From Candidatus Jettenia ecosi (GTDB lineage Bacteria; Planctomycetota; Brocadiia; Brocadiales; Brocadiaceae), in NCBI GenBank assembly GCA_005524015.1, contig SULG01000002.1, positions 36,221 through 93,670 on the forward strand: 57,450 nt of DNA, read 5' to 3'. The translations under genes and the position numbers were made by a program. The notes beneath the pieces are model-generated. The model was not told where the DNA came from and did not search any database. It saw only the letters and a list, made by a program, of their open reading frames with translations. Below are positions 1 through 57,450 of this stretch, piece by piece. Positions within the stretch are counted from its first letter, which is position 1. The number at the start of each line of letters is the position of its first letter.

Positions 1-2
1 TC

Positions 3-554
3 TCAGATAATCCGGGGCTCATTGACATCATGGAAGGAAGAAGTACTTTTGAGAAGGCCGCTTACCCTGTAAGTCACAATTTAACGGTTTTGCCTGCCGG
101 CAAAGCTTTCAATAATTCAAATACTGTGGTGAATTCTGAGATGTCTGAAGATATAGTTGCCGGTTATGCAAATGTACTGGAAGGAAAAGTCCCTTTAAAT
201 AATAAAAAAAATAAACAGATAAGCCCTAAATTAACGGTTTTACCTGCCACCAGATCCACATTCAATTCAATTGCCACCTTAGATTCCTATAAGATGCTCG
301 ATATAATCAATATAGTGAAAGAACAATACGATATTGTTCTCGTTGATTATGCAAACCTGAAAAATGTTAAAGATGTTTATGTCCTTTCTTCTTATTTAGA
401 CGGAGTTGCCCTGGTTGTTAGTGAAGGCAAAACCCGTCGCCATGTTATAAAAGCCTTATTATCGCCATTGGAACAAAAGAAGGCTAATTTTCTTGGTGTC
501 ATATTGAATAACCGCTCATTTGCCATCCCAAAATTGCTTTACGAAAGATTATAG
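3..554 (+). CDS. C-terminal part of a CpsD/BY-kinase-like ATPase (5' end outside window)
   Basis: The reading frame is open to the left edge, so only the last 183 codons are present. What is visible resembles the second half of bacterial tyrosine-kinase-type ATPases (CpsD/CapB/Wzc family), which control chain length and export of exopolysaccharide: a GLIDIMEG segment (family form GLSDVLSG), then LTVLPAG, then a Walker-B-like strand DIVLVDYA, then the closing helices. The Walker A loop would lie upstream of the window. The usual DTPP after the strand is replaced by DYAN and there is no C-terminal tyrosine cluster (only one Tyr near the end), so kinase activity is doubtful. The GxxDxMEG...LTVLPA module occurs twice, 150 bases apart. 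The gene leads into the polysaccharide locus on the same strand, which supports a role in polysaccharide assembly. Confidence 0.72.
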   Translation, partial: SDNPGLIDIMEGRSTFEKAAYPVSHNLTVLPAGKAFNNSNTVVNSEMSEDIVAGYANVLEGKVPLNNKKNKQISPKLTVLPATRSTFNSIATLDSYKMLDIINIVKEQYDIVLVDYANLKNVKDVYVLSSYLDGVALVVSEGKTRRHVIKALLSPLEQKKANFLGVILNNRSFAIPKLLYERL

Positions 555-626
555 CTCATCTGAATAGTCGTTTCGGTGTGAATGTATGCTATAAAATCTT
601 TAAGAAGAAAGGTAAAAAGTAAAGCG

Positions 627-2450
627 ATGTCTGGTATAGCCGGAATAATCTCACCAACAAACAGAGAAGACCTAGAAGTATGTATTCAGACTATGACTCA
701 ACTTATGACGCATAAGAGTTGGCATAAGATACAAAAATCAATCCTGCCAGGCGCCGGTGTTGCTACGATCTCTGTGAATGATCAAAAAACCATTTCAGAG
801 CAAAAGGGTATGGTACTGACTGTGATTGGAGAAATATTTGATCAGGATAAGCTCAGAACAATGCTTTTGGAGAGCGGATACCGTGATACATCTCGTAATA
901 TAAGCGATATATTGCTGGGACTTTACCTTCAATTTGGTGTTGAGTCTTTATGTGGCCTTAACGGGCTTTACCTGATTAGTATTTGGGAAGATGACTATAA
1001 AAGGTTGACAATCATTAATGATAGGTACGGTTTTAGAAAGCTCTATTACTGGCTTTTCAAAGACAGGTTCATGTTTGCTTCTGAGTATAAATCATTGATC
1101 TGGCATCCCCAGTTTAACAAGAAGATTAATGAGGTTGCTCTGTCTGATTTTTTATCAGTAAACTATCTCCTTGATGATCGTACTTTGTTTGAGGATATAA
1201 AGGTTTTCCCACCTGCCAGTATCATGACATATCAGGAAGGACAAAATACTTTTCATCGTTACTGGGACTATGAGTTTCATACCGGGGAGACAAAAAAGAG
1301 TAAAGAATATTATATAGATGAGTATGCGCTAAGAGTTAAAGAAGCTGTCAGAAAAAGGTATAAAGAGAATATGTGCTTGCCTATAACAGGTGGTTTCGAT
1401 TCCAGGACACTTGCGGCTATGGCAGGGCAATACTTGAAATTTCCAAAGATAGTTACCTGTACAGTCGGGCATAAACATTGTTATGATGTTCGATTTGGCA
1501 GAAGTATTGCTAAAAGTTTGGGGTACAGCCACACCTTTATTCCCATTGATCATGGGTATATAGAAACCTATGCGGATAAAGGTATTTGGGAATTAGAGGG
1601 GTTAAATTGTTTCGCATTTTGGATTTTTGCTCTTTGCTCATTCCTGGAGGAAAACAAGAGCAAGTCTGTTATGTGCGGCTTTCTCGGTGATTGTCTTTCA
1701 GGTGCGCATCTGTTTCCATTATTATGGGAATCGACAGATTCAGAAAAGGCAGTTGAGCTATTATACGATACATTTTTTAACACGACCTTTAAAGATAGAG
1801 AACTGGCAATACTCTTAAAACCAAATATCTATAGAAATGTAAGGGGAGAAAGTTTTGCCTCTGTAAAAAGATGTTTTAACACCTTACGCACGGATAACAT
1901 ATTGAATAAGTGTACTTATGTTGACCTTCATCAAAGACAGAGGCGATATATTGCATTTCATATTGAAGCTCTGGGGCAATTTTCTGAAGTTCTGGAACCT
2001 TTTACTGATAATGAATTCATTGATTTTGTGCAAGGTATTCCTGTGGAAATGAAGCGAGGCCAGATGATCTATAAGAAGATGATTGCGCAATATTTATCCA
2101 AAGTTAAACAAGTTCCAACAACGATAACAGGTTTACCAATAGACACCTCTCAATCTTATGAGGCAGCGTTTAAATTGTGGCATCGCTTCTATAGCAGGGT
2201 ACTTCCCAGGTTTACTGCCGGAAAATTAGGGCATAATTATAAGCATTATATTCATGAAGCATGGCTAAAGAACACCTTAGAGAATTTTGTAATCTCTACC
2301 CTGAAACAGAAAGAATATCTGGAAGATTATTTTAATATTGATGTTGTAAATAATCTTGTTGCAGATCATATGTCAGGGAAAAGAAATGCTTATATGAGGA
2401 TTTGTGTGTTGATGACCTTCTTGCTTTGGAGAAAACGATTTTGCTCGTAA
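627..2450 (+). CDS. Asparagine-synthase-like amidotransferase lacking the catalytic Cys
   Basis: About 607 residues in the AsnB layout: an N-terminal Ntn glutaminase-like domain (about 1-200) and a C-terminal synthetase domain with a PP-loop near residues 252-258 (ITGGFDSR; usual form SGGLDS). The ATG at 627 was chosen because it gives the family N-terminus, MSGIAGII; a 15-codon longer start at 582 is possible. True glutamine-dependent enzymes need Cys directly after the initiator Met, and here it is Ser, so glutamine hydrolysis is probably lost. AsnB-like proteins in polysaccharide loci are thought to amidate uronic acids or transfer amino groups. This one may use free ammonia or another amine, or adenylate a carboxylate. 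It follows the CpsD-like gene and precedes glycosyltransferases. The family is clear; the substrate is unknown. Confidence 0.83.
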   Translation: MSGIAGIISPTNREDLEVCIQTMTQLMTHKSWHKIQKSILPGAGVATISVNDQKTISEQKGMVLTVIGEIFDQDKLRTMLLESGYRDTSRNISDILLGLYLQFGVESLCGLNGLYLISIWEDDYKRLTIINDRYGFRKLYYWLFKDRFMFASEYKSLIWHPQFNKKINEVALSDFLSVNYLLDDRTLFEDIKVFPPASIMTYQEGQNTFHRYWDYEFHTGETKKSKEYYIDEYALRVKEAVRKRYKENMCLPITGGFDSRTLAAMAGQYLKFPKIVTCTVGHKHCYDVRFGRSIAKSLGYSHTFIPIDHGYIETYADKGIWELEGLNCFAFWIFALCSFLEENKSKSVMCGFLGDCLSGAHLFPLLWESTDSEKAVELLYDTFFNTTFKDRELAILLKPNIYRNVRGESFASVKRCFNTLRTDNILNKCTYVDLHQRQRRYIAFHIEALGQFSEVLEPFTDNEFIDFVQGIPVEMKRGQMIYKKMIAQYLSKVKQVPTTITGLPIDTSQSYEAAFKLWHRFYSRVLPRFTAGKLGHNYKHYIHEAWLKNTLENFVISTLKQKEYLEDYFNIDVVNNLVADHMSGKRNAYMRICVLMTFLLWRKRFCS

Positions 2451-2486
2451 ACAGTAACGACATCATGGTAAAAATCTGAAATAATA

Positions 2487-3467
2487 ATGAATATGCTACG
2501 AAAAGAAGATATTGCAACGTTCAACAGTCAGTTACCTATTTTCCCAACAGTTTCAATCATTGTTCCTGTTTATAATGCTGAAAAAAACGTTGATACCCTT
2601 ATAACATCTTTACTTAATTTAGACTATCCAAAAGAGCTACTCGAAATTATTCTTGTCGATAACAACTCAAACGACAGAACAAAAGAAGTAATAAGGAGAT
2701 ATCCTGTCACATTATTGGAGGAAACGAGGATACAAAGCTCTTATGCTGCAAGGAATAAAGGGATCAAAAACGCAAAACATGAGATCCTGGCTTTTACTGA
2801 TTCTGACTGCATGGTTACCCCTCAATGGGTGAGAGAAGGAGTTACCACGTTAATTTCCAAATCGGCTGATTTGGCGGGAGGAAGAGTTGCATTTATCTAC
2901 TCAAAACAAAAAACGGCTGCAGAATTGTACGATTCAATAACGAATCTGCATACCGAATCATCTATAGAAAGAATGAATGCTGCAACAACTGCAAATTTAC
3001 TGGTAAAATCATTTTTATTTGAACATATCGGATTATTTCCCGACTCAGTTACATCCGGTGGTGATATTCAATGGACATCCAGGGCCGCAAAAGCTGGTTT
3101 TATCCTCGCTCATGCCCCCGAGGCAATCGTTTATCATCCAACACGGCGCTTAAAAGAATTACTTAAAAAAGATTTTCGTGTTGGCACCGGCCTCCTTGGC
3201 GTTTTTGTAAATACAAAAAAACCACTGCCAGGCATTGTCTTTTCTCTGGCAAAGTTATTTTTCCCACGGCGTTTATCCTCTCTGCGAAAGGCAGCCAGAG
3301 AAAGAGGTGTAATAGATGCAGATGAAAAAATATTCCGTCTCTGGTGTATCTCATATGCATGCAACATCTCAAGGATTTTAGGGATATTGAGTTCAGTCGG
3401 TAGTATTTATAGAAAGAGAAATAAAATACCATCAAATCTTATATTGAAAAACAATACACTCTTATAA
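2487..3467 (+). CDS. Glycosyltransferase family 2
   Basis: 326 residues, GT-A fold. It opens with SIIVPVYNAEKNVDTLI, followed by the nucleotide-binding strand EIILVDNNSNDRT and a metal-binding DxD motif (FTDSDCM, around residue 105). Family 2 enzymes transfer a sugar from a nucleotide sugar to a growing glycan on the cytoplasmic face of the membrane. No strong membrane segment is seen, apart from a mildly hydrophobic stretch near residues 245-255. The gene sits 36 bases after the asparagine-synthase-like gene and 17 bases before the polymerase gene, probably in one transcript. The donor and acceptor sugars cannot be read from the sequence. The ATG at 2487 has only a weak ribosome-binding site. 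Confidence 0.87.
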   Translation: MNMLRKEDIATFNSQLPIFPTVSIIVPVYNAEKNVDTLITSLLNLDYPKELLEIILVDNNSNDRTKEVIRRYPVTLLEETRIQSSYAARNKGIKNAKHEILAFTDSDCMVTPQWVREGVTTLISKSADLAGGRVAFIYSKQKTAAELYDSITNLHTESSIERMNAATTANLLVKSFLFEHIGLFPDSVTSGGDIQWTSRAAKAGFILAHAPEAIVYHPTRRLKELLKKDFRVGTGLLGVFVNTKKPLPGIVFSLAKLFFPRRLSSLRKAARERGVIDADEKIFRLWCISYACNISRILGILSSVGSIYRKRNKIPSNLILKNNTLL

Positions 3468-3484
3468 GAACGGATTAGGAGAGC

Positions 3485-4843
3485 ATGACAACAACTTCGC
3501 TTCATACAGGTCTTAAAATTTTTCTTATGTTCATAGCATCTTTAATTACCTCCTTCCTTGGTGGATATATTTTCTCTCTTTCTATTCCCATATATTTTTA
3601 TGCGGCAATTTTTGCTTTCTTATCTATTATTCTTACCTTTTTTATACAACCATTTGCAGCTTTTGTTGCTCTCCTTTTTATCCGGCCACTCATTGATCCA
3701 CTCTCTAAATATGGTATTGGTCAAAGTGTAAACTTATTGGCGATATTTAGTATTCTTTACATTTTGTTCTTAATTATCGTTTTGTCGAATGATAAACAAA
3801 AATCATGGAAGCCTTGTATATCTGTCTACTTCTATTTCTATCTTTTGATCTCGGTTCTTTCTTTCATTAATATAGATGATTTTAATACCGGAGTAACCTT
3901 TTTTTTCAAACTGTGCAGCCTTATAGCAATATACGTATTAGCGTATCACCTCGTACAAAAGGAACGCGATGCACATAAGATATTTCTTACCGTTGCCTTA
4001 TCTTCAATAATCCCTATTGGAAATGGTTTCTTACAGTATGCTATGGGCACTGGAGTACAACAGGGTATGGACACAACCCTTCGTATTAATTCAACATTTG
4101 TCCTTTCGAATCCATACGCAATGTTTTTGTGTATCATCATATTTGTACTCATCTATTTACTCTTTTTCCAGAAATCCACCTCGAAAAAGTTCAATGTAGT
4201 ACTCTGTGGATTGCTTTTCCTTGCAGCAATCTCTCTTGTGCTCACCTACACCCGTGCTGCGTGGTTTGCTTTTTTGATTGGATTGATTATTTACTCAATA
4301 AAAGAGAAAAGGCTGAGAATATACCTGCTCTTTATGGGTATTCTCTGCGTAGCGCTATTATATGATCAGATTATCGAACGTTTCTCCGATTTATATACCC
4401 CGAGAAAGTATGGAACAAACAGTTTGGTATTCAGGATGGACCTTGCAGGACAGTTATTGAGGAACGCATTTCCCAAACATTACTTTCTGGGATTCGGTCT
4501 TGGCACAAGCGAATATGTTGCTGTCAAATATACAACGTATCCATTACCTCCACACAACGATTTTCTCCGCATTCTCATAGAATCGGGAACTATAGGCTTG
4601 ATCTGTTTTCTTCTATTCTTTTACATGAATTTTAAGTATTACTTTCATAAAATCAGGACATATCCTGCCCGTTCTTATAATGTCTTTATGCTGGTATTAT
4701 TATCAGTCTATGTCGTTGCTTCTCTTGGTCAGAACATATTCTTTTTTGTCACAACAACGGGATATGTCTTCTGCTTTTTAGGGGTAACTCAAAAATTAAA
4801 TGATATGCAAGACCTCCATGAAAAAAGTCCTGTTACTATCTGA
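3485..4843 (+). CDS. O-antigen ligase/polymerase family membrane protein (Wzy-like)
   Basis: 452 residues, almost entirely hydrophobic, with roughly ten to twelve membrane helices. The O-antigen ligase (Wzy_C) signature is visible: an Arg after a helix (TYTRAAWFAFLIG, around residue 257) and the periplasmic-loop motif PPHNDFLRILIESGTIGL near residue 357. Such proteins either polymerise lipid-linked repeat units in the periplasm or ligate the polymer to an acceptor, and sequence alone does not separate the two. A good ribosome-binding site (TAGGAG) precedes the ATG at 3485. The end overlaps the next gene by about 26 bases, showing translational coupling. Together with the Wzx-like gene at 22303 it suggests a Wzx/Wzy-dependent pathway. 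Confidence 0.85.
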   Translation: MTTTSLHTGLKIFLMFIASLITSFLGGYIFSLSIPIYFYAAIFAFLSIILTFFIQPFAAFVALLFIRPLIDPLSKYGIGQSVNLLAIFSILYILFLIIVLSNDKQKSWKPCISVYFYFYLLISVLSFINIDDFNTGVTFFFKLCSLIAIYVLAYHLVQKERDAHKIFLTVALSSIIPIGNGFLQYAMGTGVQQGMDTTLRINSTFVLSNPYAMFLCIIIFVLIYLLFFQKSTSKKFNVVLCGLLFLAAISLVLTYTRAAWFAFLIGLIIYSIKEKRLRIYLLFMGILCVALLYDQIIERFSDLYTPRKYGTNSLVFRMDLAGQLLRNAFPKHYFLGFGLGTSEYVAVKYTTYPLPPHNDFLRILIESGTIGLICFLLFFYMNFKYYFHKIRTYPARSYNVFMLVLLSVYVVASLGQNIFFFVTTTGYVFCFLGVTQKLNDMQDLHEKSPVTI

Positions 4844-5849
4844 ACTGTTTGTTCCACCCTATGATGAAGGTATGAAGGTGACAGCCTTAAACCTCCTTAA
4901 GGGGATTAAGCATCATGTGGATTGTATTGGATTAGGGCCTTGTGGGGATGAGAATGGCCTTATCCAGCCTACCGCAATAAGCAAGATGCTGTATTCAAAA
5001 AAATTACGTAAGGAGATAAACCGCCAGAAACCTGATTTCATTTTTTATATTCCCGAAGCATCAGCAACACTTCACAGTTTTATACGGTACCGGATCCTTC
5101 GCTTTATTTCAAAAGGTGCTGGAACCGCTATGGTTGCCTTACAAAACAGGGAATATTCATCTTTAACACAAAGGATTATTACGTTTATTAATCCCAATAC
5201 ACTCTTTGTTCCTTCAACCCTTATGTCTGATATATTTAAAAAGATTGGAATTAATACACACTTACTGTCCGCAGGGGTTGATATTGAAAAATTTACTCCT
5301 GCTTCTCCTGAAACGAAATATACTTTACGGGAAAAGTATCAAGTTCCTCAAGATAAATATATTGTTTTACACGTCGGTCATATTCGCGCATCGCGGAATG
5401 TAAAGATGTTTCTCAGCCTTATCGATCAACCGGAAATGCAGGTGCTTCTTGTTGGCAGTACATCAACCCCGCAGGAAGATGAATTAAAAAGAGAATTACG
5501 CCAGGCGGGGATTCTGATTATCGATACATTTGTACCTGAAAACCAGGAACTCTATCAACTCGCCGATTGTTACGTGTTTAACGTAAGAGAAAGAAGCGGC
5601 GCTATGGAGTTCCCTATATCTGTGCTTGAGGCAATTGCCTGTAATTTACCGGTGTTGACTACTCCGTTCGGAAGCTTGCCGGAGAATTTTCCTGCTTCAG
5701 ATGATTTCCGGTATTTTACTACCCCTGAAGAGCTAAAGAATGAACTGCAAAATATGCGGAATCATATTTCAAAAACCAGAGAAAGGGTAGAAAGATTTTC
5801 CTGGAAGAACGTAGCAAATCAACTTTTGGGAAAGTGCAGGGTACTATAA
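4818..5849 (+). CDS. Glycosyltransferase family 4 (GT-B)
   Basis: 343 residues from the preferred ATG at 4818 (MKKVLLLSELFVPPYDEG); an ATG at 4800 would add six residues. GT-B fold: the N-terminal half starts with a Rossmann strand and the acceptor-side loop, and the C-terminal half has the linker sequence SAGVDIEKFTP, the strand IVLHVGHI and the donor-binding segment FPISVLEAIACNLPVL, with the acidic pair typical of GT4. It overlaps the Wzy-like gene upstream, and its TAA overlaps the next ATG (TAATG), so this group is translated together. The sugar it transfers is unknown. Confidence 0.83.
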   Translation: MKKVLLLSELFVPPYDEGMKVTALNLLKGIKHHVDCIGLGPCGDENGLIQPTAISKMLYSKKLRKEINRQKPDFIFYIPEASATLHSFIRYRILRFISKGAGTAMVALQNREYSSLTQRIITFINPNTLFVPSTLMSDIFKKIGINTHLLSAGVDIEKFTPASPETKYTLREKYQVPQDKYIVLHVGHIRASRNVKMFLSLIDQPEMQVLLVGSTSTPQEDELKRELRQAGILIIDTFVPENQELYQLADCYVFNVRERSGAMEFPISVLEAIACNLPVLTTPFGSLPENFPASDDFRYFTTPEELKNELQNMRNHISKTRERVERFSWKNVANQLLGKCRVL

Positions 5850-6535
5850 TGGCCAGACAATATTTATTCATATGTTTTATCGGTATTGACGGCTCTGGTA
5901 AAAGCTCTCAGGCCCAATTGCTGCAAAAGCATCTTAACGCATCAGGAATCGCTGCAGTGTATACCTGGAGTCGCTGGGAACCATACCTGTTGAAACCCTT
6001 TATCAGGAGGTTTAAAGGATCACGTACTACACCTGAAGCAATGGCATCAAATATTTCAAATCTTCAAAAGAAAAAACGGAGATTTTTGCGGAATCCCATT
6101 GTCTTGTGGTTATGGTTGAATATAGCGCTATTTGACTATTATTTTCAGGCGAAGCGAAGGGTATTTGGTCTCATGAATAAAAACACCGTCGTAATATGCG
6201 ATCGATACTTATTCGACTTTATGGTAGACCAGGCGGTGAATATGGGTAAAAAAGCGGAAGGGTTGAAACATATTTTCCGGTTAGTTTTAACCCGATTATT
6301 CCCTTTGCCTGATTTACTTTTTATTTTAGATGTAGAGCCAGAAAAGGGCTATCAGAGAAAACAGGATGGTACAAGGCTGGAATATTTGATGGAAAGGCAC
6401 GAACTGTACCGCTATTACCGTCATTTACCCAATGCTACTCTTATTGATGCCAATAACTCCTTTGATATGGTTGCACACCAGATAACAAAGCATACGATGA
6501 CTTTTTTAAAGGAGCAAGGAGTTATCAATGGCTAA
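5849..6535 (+). CDS. Thymidylate-kinase-like P-loop kinase in a polysaccharide operon
   Basis: 228 residues from the ATG at 5849, which overlaps the previous stop as TAATG; a GTG at 5834 is less likely. A P-loop GIDGSGKSS lies at residues 11-19, a DRY motif follows (VICDRYLFDF), and the strand LFILDVEPEKG matches the thymidylate kinase fold. Housekeeping dTMP kinase is about 205-215 residues and is not normally inside a polysaccharide operon. The insert around ARRVF and the long basic middle region suggest a specialised member. Such proteins in glycan loci may phosphorylate a lipid, sugar or nucleotide precursor. This is inferred from context only. It overlaps the phosphodiesterase gene that follows by 8 bases. 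Confidence 0.75.
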   Translation: MARQYLFICFIGIDGSGKSSQAQLLQKHLNASGIAAVYTWSRWEPYLLKPFIRRFKGSRTTPEAMASNISNLQKKKRRFLRNPIVLWLWLNIALFDYYFQAKRRVFGLMNKNTVVICDRYLFDFMVDQAVNMGKKAEGLKHIFRLVLTRLFPLPDLLFILDVEPEKGYQRKQDGTRLEYLMERHELYRYYRHLPNATLIDANNSFDMVAHQITKHTMTFLKEQGVING

Positions 6536-7973
6536 GGTAATAGTTATTGGTATAGACGGGCTAGATCCTGATCTCATTCATACATGGCAAAATGAACTGC
6601 CATCATTCAGAAAGATCATGGGTGAGGGGTATGCCGGTAAGATAGAATCAGTTTTTCCGCCCGACTCTGTCTCGGCATGGGCAACCATCTTTACCGGAAA
6701 GACCCCGGCTCAACACGGTATCATGGAACATGTCAGCTACCTTGATAATGGCAGTACTCATATCAATATCTCTAACATGATCGGCAAAACCTTCTGGGAT
6801 TTTGCAGGTAAAGCGGGGAAAAAAGTTTGCGTGGTTAATCCTTTTCTTGCGTACCCTGTTTGGCCTGTCAATGGTGTCATGATTAGCGGTCCGGTGTTTA
6901 TGAAAGGAGATGTTCAATCCTACCCATCAGGTATCATTTCAAAGGCGTGTATGCCAGATATTGGGGGAATTACCGATTTTCCAAATAAAAACAAGCTTGC
7001 TGAGTTTATTGAAAAAAACAGAGCGGATATTAAAAGGCTTTACCATTTCTCAAAGGAGCACTTTCGTAAGGATACTTATGATTTATGCTTTGTTACCTTT
7101 TTACAATTAGACAGAATACAACATTTTCTCTGGCGGTATACAGACCCTGAAGATTGTACATACCCCGGCCCAAATAACTATCGTGAGAGTATTAAGGAAT
7201 TTTACCAATTGTTTGATGAGATAATCGGGCGGTTTATGGAGAATCTCGATAATCAAACGGCTCTCATGATAATCAGCGATCACGGACATGGAAGACGGTG
7301 TACGAAGGTATTAAATATTAACGAAATTCTCCGAAGGGCAGGATATGTAAAATCGAGAGTAGGCCGTTGTAAATATTTGGATCTAAAGTATCTGGTAGAG
7401 AAGGCTAAGCTGGAGACATTAGAGGCAGTCTACCACCTTAACCTGGAAGATTTCATGTTTGCCATTACAAGGTATATTCCGAATCGTAAGGCGCTAAAAA
7501 AATCTACCTTTATTACGAATAATACCACAAGCCTTGCCAGTACTTCAGTCTTTGCAGGTACCAATCCCTACGGAGGCATAACAATTCATCGTGAAAATAT
7601 GAAGCAAACCGGAATGGATTATGAGGCTTTCCGCCTTGAGGTTATACGCTTGTTACAAGATTTTAAGGATGAAAGAACGGGGAAACGGCCATTTGTGTGG
7701 TTAAAACGCCGCGAGGATATTGATCAGGGACCCTTTTTAGATATCTACCCGGACATACTTTTCGAGCTTGAAGAATCATATGGGGTAAACTGGGCACTGC
7801 ACACGAAAATTAGCAGAGTAAATACGACACATAAGAAAATATCTGGTGGGCATAGGTACCATGGCTTTTACGGTATTCTTAACTCCAAAAGTATAACGGG
7901 AAAAGGAAGGATTGTAGATATAGCTTCTGTTATTCTCAATATTTTACAGACTCCGGCAGGTGAAAAATCCTGA
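6528..7973 (+). CDS. Type I phosphodiesterase/nucleotide pyrophosphatase-like protein (alkaline phosphatase superfamily)
   Basis: 481 residues. Metal-binding elements of the superfamily are visible: Asp in VIGIDGLDPD at the N-terminus, the nucleophile region PPDSVSAWATIFTG near residue 45 with HG a few residues on, ISDHGHGRR near residue 246, and GGHRYHGF near residue 442. Members hydrolyse phosphodiesters or transfer phospho-groups. There is no signal peptide, so it probably acts in the cytoplasm. It overlaps the kinase-like gene by 8 bases, with a strong ribosome-binding site (AAGGAG). This pairing suggests an opposing or sequential step on a phosphorylated glycan precursor; that is inference. 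An alternative is a regulatory nucleotidase. Confidence 0.8.
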   Translation: MAKVIVIGIDGLDPDLIHTWQNELPSFRKIMGEGYAGKIESVFPPDSVSAWATIFTGKTPAQHGIMEHVSYLDNGSTHINISNMIGKTFWDFAGKAGKKVCVVNPFLAYPVWPVNGVMISGPVFMKGDVQSYPSGIISKACMPDIGGITDFPNKNKLAEFIEKNRADIKRLYHFSKEHFRKDTYDLCFVTFLQLDRIQHFLWRYTDPEDCTYPGPNNYRESIKEFYQLFDEIIGRFMENLDNQTALMIISDHGHGRRCTKVLNINEILRRAGYVKSRVGRCKYLDLKYLVEKAKLETLEAVYHLNLEDFMFAITRYIPNRKALKKSTFITNNTTSLASTSVFAGTNPYGGITIHRENMKQTGMDYEAFRLEVIRLLQDFKDERTGKRPFVWLKRREDIDQGPFLDIYPDILFELEESYGVNWALHTKISRVNTTHKKISGGHRYHGFYGILNSKSITGKGRIVDIASVILNILQTPAGEKS

Positions 7974-8001
7974 TAACAAAACACTTTTATGGAGAGCTAC
8001 G

Positions 8002-10269
8002 ATGCAGAAAAACAGTGGCAGTGCTGGTATAAAAAGCTTGCTTTCCTTGACACAAGGACTTTTCGGGAGAAGAAATCCAGGCATTGCAGTCATTTTTGTG
8101 ATGCTGATCGTGGCAGAAATAGTTTTTCATGGAATTATCCCGTTCTGTCTTACAGCAGATGAAAAGATCACGTGGAAATTGATCGGTCCGGGAGATGCTG
8201 ATCAGATAACTTCTCTGTCAGTAAGTGAAGATGGTTCTGTCTATGCAGGCACAGATATTGGAGGTATCTATTATAGCCGTGACCAGGGAGAAAACTGGTT
8301 TCCTATAAATAACGGAATTAAAAACTATGATATCACTACACCCGTGATTATCGATCCAAAAGACAAAAAGAAACTGTATGTTGGGACACGAGGAGGTTTT
8401 CATAAATCAACTGATGGCGGAGTAACGTGGAAGTCCGTATGGAAAGGTATTGGATCACCACAGTCTGGATCTTTATCTGCCTGTATTGGATCTCTTGTGT
8501 TACACCCCGAAGATAATCGTATCCTGTATTTAGGATTCGGTTACCGGCCAAGTACGGAGGGCGGGCCTGTCATAAAGAAGATTAGTTGGGGTAGTGATAT
8601 CTATATGAGTAAAGATGACGGAGAAACCTGGAAGTCGAGCTTCTCTCCTGATTTTTCTCTTGATGAAAAATTGAAGGTTCGCCATATGGTTATTGACTAT
8701 AAAAATACAAATATCATGTATGTTGCAACAAATGCAGGTTTGTTAAAGAGTCTTGATGCCGGTAAAACATGGAGAAATATCCTGAATACTGCAATACGGT
8801 ATATTGCAACGCACCCAAATGATTCTCATACGATTTACCTGGCTGCAGGACCCGAAGGAGTTTTTAAATCTGACAATGGCGGTGAATCCTGGGAGAAAAA
8901 GAATTCTGGATTACATTTTATAAAAACGAAGTCAAAACATACCGATAATTATGCACAAATACTTATTGATAAAAAGAATACGAAGGTCATGTATGCGATA
9001 AATAGTACCTGGGGAGAAAGCGGGGGTGTATATAAGAGTGTAGATAATGGAGATACCTGGATTAAGGTCACAAAATGGAATGGACCGTTGGGCGGTAAAG
9101 GTAACGTTGAAATAGCATGGTTGGAATTAAGCCGGAAAGTGAATGCAATTGCTTTAGATCCAGGGAATAGCGAGAGGATATATATTGGAACATCAAGATA
9201 TATTTACCGGTCCGATAATGGAGGAGCAACCTGGAAGCAATTAATTTCAAAAGAAGTTTCCCCGGGCAGATGGACTCACAGAGGTATAAATGTGTTTGGC
9301 CATACACGCGTTGTAGGTATAGATTCAAAAGATCATAACCATTTATATGTCGGCACCGCAGATCATGGCTTGGTTATAAGCGATGATAATGGAAAAAGTT
9401 GGTATGCTTCCGTAAAGGGTATGAAGTATAAAGATGATATCTTTGATGTCGCTGTAGATCCCAAAAAACCTAATATCGTTCATGTTATCAATGCAAAAGG
9501 ACTTAAAATTACCGGTTTTGCGACCAGTTCTGATTATGGAAATACCTGGGTTCAAAGGACTGAAGGACTTCCCGATAACACCCTGTTCAATACTATCTTA
9601 ATCAACCCTTATCATACAGAAAAAATCTTTATTGGTGGTAAACCAGGTGTTTATAAGAGCGAAGACAAAGGCATAAGCTGGATAAAAAAGGATACTGGTT
9701 TACCTCGTGAAATAAGAGTCCAGAAACTTGCCTACCACCCGGAGAAAAAAAGCGCCCTCTATGCCGCAACAGATGATGGGTTGTATAAGAGTGACGATGA
9801 TGGAAATTCCTGGGTTAAAACCCATAAGAATTCCTTGCGAATAGCTTCTCTTGCTATAGACCCTCACCAACCTGAACATCTCTACGCAGGAGTGGTGAGG
9901 AGTAAAAATGGTCCTGGAGGCGTTTATAAGAGTTCAAATGGCGGTAAGACATGGACACAAATTTTATCAGGTCCAACAAGAATTGAGTCCGTAGCAATAG
10001 TGCCTTCTGTTCCTTCAGTAATTTATGCTGCTTCTAATGATCATCAATACCACGATGAGAGCTCGGGAGAGGGAGTTTTCAGGAGTGTAAATGGGGGAAA
10101 GACATGGGAAAATATCAATAACGGTTTGCCGGTGCTCCGCGCCTTCAATATCAATGTGAATCCATCTCCGCCACACGAGGTTTATCTTTCTGCTAATGGA
10201 AGCGGAGTCTATGTTACAGGAGATCCGGCCATGGACTTTCCTTCTTATAAAAAAGGTAACCGGGAATAA
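8002..10269 (+). CDS. Membrane-anchored Asp-box (sortilin/Ycf48-like) beta-propeller protein
   Basis: 755 residues from the ATG at 8002, which has GGAG seven bases upstream; the frame could begin at a GTG at 7960, overlapping the phosphodiesterase gene. One hydrophobic segment (about residues 28-50) gives a signal anchor, so the rest should be outside the cytoplasmic membrane. At least thirteen Asp-box motifs of the form S-x-D-x-G-x-x-W follow (KSTDGGVTW, MSKDDGETW, KSLDAGKTW, KSDNGGESW, RSVNGGKTW and others), one per propeller blade, as in sortilin/VPS10 and Ycf48-type propellers. No catalytic residues of sialidases are evident. Its place among biosynthesis genes suggests it binds or organises the polymer or its export machinery, which is not shown. 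The fold is secure and the role is unknown. Confidence 0.82.
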   Translation: MQKNSGSAGIKSLLSLTQGLFGRRNPGIAVIFVMLIVAEIVFHGIIPFCLTADEKITWKLIGPGDADQITSLSVSEDGSVYAGTDIGGIYYSRDQGENWFPINNGIKNYDITTPVIIDPKDKKKLYVGTRGGFHKSTDGGVTWKSVWKGIGSPQSGSLSACIGSLVLHPEDNRILYLGFGYRPSTEGGPVIKKISWGSDIYMSKDDGETWKSSFSPDFSLDEKLKVRHMVIDYKNTNIMYVATNAGLLKSLDAGKTWRNILNTAIRYIATHPNDSHTIYLAAGPEGVFKSDNGGESWEKKNSGLHFIKTKSKHTDNYAQILIDKKNTKVMYAINSTWGESGGVYKSVDNGDTWIKVTKWNGPLGGKGNVEIAWLELSRKVNAIALDPGNSERIYIGTSRYIYRSDNGGATWKQLISKEVSPGRWTHRGINVFGHTRVVGIDSKDHNHLYVGTADHGLVISDDNGKSWYASVKGMKYKDDIFDVAVDPKKPNIVHVINAKGLKITGFATSSDYGNTWVQRTEGLPDNTLFNTILINPYHTEKIFIGGKPGVYKSEDKGISWIKKDTGLPREIRVQKLAYHPEKKSALYAATDDGLYKSDDDGNSWVKTHKNSLRIASLAIDPHQPEHLYAGVVRSKNGPGGVYKSSNGGKTWTQILSGPTRIESVAIVPSVPSVIYAASNDHQYHDESSGEGVFRSVNGGKTWENINNGLPVLRAFNINVNPSPPHEVYLSANGSGVYVTGDPAMDFPSYKKGNRE

Positions 10270-10304
10270 ACCCAGAGTTAATTTTTCAGAGTAAGGCAAT
10301 AAAA

Positions 10305-11561
10305 ATGAATATCCTCCAGGTTAATAAATTTCACTACTTACGCGGTGGAAGTGAAAGAGTCTATTTTGGGACAGCAGACATCTTGGAAAAACATGGGCAT
10401 ACCGTAAAATTTTTTTCTATGTCTCATCCGGAAAATATACCGTGTGAGACTTCAAAGTATTTTATGCCTGATGTAGATTTAAACACAGACGATGGCAATC
10501 CCATGAGTCAGCTCAAAATAGCATTCCGTATTTTGTATTCTTTTGAGGCAAAGAAGCGCATTTCCCGCATGTTGGATCAATATCCGGCAGATATTGCTCA
10601 CTTACATAATATCCATCATCAAATTTCTCCATCGATCCTTCATGAATTGAGAAGCAGGAAGATACCTATTGTTATGACACTCCATGATTATAAAATGGTA
10701 TGTGGCTCGTACTCACTCATGGCTGATGAGAAGGTTTGCGAGGATTGTAACGGAGGAAGATATTTCAGTGCAATTCGCAAACGCTGCATAAAAAATTCAC
10801 GCACAAAAAGTGTTCTTGCTGCGGTAGAGATGTACCTACACCATACACTTCTTGATATATATGGCGCCGTAGACGTTTTTATTTCTCCAAGCCTGTTTCT
10901 TAAAAATAAGTTACAGGAAATGGGATTTAAAAAACCTATTATTCATTTGTCAAATTTTGTAATGAATTTTGAGGATGTCAGGAGCGAACCAGAAGGCAAC
11001 GGAAGCAGGAAAGAAAAGTCTTTAGTTTATTTCGGAAGACTTTCACCTGAAAAAGGGTTATTCACGCTCATGAAAGCAGTGAAAATTTTACAAACAAAAG
11101 AAGGAATCAGGATAAAGGTTAAAATTATAGGGGAAGGACCTCTTAAAAACGTGCTTAAAAAAAATGCTGAAGAGCTTAACCATGTTCAATTTTTTGGGTA
11201 TATGAGGGGGCAATCGCTTTATCATGAAATCAAAAAAAGCACTGTTGTTGTTCTTCCCTCAGAATGGTATGAAAATAATCCCATATCGGTTTTAGAGGCA
11301 TTTGCTTTGGGTAAACCGGTAATTGGAGCCAGGATTGGCGGCATACCGGAATTGGTTCAAAACAATGTTACAGGATTAACTTTTGAATCCGGGAATGTCG
11401 ATGACCTTGTCGAAAAGATTACGGCCATGCTGGAGAGTTCTGATAGAATTATACACATGGGAGAAAATGCAAGACTATTTGTAGAACGGGAATTAAATGC
11501 TGAAAAATATTATCAAGAACTTATGAAAATCTATCAATCGGTAATAAGAAAAAACCGATGA
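10305..11561 (+). CDS. Glycosyltransferase family 4 with Cys-rich insert
   Basis: 418 residues, GT-B fold. It starts MNILQVNKFHYLRGGSERV, has the acceptor-side HLHNIHHQISPSIL, the strand SLVYFGRLSPEKGLF at the start of the C-terminal domain, and the donor-binding motif PSEWYENNPISVLEAFALG with the two acidic residues of the E-x7-E type. An insert with closely spaced cysteines (KVCEDCNGGRYFSAIRKRC, near residues 143-161) occurs in a subset of GT4 enzymes and may bind a metal. A short leader with TAAGG precedes the ATG. It is followed by a roughly 700-base gap, so it probably closes the first transcript of the locus. Confidence 0.86.
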   Translation: MNILQVNKFHYLRGGSERVYFGTADILEKHGHTVKFFSMSHPENIPCETSKYFMPDVDLNTDDGNPMSQLKIAFRILYSFEAKKRISRMLDQYPADIAHLHNIHHQISPSILHELRSRKIPIVMTLHDYKMVCGSYSLMADEKVCEDCNGGRYFSAIRKRCIKNSRTKSVLAAVEMYLHHTLLDIYGAVDVFISPSLFLKNKLQEMGFKKPIIHLSNFVMNFEDVRSEPEGNGSRKEKSLVYFGRLSPEKGLFTLMKAVKILQTKEGIRIKVKIIGEGPLKNVLKKNAEELNHVQFFGYMRGQSLYHEIKKSTVVVLPSEWYENNPISVLEAFALGKPVIGARIGGIPELVQNNVTGLTFESGNVDDLVEKITAMLESSDRIIHMGENARLFVERELNAEKYYQELMKIYQSVIRKNR

Positions 11562-11791
11562 GGAGAACCATTGCTTGTGTAACAAGTGGTTTGCCTTAAC
11601 CCAACCGGGATAGTAGTAACGTTTCCTCTGTTGTAGTAAGCTTAGTTTTCTCCCCCTCTTCATTTGCCAAATAATCTGATTCCGAAATTATCATATTCCT
11701 TAAAACGACACAGTATTGACATCTCATACTTACTCAGAATATGGTGCAAAATTAAGATAAACCTTCGGCAACTTTTACCTCTTCATAAGAT

Positions 11792-11867
11792 GTAGAGGGC
11801 AAGGCTTCAGCTTTGCCTCCCCGTAGAATATATGCACCGGGGTAGCAACCCTAAAGGGTTGCCCTAC
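11792..11867. repeat. Two adjacent palindromes of the GCAAGGCT/AGCCTTGC dispersed family
   Basis: Positions 11792-11823 form an imperfect hairpin (GGGCAAGGCTTC / AGCTTTGCCTCC) and 11842-11867 a second (GTAGCAACCCT / AGGGTTGCCCTAC). The block, continued by ACAGAATTGAAATTCCT, reappears in reverse orientation around 16739-16816. The same hairpin core occurs at 16017, 33006 and 52013. The remainder of the gap between 11562 and 12381 holds one more palindrome (11951-12002) and nothing else I recognise; short open frames there have no family signature. Confidence 0.75.
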
Positions 11868-11950
11868 AGAATTGAAATTCCTATATATCAATGTTCTTCC
11901 TTACTAGAATCTAACAGTATTTTGAGTAAATACATGTATCTTTTCCCTCA

Positions 11951-12002
11951 TGTATCTTGTCTCACTTTTGTTGCATCACACTTCTGTGTCATGTCACATG
12001 TT
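11951..12002. repeat. Member of the ACAGAAGTGTGAC / GTGACATGTCACA repeat family
   Basis: This segment is full of CACTT/AAGTG and GTGTCATGTCAC elements that can fold back on each other. Read on the minus strand it contains ACACAGAAGTGTGATG and GTGAGACAAG. Related segments are at 22123, 25862 and 35744, always between genes. Confidence 0.5.
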
Positions 12003-12381
12003 CTGATCATTCGCATGGTTTTACCTCTGTCTATTTTTGCGTGTATAAGAGATCTAAATCAAAAAAAGACAATACAAAATTCCTCTTGAGATACTTCTTT
12101 TCTCCGTATTCTCATATCCATCCTGCAAAAGCTATGTCTTGGTTCGGTATTTGCGTTTCTTCCTTTTATTCTCTTGACACAATTCAATGCTCATCTACAG
12201 GAAAACAATCTGTAGCATGACGTTTTTCTGACACAATTATGAATTATACCTTGGCAGAGCAAAAGTGTCATATTCGATTGTATATTCAGGAAATTCAGGA
12301 AATACATACGAAAAGACTTCATTCTCATTTGTCGATAAAAACAGGGAAGACTTAAAAAAAAGGTTTATTAAAAATTTAAAA

Positions 12382-13608
12382 ATGAATGTTTTAATTGGAA
12401 TTTTAATGTATCCGCCGGACTTTACCGGGGCGGGTTTAAGAATTCACAGATTGTACTCTAACTTGCGGAAAAAAGGAGTAAACAAAGTCTATGTTATTAC
12501 GAATAGCATACATAAAACCGAGAAGAAAACAAGAACGTATGATGGTATAGAGATTATCTACATTGGTTGTAATAAATATGCCGGAAGGCAAACGCAGATA
12601 GGAAAAAAGTTCCTGAAGACTATGTTTGTTTTACGAATTTTTTTTAAAACTACGATATCTTTTTTAAAACTTCAGTCTGAAGTCGACATCATTCATACCG
12701 TTGATTCAAGTTGGCTCTCTAGTTTAATAGGTTGGTATGCCTTTTTCGTGAAAAAGCCTCTGGTAAAGGAGATTGTTTCGTTAGGTATGGATGATCCTTT
12801 AACGCTTCAGAAAACGAAACTCCCTCTTTTAAAATATTTTTTCTTATTTCCATTTCACTATGCCAGGTTAGTTATCGTGATATCTCCACCGTTAAAAGAT
12901 GCATGCACAGCCTATGGTTTACCGGCAGATAAAATCTGGTGCAGATTTAATCCAATCTATCTGGATAGCTTACATGAGGAGAACGATACGAATATTGCTT
13001 CACGATATTTAGACTTTTCTGCCCGCAGGATATTGTGGGTTGGGGTTATCATACGAAGAAAGAATCTTGAATTTCTCTTAAATGCAGCATTCTATCTGAA
13101 AGGAAAAATTCAATTACTCATCGTAGGGCCACACCCTGATGAGGAGTATTTCCGTGAAATTACATCTTTATCGGAAACGATTACTCAGGAAACAAACGGC
13201 AGGATCAAAATTTCATTTTTGGGCAGAATAGACGATAGGAGAGAATTGGTTGCTTTGTATAAGAACTCACATTTATTTTGGTTTGCTTCACATAATGAGG
13301 GATTGGGTAATGTTGTCATTGAATCCTTACTCTGTGGAACACCCATAGTGACTTTACCTGTGAATAATATTATGAACTATGTAATTCAAAATACCGAAGA
13401 TGGCGAAGTTGTAAATACCAATGATCCAAAGTATTTTGCGGATATTGTAAACACATGTTTACATACTAATATTTATCACAGAGATCAAATAGCTGAGAGA
13501 GCAAAAAAAAGATTTAACCATGATCAGATTGAAAATGAATATGTATTCAAGTTTCACGATATTATGAGATTAAAAATGACCGATAGGTATCCTGAAAAAT
13601 CCCTGTAA
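12382..13608 (+). CDS. Glycosyltransferase family 4
   Basis: 408 residues from the ATG at 12382, which gives a family-like start (MNVLIGILMYPPDFTGAG). The frame stays open to a GTG at 12265, giving up to 447 residues, but that extension is low in complexity and includes a 9-base tandem repeat (SGNSGN), so it is probably not translated. GT-B fold: LRIHRLYSNLRKKG in the acceptor domain, the strand RILWVGVIIRRKNLEFLLNA at the start of the donor domain, and SHNEGLGNVVIESLLCGTPI with the paired acidic residues. It is 27 bases upstream of the radical SAM gene. The substrate is unknown. Confidence 0.82.
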   Translation: MNVLIGILMYPPDFTGAGLRIHRLYSNLRKKGVNKVYVITNSIHKTEKKTRTYDGIEIIYIGCNKYAGRQTQIGKKFLKTMFVLRIFFKTTISFLKLQSEVDIIHTVDSSWLSSLIGWYAFFVKKPLVKEIVSLGMDDPLTLQKTKLPLLKYFFLFPFHYARLVIVISPPLKDACTAYGLPADKIWCRFNPIYLDSLHEENDTNIASRYLDFSARRILWVGVIIRRKNLEFLLNAAFYLKGKIQLLIVGPHPDEEYFREITSLSETITQETNGRIKISFLGRIDDRRELVALYKNSHLFWFASHNEGLGNVVIESLLCGTPIVTLPVNNIMNYVIQNTEDGEVVNTNDPKYFADIVNTCLHTNIYHRDQIAERAKKRFNHDQIENEYVFKFHDIMRLKMTDRYPEKSL

Positions 13609-13635
13609 GGGAAGAGAAATAGAAAGTGAGATATC

Positions 13636-14664
13636 ATGGAAGCAGCGATAATTACAACGTACCGGTGTCCGAATAAATGTTATATGTGTAATGTCTGGAA
13701 GCATCCCACAAAAAGGGAAGAGGAATTCAAGCCATCGCTCTTAGAGAAACTTCCCTCTCTTGAATTTGCCAATGTCACAGGCGGAGAGCCATTCTTAAGG
13801 GATGATATTGAAGAGGTTATTTCTGTATTACGGAAGAAAGCAAAAAGAATTGTAATCAGCACCAACGGATATTTTACCCAAAAAATTTTAGCAATAGCAC
13901 AAAAGAACAAAAACATTGGCATAAGAATAAGCATTGAAGGTTTGCCTGCTGCTAATGATGAACTCAGAGGTGTCAAAGATGGTTTTGACCATGGATTAAG
14001 GACACTGCTTGAACTTCAGAGGCTTGGATTTAAAGATATAGGGTTTGGTATTACCGTATCTGACAGAAATGCTAAAGATATGATTGAATTATATCAATTA
14101 GCCAAGGCGATGAACATTGAATTTGCAACTGCAGCGGTGCACAACTCATACTATTTCCATAAATACGATAATGAAATACAGAAAAAGGAGGAGGTAATCA
14201 CCTATTTCGAAGAAATCGTAAGAGATTTATTAAAAAGCAAAAAGATTAAAAACTTGTACCGGGCCTATTTCAATTACGGATTAATTAATTATATCAGGGG
14301 AAACAAGAGATTACTCCCCTGTGAAGCAGGAACAGAGAATTTTTTTTTAGACCCCTGGGGAGATATCAGACCTTGCAACGGGATGGAAGAAAATATCTGG
14401 TTTGAGAGTATGGGTAATCTGAAAGAAAAATCTTTCGAAGAAATATGGCGCGGAGAGAAGGCAAAACAGATAAGAGAAAAGGTAAAGACCTGTCCCAAGA
14501 ATTGCTGGATGATCGGCACTGCTGCTCCTGTTATGAAGAAATATTTCATAAAACCAACTGCCTGGATAATAAAAAATAAGATGAAAACCGATAGGGGAAA
14601 AGGAAGGGGATTTGGAAGTTTGGCATTGGAAAAAGATGATAAAGTACAAAGCTGCATAAACTAA
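13636..14664 (+). CDS. Radical SAM/SPASM-domain protein of the polysaccharide locus
   Basis: 342 residues. The N-terminal YRCPNKCYMCNVW (C11, C15, C18) is the CxxxCxxC site for the [4Fe-4S] cluster that cleaves S-adenosylmethionine, and VTGGEPFLRDD is the GGEP motif. The C-terminal region contains PCEAGTE, RPCNGME, TCPKNCW: cysteines laid out as in SPASM/twitch domains that carry auxiliary clusters, and the sequence GNLKEKSFEEIWRGEKA is typical there. SPASM enzymes modify peptides or, in aminoglycoside and glycan pathways, oxidise or epimerise sugars. Being flanked by GT4 genes on the same strand suggests tailoring of the glycan or its precursor. The reaction cannot be named from sequence. 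Confidence 0.83.
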   Translation: MEAAIITTYRCPNKCYMCNVWKHPTKREEEFKPSLLEKLPSLEFANVTGGEPFLRDDIEEVISVLRKKAKRIVISTNGYFTQKILAIAQKNKNIGIRISIEGLPAANDELRGVKDGFDHGLRTLLELQRLGFKDIGFGITVSDRNAKDMIELYQLAKAMNIEFATAAVHNSYYFHKYDNEIQKKEEVITYFEEIVRDLLKSKKIKNLYRAYFNYGLINYIRGNKRLLPCEAGTENFFLDPWGDIRPCNGMEENIWFESMGNLKEKSFEEIWRGEKAKQIREKVKTCPKNCWMIGTAAPVMKKYFIKPTAWIIKNKMKTDRGKGRGFGSLALEKDDKVQSCIN

Positions 14665-14731
14665 AACAATCTCGTGATAAAAACGCAGATAAGAGAATCT
14701 ACAAATAAACCTATTCAAGAAAATTATATCT

Positions 14732-15994
14732 ATGATGAAAATTACTGCTCTTGGCGACCGTGACTCTTCCCCTGTTCAAGAAGGAATTGAAACAGATCGT
14801 GTAAATTTATATTTTCAACTGATCAGAAGGAGAAGAAGAAAAAAACTTGATGAGCCAAAGATAAAAATTGTTGTTCTCGGCACTCGTGGCTTTCCTCATG
14901 TCCAGGGCGGTATAGAGGCACATTGCGAAAATCTTTATCCCCAACTTGTTAAAGAAGGTTATGAAATCATCGTTCTAACGAGAAAGCCGTATGTTAATCC
15001 GGATATTGGTATATATAAAGGGATTAAGTTAATTCCTTTACCATGTCCAAAAAATAAATTCCTCGAAACATTCCTTCATACCTTTATCGGAGTTCTTGTT
15101 GCCAAGAAGTTTTCTCCCGATATACTGCATATCCATGCAATAGGACCTTCGTTATTCACACCACTTGCCCGTCTCTTAGGCCTCAAAGTAATCATGACAA
15201 ATCACGGACCGGATTATCAAAGAAAAAAATGGGGTAAGCTGGCAAGATGTGCCTTAAAACTCAGTGAAAAATCCGGTAGTACATGGGCTAACGATATCAT
15301 ATGTGTATCTGAGACTATTGCACACCATGTGAAAAGAAAATATAACAGATATGTAAACATCATTCCCAATGGGGTAATAATAACGAAAATTGCGCAAAAT
15401 AGCGCTACTCTAAGAAACTACGCTTTGACAAAAGGTCGGTATATATTATCAGTAGGCCGCTTTGTGCCTGAAAAAGGTTTCCACGACCTTATTGAAGCAT
15501 TTAACCAGATTTCAACTTCTATCAATCAGCTTTCAGGCAATACCTGGAAATTAGTTATCATCGGCTGCGCTGACCATGAGGATAGATATAGTATACGTTT
15601 AAAAGATCAGGCAGATAAAAACAACAATATTGTTTTAACAGGATTTCTAACGGGAGAATCACTACAAGAATTCTATAGTCACGCAGGACTTTTTGTAATT
15701 CCTTCCTATTACGAAGGATTGCCTATTGTTTTACTAGAGGCTATGAGCTATGGTTTATCCTGCATTGCTTCAGATATTTCTGCCAATAAGAATGTAGAAT
15801 TATCCGGGAGCAGATTTTTTAAGGCAGGAGACGTTAAGGGTCTTGCTGAAAAAATACAAGAATATCTCGATAAGCCTTTATGCGAAGAAGAGAAAAAAGC
15901 ACAAATAACTATGATAGCAGAAAGATATAATTGGGATACCATCGCGCATAAGACCGCTAACGTGTATAAGGTTATAATGAATGGTAAACGATAA
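14732..15994 (+). CDS. Glycosyltransferase family 4 with a duplicated N-terminal segment
   Basis: 420 residues. The enzyme proper starts at about residue 43 with KIVVLGTRGFPHVQGGIEAH, the typical glycine-rich first loop of this GT4 group (rhamnosyl/mannosyl transferases), and continues with ILHIHAIGPSL, NGVIITK, YILSVGRFVPEKGFHDL and SYYEGLPIVLLEAMSYG. In front of it, residues 3-32 are a diverged copy of the same segment (KITALGDRDSSPVQEGIETD), joined by a basic linker of five arginines and two lysines. The copies are 126 bases apart with no gaps. No start codon lies between linker and second copy, so the fusion should be translated if ATG 14732 is used. The extra copy lacks the GGI-type loop and is unlikely to bind sugar nucleotide. 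Confidence 0.85.
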   Translation: MMKITALGDRDSSPVQEGIETDRVNLYFQLIRRRRRKKLDEPKIKIVVLGTRGFPHVQGGIEAHCENLYPQLVKEGYEIIVLTRKPYVNPDIGIYKGIKLIPLPCPKNKFLETFLHTFIGVLVAKKFSPDILHIHAIGPSLFTPLARLLGLKVIMTNHGPDYQRKKWGKLARCALKLSEKSGSTWANDIICVSETIAHHVKRKYNRYVNIIPNGVIITKIAQNSATLRNYALTKGRYILSVGRFVPEKGFHDLIEAFNQISTSINQLSGNTWKLVIIGCADHEDRYSIRLKDQADKNNNIVLTGFLTGESLQEFYSHAGLFVIPSYYEGLPIVLLEAMSYGLSCIASDISANKNVELSGSRFFKAGDVKGLAEKIQEYLDKPLCEEEKKAQITMIAERYNWDTIAHKTANVYKVIMNGKR

Positions 15995-16016
15995 ATCATT
16001 TACTTTTAAATTTTGT

Positions 16017-16043
16017 GGGGCAAGGCTTTAGCCTTGCCTTCCC
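16017..16043. repeat. GCAAGGCT/AGCCTTGC palindrome
   Basis: GGGGCAAGGC TTTA GCCTTGCCTT forms a strong hairpin just after the stop of the GT4 gene. It belongs to the same dispersed family as 11792, 16788, 33006 and 52013. It could act as a transcript end, but no T-run follows. Confidence 0.7.
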
Positions 16044-16321
16044 ATCTGAATAGGTGGTCGTGAAGGATCGCTCTACAGAAAAAAATTCCTAATTCAATAT
16101 AAAGCATCTATTGAGTTCTGAAGGAGCGGACTGTTTCTTCCCCTTATTCACAGAAAGAACTCAGATTGCTCCTTTGTATCCTTTCCTTACCATACCTTTA
16201 CTCTTTTTCCAATTTGTTTTTTTTTGAGACAGGATTAACAAGATAAAAATAATAATTTTGTTCATCCTGTCTCAACAAATTCTTTTTATAATCGATCCCC
16301 TCTCGAGAGGAAGCAACACAC

Positions 16322-16627
16322 CCCTAACCCCCATATGCATCAAGCTAAGCTCTCGTAGATTGCCGGCTTGTTCCCAAACTCTGTTTGGGAACATGTGTGT
16401 CCGAGAAACTCTGTTTCTCGAATCAAGAAGTAACTGATCGTATGATCTTTCAGAACTATGGACTTTCGAAACAGAGTTTCCAGACAATTGTGTTCCCAAA
16501 CAGAGTTTGGGAACAAGCTACTACAAGCCACAAGAACCATCATAGGCCCGAAGGGGTGAAAGATATCATGAGCAATAATGTATCCTGGATACAAAAATCC
16601 TTAACTTGATGCATATGGGGTTTAGGG
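16322..16627. mobile_element. 306-bp MITE-like element with nested inverted repeats
   Basis: The ends are 28-base inverted repeats (CCCTAACCCCCATATGCATC... and its reverse complement) matching at 26 of 28 positions. Inside lies a perfect 26-base inverted pair (16367-16392 and 16492-16517), each half itself a palindrome (GTTCCCAAACTCTGTTTGGG), plus a CGAGAAACTCTGTTTCTCG palindrome at 16402-16420. No open frame inside resembles a transposase, so this would be a non-autonomous element moved in trans. A single matching end occurs at 57221-57244. The gap from 15995 to 16988 otherwise holds two GCAAGGCT palindromes and no gene. Confidence 0.6.
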
Positions 16628-16787
16628 TAAATCATGAGGGAACCCACTCCTTACTCCCATCCAGGGAGGGCAGAGGGGTGGGTAAAAAAGAAAAGTCGTC
16701 GGGTTTTGCCTTTTAAAACCAAACCTGATTTAACGTTAAGGAATTTCAATTCTGTAAGGTTGCTATCCTCGTGTAGGTTATTCAGGC

Positions 16788-16816
16788 GGGGAGGCAAGGC
16801 TTAAAGCCTTGCCCTA
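16788..16816. repeat. GCAAGGCT/AGCCTTGC palindrome
   Basis: GGAGGCAAGGCTT and AAGCCTTGCCCTAC form a hairpin. The flanking ATTCAGGCGGGGAG is shared with the copy at 33006, and the upstream stretch GAATTTCAATTCTGTA is shared, in reverse, with the copy at 11842. The repeat therefore extends beyond the hairpin to about 80 bases. Confidence 0.7.
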
Positions 16817-16988
16817 CATCTAAAGGTCGCCAATGGTGTTTGTCTGCCAATCACTACCAGGAAACGGCTTCTATCCAAAACTATTAAAATTTTTTCTCCG
16901 TAACTTTTTATATCTTCGCGGCATACAACAAAGTCAATAAAGGTCAAAATTTTCTTCCTGGCTGTTTTCCAATAATTCCTTTAAGGAT

Positions 16989-18635
16989 TTAATCGCGTTG
17001 TATGGATACATTGAGTGTTTTTCCAACGCTTGGCAGGTGCAATTTTAAACAGTCTTCAGTCATAGATTTTGCATGTAAATATTGATAGATCTTTAATGTT
17101 TGTGGCTGCCATCGGTTTGTTTCAATGGGGATCTCTTTTATCAATCTAAAGGGGCCGGAATTAAGGTAGGATCGTAACTCCTTATGAATTTCAATTCCCG
17201 TCCAATCCTCTTTTTCTACTACGATATATGATATGCCATATTTATCGAAAATCCTCTTAATATCATCATGTGAATGGGCATGAATCTTGAGCCAATGTCC
17301 TGGGGTAATTGATGAAGAAGTAAGAAGTTTATCTCCCCGCAGCACATACATGGATTTTTTTTCATCCAGCACCCGCATTAAATAGATAAAGTAATTTTTG
17401 TGGCGGCCATCAAAGAAGATTGTAGATGTCTTGTTTTCCCGTAGTATATAATGGACGGCTTCATCATAGCCCCTGATATAGAATAGAGGTTTTTTGTAAA
17501 TATATGATATCTGATAAATCACAATAGCTACTAAAACAATTACATGAACAAGGTAATAAATTTTATATTTTTGAGCATATATTATGGGTAATGCTGCGAA
17601 CAGACAAAAGGCAGGTATCCAGAAAATTGGATACCGGTCAGTTTTAGCATTGAGAAATGTAAAAAAAAGATATACGCTCATAATTAAAAGGATAAAATAC
17701 ATGCAACGATTATCACGTTTCCAGATTGCCCACCCAAAACCTGTACCACAGAGAATCATGAAAGGCCAGGTTAAATGGCTGTTTATCAGCACAAAAAAAT
17801 AGAGTTTCAAATTTTCCCATGATAATCTGGAATGCTTCGTATACGCAATAGACTGATCTATGTTCTGGTCTCCAAGCCAAAAGGTAATTATGGCGAGAGG
17901 GGTAAGCAGAAGTACCGCAATTATGCCAGCAATCCAGGTTTCTTTGCGTTTTATAAAGCTTGTGAATTGTCTTCTGGCTATGAGATACAGGATAAACCAT
18001 AGTACGATAAAAACGGCTGTTTGTTTAGTCCATACGGTGAGGCTAAAAGTGATTGCCGTGGTATAGAGATAAGCTGGTTTTTCATTTTCCAGAAAACGAT
18101 AGAAGATATACGCAGTGAGCATGGCCATAGATAACACGGGAATTTCGGCCATTGTGTACCATTCCCATTGAACCAGATAAGGTGTAGTTATGAGTAATAG
18201 TGATGCCCAAAAGGCAGTATGCGTGTCGAAGATGCGCTGGATAAGTTTAAACCAGGCGCTTACTCCAATGAGAGCAAAAAGCAAAATAGCTAAGCGACTA
18301 CTCCAGATGTTAATGCCGAATATAGCGTTAAACATAGCTTCAATACAGGAGAAAAAAGGGGGGTGATAGCCGATACTTATAGCAGGATATCTGGCATAAT
18401 AATGGGTTGTAAAATCATAAATATTACTTATCGGCATTTCGCGCAGAAAATCAAGAATGAATGCACCATCCATTAAATGCCGTTCTGCATCTGCGAAACC
18501 GCTGACCGTGGGGTCGTAAATTCCACGCAACAAGAGAACTGACATTATCAGGAGAATCAAGGTAAGGCTTATCCTGTCTTTCCCTGTTTGATCCATGCAC
18601 CCGTTACGCTGTTTAGAAAATAAGTTCGGTATCAT
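16989..18635 (-). CDS. GT39/ArnT-like membrane glycosyltransferase
   Basis: 548 residues with about ten or more membrane helices in the first 400 residues and a soluble C-terminal domain. The first external loop carries DAERHLMDGAFIL and YARYPAISIGYHPPFFS, matching the Asp/Glu-containing loop and the xYHPPF segment of PMT/ArnT-type transferases, which use polyprenyl-phosphate sugars on the periplasmic side. AGGAGG precedes the ATG at 18635. It is the first gene of the minus-strand arm to end in this gap. It probably adds a branch sugar to the lipid-linked glycan or to another acceptor outside the membrane. Confidence 0.82.
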   Translation of the reverse strand: MIPNLFSKQRNGCMDQTGKDRISLTLILLIMSVLLLRGIYDPTVSGFADAERHLMDGAFILDFLREMPISNIYDFTTHYYARYPAISIGYHPPFFSCIEAMFNAIFGINIWSSRLAILLFALIGVSAWFKLIQRIFDTHTAFWASLLLITTPYLVQWEWYTMAEIPVLSMAMLTAYIFYRFLENEKPAYLYTTAITFSLTVWTKQTAVFIVLWFILYLIARRQFTSFIKRKETWIAGIIAVLLLTPLAIITFWLGDQNIDQSIAYTKHSRLSWENLKLYFFVLINSHLTWPFMILCGTGFGWAIWKRDNRCMYFILLIMSVYLFFTFLNAKTDRYPIFWIPAFCLFAALPIIYAQKYKIYYLVHVIVLVAIVIYQISYIYKKPLFYIRGYDEAVHYILRENKTSTIFFDGRHKNYFIYLMRVLDEKKSMYVLRGDKLLTSSSITPGHWLKIHAHSHDDIKRIFDKYGISYIVVEKEDWTGIEIHKELRSYLNSGPFRLIKEIPIETNRWQPQTLKIYQYLHAKSMTEDCLKLHLPSVGKTLNVSIQRD

Positions 18636-18787
18636 TTTTCGTAATCCTCCTGATTAAGAAATAATGGTATAATCGTTGCCTTAGTGTAAGGCGGTATGGG
18701 CAAAGGATACAGAAAACCTGCCGGGTCATCTCTCCACGTTTGTTTGCACATAATGTTTATATAAGAACGGGAAATTACATTGTCAAT

Positions 18788-20416
18788 TTATACAACTTTT
18801 TCATGATATTCTTCCTCAATATTAATACTCCATAAATTATCTTTTGTTTTTATTCCCTTTATAATATTTTCTACGGCAACCATTGCTGACATCATTGAAT
18901 GATCCTGATTGTTGTAACGATGCATACCATTTCGGCCAATAAGGAATAGGTTATCAATCGTTTCCAGATATTCAATGATCTCATATAAATAATCATAACT
19001 GCCAGTATATGATGGATATGCCTTCGGTACTCTTACAACACAACCGTCTTTTACCTCATGTGAGTCAATAAAATTAATCTTCTCCAATTCTCCAATGCAA
19101 AATTGGAGGAATTCTTTGTCCGGCATACACCATAATTCATCTCCTTCATTACAAAAATACTCTAATCCTAACCAGATATCATTTTCATGTGCGACCATAT
19201 AAGGGCTCCAGTTATTAAAGATCTGAACTCTACCCAGCTTCACGTCTTTTTCCTGGACATATATCCAATTATCCGGAATGATATTACCCATTGTGCGGTG
19301 TTTCGTAGTATTTTTGACTTTTAATCTGTGTGTTAAGATCCCTGCAGTCATGAAATCCCTGTAAACAAGTCTTGAGGCAATGTCTCGTATGTTTTTGTCA
19401 GGCACAGGATGTATCCGTACTATCAGATCTTTTATTGGTATTGATGAAAAAAAGTAATCGGCATTTTCTTCAAATATATTTCCTGTTGTGGCATCTCTGA
19501 TTCTTATACCCTGAACACGGTTGGCATCGATTGCAATATTTACAATCTCATGGTTTGTCTTAATTATACCCCCGTTTTTACTTACTGTATCTGCAACGGT
19601 TTCCCACATCTGACCAGGTCCGTATTTCGGGTAAAGAAAGCTCTCAATGAGCGATGTCTCTGTGTTTTTTTGTGCAATATCCTTTTTTCTCCCGGTAAAT
19701 ATCCTTTTTATGGCATGAGTTATTGCGGTAAATACGGAAAGCCCCTTTACTCTTTGTGCGCCCCATTTTGCGCTTATTTTCTGACAGGTTACACCCCATA
19801 CTTTTTCTGTGTAATCCTTAAAGAAGGTATGGTACAGCTCTTTACCGAACCGTGAAATGAAAAAATCTTCTAAGTTTCTTATTTCTTTTTTTGGAAGAAA
19901 GTTTACCATGAAAAGACTACAGGCTATTTTTATTGTTTTTCTGAGCCCTAAATTTTTTACGGTTTGTAATTTTAAGGAAAGGGGATAATCATAAAACTTG
20001 CGCAAATAAAAAATTCTCGATATTCGATTTCTATGAAGGAAAACCTTATCTTCTTTCTCAGGATTCGGGGGATTTACCATAAGCGCATCGCTTTCTTTTA
20101 TCTTTCTGTATCTTGATTTATGTGAAGCAGGGATTTTTCGTCTTAATAGTAAATCGTCTTTTGCCGGAGATCCTTGTATGGGGAGAATATTGCACCACCA
20201 ATCCATAATTTTGCCCGATTTTGAGAAGAAACGGTGTCCGCCAATGTCTATTCGGTTTCCCTTATAGTTTACTGTTTTTGAAATACCACCAATCTCCCTG
20301 GTTGCTTCATATACTGTGGGCGCTATATCTGTCTTATCAAGCAGTTCATACGCTGAGGTTAAACCTGCCGGGCCAGCGCCAAAGATAATTGCTTTTTTAG
20401 AATGTATTCCTGACAT
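18788..20416 (-). CDS. FAD-dependent oxidoreductase, UDP-galactopyranose mutase/amine oxidase-like
   Basis: 542 residues. The N-terminal dinucleotide-binding motif is [16 protein letters not shown], followed by the acidic strand end (VYEA), the GG-doublet region [10 protein letters not shown] and [12 protein letters not shown]. The C-terminal FAD segment [18 protein letters not shown] with a following helix is typical of the amine oxidase/UDP-galactopyranose mutase clan. Proteins of this length in glycan loci are often annotated as protoporphyrinogen-oxidase-like. The likely role is redox or ring-form chemistry on a nucleotide sugar, but the exact reaction is not shown. It lies 26 bases downstream of the broken GT2 gene on the same strand. 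Confidence 0.83.
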
Positions 20417-20442
20417 ATAAAATCACCGGTAAAATTCATGAA

Positions 20443-21916
20443 TTAATGTTGTCGCATGTGAAGCTTTTTTGTGGAATAAATTATCCAACAAACCACAAAA
20501 GTTCCACTACTATAAAGATAATAAAGCACATGTGAAAAAATGGCCAACAGTAAAAACTTAAAACCTCTTAATTTGAAAAAAAATCGGTATAATTGGCTGT
20601 TCAGTAATAAGATATTCATGGTAGTTAGGACAAAGGCAAAATACAAGGCAGCCGCAGAAGGGAGTAAGTTGTATCCCAGATTACTGCGGGATGCGATACC
20701 AGATAGGGTAACAACCATGCCTGCTGTAATGATAAAGACAATCCGTATCATGACATTTCGATGCCAACTTCTGGTTTTTATGTTCGGTATTTTCACATAG
20801 AAGATAACAAAATTGACGAGGAGAAATAGAATAAGAATGAAAAACTTTAAATGATAATAAAATGAAGTGTTGGGAATACATGCAAGGAGTTTCTGATTAA
20901 AAAAGAAGAAAGTTAATAAGGTAAATGCAAATCCGGAAACGATGAAAAATAGCAGAGGAAGTAAAAATTTTAAATGTCTTCCCTTGTTCCAAAGTTGAAG
21001 GATGCGAGTGTAAGAAACAACAAAATTAGCGCCAAGAAAAAGAGCGACTCCCAATAGCTTGATATAATAATAAAAAGACCCTACGGGAATATGGGAAAAG
21101 AGTTTATATTCAAGCAAAAAGAATATTCCAAGCTCTATAAGAAGTCCGACACAAAGCGAACTCACTAAATGACTTTTTTGGAAGTTTAATCCTTTCGGCA
21201 TCTCCTGCGATTGGAGGATTAAATTTGCCCAGGGAACTGCGCGGCAAAAAATATCTGTATAAAGTAAAGAATAAAAACTCCATTTCTTTAAATGTTTTAC
21301 CTGGAGTTCTTTTACCAGTAAGATTTTGTAACCGCATTTCCTTATCCTAAGGCCGAGTTCTACATCTTCAATAGATGGCTTTGGATACTGCGCAGCATCG
21401 AAGCCTCCGGTTTTATGAAATACTTCTTTTCGGATTGCACCACATCCAGCCCAAAAGGTATGAGCATTATTGTAGGAAGTTTGGTGAATAAAATGATGAA
21501 AAAGGTTTTTATATTGAGAAAAGAAGTTGATAGCTGATGGTTGATTATCATATGATCCAAATAATGCTCCAATATAATGCTCCAATTTCGGAATTGTTTA
21601 AGAATTTGGATACAACACAGCTAAGGGAATTCTGATGTATAACCACATCTGAATCCACAAAGAAATAAATATTGCCCCTGGCATTCTGTGTACCAACATT
21701 TCTCGCTGCTCCCGGTCCCGATTGTTTATCCATACGGACAACCTGGACTCCTGCCTGCCGGGCTATCTGCGGACTCTCGTCTGTAGAGGCATCATCGACA
21801 ACAATTATCTCGTAGTGAGGATAATCTGAAGATTTGATAGCATCCAAACAACTGGGAAGAAATTGACTACAATTATACGCTGGAATTATGACGGAGACGA
21901 GGGGCTTTTTGTGCAA
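20443..21916 (-). pseudogene. GT2 glycosyltransferase split by a 13-bp tandem duplication
   Basis: Two frames make one protein. The first (21916 to 21548, TTG start) has PLVSVIIPAYNCSQFL, IIVVDDASTDESP and the DxD strand YFFVDSDVV, then runs out of frame after EIGAL. The second (from about 21585 down to 20443) continues LFGSYDNQPSAINFF and has the acceptor-site segment SIEDVELGLRIRKCG, then five to seven membrane helices. At the junction the 13-base unit ATTGGAGCATTAT (minus strand) is present twice, at 21586-21561. Removing one unit restores EIGALFGSYDNQ and a single 486-residue frame. As written, the enzyme would be truncated after the GT-A donor half. It could be a true null, a reversible slippage site or an assembly error. 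Confidence 0.85.
21561..21586 (-). repeat. 13-bp perfect tandem duplication causing a frameshift
   Basis: On the plus strand ATAATGCTCCAAT occurs twice back to back (21561-21573, 21574-21586). It lies inside the GT2 gene and adds 13 bases, shifting the frame by one. Confidence 0.95.
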
Positions 21917-22122
21917 CGTTAAATCTAAACTCCATTATAGTATAGAGAATCTACCCTCCCGTACAACTCTATGAATATTATTGATGTAAATCACAAATCA
22001 GTAAATCTGCCGGATTTTATAGAAAATTATATGCCAAAATATCAGAGAAATGAGAAAAAGAGTTAAATTGCATTCTGATAGCAGATATCCATATAATTTT
22101 AACCAAAAATGTATACGAAATA

Positions 22123-22169
22123 TGTGCCGTGTCGCACAAGTGAATACCACAAAGATGTGACACGGCACA
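22123..22169. repeat. Palindrome of the GTGACATG/CACGGCAC family
   Basis: GTGCCGTGTC at 22124-22133 pairs with GACACGGCAC at 22159-22168; the middle contains CACAAGTG and CACAAAGATGTG. It sits in the 386-base gap between the divergent broken GT2 gene and the flippase gene. The gap shows no other clear signal; promoters for both genes must lie here but I could not single them out. Confidence 0.65.
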
Positions 22170-22302
22170 CAGGAGTGAAGGTAATGAATAATACGAACGA
22201 AAAGAGTTATGGACAAGATTTGAATGGCAAATCCTTTGCGGTCTTTTTTTTAAACAAACGTTGATTTGATATGAGAAGGATTTAAAGAGTATATTTGTTC
22301 TC

Positions 22303-23604
22303 ATGAATATTTCTAATACTACAGACCTTATAAGATCCGGGGTAGTAAAGCGCCTTACTTTGATGTTTACCGGAAATATCTTTGCCGCAGGCCTGGGATT
22401 CTTAGCAGTGCTCATAATCTCAAGAGAATTGAGTGTAAGTGATTTTGGGCTTTTCAACATGGCAATATCAGTCATACTCATCTCTTCCCGTTTATCAACT
22501 CTTGGCATGGATACTACCATGATAAAATTCGCCTCTTCATATTTAATCCTCAAAAAAAAGGCTGAAGTTAATTATGTGCTGAGAACAATTTTTCTTGTAA
22601 GGATCATAATAAGTTCTATCCTTGCTATTATCGTGTTCATTACATCTGAAATAGTATCGACAAAAGTCTTTTACCATCCGGGTTTGACTTCACTTCTTAA
22701 ATTAGCAGCTTTTGGAGGCTTAACTTTTTCTCTGTTAAATTATTTAAAATCCGTACTTCATACATATCAATTATTCAGGAAATCCGTTATCCTGCAGATT
22801 TTTATTGATTTGGGTAAACTATTTACCGTGATAGTTTTAATATGGTATTTAAAAATGAGTGTTTTTATTGCTGTTGCAATATTTGCTTTTATTCCTGTAT
22901 TAGGTATCTTTCTTGGATTTAAAAATATCTGCCCTGTATTCTTTTCAGAGAAAAAACCTATACAAGACATCTTCAAACAGCTTTTTTCTTATAGTAAATG
23001 GATGTTTGTAAGCAATACGTGTAATCTTATACTCCCGTATATTGGTATCTTTATGATCTCAAGGATGTTGAGTAGCGAGGCTGCGGGTATCTATGGGCTC
23101 GCAATTAATCTCACCTACATCTTCCCAATAATTATTTATTCTTTACACTCCGTACTGTTGCCGAAGGTATCCAGGTTTCGGGAAATAGCACAATTTGAAA
23201 AATATATAAAAGATGCTTTAAAGATTTCACTTTATATGGGGATAATGATTGTCCCATTCTTATTTTTCTCCCATGCTGTTATACAATTCTTTTTTGGTTC
23301 GCGATATCTCGGCGCCGTTCCTATTTTTAACTGGTTTTTGTTAAGTTATACTATCCTCACCGTTAATACTACTCTCCATGTAGCGATATACTCTATGAGT
23401 AAGCCTTACATAATAGCTATAGCCGATGTGGTGAATTTGATGGTAATGCTCATCGGGTGTTATATCCTCATACCTCTTTTTCATGCTGTGGCCCCGGCCC
23501 TCCTTATGTTGATTATCCATACAAGCAATTTGGGGTTTTTTTCCCTGTATATTTTAAAGAACATACGTACGGGAACAATTCTATTTCAAAATACAAATTA
23601 TTAA
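22303..23604 (+). CDS. Wzx-type polysaccharide flippase (MOP superfamily)
   Basis: 433 residues, about twelve membrane helices. The N-terminus (FTGNIFAAGLGFLAVLIISR, then LSVSDFGLFNMAISV) is the usual start of polysaccharide transporters of the MOP/MATE superfamily, which flip lipid-linked repeat units to the periplasm. A basic loop near residues 215-230 and the second-half start SYSKWMFVSNTCNLILPYIG fit the two-bundle layout. The gene stands alone on plus between minus-strand glycosyltransferase genes and converges with the GT2 gene at 23635, leaving 30 bases. Together with the Wzy-like protein it supports a Wzx/Wzy pathway. Confidence 0.85.
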   Translation: MNISNTTDLIRSGVVKRLTLMFTGNIFAAGLGFLAVLIISRELSVSDFGLFNMAISVILISSRLSTLGMDTTMIKFASSYLILKKKAEVNYVLRTIFLVRIIISSILAIIVFITSEIVSTKVFYHPGLTSLLKLAAFGGLTFSLLNYLKSVLHTYQLFRKSVILQIFIDLGKLFTVIVLIWYLKMSVFIAVAIFAFIPVLGIFLGFKNICPVFFSEKKPIQDIFKQLFSYSKWMFVSNTCNLILPYIGIFMISRMLSSEAAGIYGLAINLTYIFPIIIYSLHSVLLPKVSRFREIAQFEKYIKDALKISLYMGIMIVPFLFFSHAVIQFFFGSRYLGAVPIFNWFLLSYTILTVNTTLHVAIYSMSKPYIIAIADVVNLMVMLIGCYILIPLFHAVAPALLMLIIHTSNLGFFSLYILKNIRTGTILFQNTNY

Positions 23605-23634
23605 ATCATATCAGAATGAATCATTATCAGTTTC

Positions 23635-24519
23635 TTAACCTTTCGCGTAGCTAACGCATTCCCCAAGAGACCAGGAAATAAGGCCTAAAGTAAACAAAGG
23701 TAAAACCTTTAAAAAAGACAAAAGGTAGACCCTGTTTTTGAAATTGATAAACCCTATTTTAAAGAAAAGCTTCAGGGTAATAAGGGGAGAGAAAATTACA
23801 TACAGGAATCTTCTCAATCGGGAAAATCTTTGACTTGTGGTACGTACCCGGGCAAAAGATTGACCATGATGATATTCATGGATTAAAAATTTACTCAAAT
23901 TATCAATGTTGTGATGAAAAATAAGGATAGAGGGTACAAATCGCAAACGATATCCTTTTTCCTCTAATCGCCAATGATATTCAGTATCAGAGCAATACGT
24001 TCCTTCTATAAAGGCACCATATTTTTTAAAAACTTCTCTTTTATAAGACATATTTGCCCCGGCAATATCCCGTAACCATTTTGCATGGAGAGAAGGCATC
24101 CATTGGCTAAATTCGCAAAAGTAAGCTGCCCAGCCAACATAGCTCGTAGGATTTCCATTTGCAATAGCGCCTCCAATAGCCACACAGGCGGACTGATGAG
24201 CTTTGATAATCTCATTGACCCAGTTGCTATCGGCTCTGCAATCCGCGTCAATAAAAGCAATAACTTCTCCTTTTGCCACAGAAATACCAAAGTTGCGTGC
24301 ATCCCCACAATATTTCCTTTCCTGAAATTTATATACATTAACCCTGGGAAACCTTTCCTTAATAAATTTAGCCGTGTTATCATCAGGAGAACTATCAACA
24401 ATAATTACCTCAAAGTCTTTATCGGATACTTGATCTTCTAAAGATTTGAGACAATCTTTTATTGTCTTTCCTGAATTATAGGAAGCTATGATTACTGACA
24501 ATGGATATTTCTCAATCAT
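23635..24519 (-). CDS. Glycosyltransferase family 2
   Basis: 294 residues. It starts PLSVIIASYNSGKTIKDCL; EVIIVDSSPDDNTAKF is the nucleotide-binding strand and AFIDADCRADSNWV holds the DxD motif near residue 93. The acceptor segment GTYCSDTEYHWRLEEKGY and a C-terminal amphipathic or membrane-associated region (about 230-290) follow. It is the downstream partner of the GT2 gene at 24598-25485 on the same strand (78-base gap). The donor sugar is unknown. Confidence 0.86.
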   Translation of the reverse strand: MIEKYPLSVIIASYNSGKTIKDCLKSLEDQVSDKDFEVIIVDSSPDDNTAKFIKERFPRVNVYKFQERKYCGDARNFGISVAKGEVIAFIDADCRADSNWVNEIIKAHQSACVAIGGAIANGNPTSYVGWAAYFCEFSQWMPSLHAKWLRDIAGANMSYKREVFKKYGAFIEGTYCSDTEYHWRLEEKGYRLRFVPSILIFHHNIDNLSKFLIHEYHHGQSFARVRTTSQRFSRLRRFLYVIFSPLITLKLFFKIGFINFKNRVYLLSFLKVLPLFTLGLISWSLGECVSYAKG

Positions 24520-24597
24520 ACAATAGTCTTATTGCAATTGCATATTCAACATGTGTAAAGTAATGTCCATTCGTACCGGATGTAACCCTCAGGTTTT

Positions 24598-25485
24598 TTA
24601 AAAATTGTTTTGCTGTTTTCTTTTTCGTTCCGTTAGCTTAACGAGCAAGCCGTATACACCTCCCCGTAAAAGGAAATAAGGTATATGAACAAAAAAGTAA
24701 TAGGGAATGAAAACCGACAAATGCATTAATTTAGCATTCAGTAGCTCAAAGAGAAAAAGGTTCCTGAGAAGAAGGTAAGCCCTGCGGAAGATAAATTTAT
24801 TCATTGTGGAGGCATTCTTATGCCATACCCGTGCCTCTTTCACTACTACAACCCGAAAACCTTTCTGTGCTGCTCTGACATTGAAATCTGTTTCTTCAAA
24901 ATAGACCCCATATAGAGTTTGGAACGATCCGATCTTTTTAAAAACTGATGTCTTTATAAGATTTGAACAGCCTAAGATAGAATCGACATTAGCTATTTCA
25001 TCGCCTTTATTCCTGAAAATATCGCGTCCATATTTCAGTTTTTTTAGTCTTCCCGTCCAAAAATTTATCTTATAACCAATATTGTCTATCGTTTCAGGAT
25101 TGCTATAGGAATATACAACCGGAGCTATAACACCTATATTCTCATCCTGTTGCCCCACCTCAATGAGTCTTTTTAAAGAATCTTCCTCGACCGCAACATC
25201 ATTATTGAATACCCAGATATAATCTACCCCTCTATCTATGCCATAAGCAATACCTTGATTTACCGCTCTTACATAACCAAGGTTCCTCTCATTCTCTATA
25301 AGGGAAACCTCCGGGTAATAAAGAGATACTGCTGCCTGGGAACCATCGTTCGATTTATTATCGATGACCAATATTTTACAATTATCCTTTGGATAATTTA
25401 GCTTCATTATTGAGGCGAGGCATTCTAAAAGATCATTTTTACCATTCCAGTTAACAATAGCTATCAGAACCGAAGGAAGATCCAT
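24598..25485 (-). CDS. Glycosyltransferase family 2, WbbL/rhamnosyltransferase-like
   Basis: 295 residues from the ATG at 25485, chosen because it places the family start (MDLPSVLIAIVNWNGKND) at the N-terminus. Longer starts exist at 25524 (ATG) and 25590 (TTG, with GGAAGAG upstream). The segment KILVIDNKSNDGS is the donor-binding strand, ENERNLGYVRAVNQGI is the signature of the rhamnosyltransferase-like subgroup, and WVFNNDVAV carries the DxD-equivalent. The C-terminal 70 residues are hydrophobic and basic and probably associate with the membrane. Members of this subgroup commonly transfer rhamnose, but that is only family knowledge. Confidence 0.82.
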   Translation of the reverse strand: MDLPSVLIAIVNWNGKNDLLECLASIMKLNYPKDNCKILVIDNKSNDGSQAAVSLYYPEVSLIENERNLGYVRAVNQGIAYGIDRGVDYIWVFNNDVAVEEDSLKRLIEVGQQDENIGVIAPVVYSYSNPETIDNIGYKINFWTGRLKKLKYGRDIFRNKGDEIANVDSILGCSNLIKTSVFKKIGSFQTLYGVYFEETDFNVRAAQKGFRVVVVKEARVWHKNASTMNKFIFRRAYLLLRNLFLFELLNAKLMHLSVFIPYYFFVHIPYFLLRGGVYGLLVKLTERKRKQQNNF

Positions 25486-25861
25486 AGTATAGAGAGTAAT
25501 GCCATACATAATTTTTTTTGTCATTATTGAGTTTAAGACCTTCCTTCTTGCATTTCTGAGAGGCAAAAAGAGTATGGTTGTAAAATGCAATTCAATTCTC
25601 TTCCATGTCGGATAAATACTAGACCTTTAATGAAGAAAAAAATATGCCAAGATAAGCATAAGATGGGAAAAATACCTAAGTTTTATTAGCAAATCCTTAT
25701 AAATTTTGCATCAAAATGCATGATACTGCAGCACAATTCAATTCATAAGTAATTTATTTATTTATTTAATCTTATTACACAATAGTATCTGTTATTTTCA
25801 TGTATCATGAAACAAAATAAAATACCGTATAGGGTAACTATGAGATTATCAAAATATGAGA

Positions 25862-25910
25862 AGTGCGACATGTCGCATACGTGTGATATCACAGAAGTGT
25901 GACATGGCAA
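25862..25910. repeat. Palindrome of the GTGACATG family
   Basis: GTGCGACATGTCGCATACG and ATCACAGAAGTGTGACATGGCA can fold together. GCGACATGTCGC is a perfect 12-base palindrome. Relatives are at 11951, 22123 and 35744. It lies in the gap 25591-26070, which otherwise contains only the 12-base tandem repeat at 25929 and AT-rich sequence. Confidence 0.65.
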
Positions 25911-25928
25911 AGGAGAGGAACGAAGAGG

Positions 25929-25952
25929 TTTGTATACTATTTTGTATACTAT
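25929..25952. repeat. 12-bp tandem duplication
   Basis: TTTGTATACTAT is present twice in a row. It is intergenic, so it breaks nothing, but it is another short tandem duplication in the same 5 kb as the two 13-base ones. Confidence 0.85.
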
Positions 25953-26070
25953 GCGGTAAAGGGAACGAGGAAGATCCAGAAGACCTTCCTCATCCCATAT
26001 TAATTTTTTCTATGCGCCAGAAGCATGGAATACTTAATTCTGTAAACCCGATACTATATAAGATTTAATA

Positions 26071-26860
26071 CTATTTAGCCTGTTTTTGGGTTTTCTTTGG
26101 TTCATTTTTACATATTGGGCATACCAGTTGGGCATACCAGGTAATTTTCATCGCAGGTCTCACACTGTTGAATAAGCCATTCCTTTGGTTCCTTCTTACA
26201 ATTAGGACATTTCATTTTCCACTCTATGGGATGATATGCTTTTCCCTTGATAGGTCTTACCCGTTCTGTTTCACATTTGGGGCACTTACTTTCTATCGAT
26301 CCTGATTCTAAACCTCCTTTAGCCTTTTCCTGTTGTGCTTTACAAATTGAGCATGCCAAGAAATCTTCATCGCAGGTATCGCAATGCTGAATGACCATCT
26401 CTTCCGGTTTTTGTTTACAGTCAGGGCATTTCATTTTCCACTCTACGGGATGATATGCCTTTCCCTTAATAGGTCTTGAGCGTACTAATTTGCATTTGGG
26501 GCACTTGCTTTCCATTGCCGTGGCATCTAGCTCAGCAGAAGCTTTTCGACACATGGGACATACAAGAACGTCTTATCCACATTTATCACAACGATGAACA
26601 GCATCTCCTGATACTTCATTTTTACATTCGGGACAAACCATGGTCTTGGGTAAAAGTAACCCTCTTTTCCCTGAGCTTAAACTCTTTTCTTTACAGGACG
26701 GGCAAATGAGAGTCTCTTCGTCTGTTGTGGCTTGTTCTGTAACTACAGTTCTTCTCTCTGGTTCTTCTTCTGAGTAAACAAGATTATCCAGCCAGGTTAC
26801 CAAACTAAAAAACGCAACTACAGAAGCAATTGCAATTCCTAAAACTTTTTTATTCAACAT
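26071..26860 (-). pseudogene. Exported multi-zinc-ribbon protein gene, decayed by a stop codon and a 13-bp duplication
   Basis: The reading starts at 26860 with an N-terminal hydrophobic anchor (KKVLGIAIASVVAFFSLVTW) and then CxxC pairs (CPSC, CPEC, CDKC). It meets an in-frame TAA at 26573-26575 and continues in the same frame with VCPMC, CPKC, CPDC, CDTC, CSIC, CPKC, CPNC, CETC. Two long units of about 62 residues (KCPKC...RPIKGKAYHPVEWKMKCP) are nearly identical. The stop lies where the sister units have Glu (CDKCG-stop-D against CDTCDED), consistent with GAA to TAA. Near the end a 13-base duplication shifts the frame; removing it gives ENYLVCPICKNEPKK and a TAG at 26071. The repaired protein would be 258 residues, exported or membrane-anchored and zinc-binding. 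Function unknown. Confidence 0.8.
26115..26140 (-). repeat. 13-bp perfect tandem duplication causing a frameshift
   Basis: Plus strand TTGGGCATACCAG occurs twice (26115-26127, 26128-26140). It converts the expected VCPICKN ending of the zinc-ribbon protein into VCPTGMPNM followed by a stop. Confidence 0.95.
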
Positions 26861-27265
26861 CTTTTCAACCCCCTTTCTACGCTTAAAAGTCTAAAATAAG
26901 ATACATTTCTATACAAGATGGTAAAGCGAGAAAATAGTATTTGAAAAAAGAAAACATGAAAAGGAATAATAAAAAATTCTTATGTTTAATATAATATCGT
27001 CTAATACAAATTTGCTTTCAAACAATAAATATATTATGAAATATATATGCTATACCTGGCAGGATTCCATTGGGCTATCTTTTAATATTTGAAAGTGAAT
27101 TGGTATAAAATCAGATCATAGCATTGCAAATAAGAATATATCTAATCTTTTTTATAAAAATTGTCAACAAATTTATTTTAAGTAAACTATTAATAAATAC
27201 TTATTGTTTGCTTTTTATTCGTGCCAATTCGTGTTCATTCGTGGCTAAAATAGTACTTTATCGAG
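26861..27265. other. AT-rich gap without a recognised gene
   Basis: The 405 bases between the zinc-ribbon gene and the octaheme cytochrome gene are AT-rich. The only structure seen is a 10-base period at about 27216-27245 (ATTCGTG three times), just beyond the end of the cytochrome gene. I see no terminator hairpin and no coding signal. Confidence 0.5.
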
Positions 27266-28777
27266 TCATTTTTCATTCCTATTATTTCTTTTTGTTTGAA
27301 TCAAATCCCGTATTTTATTCAGGGTTGTTGTTAATTCCCACCAGCCGTTTTTAAATGCAGCATAGTCAGGTCCTTCCATAGCGGATGCGTATCGTACTGA
27401 ATTAGCATAGAATAGCCATTGTCTTATCCACAGATGTTCAATTTTTTCGTCAAAAGGATTCGATGCGTCTGCCAATCCCTCTTTCCATGCTTTCAAAAGT
27501 AATTGTGTAGCAGATGAAACCATCTTATCTGTTTCAACTATTGTGTCGTTCAATCTGTCAAAGTGTTTGTTAGCCCAATCTGTACTGTGACAACCCTGAC
27601 AAACCTTCTTCATTTCAGTTTGTCGCCGTATCTGTTCGTTCTCATCAATAAGGTACTCAGAGGCCAATTCACCGGTAAGACTCGTGGGAAAAGATTGACC
27701 TTCCTTGTTTTTGATACTATAGGTTCTGCCATCTTTGGGTTGTGGATGGGAATAGATAAGTCCAAAAATCCTTACCCACAACCTTGCGCCGAAATCATGG
27801 GTTCTTGGCACAATTACCTTGCTGTCAGGAGTAGCTATGAGGCTATTATGACAGGTAGCACATGTGGGAGCCTGAAAATCTTTACCAACTCTCCAGGGAA
27901 TGTTATTCCAATTCCATTCATGTTGGTTTGAGGAGAAAATATTCCCATGTTTACTCTCATGGTAAATGTTAAAGGCCGGCACATCTGGTTCGATATGGCA
28001 TTGGGAGCATGTGTACGGTTTTCTGGCTATCTCTATTGAGAAGCTGTGTCTCGGATGGCATGATGTGCATGATCCGCGGCTCTCATCCGGATTAATCCTT
28101 CCGACACCCTGATTTGGCCAATTTGTAAGATCGGGAACGTATATATCACCCATGCCGGAGGATATCTTTTTCATTCCAAGAACGGTAACTCTGGTTCCAT
28201 GACAGGCATAGCAACTCTCTGCTTTTGCGCTATCTGATGCATTGAGGTGAATTATCTTATCATCTTGTATCTCTTTTGTACTTACAATTGCTTCAACAAG
28301 GCTATGATACTGAGGATTCTTCTGAAGATTATCCAATGCATAGGCCTTCTTGCTAACAGAATACTGGTCGGCTTCTGCAGAATGACAAATCTTGCAGTCA
28401 TTGGGAGATACAATTACGTTGATCTTGAATCCGAAATGCTCAAAATTGTCCTTGTGTGCAGAAGGATTCTGACTGTGGCACTCATAACAGCCAACGGCTA
28501 CTTTTTGTAAGGATTCCGGTATTATTTCGCTTGAAACCCTTCTTTCCAGTGCAGGTTTTTTAAGCGCTCTTTCCGGGGTTGTTTTTGAATGTCTGCTTCT
28601 CAGCCAGTCTTCTACTATTCCGGGGGTATAATTTTTGTGACATATTATACATACCTGAGTCTGTTCGCTTAAATCGGGTGGGGGGAAGATATCCTTTCCT
28701 TCGTCGGAGAACGTTTTCGATGGGTATACAAACAGCAAGGTTAAACAAAATGCGTGAATAAATATTTGCTTTATCAT
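27266..28777 (-). CDS. Octaheme c-type cytochrome, hydroxylamine oxidoreductase (HAO)-like
   Basis: 503 residues from the ATG at 28777, which has AAGGAG upstream; an in-frame TTG at 28795 overlaps that site and is unlikely. A signal peptide (residues 1-23) sends it to the periplasm or anammoxosome side. Eight CxxCH heme sites have their His at 47, 101, 132, 193, 241, 261, 310 and 397. The stretch GVGRINPDESRGSC, then CHPRHSFSIEIARKPYTCSQC and IYHESKHGN, is the family core of HAO. In HAO a C-terminal Tyr cross-links heme 4 (P460); EGPDY with Y472 is a candidate here, but I cannot confirm it. With the Tyr the enzyme would oxidise hydroxylamine or hydrazine; without it nitrite reduction is more likely. 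No electron-transfer partner gene is adjacent. Confidence 0.85.
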   Translation of the reverse strand: MIKQIFIHAFCLTLLFVYPSKTFSDEGKDIFPPPDLSEQTQVCIICHKNYTPGIVEDWLRSRHSKTTPERALKKPALERRVSSEIIPESLQKVAVGCYECHSQNPSAHKDNFEHFGFKINVIVSPNDCKICHSAEADQYSVSKKAYALDNLQKNPQYHSLVEAIVSTKEIQDDKIIHLNASDSAKAESCYACHGTRVTVLGMKKISSGMGDIYVPDLTNWPNQGVGRINPDESRGSCTSCHPRHSFSIEIARKPYTCSQCHIEPDVPAFNIYHESKHGNIFSSNQHEWNWNNIPWRVGKDFQAPTCATCHNSLIATPDSKVIVPRTHDFGARLWVRIFGLIYSHPQPKDGRTYSIKNKEGQSFPTSLTGELASEYLIDENEQIRRQTEMKKVCQGCHSTDWANKHFDRLNDTIVETDKMVSSATQLLLKAWKEGLADASNPFDEKIEHLWIRQWLFYANSVRYASAMEGPDYAAFKNGWWELTTTLNKIRDLIQTKRNNRNEK

Positions 28778-28842
28778 AAGATATCTCCTTCTCAATAAGA
28801 TAATTACAAAAATGGTACTCTTTGCAGTTTACCCCTCATCGT

Positions 28843-32346
<3,504 letters not shown>

Positions 32347-32396
32347 TATCCCTATCCTCTGGAAATAGTGAATTCTTTAAAGGTTAAAAATCTTTT

Positions 32397-32495
32397 TTCT
32401 ATTACCGTATTTTATTATTTCCATGATGATAAATACAAGAAAAGAAAATCAAAAGACTATAAATCTGATTCTTATAAAAGAGTTTATACCTTTTC
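32397..32495 (-). pseudogene. Fossil third copy of the ATPase C-terminal tail
   Basis: Just upstream of the ATPase gene, on the same strand, 32409-32457 matches the last coding bases of both bundle copies: TTTTATTATTTCCAT and GAAAATC are shared on the plus strand. Translated on minus it reads F-stop-FSFLVFIIMEIIK against FGFSSLTFIIMEIIK. Weaker similarity extends to about 32495. It has a stop codon and no start, so it is a remnant of an earlier tandem copy or of a neighbouring ATPase gene. Confidence 0.65.
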
Positions 32496-32790
32496 TCTTC
32501 ATAAAGGAGGGTCTGATTGGAGGATTGTTCTTGAGACAAGCTTTGTGCAGATGCTAATCTGCTATGAGAATTTTTTATTTACATAGTCAAATTAGGTATT
32601 GAAATTGAGAAAAGAGGATTGATGATTCTTTCGTACTCAGTCTTTTTAAAGTTGTTCAAAAAGTTGTTACCATTAAGAAGGGGTGGATCCGCTTCGCTTA
32701 TAGCATCCAAGAGATGAAACCGAACAAAATGTGGTGCATGAGTCTTTGGTTGTATGCTGGTATAGGGAATGTTACGGAGTCTCTAAAAAT

Positions 32791-32869
32791 GTCATTGCGA
32801 GGGTTTTTTCCGAAGCAATCTCTTCTGAAACTTGTAAAGGATTGCTTCGGATAAGACCCTCGCAATGAC
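32791..32869. repeat. GTCATTGCGAGG...GAAGCAATC inverted-repeat element
   Basis: The ends GTCATTGCGAGGGT and ACCCTCGCAATGAC are inverted repeats, with CCGAAGCAATC / GATTGCTTCGG inside. This element type is widespread in unrelated bacterial genomes as a short palindromic intergenic repeat. The gap between 32496 and 33147 otherwise holds one GCAAGGCT palindrome and no supported gene. Confidence 0.8.
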
Positions 32870-33005
32870 TGGTGGGGTTGTCTTTCCTCTGTTGAGGATA
32901 TATTCGGTTTCATCCTTGAAATACTATAATTCATCATGCTTGATGTATTGGACTTCAATCCTATAGGACAACCCTTCCGGATTGCTTTCCTGTGCGCATA
33001 TTCAG

Positions 33006-33036
33006 GCGGAGAGCAAGGCTAAAGCCTTTCCCTACC
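33006..33036. repeat. GCAAGGCT/AAAGCCTTTC palindrome
   Basis: GCGGAGAGCAAGGCT and AAAGCCTTTCCCTACC pair with one mismatch. It shares the flank ATTCAGGCGG with the copy at 16788. Confidence 0.65.
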
Positions 33037-33147
33037 TGTTGATAAGAGATAAAAGGAGCAGAAAGTCGTAGGTAAAATAATGGTTATATGCAGGGTAGAT
33101 TAAGCGAAACGAATCCACCAAACTGAAACTGAATCTAATGGTTCGTT

Positions 33148-33507
33148 TTAATACCCGCCACTTTTATGTTGCGGTGTGGTTTCTGTCTGTGTATAGGAGT
33201 CAGGATCTTTTTTGAATGTTTTCTTGCACTGTTCTGAACAGAAATAGTAAGTCTCTCCGTTATGATCTTCTGACGGCGCCTTTTTTATATTGCTTACTTC
33301 CATATTACATACAGGATCTTTAGCAGCCCCGCTTTCTTCACTCTCCATCCCTGCTTTTGTTTGAACTATATATCCATTTGACTCATAGCAGTTCTGTTTA
33401 CTCTCAGCTTCATAAATCCCGTGCGCCCATGTAACCGTACTCATATAAAAGCCACCAAAAACTATAGTAAAAACCGGTAGTAAAGCTCTTCGTAAGATAG
33501 TATTCAT
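33148..33507 (-). CDS. Exported YHS-domain protein
   Basis: 119 residues. A signal peptide covers about residues 1-29 (LLPVFTIVFGGFYMSTVTWA, cleavage near AHG). The YHS domain is at about 63-105: DPVCNMEVSNIKKAP, then GETYYFCSEQCKKTFKKDP. YHS domains carry conserved Cys residues (CNM and FCSEQC), usually bind metal such as copper or are linked to metal-transporting ATPases. AGGAGG stands eight bases before the ATG at 33507. It is upstream of the P-type ATPase on the same strand but about 800 bases away, so a functional link is only suggestive. Confidence 0.83.
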   Translation of the reverse strand: MNTILRRALLPVFTIVFGGFYMSTVTWAHGIYEAESKQNCYESNGYIVQTKAGMESEESGAAKDPVCNMEVSNIKKAPSEDHNGETYYFCSEQCKKTFKKDPDSYTQTETTPQHKSGGY

Positions 33508-33797
33508 TGTTTAGCCTCCTCTTAAAAATTATTAAAGATTTAAATAACCTTTGTATAGCAATTTAAAAGCAAATTATATACCAACCATAAAGGTAAATTC
33601 ACGTTACTACATCGTTCAACAATATACCAAATAGAATTTGTAGATCAAATAGCATGCGTTAATCATTAATAATAGTATATTTCGTGTATTCAACTCTCTG
33701 TCTTATAGATTTTTATTTTGTACTTATTAAGCATTATGCTACAATCTGGAACTTACTATGCTCACTTACTATTGACCATTATAAAAATTATCAACAT

Positions 33798-35738
33798 GTG
33801 AAGATATCAACGATAATTCTTACTGTAACTGCGATTATAGGCGCATTTGCACTTGGAATAGTTACTCAGGTCTTCTGGCCATCAGAAAAGGTTAACGCAC
33901 TCTGGCTTATTATTGCCGCCGCATGTTTCTTCATAATATCTTATCGTCTGTACGGCGCATTCCTTGCAGCAAAGGTGCTGAGTCTCGATGATAGAAGAAT
34001 ACCACCTTCAAAAAGACTAAGAGATGGCAGGGACTATCACCCTACTCACAAATGGGTACTGTTTGGTCATCACTTCGCAGCAATTGCAGGAGCTGGTCCA
34101 TTGATAGGGCCGGTACTTGCAGCGCAATTCGGATATCTTCCGGGTTTTTTGTGGATATTGATAGGGGCGTCACTCGGCGGCGCTGTTCATGACACGGTTA
34201 TTCTTGCAGCATCGGTAAGGAGAAACGGCAAGTCACTGGCACAGATAGCCGGCGATGAGGTTGGCCCGCTTACCGGGATTACAGCAGCAATAGCTATCTT
34301 ATTTATTATCATCGTTGCACTGGCAGGGCTGGGTCTTGCTGTTATCAATGCCCTCTCCCACAGCGCCTGGGGCGCATTTACCATAGCTGCAACAATACCT
34401 ATAGCGTTATTTATGGGACTGTATCTCTACAAAATCAGATATGGAAAGATAGCAGAAGTTAGTATTATTGGTGTTATTCTTTTGGTGTTGGCTGTCTTTT
34501 TTGGCAGTTATATCCCTGGCTCTGGTCTTGAGCCATATTTTAATCTGGACAAAAAACTCCTTGTCTTTCTGATGGCTCTTTATGGTTTCATTGCATCGGT
34601 TCTTCCCGTGTGGATGCTTCTTTGCCCCAGAGATTATCTTTCTACCTATATGAAAATAGGGACGGTTATACTCCTTGCGCTTGGCATACTATTCCTGGCG
34701 CCTAACATCCATATGCCCGCCGTTACAAGATTTATTCATGGTGATGGTCCAATAATACCAGGAACGCTATTCCCATTTATGTTCATAACTATTGCATGTG
34801 GAGCACTCTCTGGTTTCCATTCTCTTGTTGCGTCAGGGACTACTCCAAAAATGATTGAAAATGAGTCTGAGATAAAGATGATAGGTTTTGGCGCTATGCT
34901 TGTGGAAGGATTTATCTCGGTGATTGCTATTATTGCCGCAACGATATTGATGCCAGGAGACTATTTTGCGATTAATACTCATCTATCATTTGATGAATTG
35001 GCACGGCTGGGTTTTCCCATAAATCATATTGTTGAACTTTCCGAAGACGTGGGTACCAATATTGCCGGAAGACCGGGAGGCGCAGTTTCTCTTGCAGTCG
35101 GTATGGCTTCAATATTTTCAAGCCTCCCAGGTATGAAAACCCTTATGCCGTATTGGTATAACTTTGCGCTCATGTTTGAGGCCCTTTTTATTCTTACAAC
35201 CGTTGATACAGGAACCAGGGTAGCCAGGTTTATTGTCCAGGAACTGGGTAGTCATGCGTACCGTCCTCTGGGAAGAACAAACTGGATTCCCGGAACAATA
35301 CTCTCAAGCTTTTTTGTAGTAGGATCATGGGGTTATCTCATCTATTCAGGGAATATATCAACCATTTGGCCGATGTTTGGCGTTGCAAATCAACTCCTGG
35401 CGGCAATTGCCTTCTGTGTAGGTACAACGATTATAATAAAGATGAATAAACTCAAATATGCCTGGACAACATTTCTGCCTATGGTATTTATGTTTGTTAC
35501 CACCTTTACGGCATCTTACAAACTCTTTTTTGATTTTATTGAAAAATCAGCCTCATCGGCAATACGATCGGAAGCGTTTGCCTTTAAATTTGATGCAGTC
35601 CTCATTGTCACCATGACAGCCCTTGCCATTATTACTCTCTTTGATTCGATTCACAAGTGGTATGGTTATCTCTCAGGAAAAAGAAAAATGGTAACATCTG
35701 AAGTTATAGAATGGGCTCGCCATGCAGAAATATCTTAA
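33798..35738 (+). CDS. cstA: CstA-family carbon-starvation/peptide transporter
   Basis: About 646 residues and some sixteen membrane helices. The family signature is plain: LWLIIAAACFFIISYRLYG, LRDGRDYHPTHKWVLFGHHF, AGAGPLIGPVLAAQFGYLPG, GALSGFHSLVASGTTPK. CstA imports peptides or, in E. coli and Campylobacter, pyruvate and amino-acid-related nutrients under starvation. The start is uncertain: the GTG at 33798 precedes the first clear helix, while the frame is open to a GTG at 33684 through AT-rich sequence of poor coding quality. It stands alone, divergent from the YHS gene. Relatives with CstA names differ in substrate, so a peptide or pyruvate role is inference. Confidence 0.86.
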   Translation: MKISTIILTVTAIIGAFALGIVTQVFWPSEKVNALWLIIAAACFFIISYRLYGAFLAAKVLSLDDRRIPPSKRLRDGRDYHPTHKWVLFGHHFAAIAGAGPLIGPVLAAQFGYLPGFLWILIGASLGGAVHDTVILAASVRRNGKSLAQIAGDEVGPLTGITAAIAILFIIIVALAGLGLAVINALSHSAWGAFTIAATIPIALFMGLYLYKIRYGKIAEVSIIGVILLVLAVFFGSYIPGSGLEPYFNLDKKLLVFLMALYGFIASVLPVWMLLCPRDYLSTYMKIGTVILLALGILFLAPNIHMPAVTRFIHGDGPIIPGTLFPFMFITIACGALSGFHSLVASGTTPKMIENESEIKMIGFGAMLVEGFISVIAIIAATILMPGDYFAINTHLSFDELARLGFPINHIVELSEDVGTNIAGRPGGAVSLAVGMASIFSSLPGMKTLMPYWYNFALMFEALFILTTVDTGTRVARFIVQELGSHAYRPLGRTNWIPGTILSSFFVVGSWGYLIYSGNISTIWPMFGVANQLLAAIAFCVGTTIIIKMNKLKYAWTTFLPMVFMFVTTFTASYKLFFDFIEKSASSAIRSEAFAFKFDAVLIVTMTALAIITLFDSIHKWYGYLSGKRKMVTSEVIEWARHAEIS

Positions 35739-35743
35739 CAATA

Positions 35744-35795
35744 CATGTGCCATGCCATATTCTCACGTGTCTCACCTTTGTGACATGTCACACGT
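35744..35795. repeat. Palindrome of the GTGACATGTCACA family
   Basis: ATGTGCCATGCCATATTCTC and TGTGACATGTCACACG repeat the motifs of the segments at 22123 and 25862. TGTGACATGTCACA is a perfect palindrome. The rest of the 456-base gap to 36194 is AT-rich and shows nothing further. Confidence 0.6.
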
Positions 35796-36194
35796 TTACT
35801 AAATCGCATTTTTATAAACCTATTGTTGTATAGCGTTTTTAAATTATAAAAAAATAGTACGAAAAATTTGTTATTAAAATTTGCTGTTTATGTATGTCTT
35901 GGCATAGTCTTCCTTTCAATGCATCATTAAAAGTATTTATGATGTAATATCTTACCCCTTTAAGACCGCAATAAACGACACCGAATTTTTCTATTCTTCT
36001 GTAGTATCAAGAACTCAAGAATCTCCTATTAGCGCAATTAAATTTTGTTATTTTTCTCCTCCTTCTATACTTTGGTACATTTTTTTCTCATGTGTTCTCA
36101 TAAAACGTTCATAAAAGGGATCCTATGGTCTATCCGGAGGTATTCTTTTATAAATTAATTTTACAATAATAAGGTCGGGAGGAAGTAAAAAGAT

Positions 36195-38687
36195 ATGAGT
36201 CATAAAAAATTATTAGCAAGATTAGCAAGCTCATTTTTCATCTTAATTCTTATAAGCCTTTTCTGTAGTAATATCAATACCTCTCAGGCAGCATGGATTA
36301 AAAATGCTGTGGATGCTCCAAAATGGTTTTCTGAGTTTCAAAGACATTCCTCTCGGGCAATTACAATTGACTCCTATAAACGACCTCATATTGTTTATGG
36401 AGGGGATCACCTTTACTATGCATACCATAACGGTAATACCTGGATTTGTCAGACGGTAGATGTATCGTCGGGAGTAGGGCAGTATGCCGCCATAGCAATT
36501 GACACGTCAGGCAAAGTACACATAAGCTATTACGATGCAACGTACGGTAACCTTAAATATGCTACCAATAAATCTGGCCCCTGGATAAAAACCAGTATAG
36601 ACAGTAGCGGAGATGCAGGAAGCCATACCTCAATAACGGTTGACTCATTAAATAAGGTGCATATCAGTTATCTTTATTTTGATTCTAATACGGAAGAAAC
36701 TAAACTTAAATATGCCACCAATAAATCTGGCTCCTGGATAAAGACCACCCTTGTTAGCGGTGGTTGGGATAATTCTATAGCAGTTGATAAATCAGGCAAG
36801 GTACATATATGCTATCAAGAGGCTAATGATATCCTGGAGACCAATCTTCTCAATTATGTTACCAATACATCAGGTTCATGGGAAATCGTAGCTATAGACA
36901 ATTTTGGTATGTTCTCTTCAATAGCAATTGACACGGCGGGTAAGATACATATCAGTTATTATAATGAATCTCATGGCGATCTTAGATATGCTACCAATAA
37001 ATCAGGTTTATGGGCAACAGAGGTTGTAGATAATAGTGGGATAAGTGTAGGTATGTTTACCTCTTTAGCGCTCGATACGTCCGGCAAGGCGCATATCAGC
37101 TATTACGATGGTTATCCTAATTCTAACCTTAAGTATGCTACCAATAAGTCAGGCTCATGGGTAAAAACTACTATGGATAGCTACGGGGATGTTGGCTGGT
37201 TTACCTCGTTAACGCTTGATACATCAGGTAAGGCTTATATTAGCTATTATGACGATTCCAAAGGTTACCTTAAATATGCTACTAATAAGTCAGGCTCATG
37301 GGTAAAAACTATTGTGGATAAGAATGGAATTGTAGGTGAATCTACCTCCTTAGCGCTCGATACTGCGGGTAAGATGCATATCAGTTATCATGATTGTTTT
37401 AAACGTGACCTTACCTATGCCACCAATAAATCCGGCTCATGGGTGAAAACTATCATCGACAGTTACGGAGATGTAGGCCGGTACAACTCCATAGCGCTTG
37501 ATACTGCAGGTAAAGTACACATCAGCTATTGTGATAATTCTAAAAACGACATTAAATATGCTACGAATAAATCTGGCTCCTGGGTAAAAACCGTTGTGGA
37601 CAATACGGATGTAGGTCCATATACCTCTATAGCAGTTGACTCATTCAGTAAGGCTCATATTAGCTACTATGATTTTAATAACGACAATCTTAAATACGCT
37701 ACCAATAAATCCGGCGCATGGGTAAAGAAAACTCTGGAGCATGGAGGAATATGGTCGTCTATAGCCGTTGATACTTCAGATAAAATACACATCAGCCATT
37801 ATCATTCCGGTCTTACATATACCGCCAACAGATCTGGCACATGGGTCAGCACCCTTGTGGATGGTATTACACTTATGGGTTTCTCTACCTCTATGGCAGT
37901 TGATATATACGGTAAAGCGCATATTAGTTATACCAATGGCGATCTCAAGTATGCTACCAATAAATCTGGTGCATGGGTAAAAACAACCGTTGACAGTGCT
38001 GCAGATTCAGTAGGTGATTATAACTCAATAGCAGTGGATACATCCGGCAAGGCACACATTAGCTATTATGATGAGAGTACTGATAATCTTAAATACGCTA
38101 CGAATAAATATGGCAATTGGTCTAAAGCAATCGTGGACTCACATGGGTCTTTAGGATTATATACCTCCATAGCGCTGAATGCGTCAAATAAGGTATACAT
38201 CAGCTACTACGATTTAAGTAATGGCGATCTCAGGTATGTTACTGATGCCTCTTCCTTATCTCCATCAGACTTGTATGTAAAAGAGGCCGAAGATAGTGCA
38301 GGCGCAGATATTCCCGATGAGGATACTATTTCCGATACGGCATCGGGTATTATGCAAGTCGGCTATCATGGGAATGTTGACGATAAATCTAACTCCACCA
38401 CCGCGCATTCAATTTCCGGATATATCCTGGATGAAAACGGATTTCCAATAGAAGGTGTAAAATTGAACCTTGGAATAAGGGGATATGTCGATACTACAAA
38501 GTCAAATACGAATGGGCTCTTTGAATTTAAAAATTTACGGAAAGGTATTTATCGCATTACAGCGGAGGAAAACAGTTATAAAAAACACACACGGGAGATA
38601 AAACTTCTCGGAAAAGAAGAAAAAAGTATGGTCATCAAATTGATTAAGAAAAATAAAGAGAAGTATGATATAGCTTTACAGTATTAA
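36195..38687 (+). CDS. Secreted repeat propeller with C-terminal carboxypeptidase-regulatory-like domain
   Basis: 830 residues, signal peptide at about 1-32. About fourteen repeats of 45-50 residues follow, each containing a form of SIAVDTSGKAHISYYD and LKYATNKSGSWVKT; the first is degenerate (IVYGGDHLYYAYHNGNTW). The count and the repeated beta-strand pattern fit two stacked seven-bladed propellers, as inferred. Residues about 740-820 (SISGYILDENGFPIEGVKL, GLFEFKNLRKGIYRITAEE) form a CarboxypepD_reg/SdrD-B-like beta sandwich of the kind used as an adhesion or anchor module. GGAGG precedes the ATG. It is likely a surface or periplasmic binding protein. No catalytic residue pattern was found. 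Confidence 0.82.
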   Translation: MSHKKLLARLASSFFILILISLFCSNINTSQAAWIKNAVDAPKWFSEFQRHSSRAITIDSYKRPHIVYGGDHLYYAYHNGNTWICQTVDVSSGVGQYAAIAIDTSGKVHISYYDATYGNLKYATNKSGPWIKTSIDSSGDAGSHTSITVDSLNKVHISYLYFDSNTEETKLKYATNKSGSWIKTTLVSGGWDNSIAVDKSGKVHICYQEANDILETNLLNYVTNTSGSWEIVAIDNFGMFSSIAIDTAGKIHISYYNESHGDLRYATNKSGLWATEVVDNSGISVGMFTSLALDTSGKAHISYYDGYPNSNLKYATNKSGSWVKTTMDSYGDVGWFTSLTLDTSGKAYISYYDDSKGYLKYATNKSGSWVKTIVDKNGIVGESTSLALDTAGKMHISYHDCFKRDLTYATNKSGSWVKTIIDSYGDVGRYNSIALDTAGKVHISYCDNSKNDIKYATNKSGSWVKTVVDNTDVGPYTSIAVDSFSKAHISYYDFNNDNLKYATNKSGAWVKKTLEHGGIWSSIAVDTSDKIHISHYHSGLTYTANRSGTWVSTLVDGITLMGFSTSMAVDIYGKAHISYTNGDLKYATNKSGAWVKTTVDSAADSVGDYNSIAVDTSGKAHISYYDESTDNLKYATNKYGNWSKAIVDSHGSLGLYTSIALNASNKVYISYYDLSNGDLRYVTDASSLSPSDLYVKEAEDSAGADIPDEDTISDTASGIMQVGYHGNVDDKSNSTTAHSISGYILDENGFPIEGVKLNLGIRGYVDTTKSNTNGLFEFKNLRKGIYRITAEENSYKKHTREIKLLGKEEKSMVIKLIKKNKEKYDIALQY

Positions 38688-38733
38688 TGGTATAGGATTC
38701 GAGCAGCTACTCAAAATACTGTTGGAGCATAGG

Positions 38734-38761
38734 AGGGGCAAACCTTGTGTTCGCCCCTTAC
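38734..38761. repeat. GGGGCAAACC/TTGTGTTCGCCCC palindrome
   Basis: AGGGGCAAACCTTG and TGTTCGCCCCTTAC pair imperfectly. It belongs to the family seen at 52741, 52806 and, as a half, at 53815. It lies between the convergent propeller and carbonic anhydrase genes and could help end transcription on both strands. Confidence 0.7.
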
Positions 38762-38828
38762 TATGCGTAAATTCGCAATCAGTGAATTAAAAAGTTTATA
38801 GTAAGAGAAAAATCACCGGAAATTTAAC

Positions 38829-39608
38829 TTAATAACTTTCCTTAACGATTCTGCCATGCTGAGGCTGAATCGGTCTTGCATCTCTCCTAAAAATGGAGGC
38901 AAATTTTTCCAATTCCGCTTTTGATACTTGAATTGGGGTCTTTAAGACAAACCAATTTACAATTTCACTGCAGGGCGGTGTGGTAAGTGAGCCATGATAC
39001 GTATAATAAGCAGCAGTATTTTTGGGAAGGATTTGATTTGCATTTATCTTTAATTCGGTATGTGTATACTCTTTGCCCTGTTCTTTTGGAAAATTACCCC
39101 ACAAGGTTTTTACGAAATCATTTTCTTTGCCCTCTTCCATGAATACAGCAATAACCGCTAATTCTCCATGCGCACCCTTATGCACTAAATGTGCTTCCAT
39201 ATCATAAGATTTTCCATGTATTTTGTGTTCACTAGGGCAGTGAAAGTGAAACTGTATGAGTTCATACCTCTTGTTACCGATAGATATCGAGCTTCCACAC
39301 CCGTAATTAATTTGCATAGTATGACCATTGTTTATAATTTTCAAAGGGGTTGTATAGTAGTGAAAGTTTATACTATCCAGCTTGGCTTTTTGTGTTGTGG
39401 AAATACCTATTGGTGATTGCATATCTCCCAATTTGCATTTGCAATTTTTGTGTATGAGGTCGCCCCAGTGCTCTGGGCCACACTCGCCCTCGTAACTCCA
39501 ATGTTCTGGTTTATTATGTTCATCAGATTCGGCGAATAAAGTCGTTGCGACTATCGATGAAAAGAACAGAAATGTCGATGTTAAAACAAGGTATTTCAGT
39601 ATCTTCAT
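38829..39608 (-). CDS. Alpha-type carbonic anhydrase, periplasmic
   Basis: 259 residues with a signal peptide (about 1-27, ending near TLFA). The alpha fold is unmistakable: HWSYEGECGPEHW, MQSPIGIS, then the zinc ligands in QFHFHCPSEH (two His) and EAHLVH (third His), and the late motif YHGSLTTPPCSEIVNW with the substrate-pocket Thr and the second Cys of the disulfide. The enzyme interconverts CO2 and bicarbonate outside the cytoplasmic membrane. AAGGAG precedes the ATG. It is a single gene, converging with the propeller gene. In an autotroph it would supply bicarbonate or CO2; this is inference. Confidence 0.92.
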   Translation of the reverse strand: MKILKYLVLTSTFLFFSSIVATTLFAESDEHNKPEHWSYEGECGPEHWGDLIHKNCKCKLGDMQSPIGISTTQKAKLDSINFHYYTTPLKIINNGHTMQINYGCGSSISIGNKRYELIQFHFHCPSEHKIHGKSYDMEAHLVHKGAHGELAVIAVFMEEGKENDFVKTLWGNFPKEQGKEYTHTELKINANQILPKNTAAYYTYHGSLTTPPCSEIVNWFVLKTPIQVSKAELEKFASIFRRDARPIQPQHGRIVKESY

Positions 39609-39934
39609 TTTATCTCCTTAATAATGGATCATGTAAATGTATGAAACCTTATCAAAAAGCTAAGACAAGCAAATATCATATACTTATTTATAGATATCTT
39701 ATTTTACTTATAGCATTTTCATAAGTCTTTTGTCAATTACGAAAATTGTCAGATTGACAGTTAGGTACTCTATAGTTATGATATGGGTATCGTAAAACGG
39801 AGATAGATAAGCGATTGATAAAATATGAATTTGATGGTACCATTAAACTTGTAGAATAGTAAAGAGTCCCGGTTCCGCGTGCTTACTCAGTAGGACTGCA
39901 AAAAGGAGTGAATAGGAGGGGAGGAGATTTTGTG

Positions 39935-42900
39935 ATGATGCGCATGGTTTCAAACGATATTTTTATCATACTATTAACAGGTGTTTTCTTAGCTTTTGCT
40001 GTAAATAGTTATGGAGGTGAAAAGAATAATGAAGAGCAATTTTTAAAGAATATCCAGCAGTTAACTAAGCAGGGAAAAAGCGCGGGTGAAGGATATTTTT
40101 CTCAGGATGGAAAGTTTCTCATATTTCAAAGTGAACGAGAGCCAGGGAATCCTTTCTATCAAATCTACATACTGAGTTTTGAAACGGGAGAAATCCACCG
40201 GGTTTCTTCCGGAGTGGGTAAAACCACATGCTCATTCTTCAGACCTAACTCAGAAGAGGTACTTTTTGCGTCAACTCATTTGGATTCTCAGGCAGAAGCA
40301 AAACAGCAGGCAGAAATTGAATTCCGTTCTTCAGGAAAAAAACGCCGCTTTACCTGGGATTACGATGAGCAGTATGATATTTTCTCCGCACAGCAAGACG
40401 GAAGCGCTTTAAAACGTTTAACCGATGCCACTGGATATGATGCGGAGGGAGCTTATTCACCTGATGGCAGTAAAATTGTTTTTTGTTCTCTGCGGAATGC
40501 CTATCCGGTTGAAAAGCTTTCGTCCGGGGATCAGAAGCGCTTTGAGGCTAACCCCGCTTATTTTGGTGAGATCTACCTTATGAATGCCGATGGCTCAGAT
40601 CAAAAGCGATTAACCGATTGGCCCGGCTATGATGGTGGTCCTTTTTTTAGCCCGGATGGTGAACGGATTATCTGGCGGCATTTTAATGAAAATGGTATGT
40701 TAGCCGATGTTTATACTATGCGTTTGGATGGATCGGATATACAAAGATTAACAAACTTCGGATCAATGTCATGGGCTCCTTATTATCATCCTTCCGGTGA
40801 GTATATAATCTTTCATTCGAATAAGCATGGATTTGCTAATTGTGAATTATTCATCGTAGATGTTCGTGGTGAAAAAGAGCCTGTGCGGGTCACCTTTACT
40901 CATAATGTATTTGATGGGTTGCCTGTTTTTTCTCCCGATGGAAAGCATCTTGTATGGACTTCTGCCCGATTGTCTGCGGGTGAAAGTCAACTATTCCTGG
41001 CCGATTGGAATCATGATGCCGCATTGGCAGCCTTACAGTCAGCACGCGCACAGATTCAGTCTCAACCTTCTCAGATGTTTAATATCCCTGAAAACTCAGG
41101 CCGGGACGCTTCCCGTAACTCTTCTCACATCGGACAATTACCTACAGAAAAAAATGAGCAGGGTTTTTCTTCCGAAATTACCGATGCAGATCTGCGTACC
41201 TACGTTCAATATCTTGCTTCTGATGCATTGGAAGGCCGGTTGACCGGCACGAGAGGAACTCAAATGGCTGCCGATTATATTGCAGATCATTTTAGGAAAA
41301 TCGGATTAAAAATACCTGGGGATAACGGAAGTTATTTTCAGGAATTTCCCTTTGTCTCAGGGGTGGAAGTCATTCCCGATAAAAATCACCTCCAAATTAT
41401 GAAAAAGGGGATGGAAACGATATCATTCGAGATAGACAAAGATTTTCGTCCTCTGGCATTCACGGCAAATGGAGAGGTGGAAGGGCAGGTGGTTTTTGCC
41501 GGGTATGGATTATCTGTTCCCGGGAAAGAAGGTGCTAGCTACGATTCATATAAAGGTGTGGATGTAAGAGAGAAAATTGTTCTCGTGCTTCATTATGTTC
41601 CGGAAGAAGTGGACGTGAAAAGACGGCAGGAACTTAATCCCTATGCTGGTTTACGGTATAAAGCCATGCTAGCCCGTGAACGTGGCGCTAAAGCCCTCCT
41701 GGTAGTTACCGGTCCAAAATCCACGGGTGCGGGTGAGTTAATACCCCTTGCTTTCGATAAAGTCTCAGCTGATTCAGGAATTATTGTTGCTTCAGTAAGT
41801 GGTAAAATTGCAGAAACACTTTTCGCCGGTTCTGGTAAAAGTCTTGAAGCCGTTCAATCAGGATTAGATGTAGAAAATCCTCAGATCGGGGGATGTTTTG
41901 AATTACCCGGTATTCAGGTAAAGATATCCACCGAAGTAAAACAGAAGAAAGAGACAGACCGTAATGTCCTCGGTTTTTTACCACCTGGCGAAGGAGTGGA
42001 AAGTTCGGAATATGTTCTGATTGGCGCCCATTACGATCATATTGGCTACGGAGGGATTGATTCGCTGGCGCGTAAAGGTGAAGAGGGGCAGATTCACAAT
42101 GGAGCTGACGACAATGCCTCTGGTGTCTCTACCGTTTTGGAATTGGCTGCTATTCTGACTGAAGAACAAAAGAAGAATCCTCAGGCAATTCGCCGTGGGC
42201 TTATTTTTGCTCTCTGGTCAGGGGAAGAGTTAGGATTAATCGGATCCTCCTATTTTGCCAGACATCCGATCATCCCTTTGAATAATATTATTGCATATAT
42301 TAATTTTGATATGGTTGGGCGACTCAACGGGAATAATTTAATCGTTCAGGGGGTAGGTTCATCAAATACCTGGCCACAACTCATAAAGAAGTGTAATGGA
42401 GATGCCGGGTTTACTCTAAATCTTCAAAATGACCCGTATTTACCATCGGATGCAACTACCTTTTACCAGGAAAATATTCCTGTAATAAACTTCTTCACTG
42501 GCAGCCATGAGGATTACAACCGGCCTACCGATGACCCGGGTACCCTTAATTACGATGGTATGGCAAGAATCGCTGAATTCGCACGGTCTTTGATACTTGA
42601 TGTGGTTAAAGACCCGGTACGTCCTGATTATACAAAAACCAAAATAGGGGAGGAGAGAGTACAACGGCCCCCTCGCAGGAATTATTTGGGAACAATTCCA
42701 GACTTTGCTACTGATGGCGTTGAAGGAGTAAGGATAAATAATATCAAAGCAGGAGGACCGGCAGACAATGCCGGGCTGAAAAATGGTGATATTATTATAG
42801 AACTGGCAGGTCAAAAAGTTACTAATATTTATGACTATAATTACGTGCTGGATAGTATAAAAATTGGCAAACCTGTAGAAATAGTGGTTCTCAGGGATAG

Positions 42901-42943
42901 CGAGCGCAAAACGATGACTGTCATCCCGATAGCACGAAAATAA
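39935..42943 (+). CDS. Exported TolB-like propeller / PA / M28 aminopeptidase / PDZ protein
   Basis: About 1002 residues. GAGGAG lies eight bases before ATG 39935; an earlier GTG at 39908 exists. A signal peptide covers about 1-25. PD40/TolB-type blades (KFLIFQSEREPGNPF, SPDGSKIVFCS, SPDGERIIWR, SPDGKHLVWTS) span about 45-360. A PA-like insert is at about 510-640. The M28 zinc peptidase core has AHYDHIGYGG, NGADDNASGVSTV, WSGEELGLIGS, INFDMVGRL and FTGSHEDYNRPTDD, giving the usual His, Asp, Glu, Asp and His ligands. A PDZ domain closes the protein (PADNAGLKNGDIIIELAG). It would trim peptides in the periplasm. The gap 39609-39934 before it shows no gene. Confidence 0.87.
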   Translation: MMRMVSNDIFIILLTGVFLAFAVNSYGGEKNNEEQFLKNIQQLTKQGKSAGEGYFSQDGKFLIFQSEREPGNPFYQIYILSFETGEIHRVSSGVGKTTCSFFRPNSEEVLFASTHLDSQAEAKQQAEIEFRSSGKKRRFTWDYDEQYDIFSAQQDGSALKRLTDATGYDAEGAYSPDGSKIVFCSLRNAYPVEKLSSGDQKRFEANPAYFGEIYLMNADGSDQKRLTDWPGYDGGPFFSPDGERIIWRHFNENGMLADVYTMRLDGSDIQRLTNFGSMSWAPYYHPSGEYIIFHSNKHGFANCELFIVDVRGEKEPVRVTFTHNVFDGLPVFSPDGKHLVWTSARLSAGESQLFLADWNHDAALAALQSARAQIQSQPSQMFNIPENSGRDASRNSSHIGQLPTEKNEQGFSSEITDADLRTYVQYLASDALEGRLTGTRGTQMAADYIADHFRKIGLKIPGDNGSYFQEFPFVSGVEVIPDKNHLQIMKKGMETISFEIDKDFRPLAFTANGEVEGQVVFAGYGLSVPGKEGASYDSYKGVDVREKIVLVLHYVPEEVDVKRRQELNPYAGLRYKAMLARERGAKALLVVTGPKSTGAGELIPLAFDKVSADSGIIVASVSGKIAETLFAGSGKSLEAVQSGLDVENPQIGGCFELPGIQVKISTEVKQKKETDRNVLGFLPPGEGVESSEYVLIGAHYDHIGYGGIDSLARKGEEGQIHNGADDNASGVSTVLELAAILTEEQKKNPQAIRRGLIFALWSGEELGLIGSSYFARHPIIPLNNIIAYINFDMVGRLNGNNLIVQGVGSSNTWPQLIKKCNGDAGFTLNLQNDPYLPSDATTFYQENIPVINFFTGSHEDYNRPTDDPGTLNYDGMARIAEFARSLILDVVKDPVRPDYTKTKIGEERVQRPPRRNYLGTIPDFATDGVEGVRINNIKAGGPADNAGLKNGDIIIELAGQKVTNIYDYNYVLDSIKIGKPVEIVVLRDSERKTMTVIPIARK

Positions 42944-42978
42944 TATCTAAAGATAATTGATTTTGTGGAGGAATAAAG

Positions 42979-43506
42979 ATGATACTTCCATTACAAATTA
43001 CAGGTCACGACTTAGAGCTCACCGATGCAATAAAAGCCAATATTCAGGAACATGCTGAGAAGTTAGATAAATTTTATAACCATCTCATAAGCTGCAGGAT
43101 TAGGGTGGAGGCTATTCCTAAGAGATCACTCTATAATGTGCATATTGATATGACTGTGCCTGGTAAAGAACTGGTGGTGAGGCGTGAGCCGAATCAGGAT
43201 CTTTATTTGGCAATAGGAGATGCCTTCGATGCAGCTCGCCGTAAATTAGTGGATTTTGCCAGGATGCAGCAGGGCGATGTAAAAAATCGTGCAGGTTTAC
43301 CGCATGCGCGCATATCAAATCTATTCCTGGATAATGGTTATGGTTTTCTTACTACATTGGAAGATGGTTTGAACAGGGAAATCTATTTCCACGAGAACAG
43401 TGTGCTGAACAATAAATTTAAAGATCTGAAGATCGGTATGATCGTGCGTTTTAATGAGGAAATGGGTGAAAAAGGACCACAAGCAAGTACGGTAACGGTA
43501 GTATAG
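42979..43506 (+). CDS. Ribosome hibernation factor (HPF/RaiA-like) fused to a cold-shock domain
   Basis: 175 residues. The first 100 match the HPF/RaiA family: LQITGHDLELTDAIKANI, the helix EKLDKFYNHL, IDMTVPGKELVV and YLAIGDAFDAARRKL. These proteins bind the 30S subunit and silence ribosomes in stationary phase. Residues about 107-172 form an OB/cold-shock-like domain: ISNLFLDNGYGFLTT, then EIYFHENSV and MIVRFNEEMGEKGPQAS. The usual HPF long form has a different dimerising tail, so this is an alternative fusion that may bind RNA. A very good ribosome-binding site (GGAGG) stands before the ATG. Confidence 0.88.
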   Translation: MILPLQITGHDLELTDAIKANIQEHAEKLDKFYNHLISCRIRVEAIPKRSLYNVHIDMTVPGKELVVRREPNQDLYLAIGDAFDAARRKLVDFARMQQGDVKNRAGLPHARISNLFLDNGYGFLTTLEDGLNREIYFHENSVLNNKFKDLKIGMIVRFNEEMGEKGPQASTVTVV

Positions 43507-43710
43507 GAAGTTAGCTTATAACTACTCAAGATAAGGTGCAGACTTGACCTAGGAGTGGCCCGAAAAGGTTATCTTTTAAAGGCCGTTGCTGGCAAGTGAA
43601 ATACCAGGGCAAAGCAAGAGAGGAGTAATCCCCCCAGTGGTCCCCTTTGCTTATTTTTACTCACAAGTCAGAGAGGTAAATTTGAGTAGTGCGATAAGAC
43701 TAACCAAGTT

Positions 43711-43767
43711 GGCACGGACAAACCATGTCCCCGTATGTCTTGAACGGGGACATGGTTTGTCCGTGCC
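43711..43767. repeat. Perfect 24-base inverted repeat with 9-base loop
   Basis: GGCACGGACAAACCATGTCC and four more bases (43711-43734) are exactly matched by their reverse complement at 43744-43767. The gene ends of HPF and transaldolase-PGI converge here, so it could terminate or stabilise both transcripts, but no T-run follows. A member of a dispersed palindrome family is equally likely. Confidence 0.9.
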
Positions 43768-43950
43768 ACCCGGGAATAGGCTTACAGAGAATAAAAATTT
43801 CCAGAGAGACGCCCCCCGGCGAGACATCTCTTCATAGTATTCTAAAGATGTGGGTAAGGATAAGTTTAAAAAAGGGGGAAATATAGTTATTTCTTTTATT
43901 GAGGAAAGAAGATGAACAATCCCTGTATTCCCCTTTGATAAGGCTTTCCA

Positions 43951-43985
43951 AATCCCCCTTTTCTAAAGGGGGACCAAGGGGGATT
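43951..43985. repeat. CCCCCTTTTCTAAAGGGGG repeat
   Basis: AATCCCCCTT...AAGGGGGACC...AAGGGGGATT forms a hairpin with an extra GGGGG arm. This is a common intergenic repeat type in many bacteria. Between 43507 and 44025 only these two palindromes stand out. Confidence 0.75.
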
Positions 43986-44025
43986 ATTTCCGCTTCACTT
44001 CTATTCTACAGATCAAATGAGTTAC

Positions 44026-46866
44026 CTATAAAAGCTCTTCTATCTTTTTTAACCCCTGTTCGATATCTTTCCCCAGATGTATACGGATTAAACGACGCCC
44101 TTTGTTATTGAGAGACCGGAAATCGCCCAATGCCTGTCCGCGCTGTAAAACCGCAAAACTCCAGGATTCTCCCAGGATTTGAATATCCTTATCGGTATCA
44201 GCAGTAAAGAGAATAAATATACCTGTGTCCGGGCCTCCTTTATGGAGCTGACCTGTTGAATGAAGATATCGTGGACCATATCCTAATGTGGTAGCTACCT
44301 TGTAATGGTTGCGAAGTTTATGGCGCAGGGTTTGCAATATTCCGTTTTGCTTTGAAGTATATAAAAAATACGGCAATAAGGTAATATAGTCCCCGGGCCT
44401 TGCCAAAGAAAGAAATGTATTAAGGAATTGGCTCAGAGAATCCTGTTTGATATGGGATAGCCATTTTTGAGAATTATCACAGTAAACAGCCAAACCTTCA
44501 GCTTTAACGGTAGGTTTTTCTTCACTGAAGCTGCCTTTTTGTTTCCATTCGCTCAATAAATCATTCGTATTTTTTTTGCTCTCTGCAACGTTTGGCTCAT
44601 CAAAAGGATTAATCCCTATAACTGCACCGGCCACAGCAGTTACTAATTCCCATCGATAAAACTCTGCGCCAAGATTCATCGTATTCCGAAGTTCAATGCG
44701 AACAACCGGATGACCAGACTTTTCTAAAGCAAGGAGTTTCTCTTTTATATCCTTATTTTCCTGATCAATGGTATAGAGGTATATGAATATACGGTCATTG
44801 TTGTAGACTTCCGGGGAACCAAGGGGTTCACCAATTACCGGCACTAATCCCTGTCCTTCTTTTCCGGTACTCTCGGCCAGAAGCTGTTCCACCCAACTAC
44901 CGAAAGCATCTACAAACTCTGAGAACACAAAGGTTACCTTATTTCGGGAATATCGATGACACATACCGAGAAGAGCTCCCAAGGTTGCACCCGGATTGCT
45001 TTCTGTTGGAATAGCCGGACCACAACTTAATTGCATCTGATATGCATTGTCGAGTATAGACAGAATATCTATTCCAATCAATGCCATTGGTACAAGGCCA
45101 AAATAGGACAGGGCAGAATATCTGCCACCAATGTCTTCCGGATTTTCAAAAATATACCGAAATCCTTTCGTGTGCGCTTCTTTTACGAGGGGAGAACCTG
45201 GATCGGTAATGACAACAAAATGATTACCGGGGTTTTCTTTACCAGTCTGCTTAACCTGTTCATAAAAATAGGTATAGAAACACGTTGTTTCCGTTGTAGT
45301 GCCTGATTTACTGGAGACGAGGAATAATGTGCTGGTTATATTGATTTGTGATTCTACATCATGCACAGCAGCTGGGTCTGTGTTGTCGAGAACAATAAGC
45401 TGAGGCCAGCCTGTTGCCGACCCGAATGTTTCCCGGCAAACTTCCGGGCAAAGACTACTGCCACCCATGCCAAGCAAGACTACATGACTGAAATTGTCGT
45501 TCTTGACCTCGTCAGCAAATTTTTTAACACCTTCAGCCTTCCTGCAGAACTCCCTAATGCTATCGAGCCAGCCAAGCCGATTACGGATAGACTTTATCTG
45601 TTCAGGATCTGATTTCCATAATAAGGGATCCTTTGCAAATAAGCGCCTTGCAAACTGCTGATCATCCATAGAACTATAAATTGCAGGAATTATTGACCCT
45701 AATTCTCCATAGTTAATCGCTTGACGGGCGATGCTATGAGTAAGGAATTTCTGGCGCATATGTGCAAGTGTTTTTATAAGAGCATTATATGGGTCGATGA
45801 ACTTTTGGATGCCTTCGTTGACCAGTTGGCGGGTAACAAAATCCAGATCTATACCGGCTTTTCTGAGATCACTCAATGTCTGCTGTGCTTTATCGCTATC
45901 AGCTTCAACGGAGTTTTTAACAAGAATGCCATGATCAGCAAAGGCTTTAATCGTTACCGCAGGCATAGTGTTTACGGTATTAGGTCCGATAAGAGGTTCT
46001 ACGTAGCAAAGATCATGATAGAATGGATTTTTAGCGCTTGTGCTGGCCCACAGTGGGCGCTGAACCCGTGCCCCTTTTTCCACAAGCTTCTCCCATCGGT
46101 CCCCGCTAAAAATTCTCTTGAAACTCTGGTAGGCTAGTTTCGCATTGGCAATGGCTGCTTTTCCCAATAATTTTTCTGGTTTTGGTGTTTGCCCCCGGCT
46201 TTGTTCTGGTTTAATCAAATGGCCGAGGAGCTGATCGGTAAGGGTGTCTATCCGGCTGAGAAAAAAACTAGCCACCGAGGTAACATATTGTATCGGTTTG
46301 CCTTCTGCCATCCGGCGTTCAAGCGCCCGGATATACGCATTTGCCACTGCCTCGTAGCTTTCAAGAGAAAATAAAAGGGTAATATTGACATTAACTCCCT
46401 CATAGAGCATGTGCTCAATTGCCGGAACGCCAGCAGGGGTGCCAGGAATTTTAATAAAAACATTTGGACGTTTTACCGCAGTGTACAATCGCATCGCTTC
46501 TTCTATCGTGCCTTCGGTATCATGAGCCAAATAAGGAGATACTTCCAGGCTGACATAGCCGTCAATTTCATCTGAGGCATCAAACACCGGTCTCAGGATG
46601 TCACATGCATCTTGCACATCCTTTACAACAAGTTCTTCATAGATTTCCCCTACAGGCCGTTTCTCATCAACAAGGTGTTTAATCTGCTCATCATAATCAT
46701 TGCTGTTCGATATCGCTTTGTTAAAAATATCCGGATTTGAGGTAATTCCACGTAATCCTTGTTCGGTAACACGTTTTTTCAACTCGCCGTTTTTGATCAT
46801 GCCGCGAGAAAGGTTATCCATCCAATAGCTTTGGCCATATTCTATGAGCTTGAGTAATGGATTCAT
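44026..46866 (-). CDS. tal-pgi: Bifunctional transaldolase / glucose-6-phosphate isomerase
   Basis: 946 residues. Residues 1 to about 370 are transaldolase: LRGITSNPDIFNKAI, then the Schiff-base Lys in NVFIKIPGTPAG, and the closing Asp/Lys helices. Residues about 400-946 are phosphoglucose isomerase: VVLLGMGGSSLCPEV, LVSSKSGTTTETTCFY, DIGGRYSALSYFGLVP, and the C-terminal sugar-phosphate loops. It would join the non-oxidative pentose phosphate pathway to glycolysis/gluconeogenesis in the cytoplasm. Fusions of these two enzymes are known in several bacterial groups. AAGGAA precedes the ATG at 46866. It lies 31 bases downstream of transketolase on the same strand, so the two are probably co-transcribed. 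Confidence 0.92.
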   Translation of the reverse strand: MNPLLKLIEYGQSYWMDNLSRGMIKNGELKKRVTEQGLRGITSNPDIFNKAISNSNDYDEQIKHLVDEKRPVGEIYEELVVKDVQDACDILRPVFDASDEIDGYVSLEVSPYLAHDTEGTIEEAMRLYTAVKRPNVFIKIPGTPAGVPAIEHMLYEGVNVNITLLFSLESYEAVANAYIRALERRMAEGKPIQYVTSVASFFLSRIDTLTDQLLGHLIKPEQSRGQTPKPEKLLGKAAIANAKLAYQSFKRIFSGDRWEKLVEKGARVQRPLWASTSAKNPFYHDLCYVEPLIGPNTVNTMPAVTIKAFADHGILVKNSVEADSDKAQQTLSDLRKAGIDLDFVTRQLVNEGIQKFIDPYNALIKTLAHMRQKFLTHSIARQAINYGELGSIIPAIYSSMDDQQFARRLFAKDPLLWKSDPEQIKSIRNRLGWLDSIREFCRKAEGVKKFADEVKNDNFSHVVLLGMGGSSLCPEVCRETFGSATGWPQLIVLDNTDPAAVHDVESQINITSTLFLVSSKSGTTTETTCFYTYFYEQVKQTGKENPGNHFVVITDPGSPLVKEAHTKGFRYIFENPEDIGGRYSALSYFGLVPMALIGIDILSILDNAYQMQLSCGPAIPTESNPGATLGALLGMCHRYSRNKVTFVFSEFVDAFGSWVEQLLAESTGKEGQGLVPVIGEPLGSPEVYNNDRIFIYLYTIDQENKDIKEKLLALEKSGHPVVRIELRNTMNLGAEFYRWELVTAVAGAVIGINPFDEPNVAESKKNTNDLLSEWKQKGSFSEEKPTVKAEGLAVYCDNSQKWLSHIKQDSLSQFLNTFLSLARPGDYITLLPYFLYTSKQNGILQTLRHKLRNHYKVATTLGYGPRYLHSTGQLHKGGPDTGIFILFTADTDKDIQILGESWSFAVLQRGQALGDFRSLNNKGRRLIRIHLGKDIEQGLKKIEELL

Positions 46867-46897
46867 AAGTATATTTCCTTTTTAGTAAATGTTGATT

Positions 46898-48925
46898 TTA
46901 TGAAATATTTTTCACAAGATCCTTTGCTTTGGAAACTACATTTTCAACCGTGAAACCATACTGTTTAAAAATATCTTTGTAGGGTGCGCTAGCGCCATAT
47001 TTCGTTATGCCGATACTATCTCCTGTATCGCCAACCCAATCCCGCCAGCCCAGAGGGGAGGCGGCTTCAACTGAAAGACGGGCCTTTACGTCCGGAGGTA
47101 AAACTTCATCGCGATAGTTTTGTGGCTGTTCCCAAAAAAGCTCCCAACTCGGCATGCTTACTACACGCGCATCAACACCTCCCAAAGCAAGCTTTTCCTG
47201 TGCCTGAAGGATAAGCTGTACTTCTGATCCGGTGCCAATCAGGATAATATCGGGATGGTCTCCCTTCTCTTTTGATAAGACATAGGCGCCTTTTAAAGTT
47301 CCTTCTGCGCTGGCAACTTTGTGACGATCGAATATGGACAGATTTTGCCGGCTGAGTACTAACATCGTAGGACCTGCCTTGCGTACCATGGCCACACGCC
47401 AGGCATACGCAACTTCATTGGCATCAGCAGGACGTATGACACACATATTCGGCATAGCCCTTAGTGAGACGAGATGTTCAACCGGCTGATGGGTGGGGCC
47501 ATCCTCACCCAATCCGATAGAATCATGCGTCATAAGGTAAATTACCGGTAATTCCATGAGCGCTGCAAGCCGTATGGCAGGCCTGGCGTAATCGGTGAAG
47601 ATAAAAAATGTTGAGGCAAATGGCAGGGCACCCCCATGCAGAGCAATACCGGAACTCGCACTACACATTACGTGTTCTCTTACACCCCATGCAATATTGC
47701 GGTTGGCATAATCTCCTTTTTCCAGATAGTTTGAATTCTTAATCAATGTTTTTGTAGAAGGCGATAAGTCACCGCTCCCACCGATGAGCCAGGGAATCTT
47801 ACTTGCGAATGCATTCATTACCTTTCCCGATGCGTCACGCGTTGACATAGGCCCGTCGGAGGGTTTAAAATCCGGAATATTTTGATCCCAATCATGAGGA
47901 AGCTGCCCATGGAGAGCCGCCTCAAACCTTTCAGCAAGTTCCGGATAAACTTTTTTATAGGTATTGAATTTTTCCTGCCACGCTTCTTCTGATTCTCTAC
48001 CCCTGACAATGGCTGTATGCATATGTTCGAGTACCTGTTTTGGGACGAAGAACTTTTCATGCTCAGGCCAGCCATAAAATTTCTTCGTTAATGCAACTTC
48101 TTCTTCTCCCAGGGGGGAACCATGCGATTCCGGTGTATCCTGCATATTGGGTGCGCCATAAGCGATATGTGAACGAACAATAATCAGAGAGGGCCGTTCA
48201 GTTTCTTCTTGTGCAAGAGAGAAAGCTTTGGTCAAGGCCTCGAGATCATTTGCCTTTTCCCCTAAATTTTGCACATGCCAATGGTAACTCTCAAACCGTT
48301 TAGCCACATCATCGGAATAGGTTAGTTCAGTAGCCCCTTCAATGCTAATGTGATTGTCATCATAAACCCAAATTAATTTGGAAAGTCCTAAATGTCCTGC
48401 GATAGATGCTGCTTCATGAGAAGCGCCTTCCATCAAATCGCCATCACTGCAAAACGCATAGGTAAAGTGATCTACGATCTCATACCCTTTGCGATTAAAT
48501 ACCGATGCAAGATGCGCCTCGGCAATAGCCATTCCTACTGAGTTCATGATACCCTGACCGAGCGGGCCTGTGGTAGTCTCGATTCCCGGCGTAAAACGAT
48601 ATTCCGGATGACCAGGAGTCTTACTATCCCATTGGCGGAAATTTTTTATATCATCGAGTGACAGATCATAGCCCGTCAGATATAATAAAGCGTACTGCAG
48701 CATCGATGCGTGACCATTGGATAACACAAAACGGTCGCGGTTAAACCAGTCAGGGTTCCTGGGATTATATCGAAGAAATCTTATCCAAAGTATATAAGCT
48801 AAAGGCGCTAGCGCCATGGGTGTCCCGGGGTGGCCGGAATTTGCTTTTTGTACAGCATCCATAGCAAGGGTACGGATGGTATTAATGCAAAGGTCATCTA
48901 AAGGCATGTTATCTAACTCTTTCAT
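46898..48925 (-). CDS. tkt: Transketolase
   Basis: 675 residues, normal length. Motifs of transketolase: [57 protein letters not shown], the thiamine diphosphate motif [20 protein letters not shown] with VYDDN, and the C-terminal [18 protein letters not shown] and [17 protein letters not shown]. It transfers two-carbon units between sugar phosphates in the pentose phosphate or Calvin-type cycles, using thiamine diphosphate and Mg2+. AAGGGGA precedes the ATG. It is followed directly by the transaldolase/isomerase gene and preceded by the 979-residue protein 128 bases upstream. Confidence 0.95.
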
Positions 48926-49053
48926 CTCTGTTCCCCTTATTTTCGTTTCGGCGAATATTATTAGGATGTTAATAGAAGTCTTTAAGATGAGTTTATTTTA
49001 TTTTTATCAAGAGTCAAGAAATAAGTAAGTAGAGTATCTATAAAATACAAAAT

Positions 49054-51993
49054 TCAGATTTCAGCTACTGAGTCTGTGCGTAAATCTGCTTCTTTTTTTA
49101 CGGTGTTCGATTGTTTAAAGATCCAGAAATTGGTTATTCCGGGAGTAAGCGATTTTAGTAAAACCCTTAATCGTCCGGCGGCATTAAAAGCCTGCAAATC
49201 ATTGATTTCAAATTTTTCAACCGTGGCCTCTGTTAAAAACCAATCTTCATAGTCACAATTATATTTAAATCCCAGAACTTCCCTGTTTCGAACCCGGGAA
49301 AACCGGGTATAATTCTCCAATAACCACCAATAATGTTTTTTCAGATAATCCTGATTTTGGAGATCGGTATCCTGTAAAGCCGCAACCATAAAATCGATCA
49401 TTACTTCCCAGACAGCGCCCCAACCGTGGTAAGCATTTTTTCCTAAAAGCTTCCATGGGGAAAGGCTTTTGGGATCCACGCCGATCTTTTTTTCCCAGGG
49501 TGTTAACAGTAATTCGTATCCATTCTTATCGGATAGCATCGGATTCGCTACCGAAAATCCTAAACTTTCTCCATTCTTATCGATGATAGCCAACCCACCC
49601 AGAGAAATTGGCAGTTCTGTGGCGAGGATCAGTTCTTCTTCGATCCGATCTCCCTTCATTGATTGTATAAAGGCTTTAAAACCAAGATCACTGTGGAGGA
49701 TTGGAATTGGCTTTTTACTTTTGTCAAGAGCCATGGTATACGTGCGAATTACTTTGGGGAACGGATTTCCGTTCGGAAGGAAGAACCTTTCCTCCAGATA
49801 CTGGAATTGAAACCGCAAACTATCTTCCCATTTCTTATCGTCCAAAAATTCTTCAGCAGTAAACCAGACCTTACCCATACCATGTTCCCTCAGATAATAC
49901 CCTATCTTCATTTTTTTTAAATCCTGAATGGAATTATCCTGGTTCTCTGGTTCGTTATAAAAGTTCTTTAACCGCATTCTCCATTCATCTAACGGGTAAG
50001 TAATGAGAAAAGCTTTTTTCGTTTTCGTAACCCAACTTTCTATCTTTTCTTTTATCTTTTCATTCTCGAAGTGGAGGAAAGATTCTATGTTCTCAAAACT
50101 TTCTTCCGGAAAGGAGAGTTTTGTTTTGGCAAGAAAGTCAAAAAAGATATTTTTTGTATGAATAGTGTTTTTACATAACATCAAAAGGTGGAGCAGGTAA
50201 GGAACCCATACGGCATTTACATCATAAGGATAGGTTCCCCGGGAAAAACTATTAACGGCGTCTCTCCAATTGGCAGAACTAGGATCGTTTTTCCTTTTTA
50301 AAGAAATAAGGCCATTTCGGTTAATTATGTTGAGAACGTTTTTTAAGTTCCGAAAGATAACCACCGCATTATTCAGGAGCCTATCCGGTTTCTGAGAAAC
50401 AATAGCATAGCGGTTATTGCTATCCGTATAGTTCAAAAACACCTTCATTTCCTCATCATTCATTTCGTTCAGTAATTCAAGGGTAGAAATAGCCATAAGA
50501 AAGTCTGTATCTCTCATCCGGTAATCATAATGCTCTTCCTTTCCTCTGTGAGTGCGGGAATCTATTTCATGAGCAGCTTCACCTTGCTGGTTAGCACGAT
50601 TTAACAGTTGCTGTACCATCTTCTGTTGCGTAAGGATCAGAAGGAAAGGTTTGAGCAATACATGGGTGAATACGGTATCTCTTCCAAAATACGTCAGATA
50701 ATTGAATGCGCCGGCAACAACCGTATTATCCATTATTAAAAAAGAAAGGGATCGGTAGGCTATTTCAAGCATATTAAGCAAAGACATAATTTTTTCTTCA
50801 ATCAGGTCTCCTCTGCTTTTTGCATCTTGCAAAAGGTGGATAAACTCTAAGATCCTTTTTTGAAAAATATCACTGAGTTTAAGAGGCTTTGGACGGAAGC
50901 GTCCCCTGGTCGTTTCAACGGTAAATTCGACATCTATCCTGAAAGAAGCGCCTGATTTCAGGGGTATGATTTTATATACGGGTATCAGTATTTCTACTAT
51001 TTCTATATCCTTTTTATAAAAATCACAATACTTTTTATAGTGCGGAGGGAGAGATAAAAGCTTATATTTTTCAGACGTTGGAATAACCTTGATCTCCTGA
51101 GCATTTTCAGAGAAATGGCGGAGCCTCAACTGTTTTTCCTCAAACCAATCAGGCCCTTTTTTTGTTATTTGTTTCAATAAATCCCGACCCTTATCGCCCT
51201 TGCTGAGATAGCTTTCTACCTCATCGAGCACAAAATAACTGAAAACTTCAAGATGCTCATCTTTCCGGATTTCTAAATCTTCGGGGGCAGTATGTTCGAG
51301 ACCTTTCATAGTAACCTTAAGCCGATAGGTCTCATCAAGAATTATTTTTTTTATTGTAAGAGATAGACAACCTTTATGATGTTCTATTTTTTCATAGGGT
51401 ATCAGAGGAAAAATAGTAGATGAATCGTCTGCTAAATAACCGAACATATCTTTCAATGCCCTAATATCGGCATTTACTTCTATCATTCGCCGTAAATCTC
51501 TCAGACTACGCCCATCGCCCAGATAGACCAGAAATTCGATTGGATAATCTCCTTCAACATCCAAATGAAACGAATCGGTTATTCCATAAGCTATGCTCCC
51601 AGGGTTAGAGTCTTTTGTTTTGAGGGGGGTAAGTTGTAAGTCTCCTTTTACTGAATCAGGAAAAAAGGGGGAGAATTTAAATTGAGCAACAATATTTTTA
51701 AACAAGGCCAATAACAGTTCCGATTGGCTATTTCGCGCCCGTATCCTCTTTCCAAATATTCCTGTTTCAGGGTCTAACTTTAATACCGTATGATGGGAAA
51801 CCCATAACCCCTCATGAGAAGCAGCAAAAATCTCTGAAAATTTTTTTCCTGATAACTGAAACCAGATGTCTTTTAAAAAGCTTAAAATAGTCTTTGGGAA
51901 GGCGCCTTCAACGTCGTCTACCATCGATTGTTGAAGAAGAGAACTAAGAAAACTATAGCGAGATTGATGGTCAAGCATGAAAATTTCTCTCAT
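49054..51993 (-). CDS. 979-residue glycoside-hydrolase-like (alpha/alpha-barrel) protein of unknown function
   Basis: 979 residues with no signal peptide (an ATG five codons in, at 51978, is an alternative start). In the middle, AGAFNYLTYFGRDTVFTHVL resembles the FGRDT motif of amylo-alpha-1,6-glucosidase-like and trehalase-like enzymes, and SSANWRDAVNSFSRG with TYPYDVNAVWVPYLL resembles the W-R-D-S and PYDVN segments of such barrels. The N-terminal 400 residues are not recognised and seem to be beta-rich. The C-terminal part has no obvious catalytic pair. It sits upstream of transketolase on the same strand. A role in glycogen or trehalose turnover or in glycan debranching is possible; this is a guess from motifs only. 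Confidence 0.7.
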   Translation of the reverse strand: MREIFMLDHQSRYSFLSSLLQQSMVDDVEGAFPKTILSFLKDIWFQLSGKKFSEIFAASHEGLWVSHHTVLKLDPETGIFGKRIRARNSQSELLLALFKNIVAQFKFSPFFPDSVKGDLQLTPLKTKDSNPGSIAYGITDSFHLDVEGDYPIEFLVYLGDGRSLRDLRRMIEVNADIRALKDMFGYLADDSSTIFPLIPYEKIEHHKGCLSLTIKKIILDETYRLKVTMKGLEHTAPEDLEIRKDEHLEVFSYFVLDEVESYLSKGDKGRDLLKQITKKGPDWFEEKQLRLRHFSENAQEIKVIPTSEKYKLLSLPPHYKKYCDFYKKDIEIVEILIPVYKIIPLKSGASFRIDVEFTVETTRGRFRPKPLKLSDIFQKRILEFIHLLQDAKSRGDLIEEKIMSLLNMLEIAYRSLSFLIMDNTVVAGAFNYLTYFGRDTVFTHVLLKPFLLILTQQKMVQQLLNRANQQGEAAHEIDSRTHRGKEEHYDYRMRDTDFLMAISTLELLNEMNDEEMKVFLNYTDSNNRYAIVSQKPDRLLNNAVVIFRNLKNVLNIINRNGLISLKRKNDPSSANWRDAVNSFSRGTYPYDVNAVWVPYLLHLLMLCKNTIHTKNIFFDFLAKTKLSFPEESFENIESFLHFENEKIKEKIESWVTKTKKAFLITYPLDEWRMRLKNFYNEPENQDNSIQDLKKMKIGYYLREHGMGKVWFTAEEFLDDKKWEDSLRFQFQYLEERFFLPNGNPFPKVIRTYTMALDKSKKPIPILHSDLGFKAFIQSMKGDRIEEELILATELPISLGGLAIIDKNGESLGFSVANPMLSDKNGYELLLTPWEKKIGVDPKSLSPWKLLGKNAYHGWGAVWEVMIDFMVAALQDTDLQNQDYLKKHYWWLLENYTRFSRVRNREVLGFKYNCDYEDWFLTEATVEKFEINDLQAFNAAGRLRVLLKSLTPGITNFWIFKQSNTVKKEADLRTDSVAEI

Positions 51994-52012
51994 TTTGCAT
52001 TATTTTTCTTTT

Positions 52013-52040
52013 GGGAAGCAAGGCTAAAGCCTTGTCCTAC
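52013..52040. repeat. GCAAGGCT/AGCCTTGT palindrome
   Basis: GGGAAGCAAGGCT and AAAGCCTTGTCCTAC form a hairpin in the 78-base gap between the Nudix gene and the 979-residue protein gene. Same family as 11792, 16017, 16788 and 33006. Confidence 0.7.
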
Positions 52041-52071
52041 ATTTTACGGAGAGATAAAAGTTGCTGAAAGC

Positions 52072-52674
52072 CTACTTTGAGTCTTTCGTTTGATATGATT
52101 CTTCTCCTTTCCTTTCAGGATAATCCCATACATTAAAAACTTTTGTAAGCGCTAAAATGGCTAATGAATGTCTGAAATTGCCAGCTTGAATTTCATGGCG
52201 TATTTCATCAAGGGTTAATGTTGTAACGATAATATCCTCCTCTTCCTCCGGACACATTTCTTCTGTTTGATGAGCATTTTTTGCATGCCAAAAATGACAA
52301 ATGTTATTCAAAAATGCCGGGTTTGGTTCAACAGAGCCGAGATAATGCCATTCGGAACTGGTATACCCTGTCTCTTCTCTCAATTCTCGTATTGCTGCTG
52401 TTTTTGAATCTTCTCCCTGGTCAACCATGCCGCCTGGTGTTTCGGTAGTAATCTTTTCTACACCAAACCTGAACTGTTTTACAACTACAATCTCATCTTT
52501 TTGTGTAGTAGCAACAATATTAACCCAATCATTTGCTTCAAAAATTAATCGTTTCAATTCTTTTTGGCTTCTTGGATGTTTTAACCAATCAAAGCGCACT
52601 TGCAGAATTTTAAAATCCGGTCCTTTTTCTATACGTTGTTTTTGCCAAATCTCTGGTTTCTTATGTTTATCCAT
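52072..52674 (-). CDS. Nudix hydrolase, ADP-ribose pyrophosphatase-like
   Basis: 200 residues, cytoplasmic. The Nudix box GxxxxxExxxxxxxREuxEExGu is complete: GEDSKTAAIRELREETGY, preceded by ETPGGMVDQ, at about residues 78-102. The Glu pair binds Mg2+ for hydrolysis of a nucleoside-diphosphate-linked substrate. EPNPAFLNNICHFW behind the box is typical of the ADP-ribose pyrophosphatase/NudF group, as is the N-terminal domain-swap strand. No operon partner was identified. The substrate could also be a nucleotide sugar, which would fit the glycan genes elsewhere in the window. Confidence 0.88.
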   Translation of the reverse strand: MDKHKKPEIWQKQRIEKGPDFKILQVRFDWLKHPRSQKELKRLIFEANDWVNIVATTQKDEIVVVKQFRFGVEKITTETPGGMVDQGEDSKTAAIRELREETGYTSSEWHYLGSVEPNPAFLNNICHFWHAKNAHQTEEMCPEEEEDIIVTTLTLDEIRHEIQAGNFRHSLAILALTKVFNVWDYPERKGEESYQTKDSK

Positions 52675-52740
52675 ATCTGTATCCCAGGTAATAATTCTTT
52701 ATTACCTATTTTAATGTTAAGGAAATTCAATGTTCTTTTG

Positions 52741-52830
52741 TAGGGGCGAACCTTGTGTTCGCCCTTGTCCTGCACAATTCAAAACGTTTCTGTTTGTTTT
52801 CCATTTGGGCGAACACAAGGTTTGCCCCTA
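52741..52830. repeat. Inverted pair of GGGGCGAACC/TTGTGTTCGCCC repeats
   Basis: TAGGGGCGAACCTTGTGTTC (52741-52760, continuing GCCC) and GGGCGAACACAAGGTTTGCC (52807-52826) are inverted copies about 40 bases apart. Each is itself palindromic. The 390-base gap between the Nudix and SYLF genes contains this pair and a possible promoter for the SYLF gene. Confidence 0.75.
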
Positions 52831-52938
52831 CGGGGGTGCTATATAAAGTCTCCGATGACCTATTTTAAATAATTATAAGAATTTAATGCAAGGGAAACTA
52901 TCAATAAAAAGTGAAACGGTACTTATGCAACATGATAC

Positions 52939-52967
52939 TTGCACTCCAATACAGGATATGATAGAAT
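52939..52967 (+). promoter_or_regulatory. Possible sigma-70-type promoter of the SYLF gene
   Basis: TTGCAC (52939-52944), a 17-base spacer and TAGAAT (52962-52967) match the -35/-10 pattern at four of six and five of six positions. It points at the SYLF gene, about 95 bases upstream of its ATG. The match could be chance in AT-rich DNA. Confidence 0.35.
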
Positions 52968-53064
52968 CCCTCACTTATTTATCTCCTTTCTGTTATCTGG
53001 CAAATTTCAAGCATTCATCTCATAGTAATTAGGTTATCTTACAAATTCTTTCTCGAGGGAAAAA

Positions 53065-53628
53065 ATGAAAAAAACGCTTATTAAGAGCTTTATCGCATTC
53101 AGTATTACCGTTGTGTCTACTATGCCTGCATATGCGGGATGGAACCCGCTTGATGCTGAAACAGCAGAAGACCGGGATATTACGAATACACAAGTTGCAG
53201 CATCTGTTACAAATTTTAAAAATCACTATCCAGGCTTGAAGGTCTATTTTGAGAAGGCTTATGGTTACGCCATATTTCCGACCGTTACAAAAGGGGGAGC
53301 CGGCATTGGAGCCGCTCATGGCAAAGGTGAAGTCTATGAACAGGGAACTATGATTGGCACTGCAAGCCTGGTACAAGTAACTCTTGGTGTCCAGCTTGGC
53401 GGCCAGCTCTACAGTGAAATCGTCTTTTTTAAAGATAAAGAAACACTCGAAGACTTCAAGAAGGGTAATCTCAGACTAGGGGCGAGAGCCTCCGCTGTAG
53501 CCGCAGCCGATGGGGTTTCTCTTGATGCCGACTATAATAACGGTGTTGCAATCTTTACTTTAACTAAAAATGGTTTAATGTATGAGGCCTCGGTAGGAGG
53601 ACAAAGGTTTAAATTTAAACCAAAGTAA
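53065..53628 (+). CDS. SYLF-domain (Ysc84-like) exported lipid-binding protein
   Basis: 187 residues. A signal peptide spans about 1-24 (AFSITVVSTMPAYA, cut before GWNP). The SYLF/DUF500-type fold is visible as AYGYAIFPTVTKGGAGIGAA, the glycine-rich GEVYEQGTMIGTASLVQVTL, LGGQLYSEIVFFKDKETLEDF and the C-terminal beta hairpins. SYLF proteins bind phosphoinositides in yeast; in bacteria they are often called lipid-binding proteins and their role is uncertain. GAGGG precedes the ATG. It is a single gene with its own likely promoter. Confidence 0.86.
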   Translation: MKKTLIKSFIAFSITVVSTMPAYAGWNPLDAETAEDRDITNTQVAASVTNFKNHYPGLKVYFEKAYGYAIFPTVTKGGAGIGAAHGKGEVYEQGTMIGTASLVQVTLGVQLGGQLYSEIVFFKDKETLEDFKKGNLRLGARASAVAAADGVSLDADYNNGVAIFTLTKNGLMYEASVGGQRFKFKPK

Positions 53629-53672
53629 ATTCTCTTAAGTTAATCGGATAATGTACAGAACTATTACATTTA

Positions 53673-53701
53673 GTAGGGGCAGGTTTCAAACCTGCCCCTA
53701 C
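53673..53701. repeat. GTAGGGGCAGGTTT/AAACCTGCCCCTAC perfect palindrome
   Basis: A 14-base perfect inverted repeat around one central base, 44 bases after the SYLF stop. No T-run follows, so a terminator role is uncertain. A half-copy of a related family (GGTGAGAACCTTGTGTTCGC) is at about 53817. Confidence 0.85.
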
Positions 53702-53883
53702 CATGAGCTCGTTTAACGGTTATGGTTCGATCTGTAAGATTGAACCAGTCCTGGTTTTGTTTGTCAGGTATTAGTTTATGATTTGTTATTGAAATTCATG
53801 CTGAAAGTGTACTGGCGGTGAGAACCTTGTGTTCGCTAGCGCTTTGAGTAAATCTAATTCTATGCATCCTGCCATAAGAAGGA

Positions 53884-55698
53884 TTAACCTTGTTCCCTGA
53901 TTGCAAAATCCAATAAATCCTCTATTGCTGAATTAACATCCCCATTTGTATGCTTAATTGCATACTCCTTAACTACTTTAAACTCGTTTTCCTTGAGTTT
54001 TAGACTTACAGAACATGGTATGGTCACCAAGACTTTTTCTGCAGAAATTCCCTTATACTTATCAGAATAATATTTATGAAAAGAAGGGATATTATCACTA
54101 TTTTCAAAATACGTTACCACATCTTTTGCAACCTCTATCCCGCTGATATAGGCCCCATGAACCGACAAAGGCTGGTACAGGTTGTTATAGGCAGGGGCGG
54201 TGGCCTCTCCAGCCCAAAAAACAGGAAGGGTTTCAATCGGACTTTTTAATGTTTCGCGTACTTGCTTGATCTCTTGAATGCTCTTCCCCTCGTTATAACT
54301 AATATAAGAATTTCCACCCCTCGACCAAATATCTGCCCCCCAGTCCTTACGATGTACATTAGGCTCACCGTTACTTTTCCAGACTAATTTTTGCTTCCAA
54401 TTCCAACTGTCCTTCATATTGTAGATCTCTTCTATACGTTTAAATATATACTCCGTTGCATCTTTATCATTATGAAATTTTTTAATGAGTAGATAATCAA
54501 CCCCCATTAATAAGGCCGTGAGAACGTAAGGTCCATTTTCAAGCTTAGGAAAAGATGTAAAGAAAGTGCGCGGCTGTGGATTATCTTTTTGTTTATGACC
54601 GGTTGGATTGACTAAAATTGCCATCTCATTATCATTTGTTATATGATCATACCCCCATACACATTCCCTAAACTGCATGGCAAATTTGGCAATGGGTCCT
54701 GGTTTTAAGATATCAAAAACGCGCTTCTTTTGTTCAGGGAAAAATTGTCCAAAAATTTTAGCACCTTTATGTAACAGCATTCCGATAGAAAAGGTACAAA
54801 TTGCAGAACCAGCCGTAAATTCTTTTCCATCTCTGGTTGTTACCTTAACTCCCTTTTCAAATTTTTCCACCTTGGTAACTTCGTGGTTATAAAGGATTTC
54901 CCCCTTTGTTTTACCAGACTCCTCCTGTTCAAATTCTTTCAATATAGCTTTCGGCATCTGGTCAAAACCACAATATTCATTATCGGATCCCTTCATTCTA
55001 TGTTCATAGAGTTCTTCCCGTAACTGTTCAGGAATTTTATCAAGGTTAAGTCCTGCAACACTGATATTATCTGCAACGGCATTGCAAATGTGATCACCAT
55101 GATGATGAGGTGGAGTAAGTTTATCGGAAGAACCGTCCAGGGTCAGTACACCCGGTGTGTGTGACGAAATAGCGTACAGGGCCATATCATGGCCTTTTTC
55201 CTGGAACCCTAAGGATTCAACAAATTTTTTCGCTGATGTATCACCTTTGGTAAGGTTAAAATATTGAATCTTTCCGAATAAACCATAATTTTTGCTTCCC
55301 ATTTTCTGTAAATTTTGGTCGTACGTATGTGCCCACGTTGCTGGTTGCGGGAGTACCCATTCTGGATTTGGATCTCCAGGGAAGGCAACCCGAACGTTTT
55401 TAAATTTAGAATACCTCTCATACCCGAATTTCTGCCGTTTTACCTCAGCCCAGAACTCCTTATACGGATTATCGTCAACATGGATGAAATGTGCTCCTTC
55501 CTCAATAGGAAATCCTTCTCTTACCTTGCTGCCATCATCGGTGAGCACGAAATCTTCTTTGGAACTCATTCGCCCACCAACACGATTTGCTGCCTCAAGA
55601 ATTAAAACCTTCTTTCCTGCTTTTTTTAATTCCCTGGCTGCAATAATGCCTGCAATACCCGCCCCTAAAACAATACAATCATAATGTTCATTTGGCAT
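53884..55698 (-). CDS. Flavin amine oxidase-like protein with a ribbon-helix-helix-like tail
   Basis: 604 residues, no signal peptide. FAD-binding motif YDCIVLGAGIAGIIAARE with the EAANRVGGRM GG-doublet; the C-terminal FAD segment PVFWAGEATAPAYNNLYQP and GAYISGIEVAKDV are typical of monoamine/polyamine oxidases. It would oxidise an amine or related substrate using O2 or another acceptor. The last 50 residues (SVSLKLKENEFKVVKEY, then NSAIEDLLDFAI) look like a ribbon-helix-helix segment, unusual for this family. AAGGAGGGGG precedes the ATG at 55698. Substrate unknown; it could also be a desaturase/isomerase-type member. Confidence 0.83.
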   Translation of the reverse strand: MPNEHYDCIVLGAGIAGIIAARELKKAGKKVLILEAANRVGGRMSSKEDFVLTDDGSKVREGFPIEEGAHFIHVDDNPYKEFWAEVKRQKFGYERYSKFKNVRVAFPGDPNPEWVLPQPATWAHTYDQNLQKMGSKNYGLFGKIQYFNLTKGDTSAKKFVESLGFQEKGHDMALYAISSHTPGVLTLDGSSDKLTPPHHHGDHICNAVADNISVAGLNLDKIPEQLREELYEHRMKGSDNEYCGFDQMPKAILKEFEQEESGKTKGEILYNHEVTKVEKFEKGVKVTTRDGKEFTAGSAICTFSIGMLLHKGAKIFGQFFPEQKKRVFDILKPGPIAKFAMQFRECVWGYDHITNDNEMAILVNPTGHKQKDNPQPRTFFTSFPKLENGPYVLTALLMGVDYLLIKKFHNDKDATEYIFKRIEEIYNMKDSWNWKQKLVWKSNGEPNVHRKDWGADIWSRGGNSYISYNEGKSIQEIKQVRETLKSPIETLPVFWAGEATAPAYNNLYQPLSVHGAYISGIEVAKDVVTYFENSDNIPSFHKYYSDKYKGISAEKVLVTIPCSVSLKLKENEFKVVKEYAIKHTNGDVNSAIEDLLDFAIREQG

Positions 55699-55836
55699 AA
55701 TTGCCCCCTCCTTAAAAATTACTGTTTTATTGAAATTACAAATAATCTAAATGCAGAGAACAGGTTTGTGATGTGCTCAATATTAATCCCTTTTACAAAA
55801 ATTCCAACAAGAAATCGTATCCGTATTCCGGGAACA

Positions 55837-56076
55837 TCATAATTCAGCAGGGGAGGGTGCTGTATATCGCTCGAGAAATTCCAGATATTCGTATGCTTCC
55901 CCGAACGTTTGCCCGCACATCTCTTTTGAGGGTATAAGATTTGAACAGACCTTAGGTTTTTCTGGTTTGCCGAAAAGGAGACAACGATTATCCGGACCAA
56001 GCTGTACACATCGGATACCGGCAGGCTTGGCCGTGTGAAAGCATTCTCGGACAGCCTGTTTAACCTTGCTTCCCCA
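55837..56076 (-). pseudogene. Remnant of a YeiW/YkgJ-type cysteine-cluster gene
   Basis: The minus frame reads AKPAGIRCVQLGPDNRCLLF, GKPEKPKVCSNLIPSKEMCG, and ends EYLEFLERYTAPSPAEL at a TGA (55837-55839). This matches, from memory of the family, the C-terminal half of UPF0153/YeiW proteins (CxxCxxCC metal-binding, about 84 residues), including its three late cysteines. The expected N-terminal GACC motif is absent: at the right distance the frame shows a TAG (56077-56079) and a Trp codon, and no start codon follows. So it is a fossil, or a gene with sequence errors. It lies just downstream of the PNPOx-like gene on the same strand. An overlapping 131-codon frame has no family look. Confidence 0.6.
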
Positions 56077-56101
56077 CTATGCAGGTAAATGAAAACTTTA
56101 T

Positions 56102-56587
56102 CTATCTTCCCCATTTACCGTTTATCTCAATTATATCCAGTCTCAACATCCCTAAATTCCTGTATATTTTATCATTCGACAGGGATTCTTGTTTTATTTT
56201 GTCAGGATTGTCTTCCAGATGATATAAGAGGATGTCCATTGCGTGTTTCTTTTCTTCTAGCGTTTCCACAAGATACATATTTCCCCAGATGATTACCGAC
56301 CGGAATTCATGTGCGCAATCGTTCATAATATAGCCTCTATCTTCTATGATGGTTGCACATACATGGGGGTTGTTTTTAATAAATTCACATTTCAAACCTT
56401 TCTGTCTGCTATGGAAATAGAGTGCATTTTTTATTTCATCATAGCCATAGCTCAGCGTAACAATATATGGCTCATTATTTTTGCACATTGCAATCGTGGC
56501 ATATTTTCCCTTTTTTATTATTGCAAGTAATTCCTTCGGTTCCTTTATTTCTCTTTCTTTTTTCTGCAGGTGATATCGTGGTATCAT
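56102..56587 (-). CDS. Pyridoxamine-phosphate-oxidase-like (FMN-binding split barrel) protein
   Basis: 161 residues. The split-barrel pattern is visible: LLAIIKKGKYATIAMCKNNE, PYIVTLSYGYDEIKNALYFH, then SRQKGLKCEFIKNNPHVCAT and the later VIIWGNMYLVETLEEK. Members bind FMN, heme or F420 and include nitroimidazole-resistance-type and heme-storage proteins. The YHPxxKKxReI-like N-terminus (HLQKKEREIKEPKE) is typical of the NimA-like subgroup. A ribosome-binding site is not obvious. The reaction is unknown. Confidence 0.82.
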   Translation of the reverse strand: MIPRYHLQKKEREIKEPKELLAIIKKGKYATIAMCKNNEPYIVTLSYGYDEIKNALYFHSRQKGLKCEFIKNNPHVCATIIEDRGYIMNDCAHEFRSVIIWGNMYLVETLEEKKHAMDILLYHLEDNPDKIKQESLSNDKIYRNLGMLRLDIIEINGKWGR

Positions 56588-56670
56588 AAAAAATATTATA
56601 ACAATTGTATGATTTTTTAATCGGTAAGGCTACGTAAACTTTGAATATACTCTAAGAAGAGACAAAATAC

Positions 56671-57129
56671 CTATAGGCCAAATTTATCAACCAGATGGAC
56701 TATGACTGAGGTATCTTCTTTACCAACTTGAAACTTAACATCATCCCATCTCGGATGGCGCCTTATTTTTTGAACGTCAAGCCTTGAAAATCCAATAGGT
56801 TCCTTCGGTATTCCGAGAATGCCGCTCCTTTCTAATTTACCGCTATTATTAAGGTCATGATATGCAGAAAGAGAGTACACCCCTGGCTGCAGGTTTTTAA
56901 TCCTATATTTCCTGAAATTCTCGATAGATTCAATAAGTTGTGCATCTATTGCATTATATCCCTTATCTCTCTTCTCGTGGCATTCTTCACTATCACACAG
57001 TGAAAATCGGACAGGAGCTTTATTATGATGGGTAAATCTATCCACGGTAATAATTACATCTCCGGCAAAAATTTGCCGGGAAACCAAGATAGATATGAAA
57101 CTTAACCAAATTAGGAATATTTTTCTCAT
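56671..57129 (-). CDS. Exported DUF2141-family protein
   Basis: 152 residues from the ATG at 57129, placed seven bases after GGAGGAA; the frame could begin at a GTG two codons earlier. A signal peptide covers about 1-22 (KIFLIWLSFISILVSRQIFA). The DUF2141 signature is clear: LQPGVYSLSAYHDLNNSGKL, LGIPKEPIGFS, and the closing DVKFQVGKED strands. The family is secreted, beta-rich and of unknown function; a Cys pair (LCDSEEC) in this protein may form a disulfide. It is a single gene on the minus strand. Confidence 0.83.
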   Translation of the reverse strand: MRKIFLIWLSFISILVSRQIFAGDVIITVDRFTHHNKAPVRFSLCDSEECHEKRDKGYNAIDAQLIESIENFRKYRIKNLQPGVYSLSAYHDLNNSGKLERSGILGIPKEPIGFSRLDVQKIRRHPRWDDVKFQVGKEDTSVIVHLVDKFGL

Positions 57130-57220
57130 CTTCACTTCCTCCGTCAGGGTATTTTATTAAGGTAAAAGAAAGGGGTAATTTGATAGCAGAGCAGTCCTTT
57201 CGGTCCGTCTTTGCAGGATT

Positions 57221-57244
57221 AAACCCTATATGCATCAGGTTAAG
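57221..57244. repeat. Single end of the MITE-like element
   Basis: AAACCCTATATGCATCAGGT and four more bases match the inner 24 bases of the terminal repeat at 16600-16627 (reverse complement) at 22 of 24 positions. No second end lies before the window stops, so it is a decayed copy, or the partner is beyond 57450. The gap 57136-57450 contains no recognised gene. Confidence 0.6.
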
Positions 57245-57450
57245 AATAGTGTTCCAGTTTATCCGGAATCTTTTTGTCCGATTCCATTATTTTCGGAGAT
57301 ATGGTCTTATCTTATAGCACGAGCTCAAATTATTTTCAAGAAATTAAAGGTTATGAATGAAAATTAGATTTATCATTGTTTTGTCAGTGAATTATTATAT
57401 CATTACAGAAGTAAAAAGGGAAAAGGTGGTCTACCGAGAATTTTTTACAG

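Follow-up and report, generated by a model that had tools for sequence, protein, structure and literature searches.

Waite 2001 and Waite 2003 reportedly describe reversible sequence duplication within capsule genes. PMC4243769, which cites both, names the pneumococcal capsule genes cap3A, cap8E and tts as the sites of such reversible duplications. Our literature search, which covered titles and abstract openings, returned no closer parallel to the present locus than these genes and no paper on phase variation in anammox bacteria.

The window considered here, i.e., the whole stretch of DNA that was analysed (57,450 nucleotides), holds a 13-bp unit at 21561..21573 that is repeated exactly, head to tail and directly adjoining, at 21574..21586 (no strand is assigned to either copy). 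The run length equals the unit length, and there is no microhomology beyond the unit. The unit has two matches in the whole 3.86-Mb genome, both at 21561-21586; a second allele of the site was found neither in the window's own assembly nor in the viral contigs searched for it. The chance level for such duplications is low: Markov resampling (one run for each of five sets) gave none with a unit of at least 12 bp in the set resampled from the 57-kb window and one over all five sets (1.32 Mb).

The duplication lies in a GT2 glycosyltransferase gene, which is now represented by two ORFs on the minus strand, in different frames and with a 38-base overlap. The 5' fragment (21548..21916, 122 aa) matches Pfam PF00535 over profile positions 1-110 of 168 with 104.7 bits (curated cut-off 23.3), and contains the beginning of the GT-A fold as well as a DSD motif, which we take to be the metal-binding DXD motif. 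The 3' fragment (20443..21585, 380 aa) comprises the remainder of the catalytic domain and the hydrophobic C-terminal half, and no Pfam model matches it over its cut-off. The assignment to GT2 is also supported by the intact orthologue in G002, a genome of the same genus (probably Jettenia) and a different species, which is about 95% identical to the window's genome (G000) and syntenic with it (the sister genome below): the PF00535 domain, of the GT-A type, covers residues 8-164 of that protein with 115 bits against the curated cut-off of 23.3. Among the 25 NCBIfam models listed for the intact protein none reached its own cut-off; by sequence, the solved chains nearest to it are those of heparosan and chondroitin synthases. 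The neighbours of the gene are other glycosyltransferases and a polysaccharide flippase.

At E 1e-3 the 380-aa fragment is matched in 26 of the 59 genomes searched, the window's own included. The best match is in the sister genome (97% identical), where the open frame of 492 codons is free of stops. The orthologue there has one 13-bp unit and a single ORF of 486 aa and 1461 bp, which is precisely what the first-pass annotation had predicted for the window's gene with one unit removed; its description of a perfect tandem duplication splitting one gene also holds, as single-frame orthologues show. That of Ca. Brocadia pituitae is in frame at the site, within a single frame of 514 codons; the window's genome belongs to the same family, which we take to be that of the anammox bacteria. 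That of Ca. Loosdrechtia aerotolerans is open across the duplication site and has its own frameshift further downstream (about L031 10420-10440). Because these three relatives, read at the site, do not have the duplication, it is derived, having originated in the lineage of the window's genome or during its assembly; the frame is broken relative to intact orthologues, as in a pseudogene. Among 33 family genomes, only the window's own and the sister genome hold a 20-mer flanking the repeat. The GT2 gene has no match at E 1e-3 in the third genome of the genus (G001).

The Ca. Loosdrechtia locus (L031 9638-12368) shows some further features: a near-perfect 9-bp duplication (RISRIS) that keeps the frame lies in the orthologue, and the adjacent oxidoreductase gene likewise reads as two ORFs. 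This locus reflects either parallel decay or a low-quality assembly.

The frame breaks at about residue 115 of 486, that is, inside the catalytic domain, because PF00535 spans residues 8-164 of the intact protein. As the duplication cuts this domain, the assembled allele is most likely null, and neither fragment would be expected to act as a transferase by itself. One could imagine a functional split, in which both fragments are produced, translation of the second starting at a TTG within the copy that is read first, and combine into a working enzyme; both ORFs are indeed open and overlap. We find this barely credible, considering that the cut falls within the catalytic domain, that no ribosome-binding site is evident by eye before the TTG, and that the split is absent in all three relatives read at the site.

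We believe, with a probability of roughly 0.6, that the locus carries a recent loss-of-function mutation in a dispensable GT2 gene of the surface-polysaccharide type in an anammox bacterium. In the window's lineage a 13-bp stretch would have undergone head-to-tail duplication, with a frame shift inside the catalytic domain; the fragments would be inactive and the allele null. Slippage could remove one of the two copies again, which would make the null revertible in principle; no sign of switching was seen. We presume the duplication to be real rather than an error of assembly, the product to be inactive and the gene to be dispensable. The first-pass annotation had left three options (on-off switching, a recent null and an assembly mistake), and the recent null is the best supported of them.

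The substitutions relative to the sister genome bear on the age of the event. The 3' fragment is still constrained (dN/dS 0.105), as expected if the event is recent; the nine intact genes around GT2 range from 0.081 to 0.222. Against this, dN/dS of the 5' fragment is 0.775, a value obtained from only 3 synonymous and 8 nonsynonymous changes. Placed by eye with the help of two outgroups, 2 of the latter belong to the window's branch and 3 to that of the sister genome, and 3 are undecided, so that the window's branch shows no trace of prolonged decay. By these counts, the lesion appears to be young or the allele to be an artefact.

An alternative is selected phase variation, in which gain and loss of the unit turn the glycosyltransferase off and on in the population and alter the surface glycan. 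This agrees with the polysaccharide neighbourhood, with the otherwise intact GT2 reading frames and with the reversible duplication on record inside pneumococcal capsule genes (PMC4243769). We nonetheless regard it as improbable. There are two units only, mixed alleles were not found in the assembly, and the repeat tract is not kept in orthologues, as it would be in a phase-variable gene: the sister genome has one unit (a comparison of two different species), and in Ca. Brocadia pituitae and Ca. Loosdrechtia the frame runs through the site uninterrupted. The gene was not found in the third genome of the genus. In addition, switching of this kind would not repair the neighbouring zinc-ribbon gene, which contains a stop codon besides a similar duplication. 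Dispensability is preferred to an evolved switch because there are two copies, the repeat is unconserved, the gene is absent in the third genome and the Ca. Loosdrechtia frameshift is independent. If switching were shown, the locus would become a candidate case of anammox bacteria changing a glycan reversibly.

The zinc-ribbon gene (26108..26860, minus strand) contains an in-frame stop at 26573-26575 (AAA to TAA) and a 13-bp duplication at 26115, which shifts its last codons at the 3' end. The gene encodes 258 aa in the sister genome, which shares a 268-codon open frame with the third genome; dN/dS of its two pieces against the sister genome is 0.188 and 0.273. Thus, two disabled genes (GT2 and zinc-ribbon) are found within about 6.4 kb. 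The zinc-ribbon gene is a repeated one, and related sequences occur in 29 of the 33 family genomes. As to the integrity of the other genes, 31 of the 36 sister-genome ORFs of at least 100 aa with a relative in the window are covered to at least 95% by one window ORF (the count leaves out 11 of 47 ORFs, which have no window relative). The other five are the GT2 and zinc-ribbon genes, one ORF cut by the window edge, another whose start differs and one located at an insertion; only GT2 and zinc-ribbon are broken by internal lesions.

Several observations concern the rest of the window. About 2.2 kb at 53629-55854, with a 604-aa flavin amine-oxidase-like ORF, have no counterpart at that place in the sister genome, which in turn has about 2.8 kb of extra DNA at window positions 38699-38824, including a 485-aa ORF at the place matching transposase family PF01609. 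A tandem-repeat region at 36474-38242 (units of about 141 bp) gives many cross matches to the sister genome. The P-type cation ATPase ORF at 28843-32346 (minus strand, 1167 aa) has its C-terminal membrane domain (PF00689) matched in two stretches.

The alignment with the sister genome contains 46 indels over 53,127 aligned window bases. Exact duplications of at least 4 bp occur at 21561 and 26115 (13 bp each), at 25929 (12 bp) and at 25752 (4 bp); all four sit on the window's side and none on that of the sister genome. The 12-bp tandem duplication (25929..25952) is intergenic and absent from the sister genome; the second 13-bp one (26115..26140), 4.55 kb from the first, is likewise confined to the window's genome in this comparison (neither is assigned a strand). 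Over 151,055 aligned bases, a part of the 1,155,056 bases sampled from the window's genome, these three are the only exact duplications of 12-30 bp, and the side of the sister genome has none. With positions taken as uniform across the aligned 151 kb, P for all three falling within 4.55 kb is about 0.003 in a post hoc test; for any triple that close among the 15 places with units of at least 12 bp found over 1.155 Mb, P is about 0.02, also post hoc.

A genome-wide excess of duplications in the window's genome was considered and rejected: the rates for units of at least 12 bp are similar in the three genomes of the genus (4 entries per 400 kb in the sister genome and 3 per 400 kb in the one-contig third genome).

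The mechanism that made the duplications may be slippage during synthesis, fill-in with end joining, or something else. Since the run length equals the unit length in each of the three, there is no sign at these sites of slippage between pre-existing short repeats; among the 17 entries of the window's genome sample with units of at least 12 bp, 9 show no additional match, in 2 a single additional base matches, and the other 6 are longer arrays. A Ku gene is present in all three genomes, which permits a reading by end joining. One local episode in the window's lineage (e.g., staggered breaks, fill-in and Ku-type joining) might account for the whole burst of microhomology-free 12-13 bp duplications within 4.6 kb and for the knock-out of a surface glycosyltransferase that could revert later; we consider this distinctly improbable.

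The same three sites could be footprints of a transposable element, excised or lost in assembly, with a target-site duplication of 12-13 bp. The duplications share nothing beyond the unit, and the sister genome is rich in transposases (51 matches to PF01609). Against this, two multi-copy families of that genome (8 and 2 copies) have no flanking repeat of 12-13 bp, the longest being 7 bp (the right end of the first family is poorly defined), and no target motif common to the three units was seen by eye; such footprints are very improbable.

More serious is an assembly artefact, in which short contig ends or stretches from gap filling were placed side by side where they should have been overlapped, or a repeat was omitted between two target-site copies. 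The assembly consists of 223 contigs, the three exact duplications within 4.6 kb are of near-equal length (12, 13 and 13 bp), and the aligned 151 kb contain no further indel of 12-30 bp that is an exact duplication. The tight clustering keeps this explanation alive; three duplications so close together are as compatible with a local artefact as with local decay. At the same time, similar duplications are found elsewhere (the 15 places mentioned, and also in the sister genome and the one-contig genome), the alternative allele is absent from the assembly, and contig joining would not produce the independent nonsense substitution in the zinc-ribbon gene. We consider an artefact unlikely, but it is the main rival to a recent null.

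We thus return to a recent loss of function. If it is real, this species would make an altered or shorter glycan than the sister species, which may bear on the cell surface and granule formation.

Compared with known systems, the locus resembles the GT2 glycosyltransferases (Pfam PF00535) in the domain match of its intact orthologue and differs from them in that the window's copy is broken. It agrees with ordinary pseudogene formation through a short tandem-duplication indel: the change is derived, breaks the frame, is limited to one lineage and leaves the rest of the gene intact, and a neighbouring gene is also disabled. As it stands, the GT2 case is that of an ordinary broken gene, with the mild oddity that the duplications are clustered locally and lack microhomology. 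With the pneumococcal cap3A, cap8E and tts, as presented in PMC4243769, it shares a short tandem duplication in a polysaccharide gene, the frame shift and the possibility, in principle, of exact loss; however, reversible switching is reported there, whereas the present locus is one static two-unit allele in one assembly.
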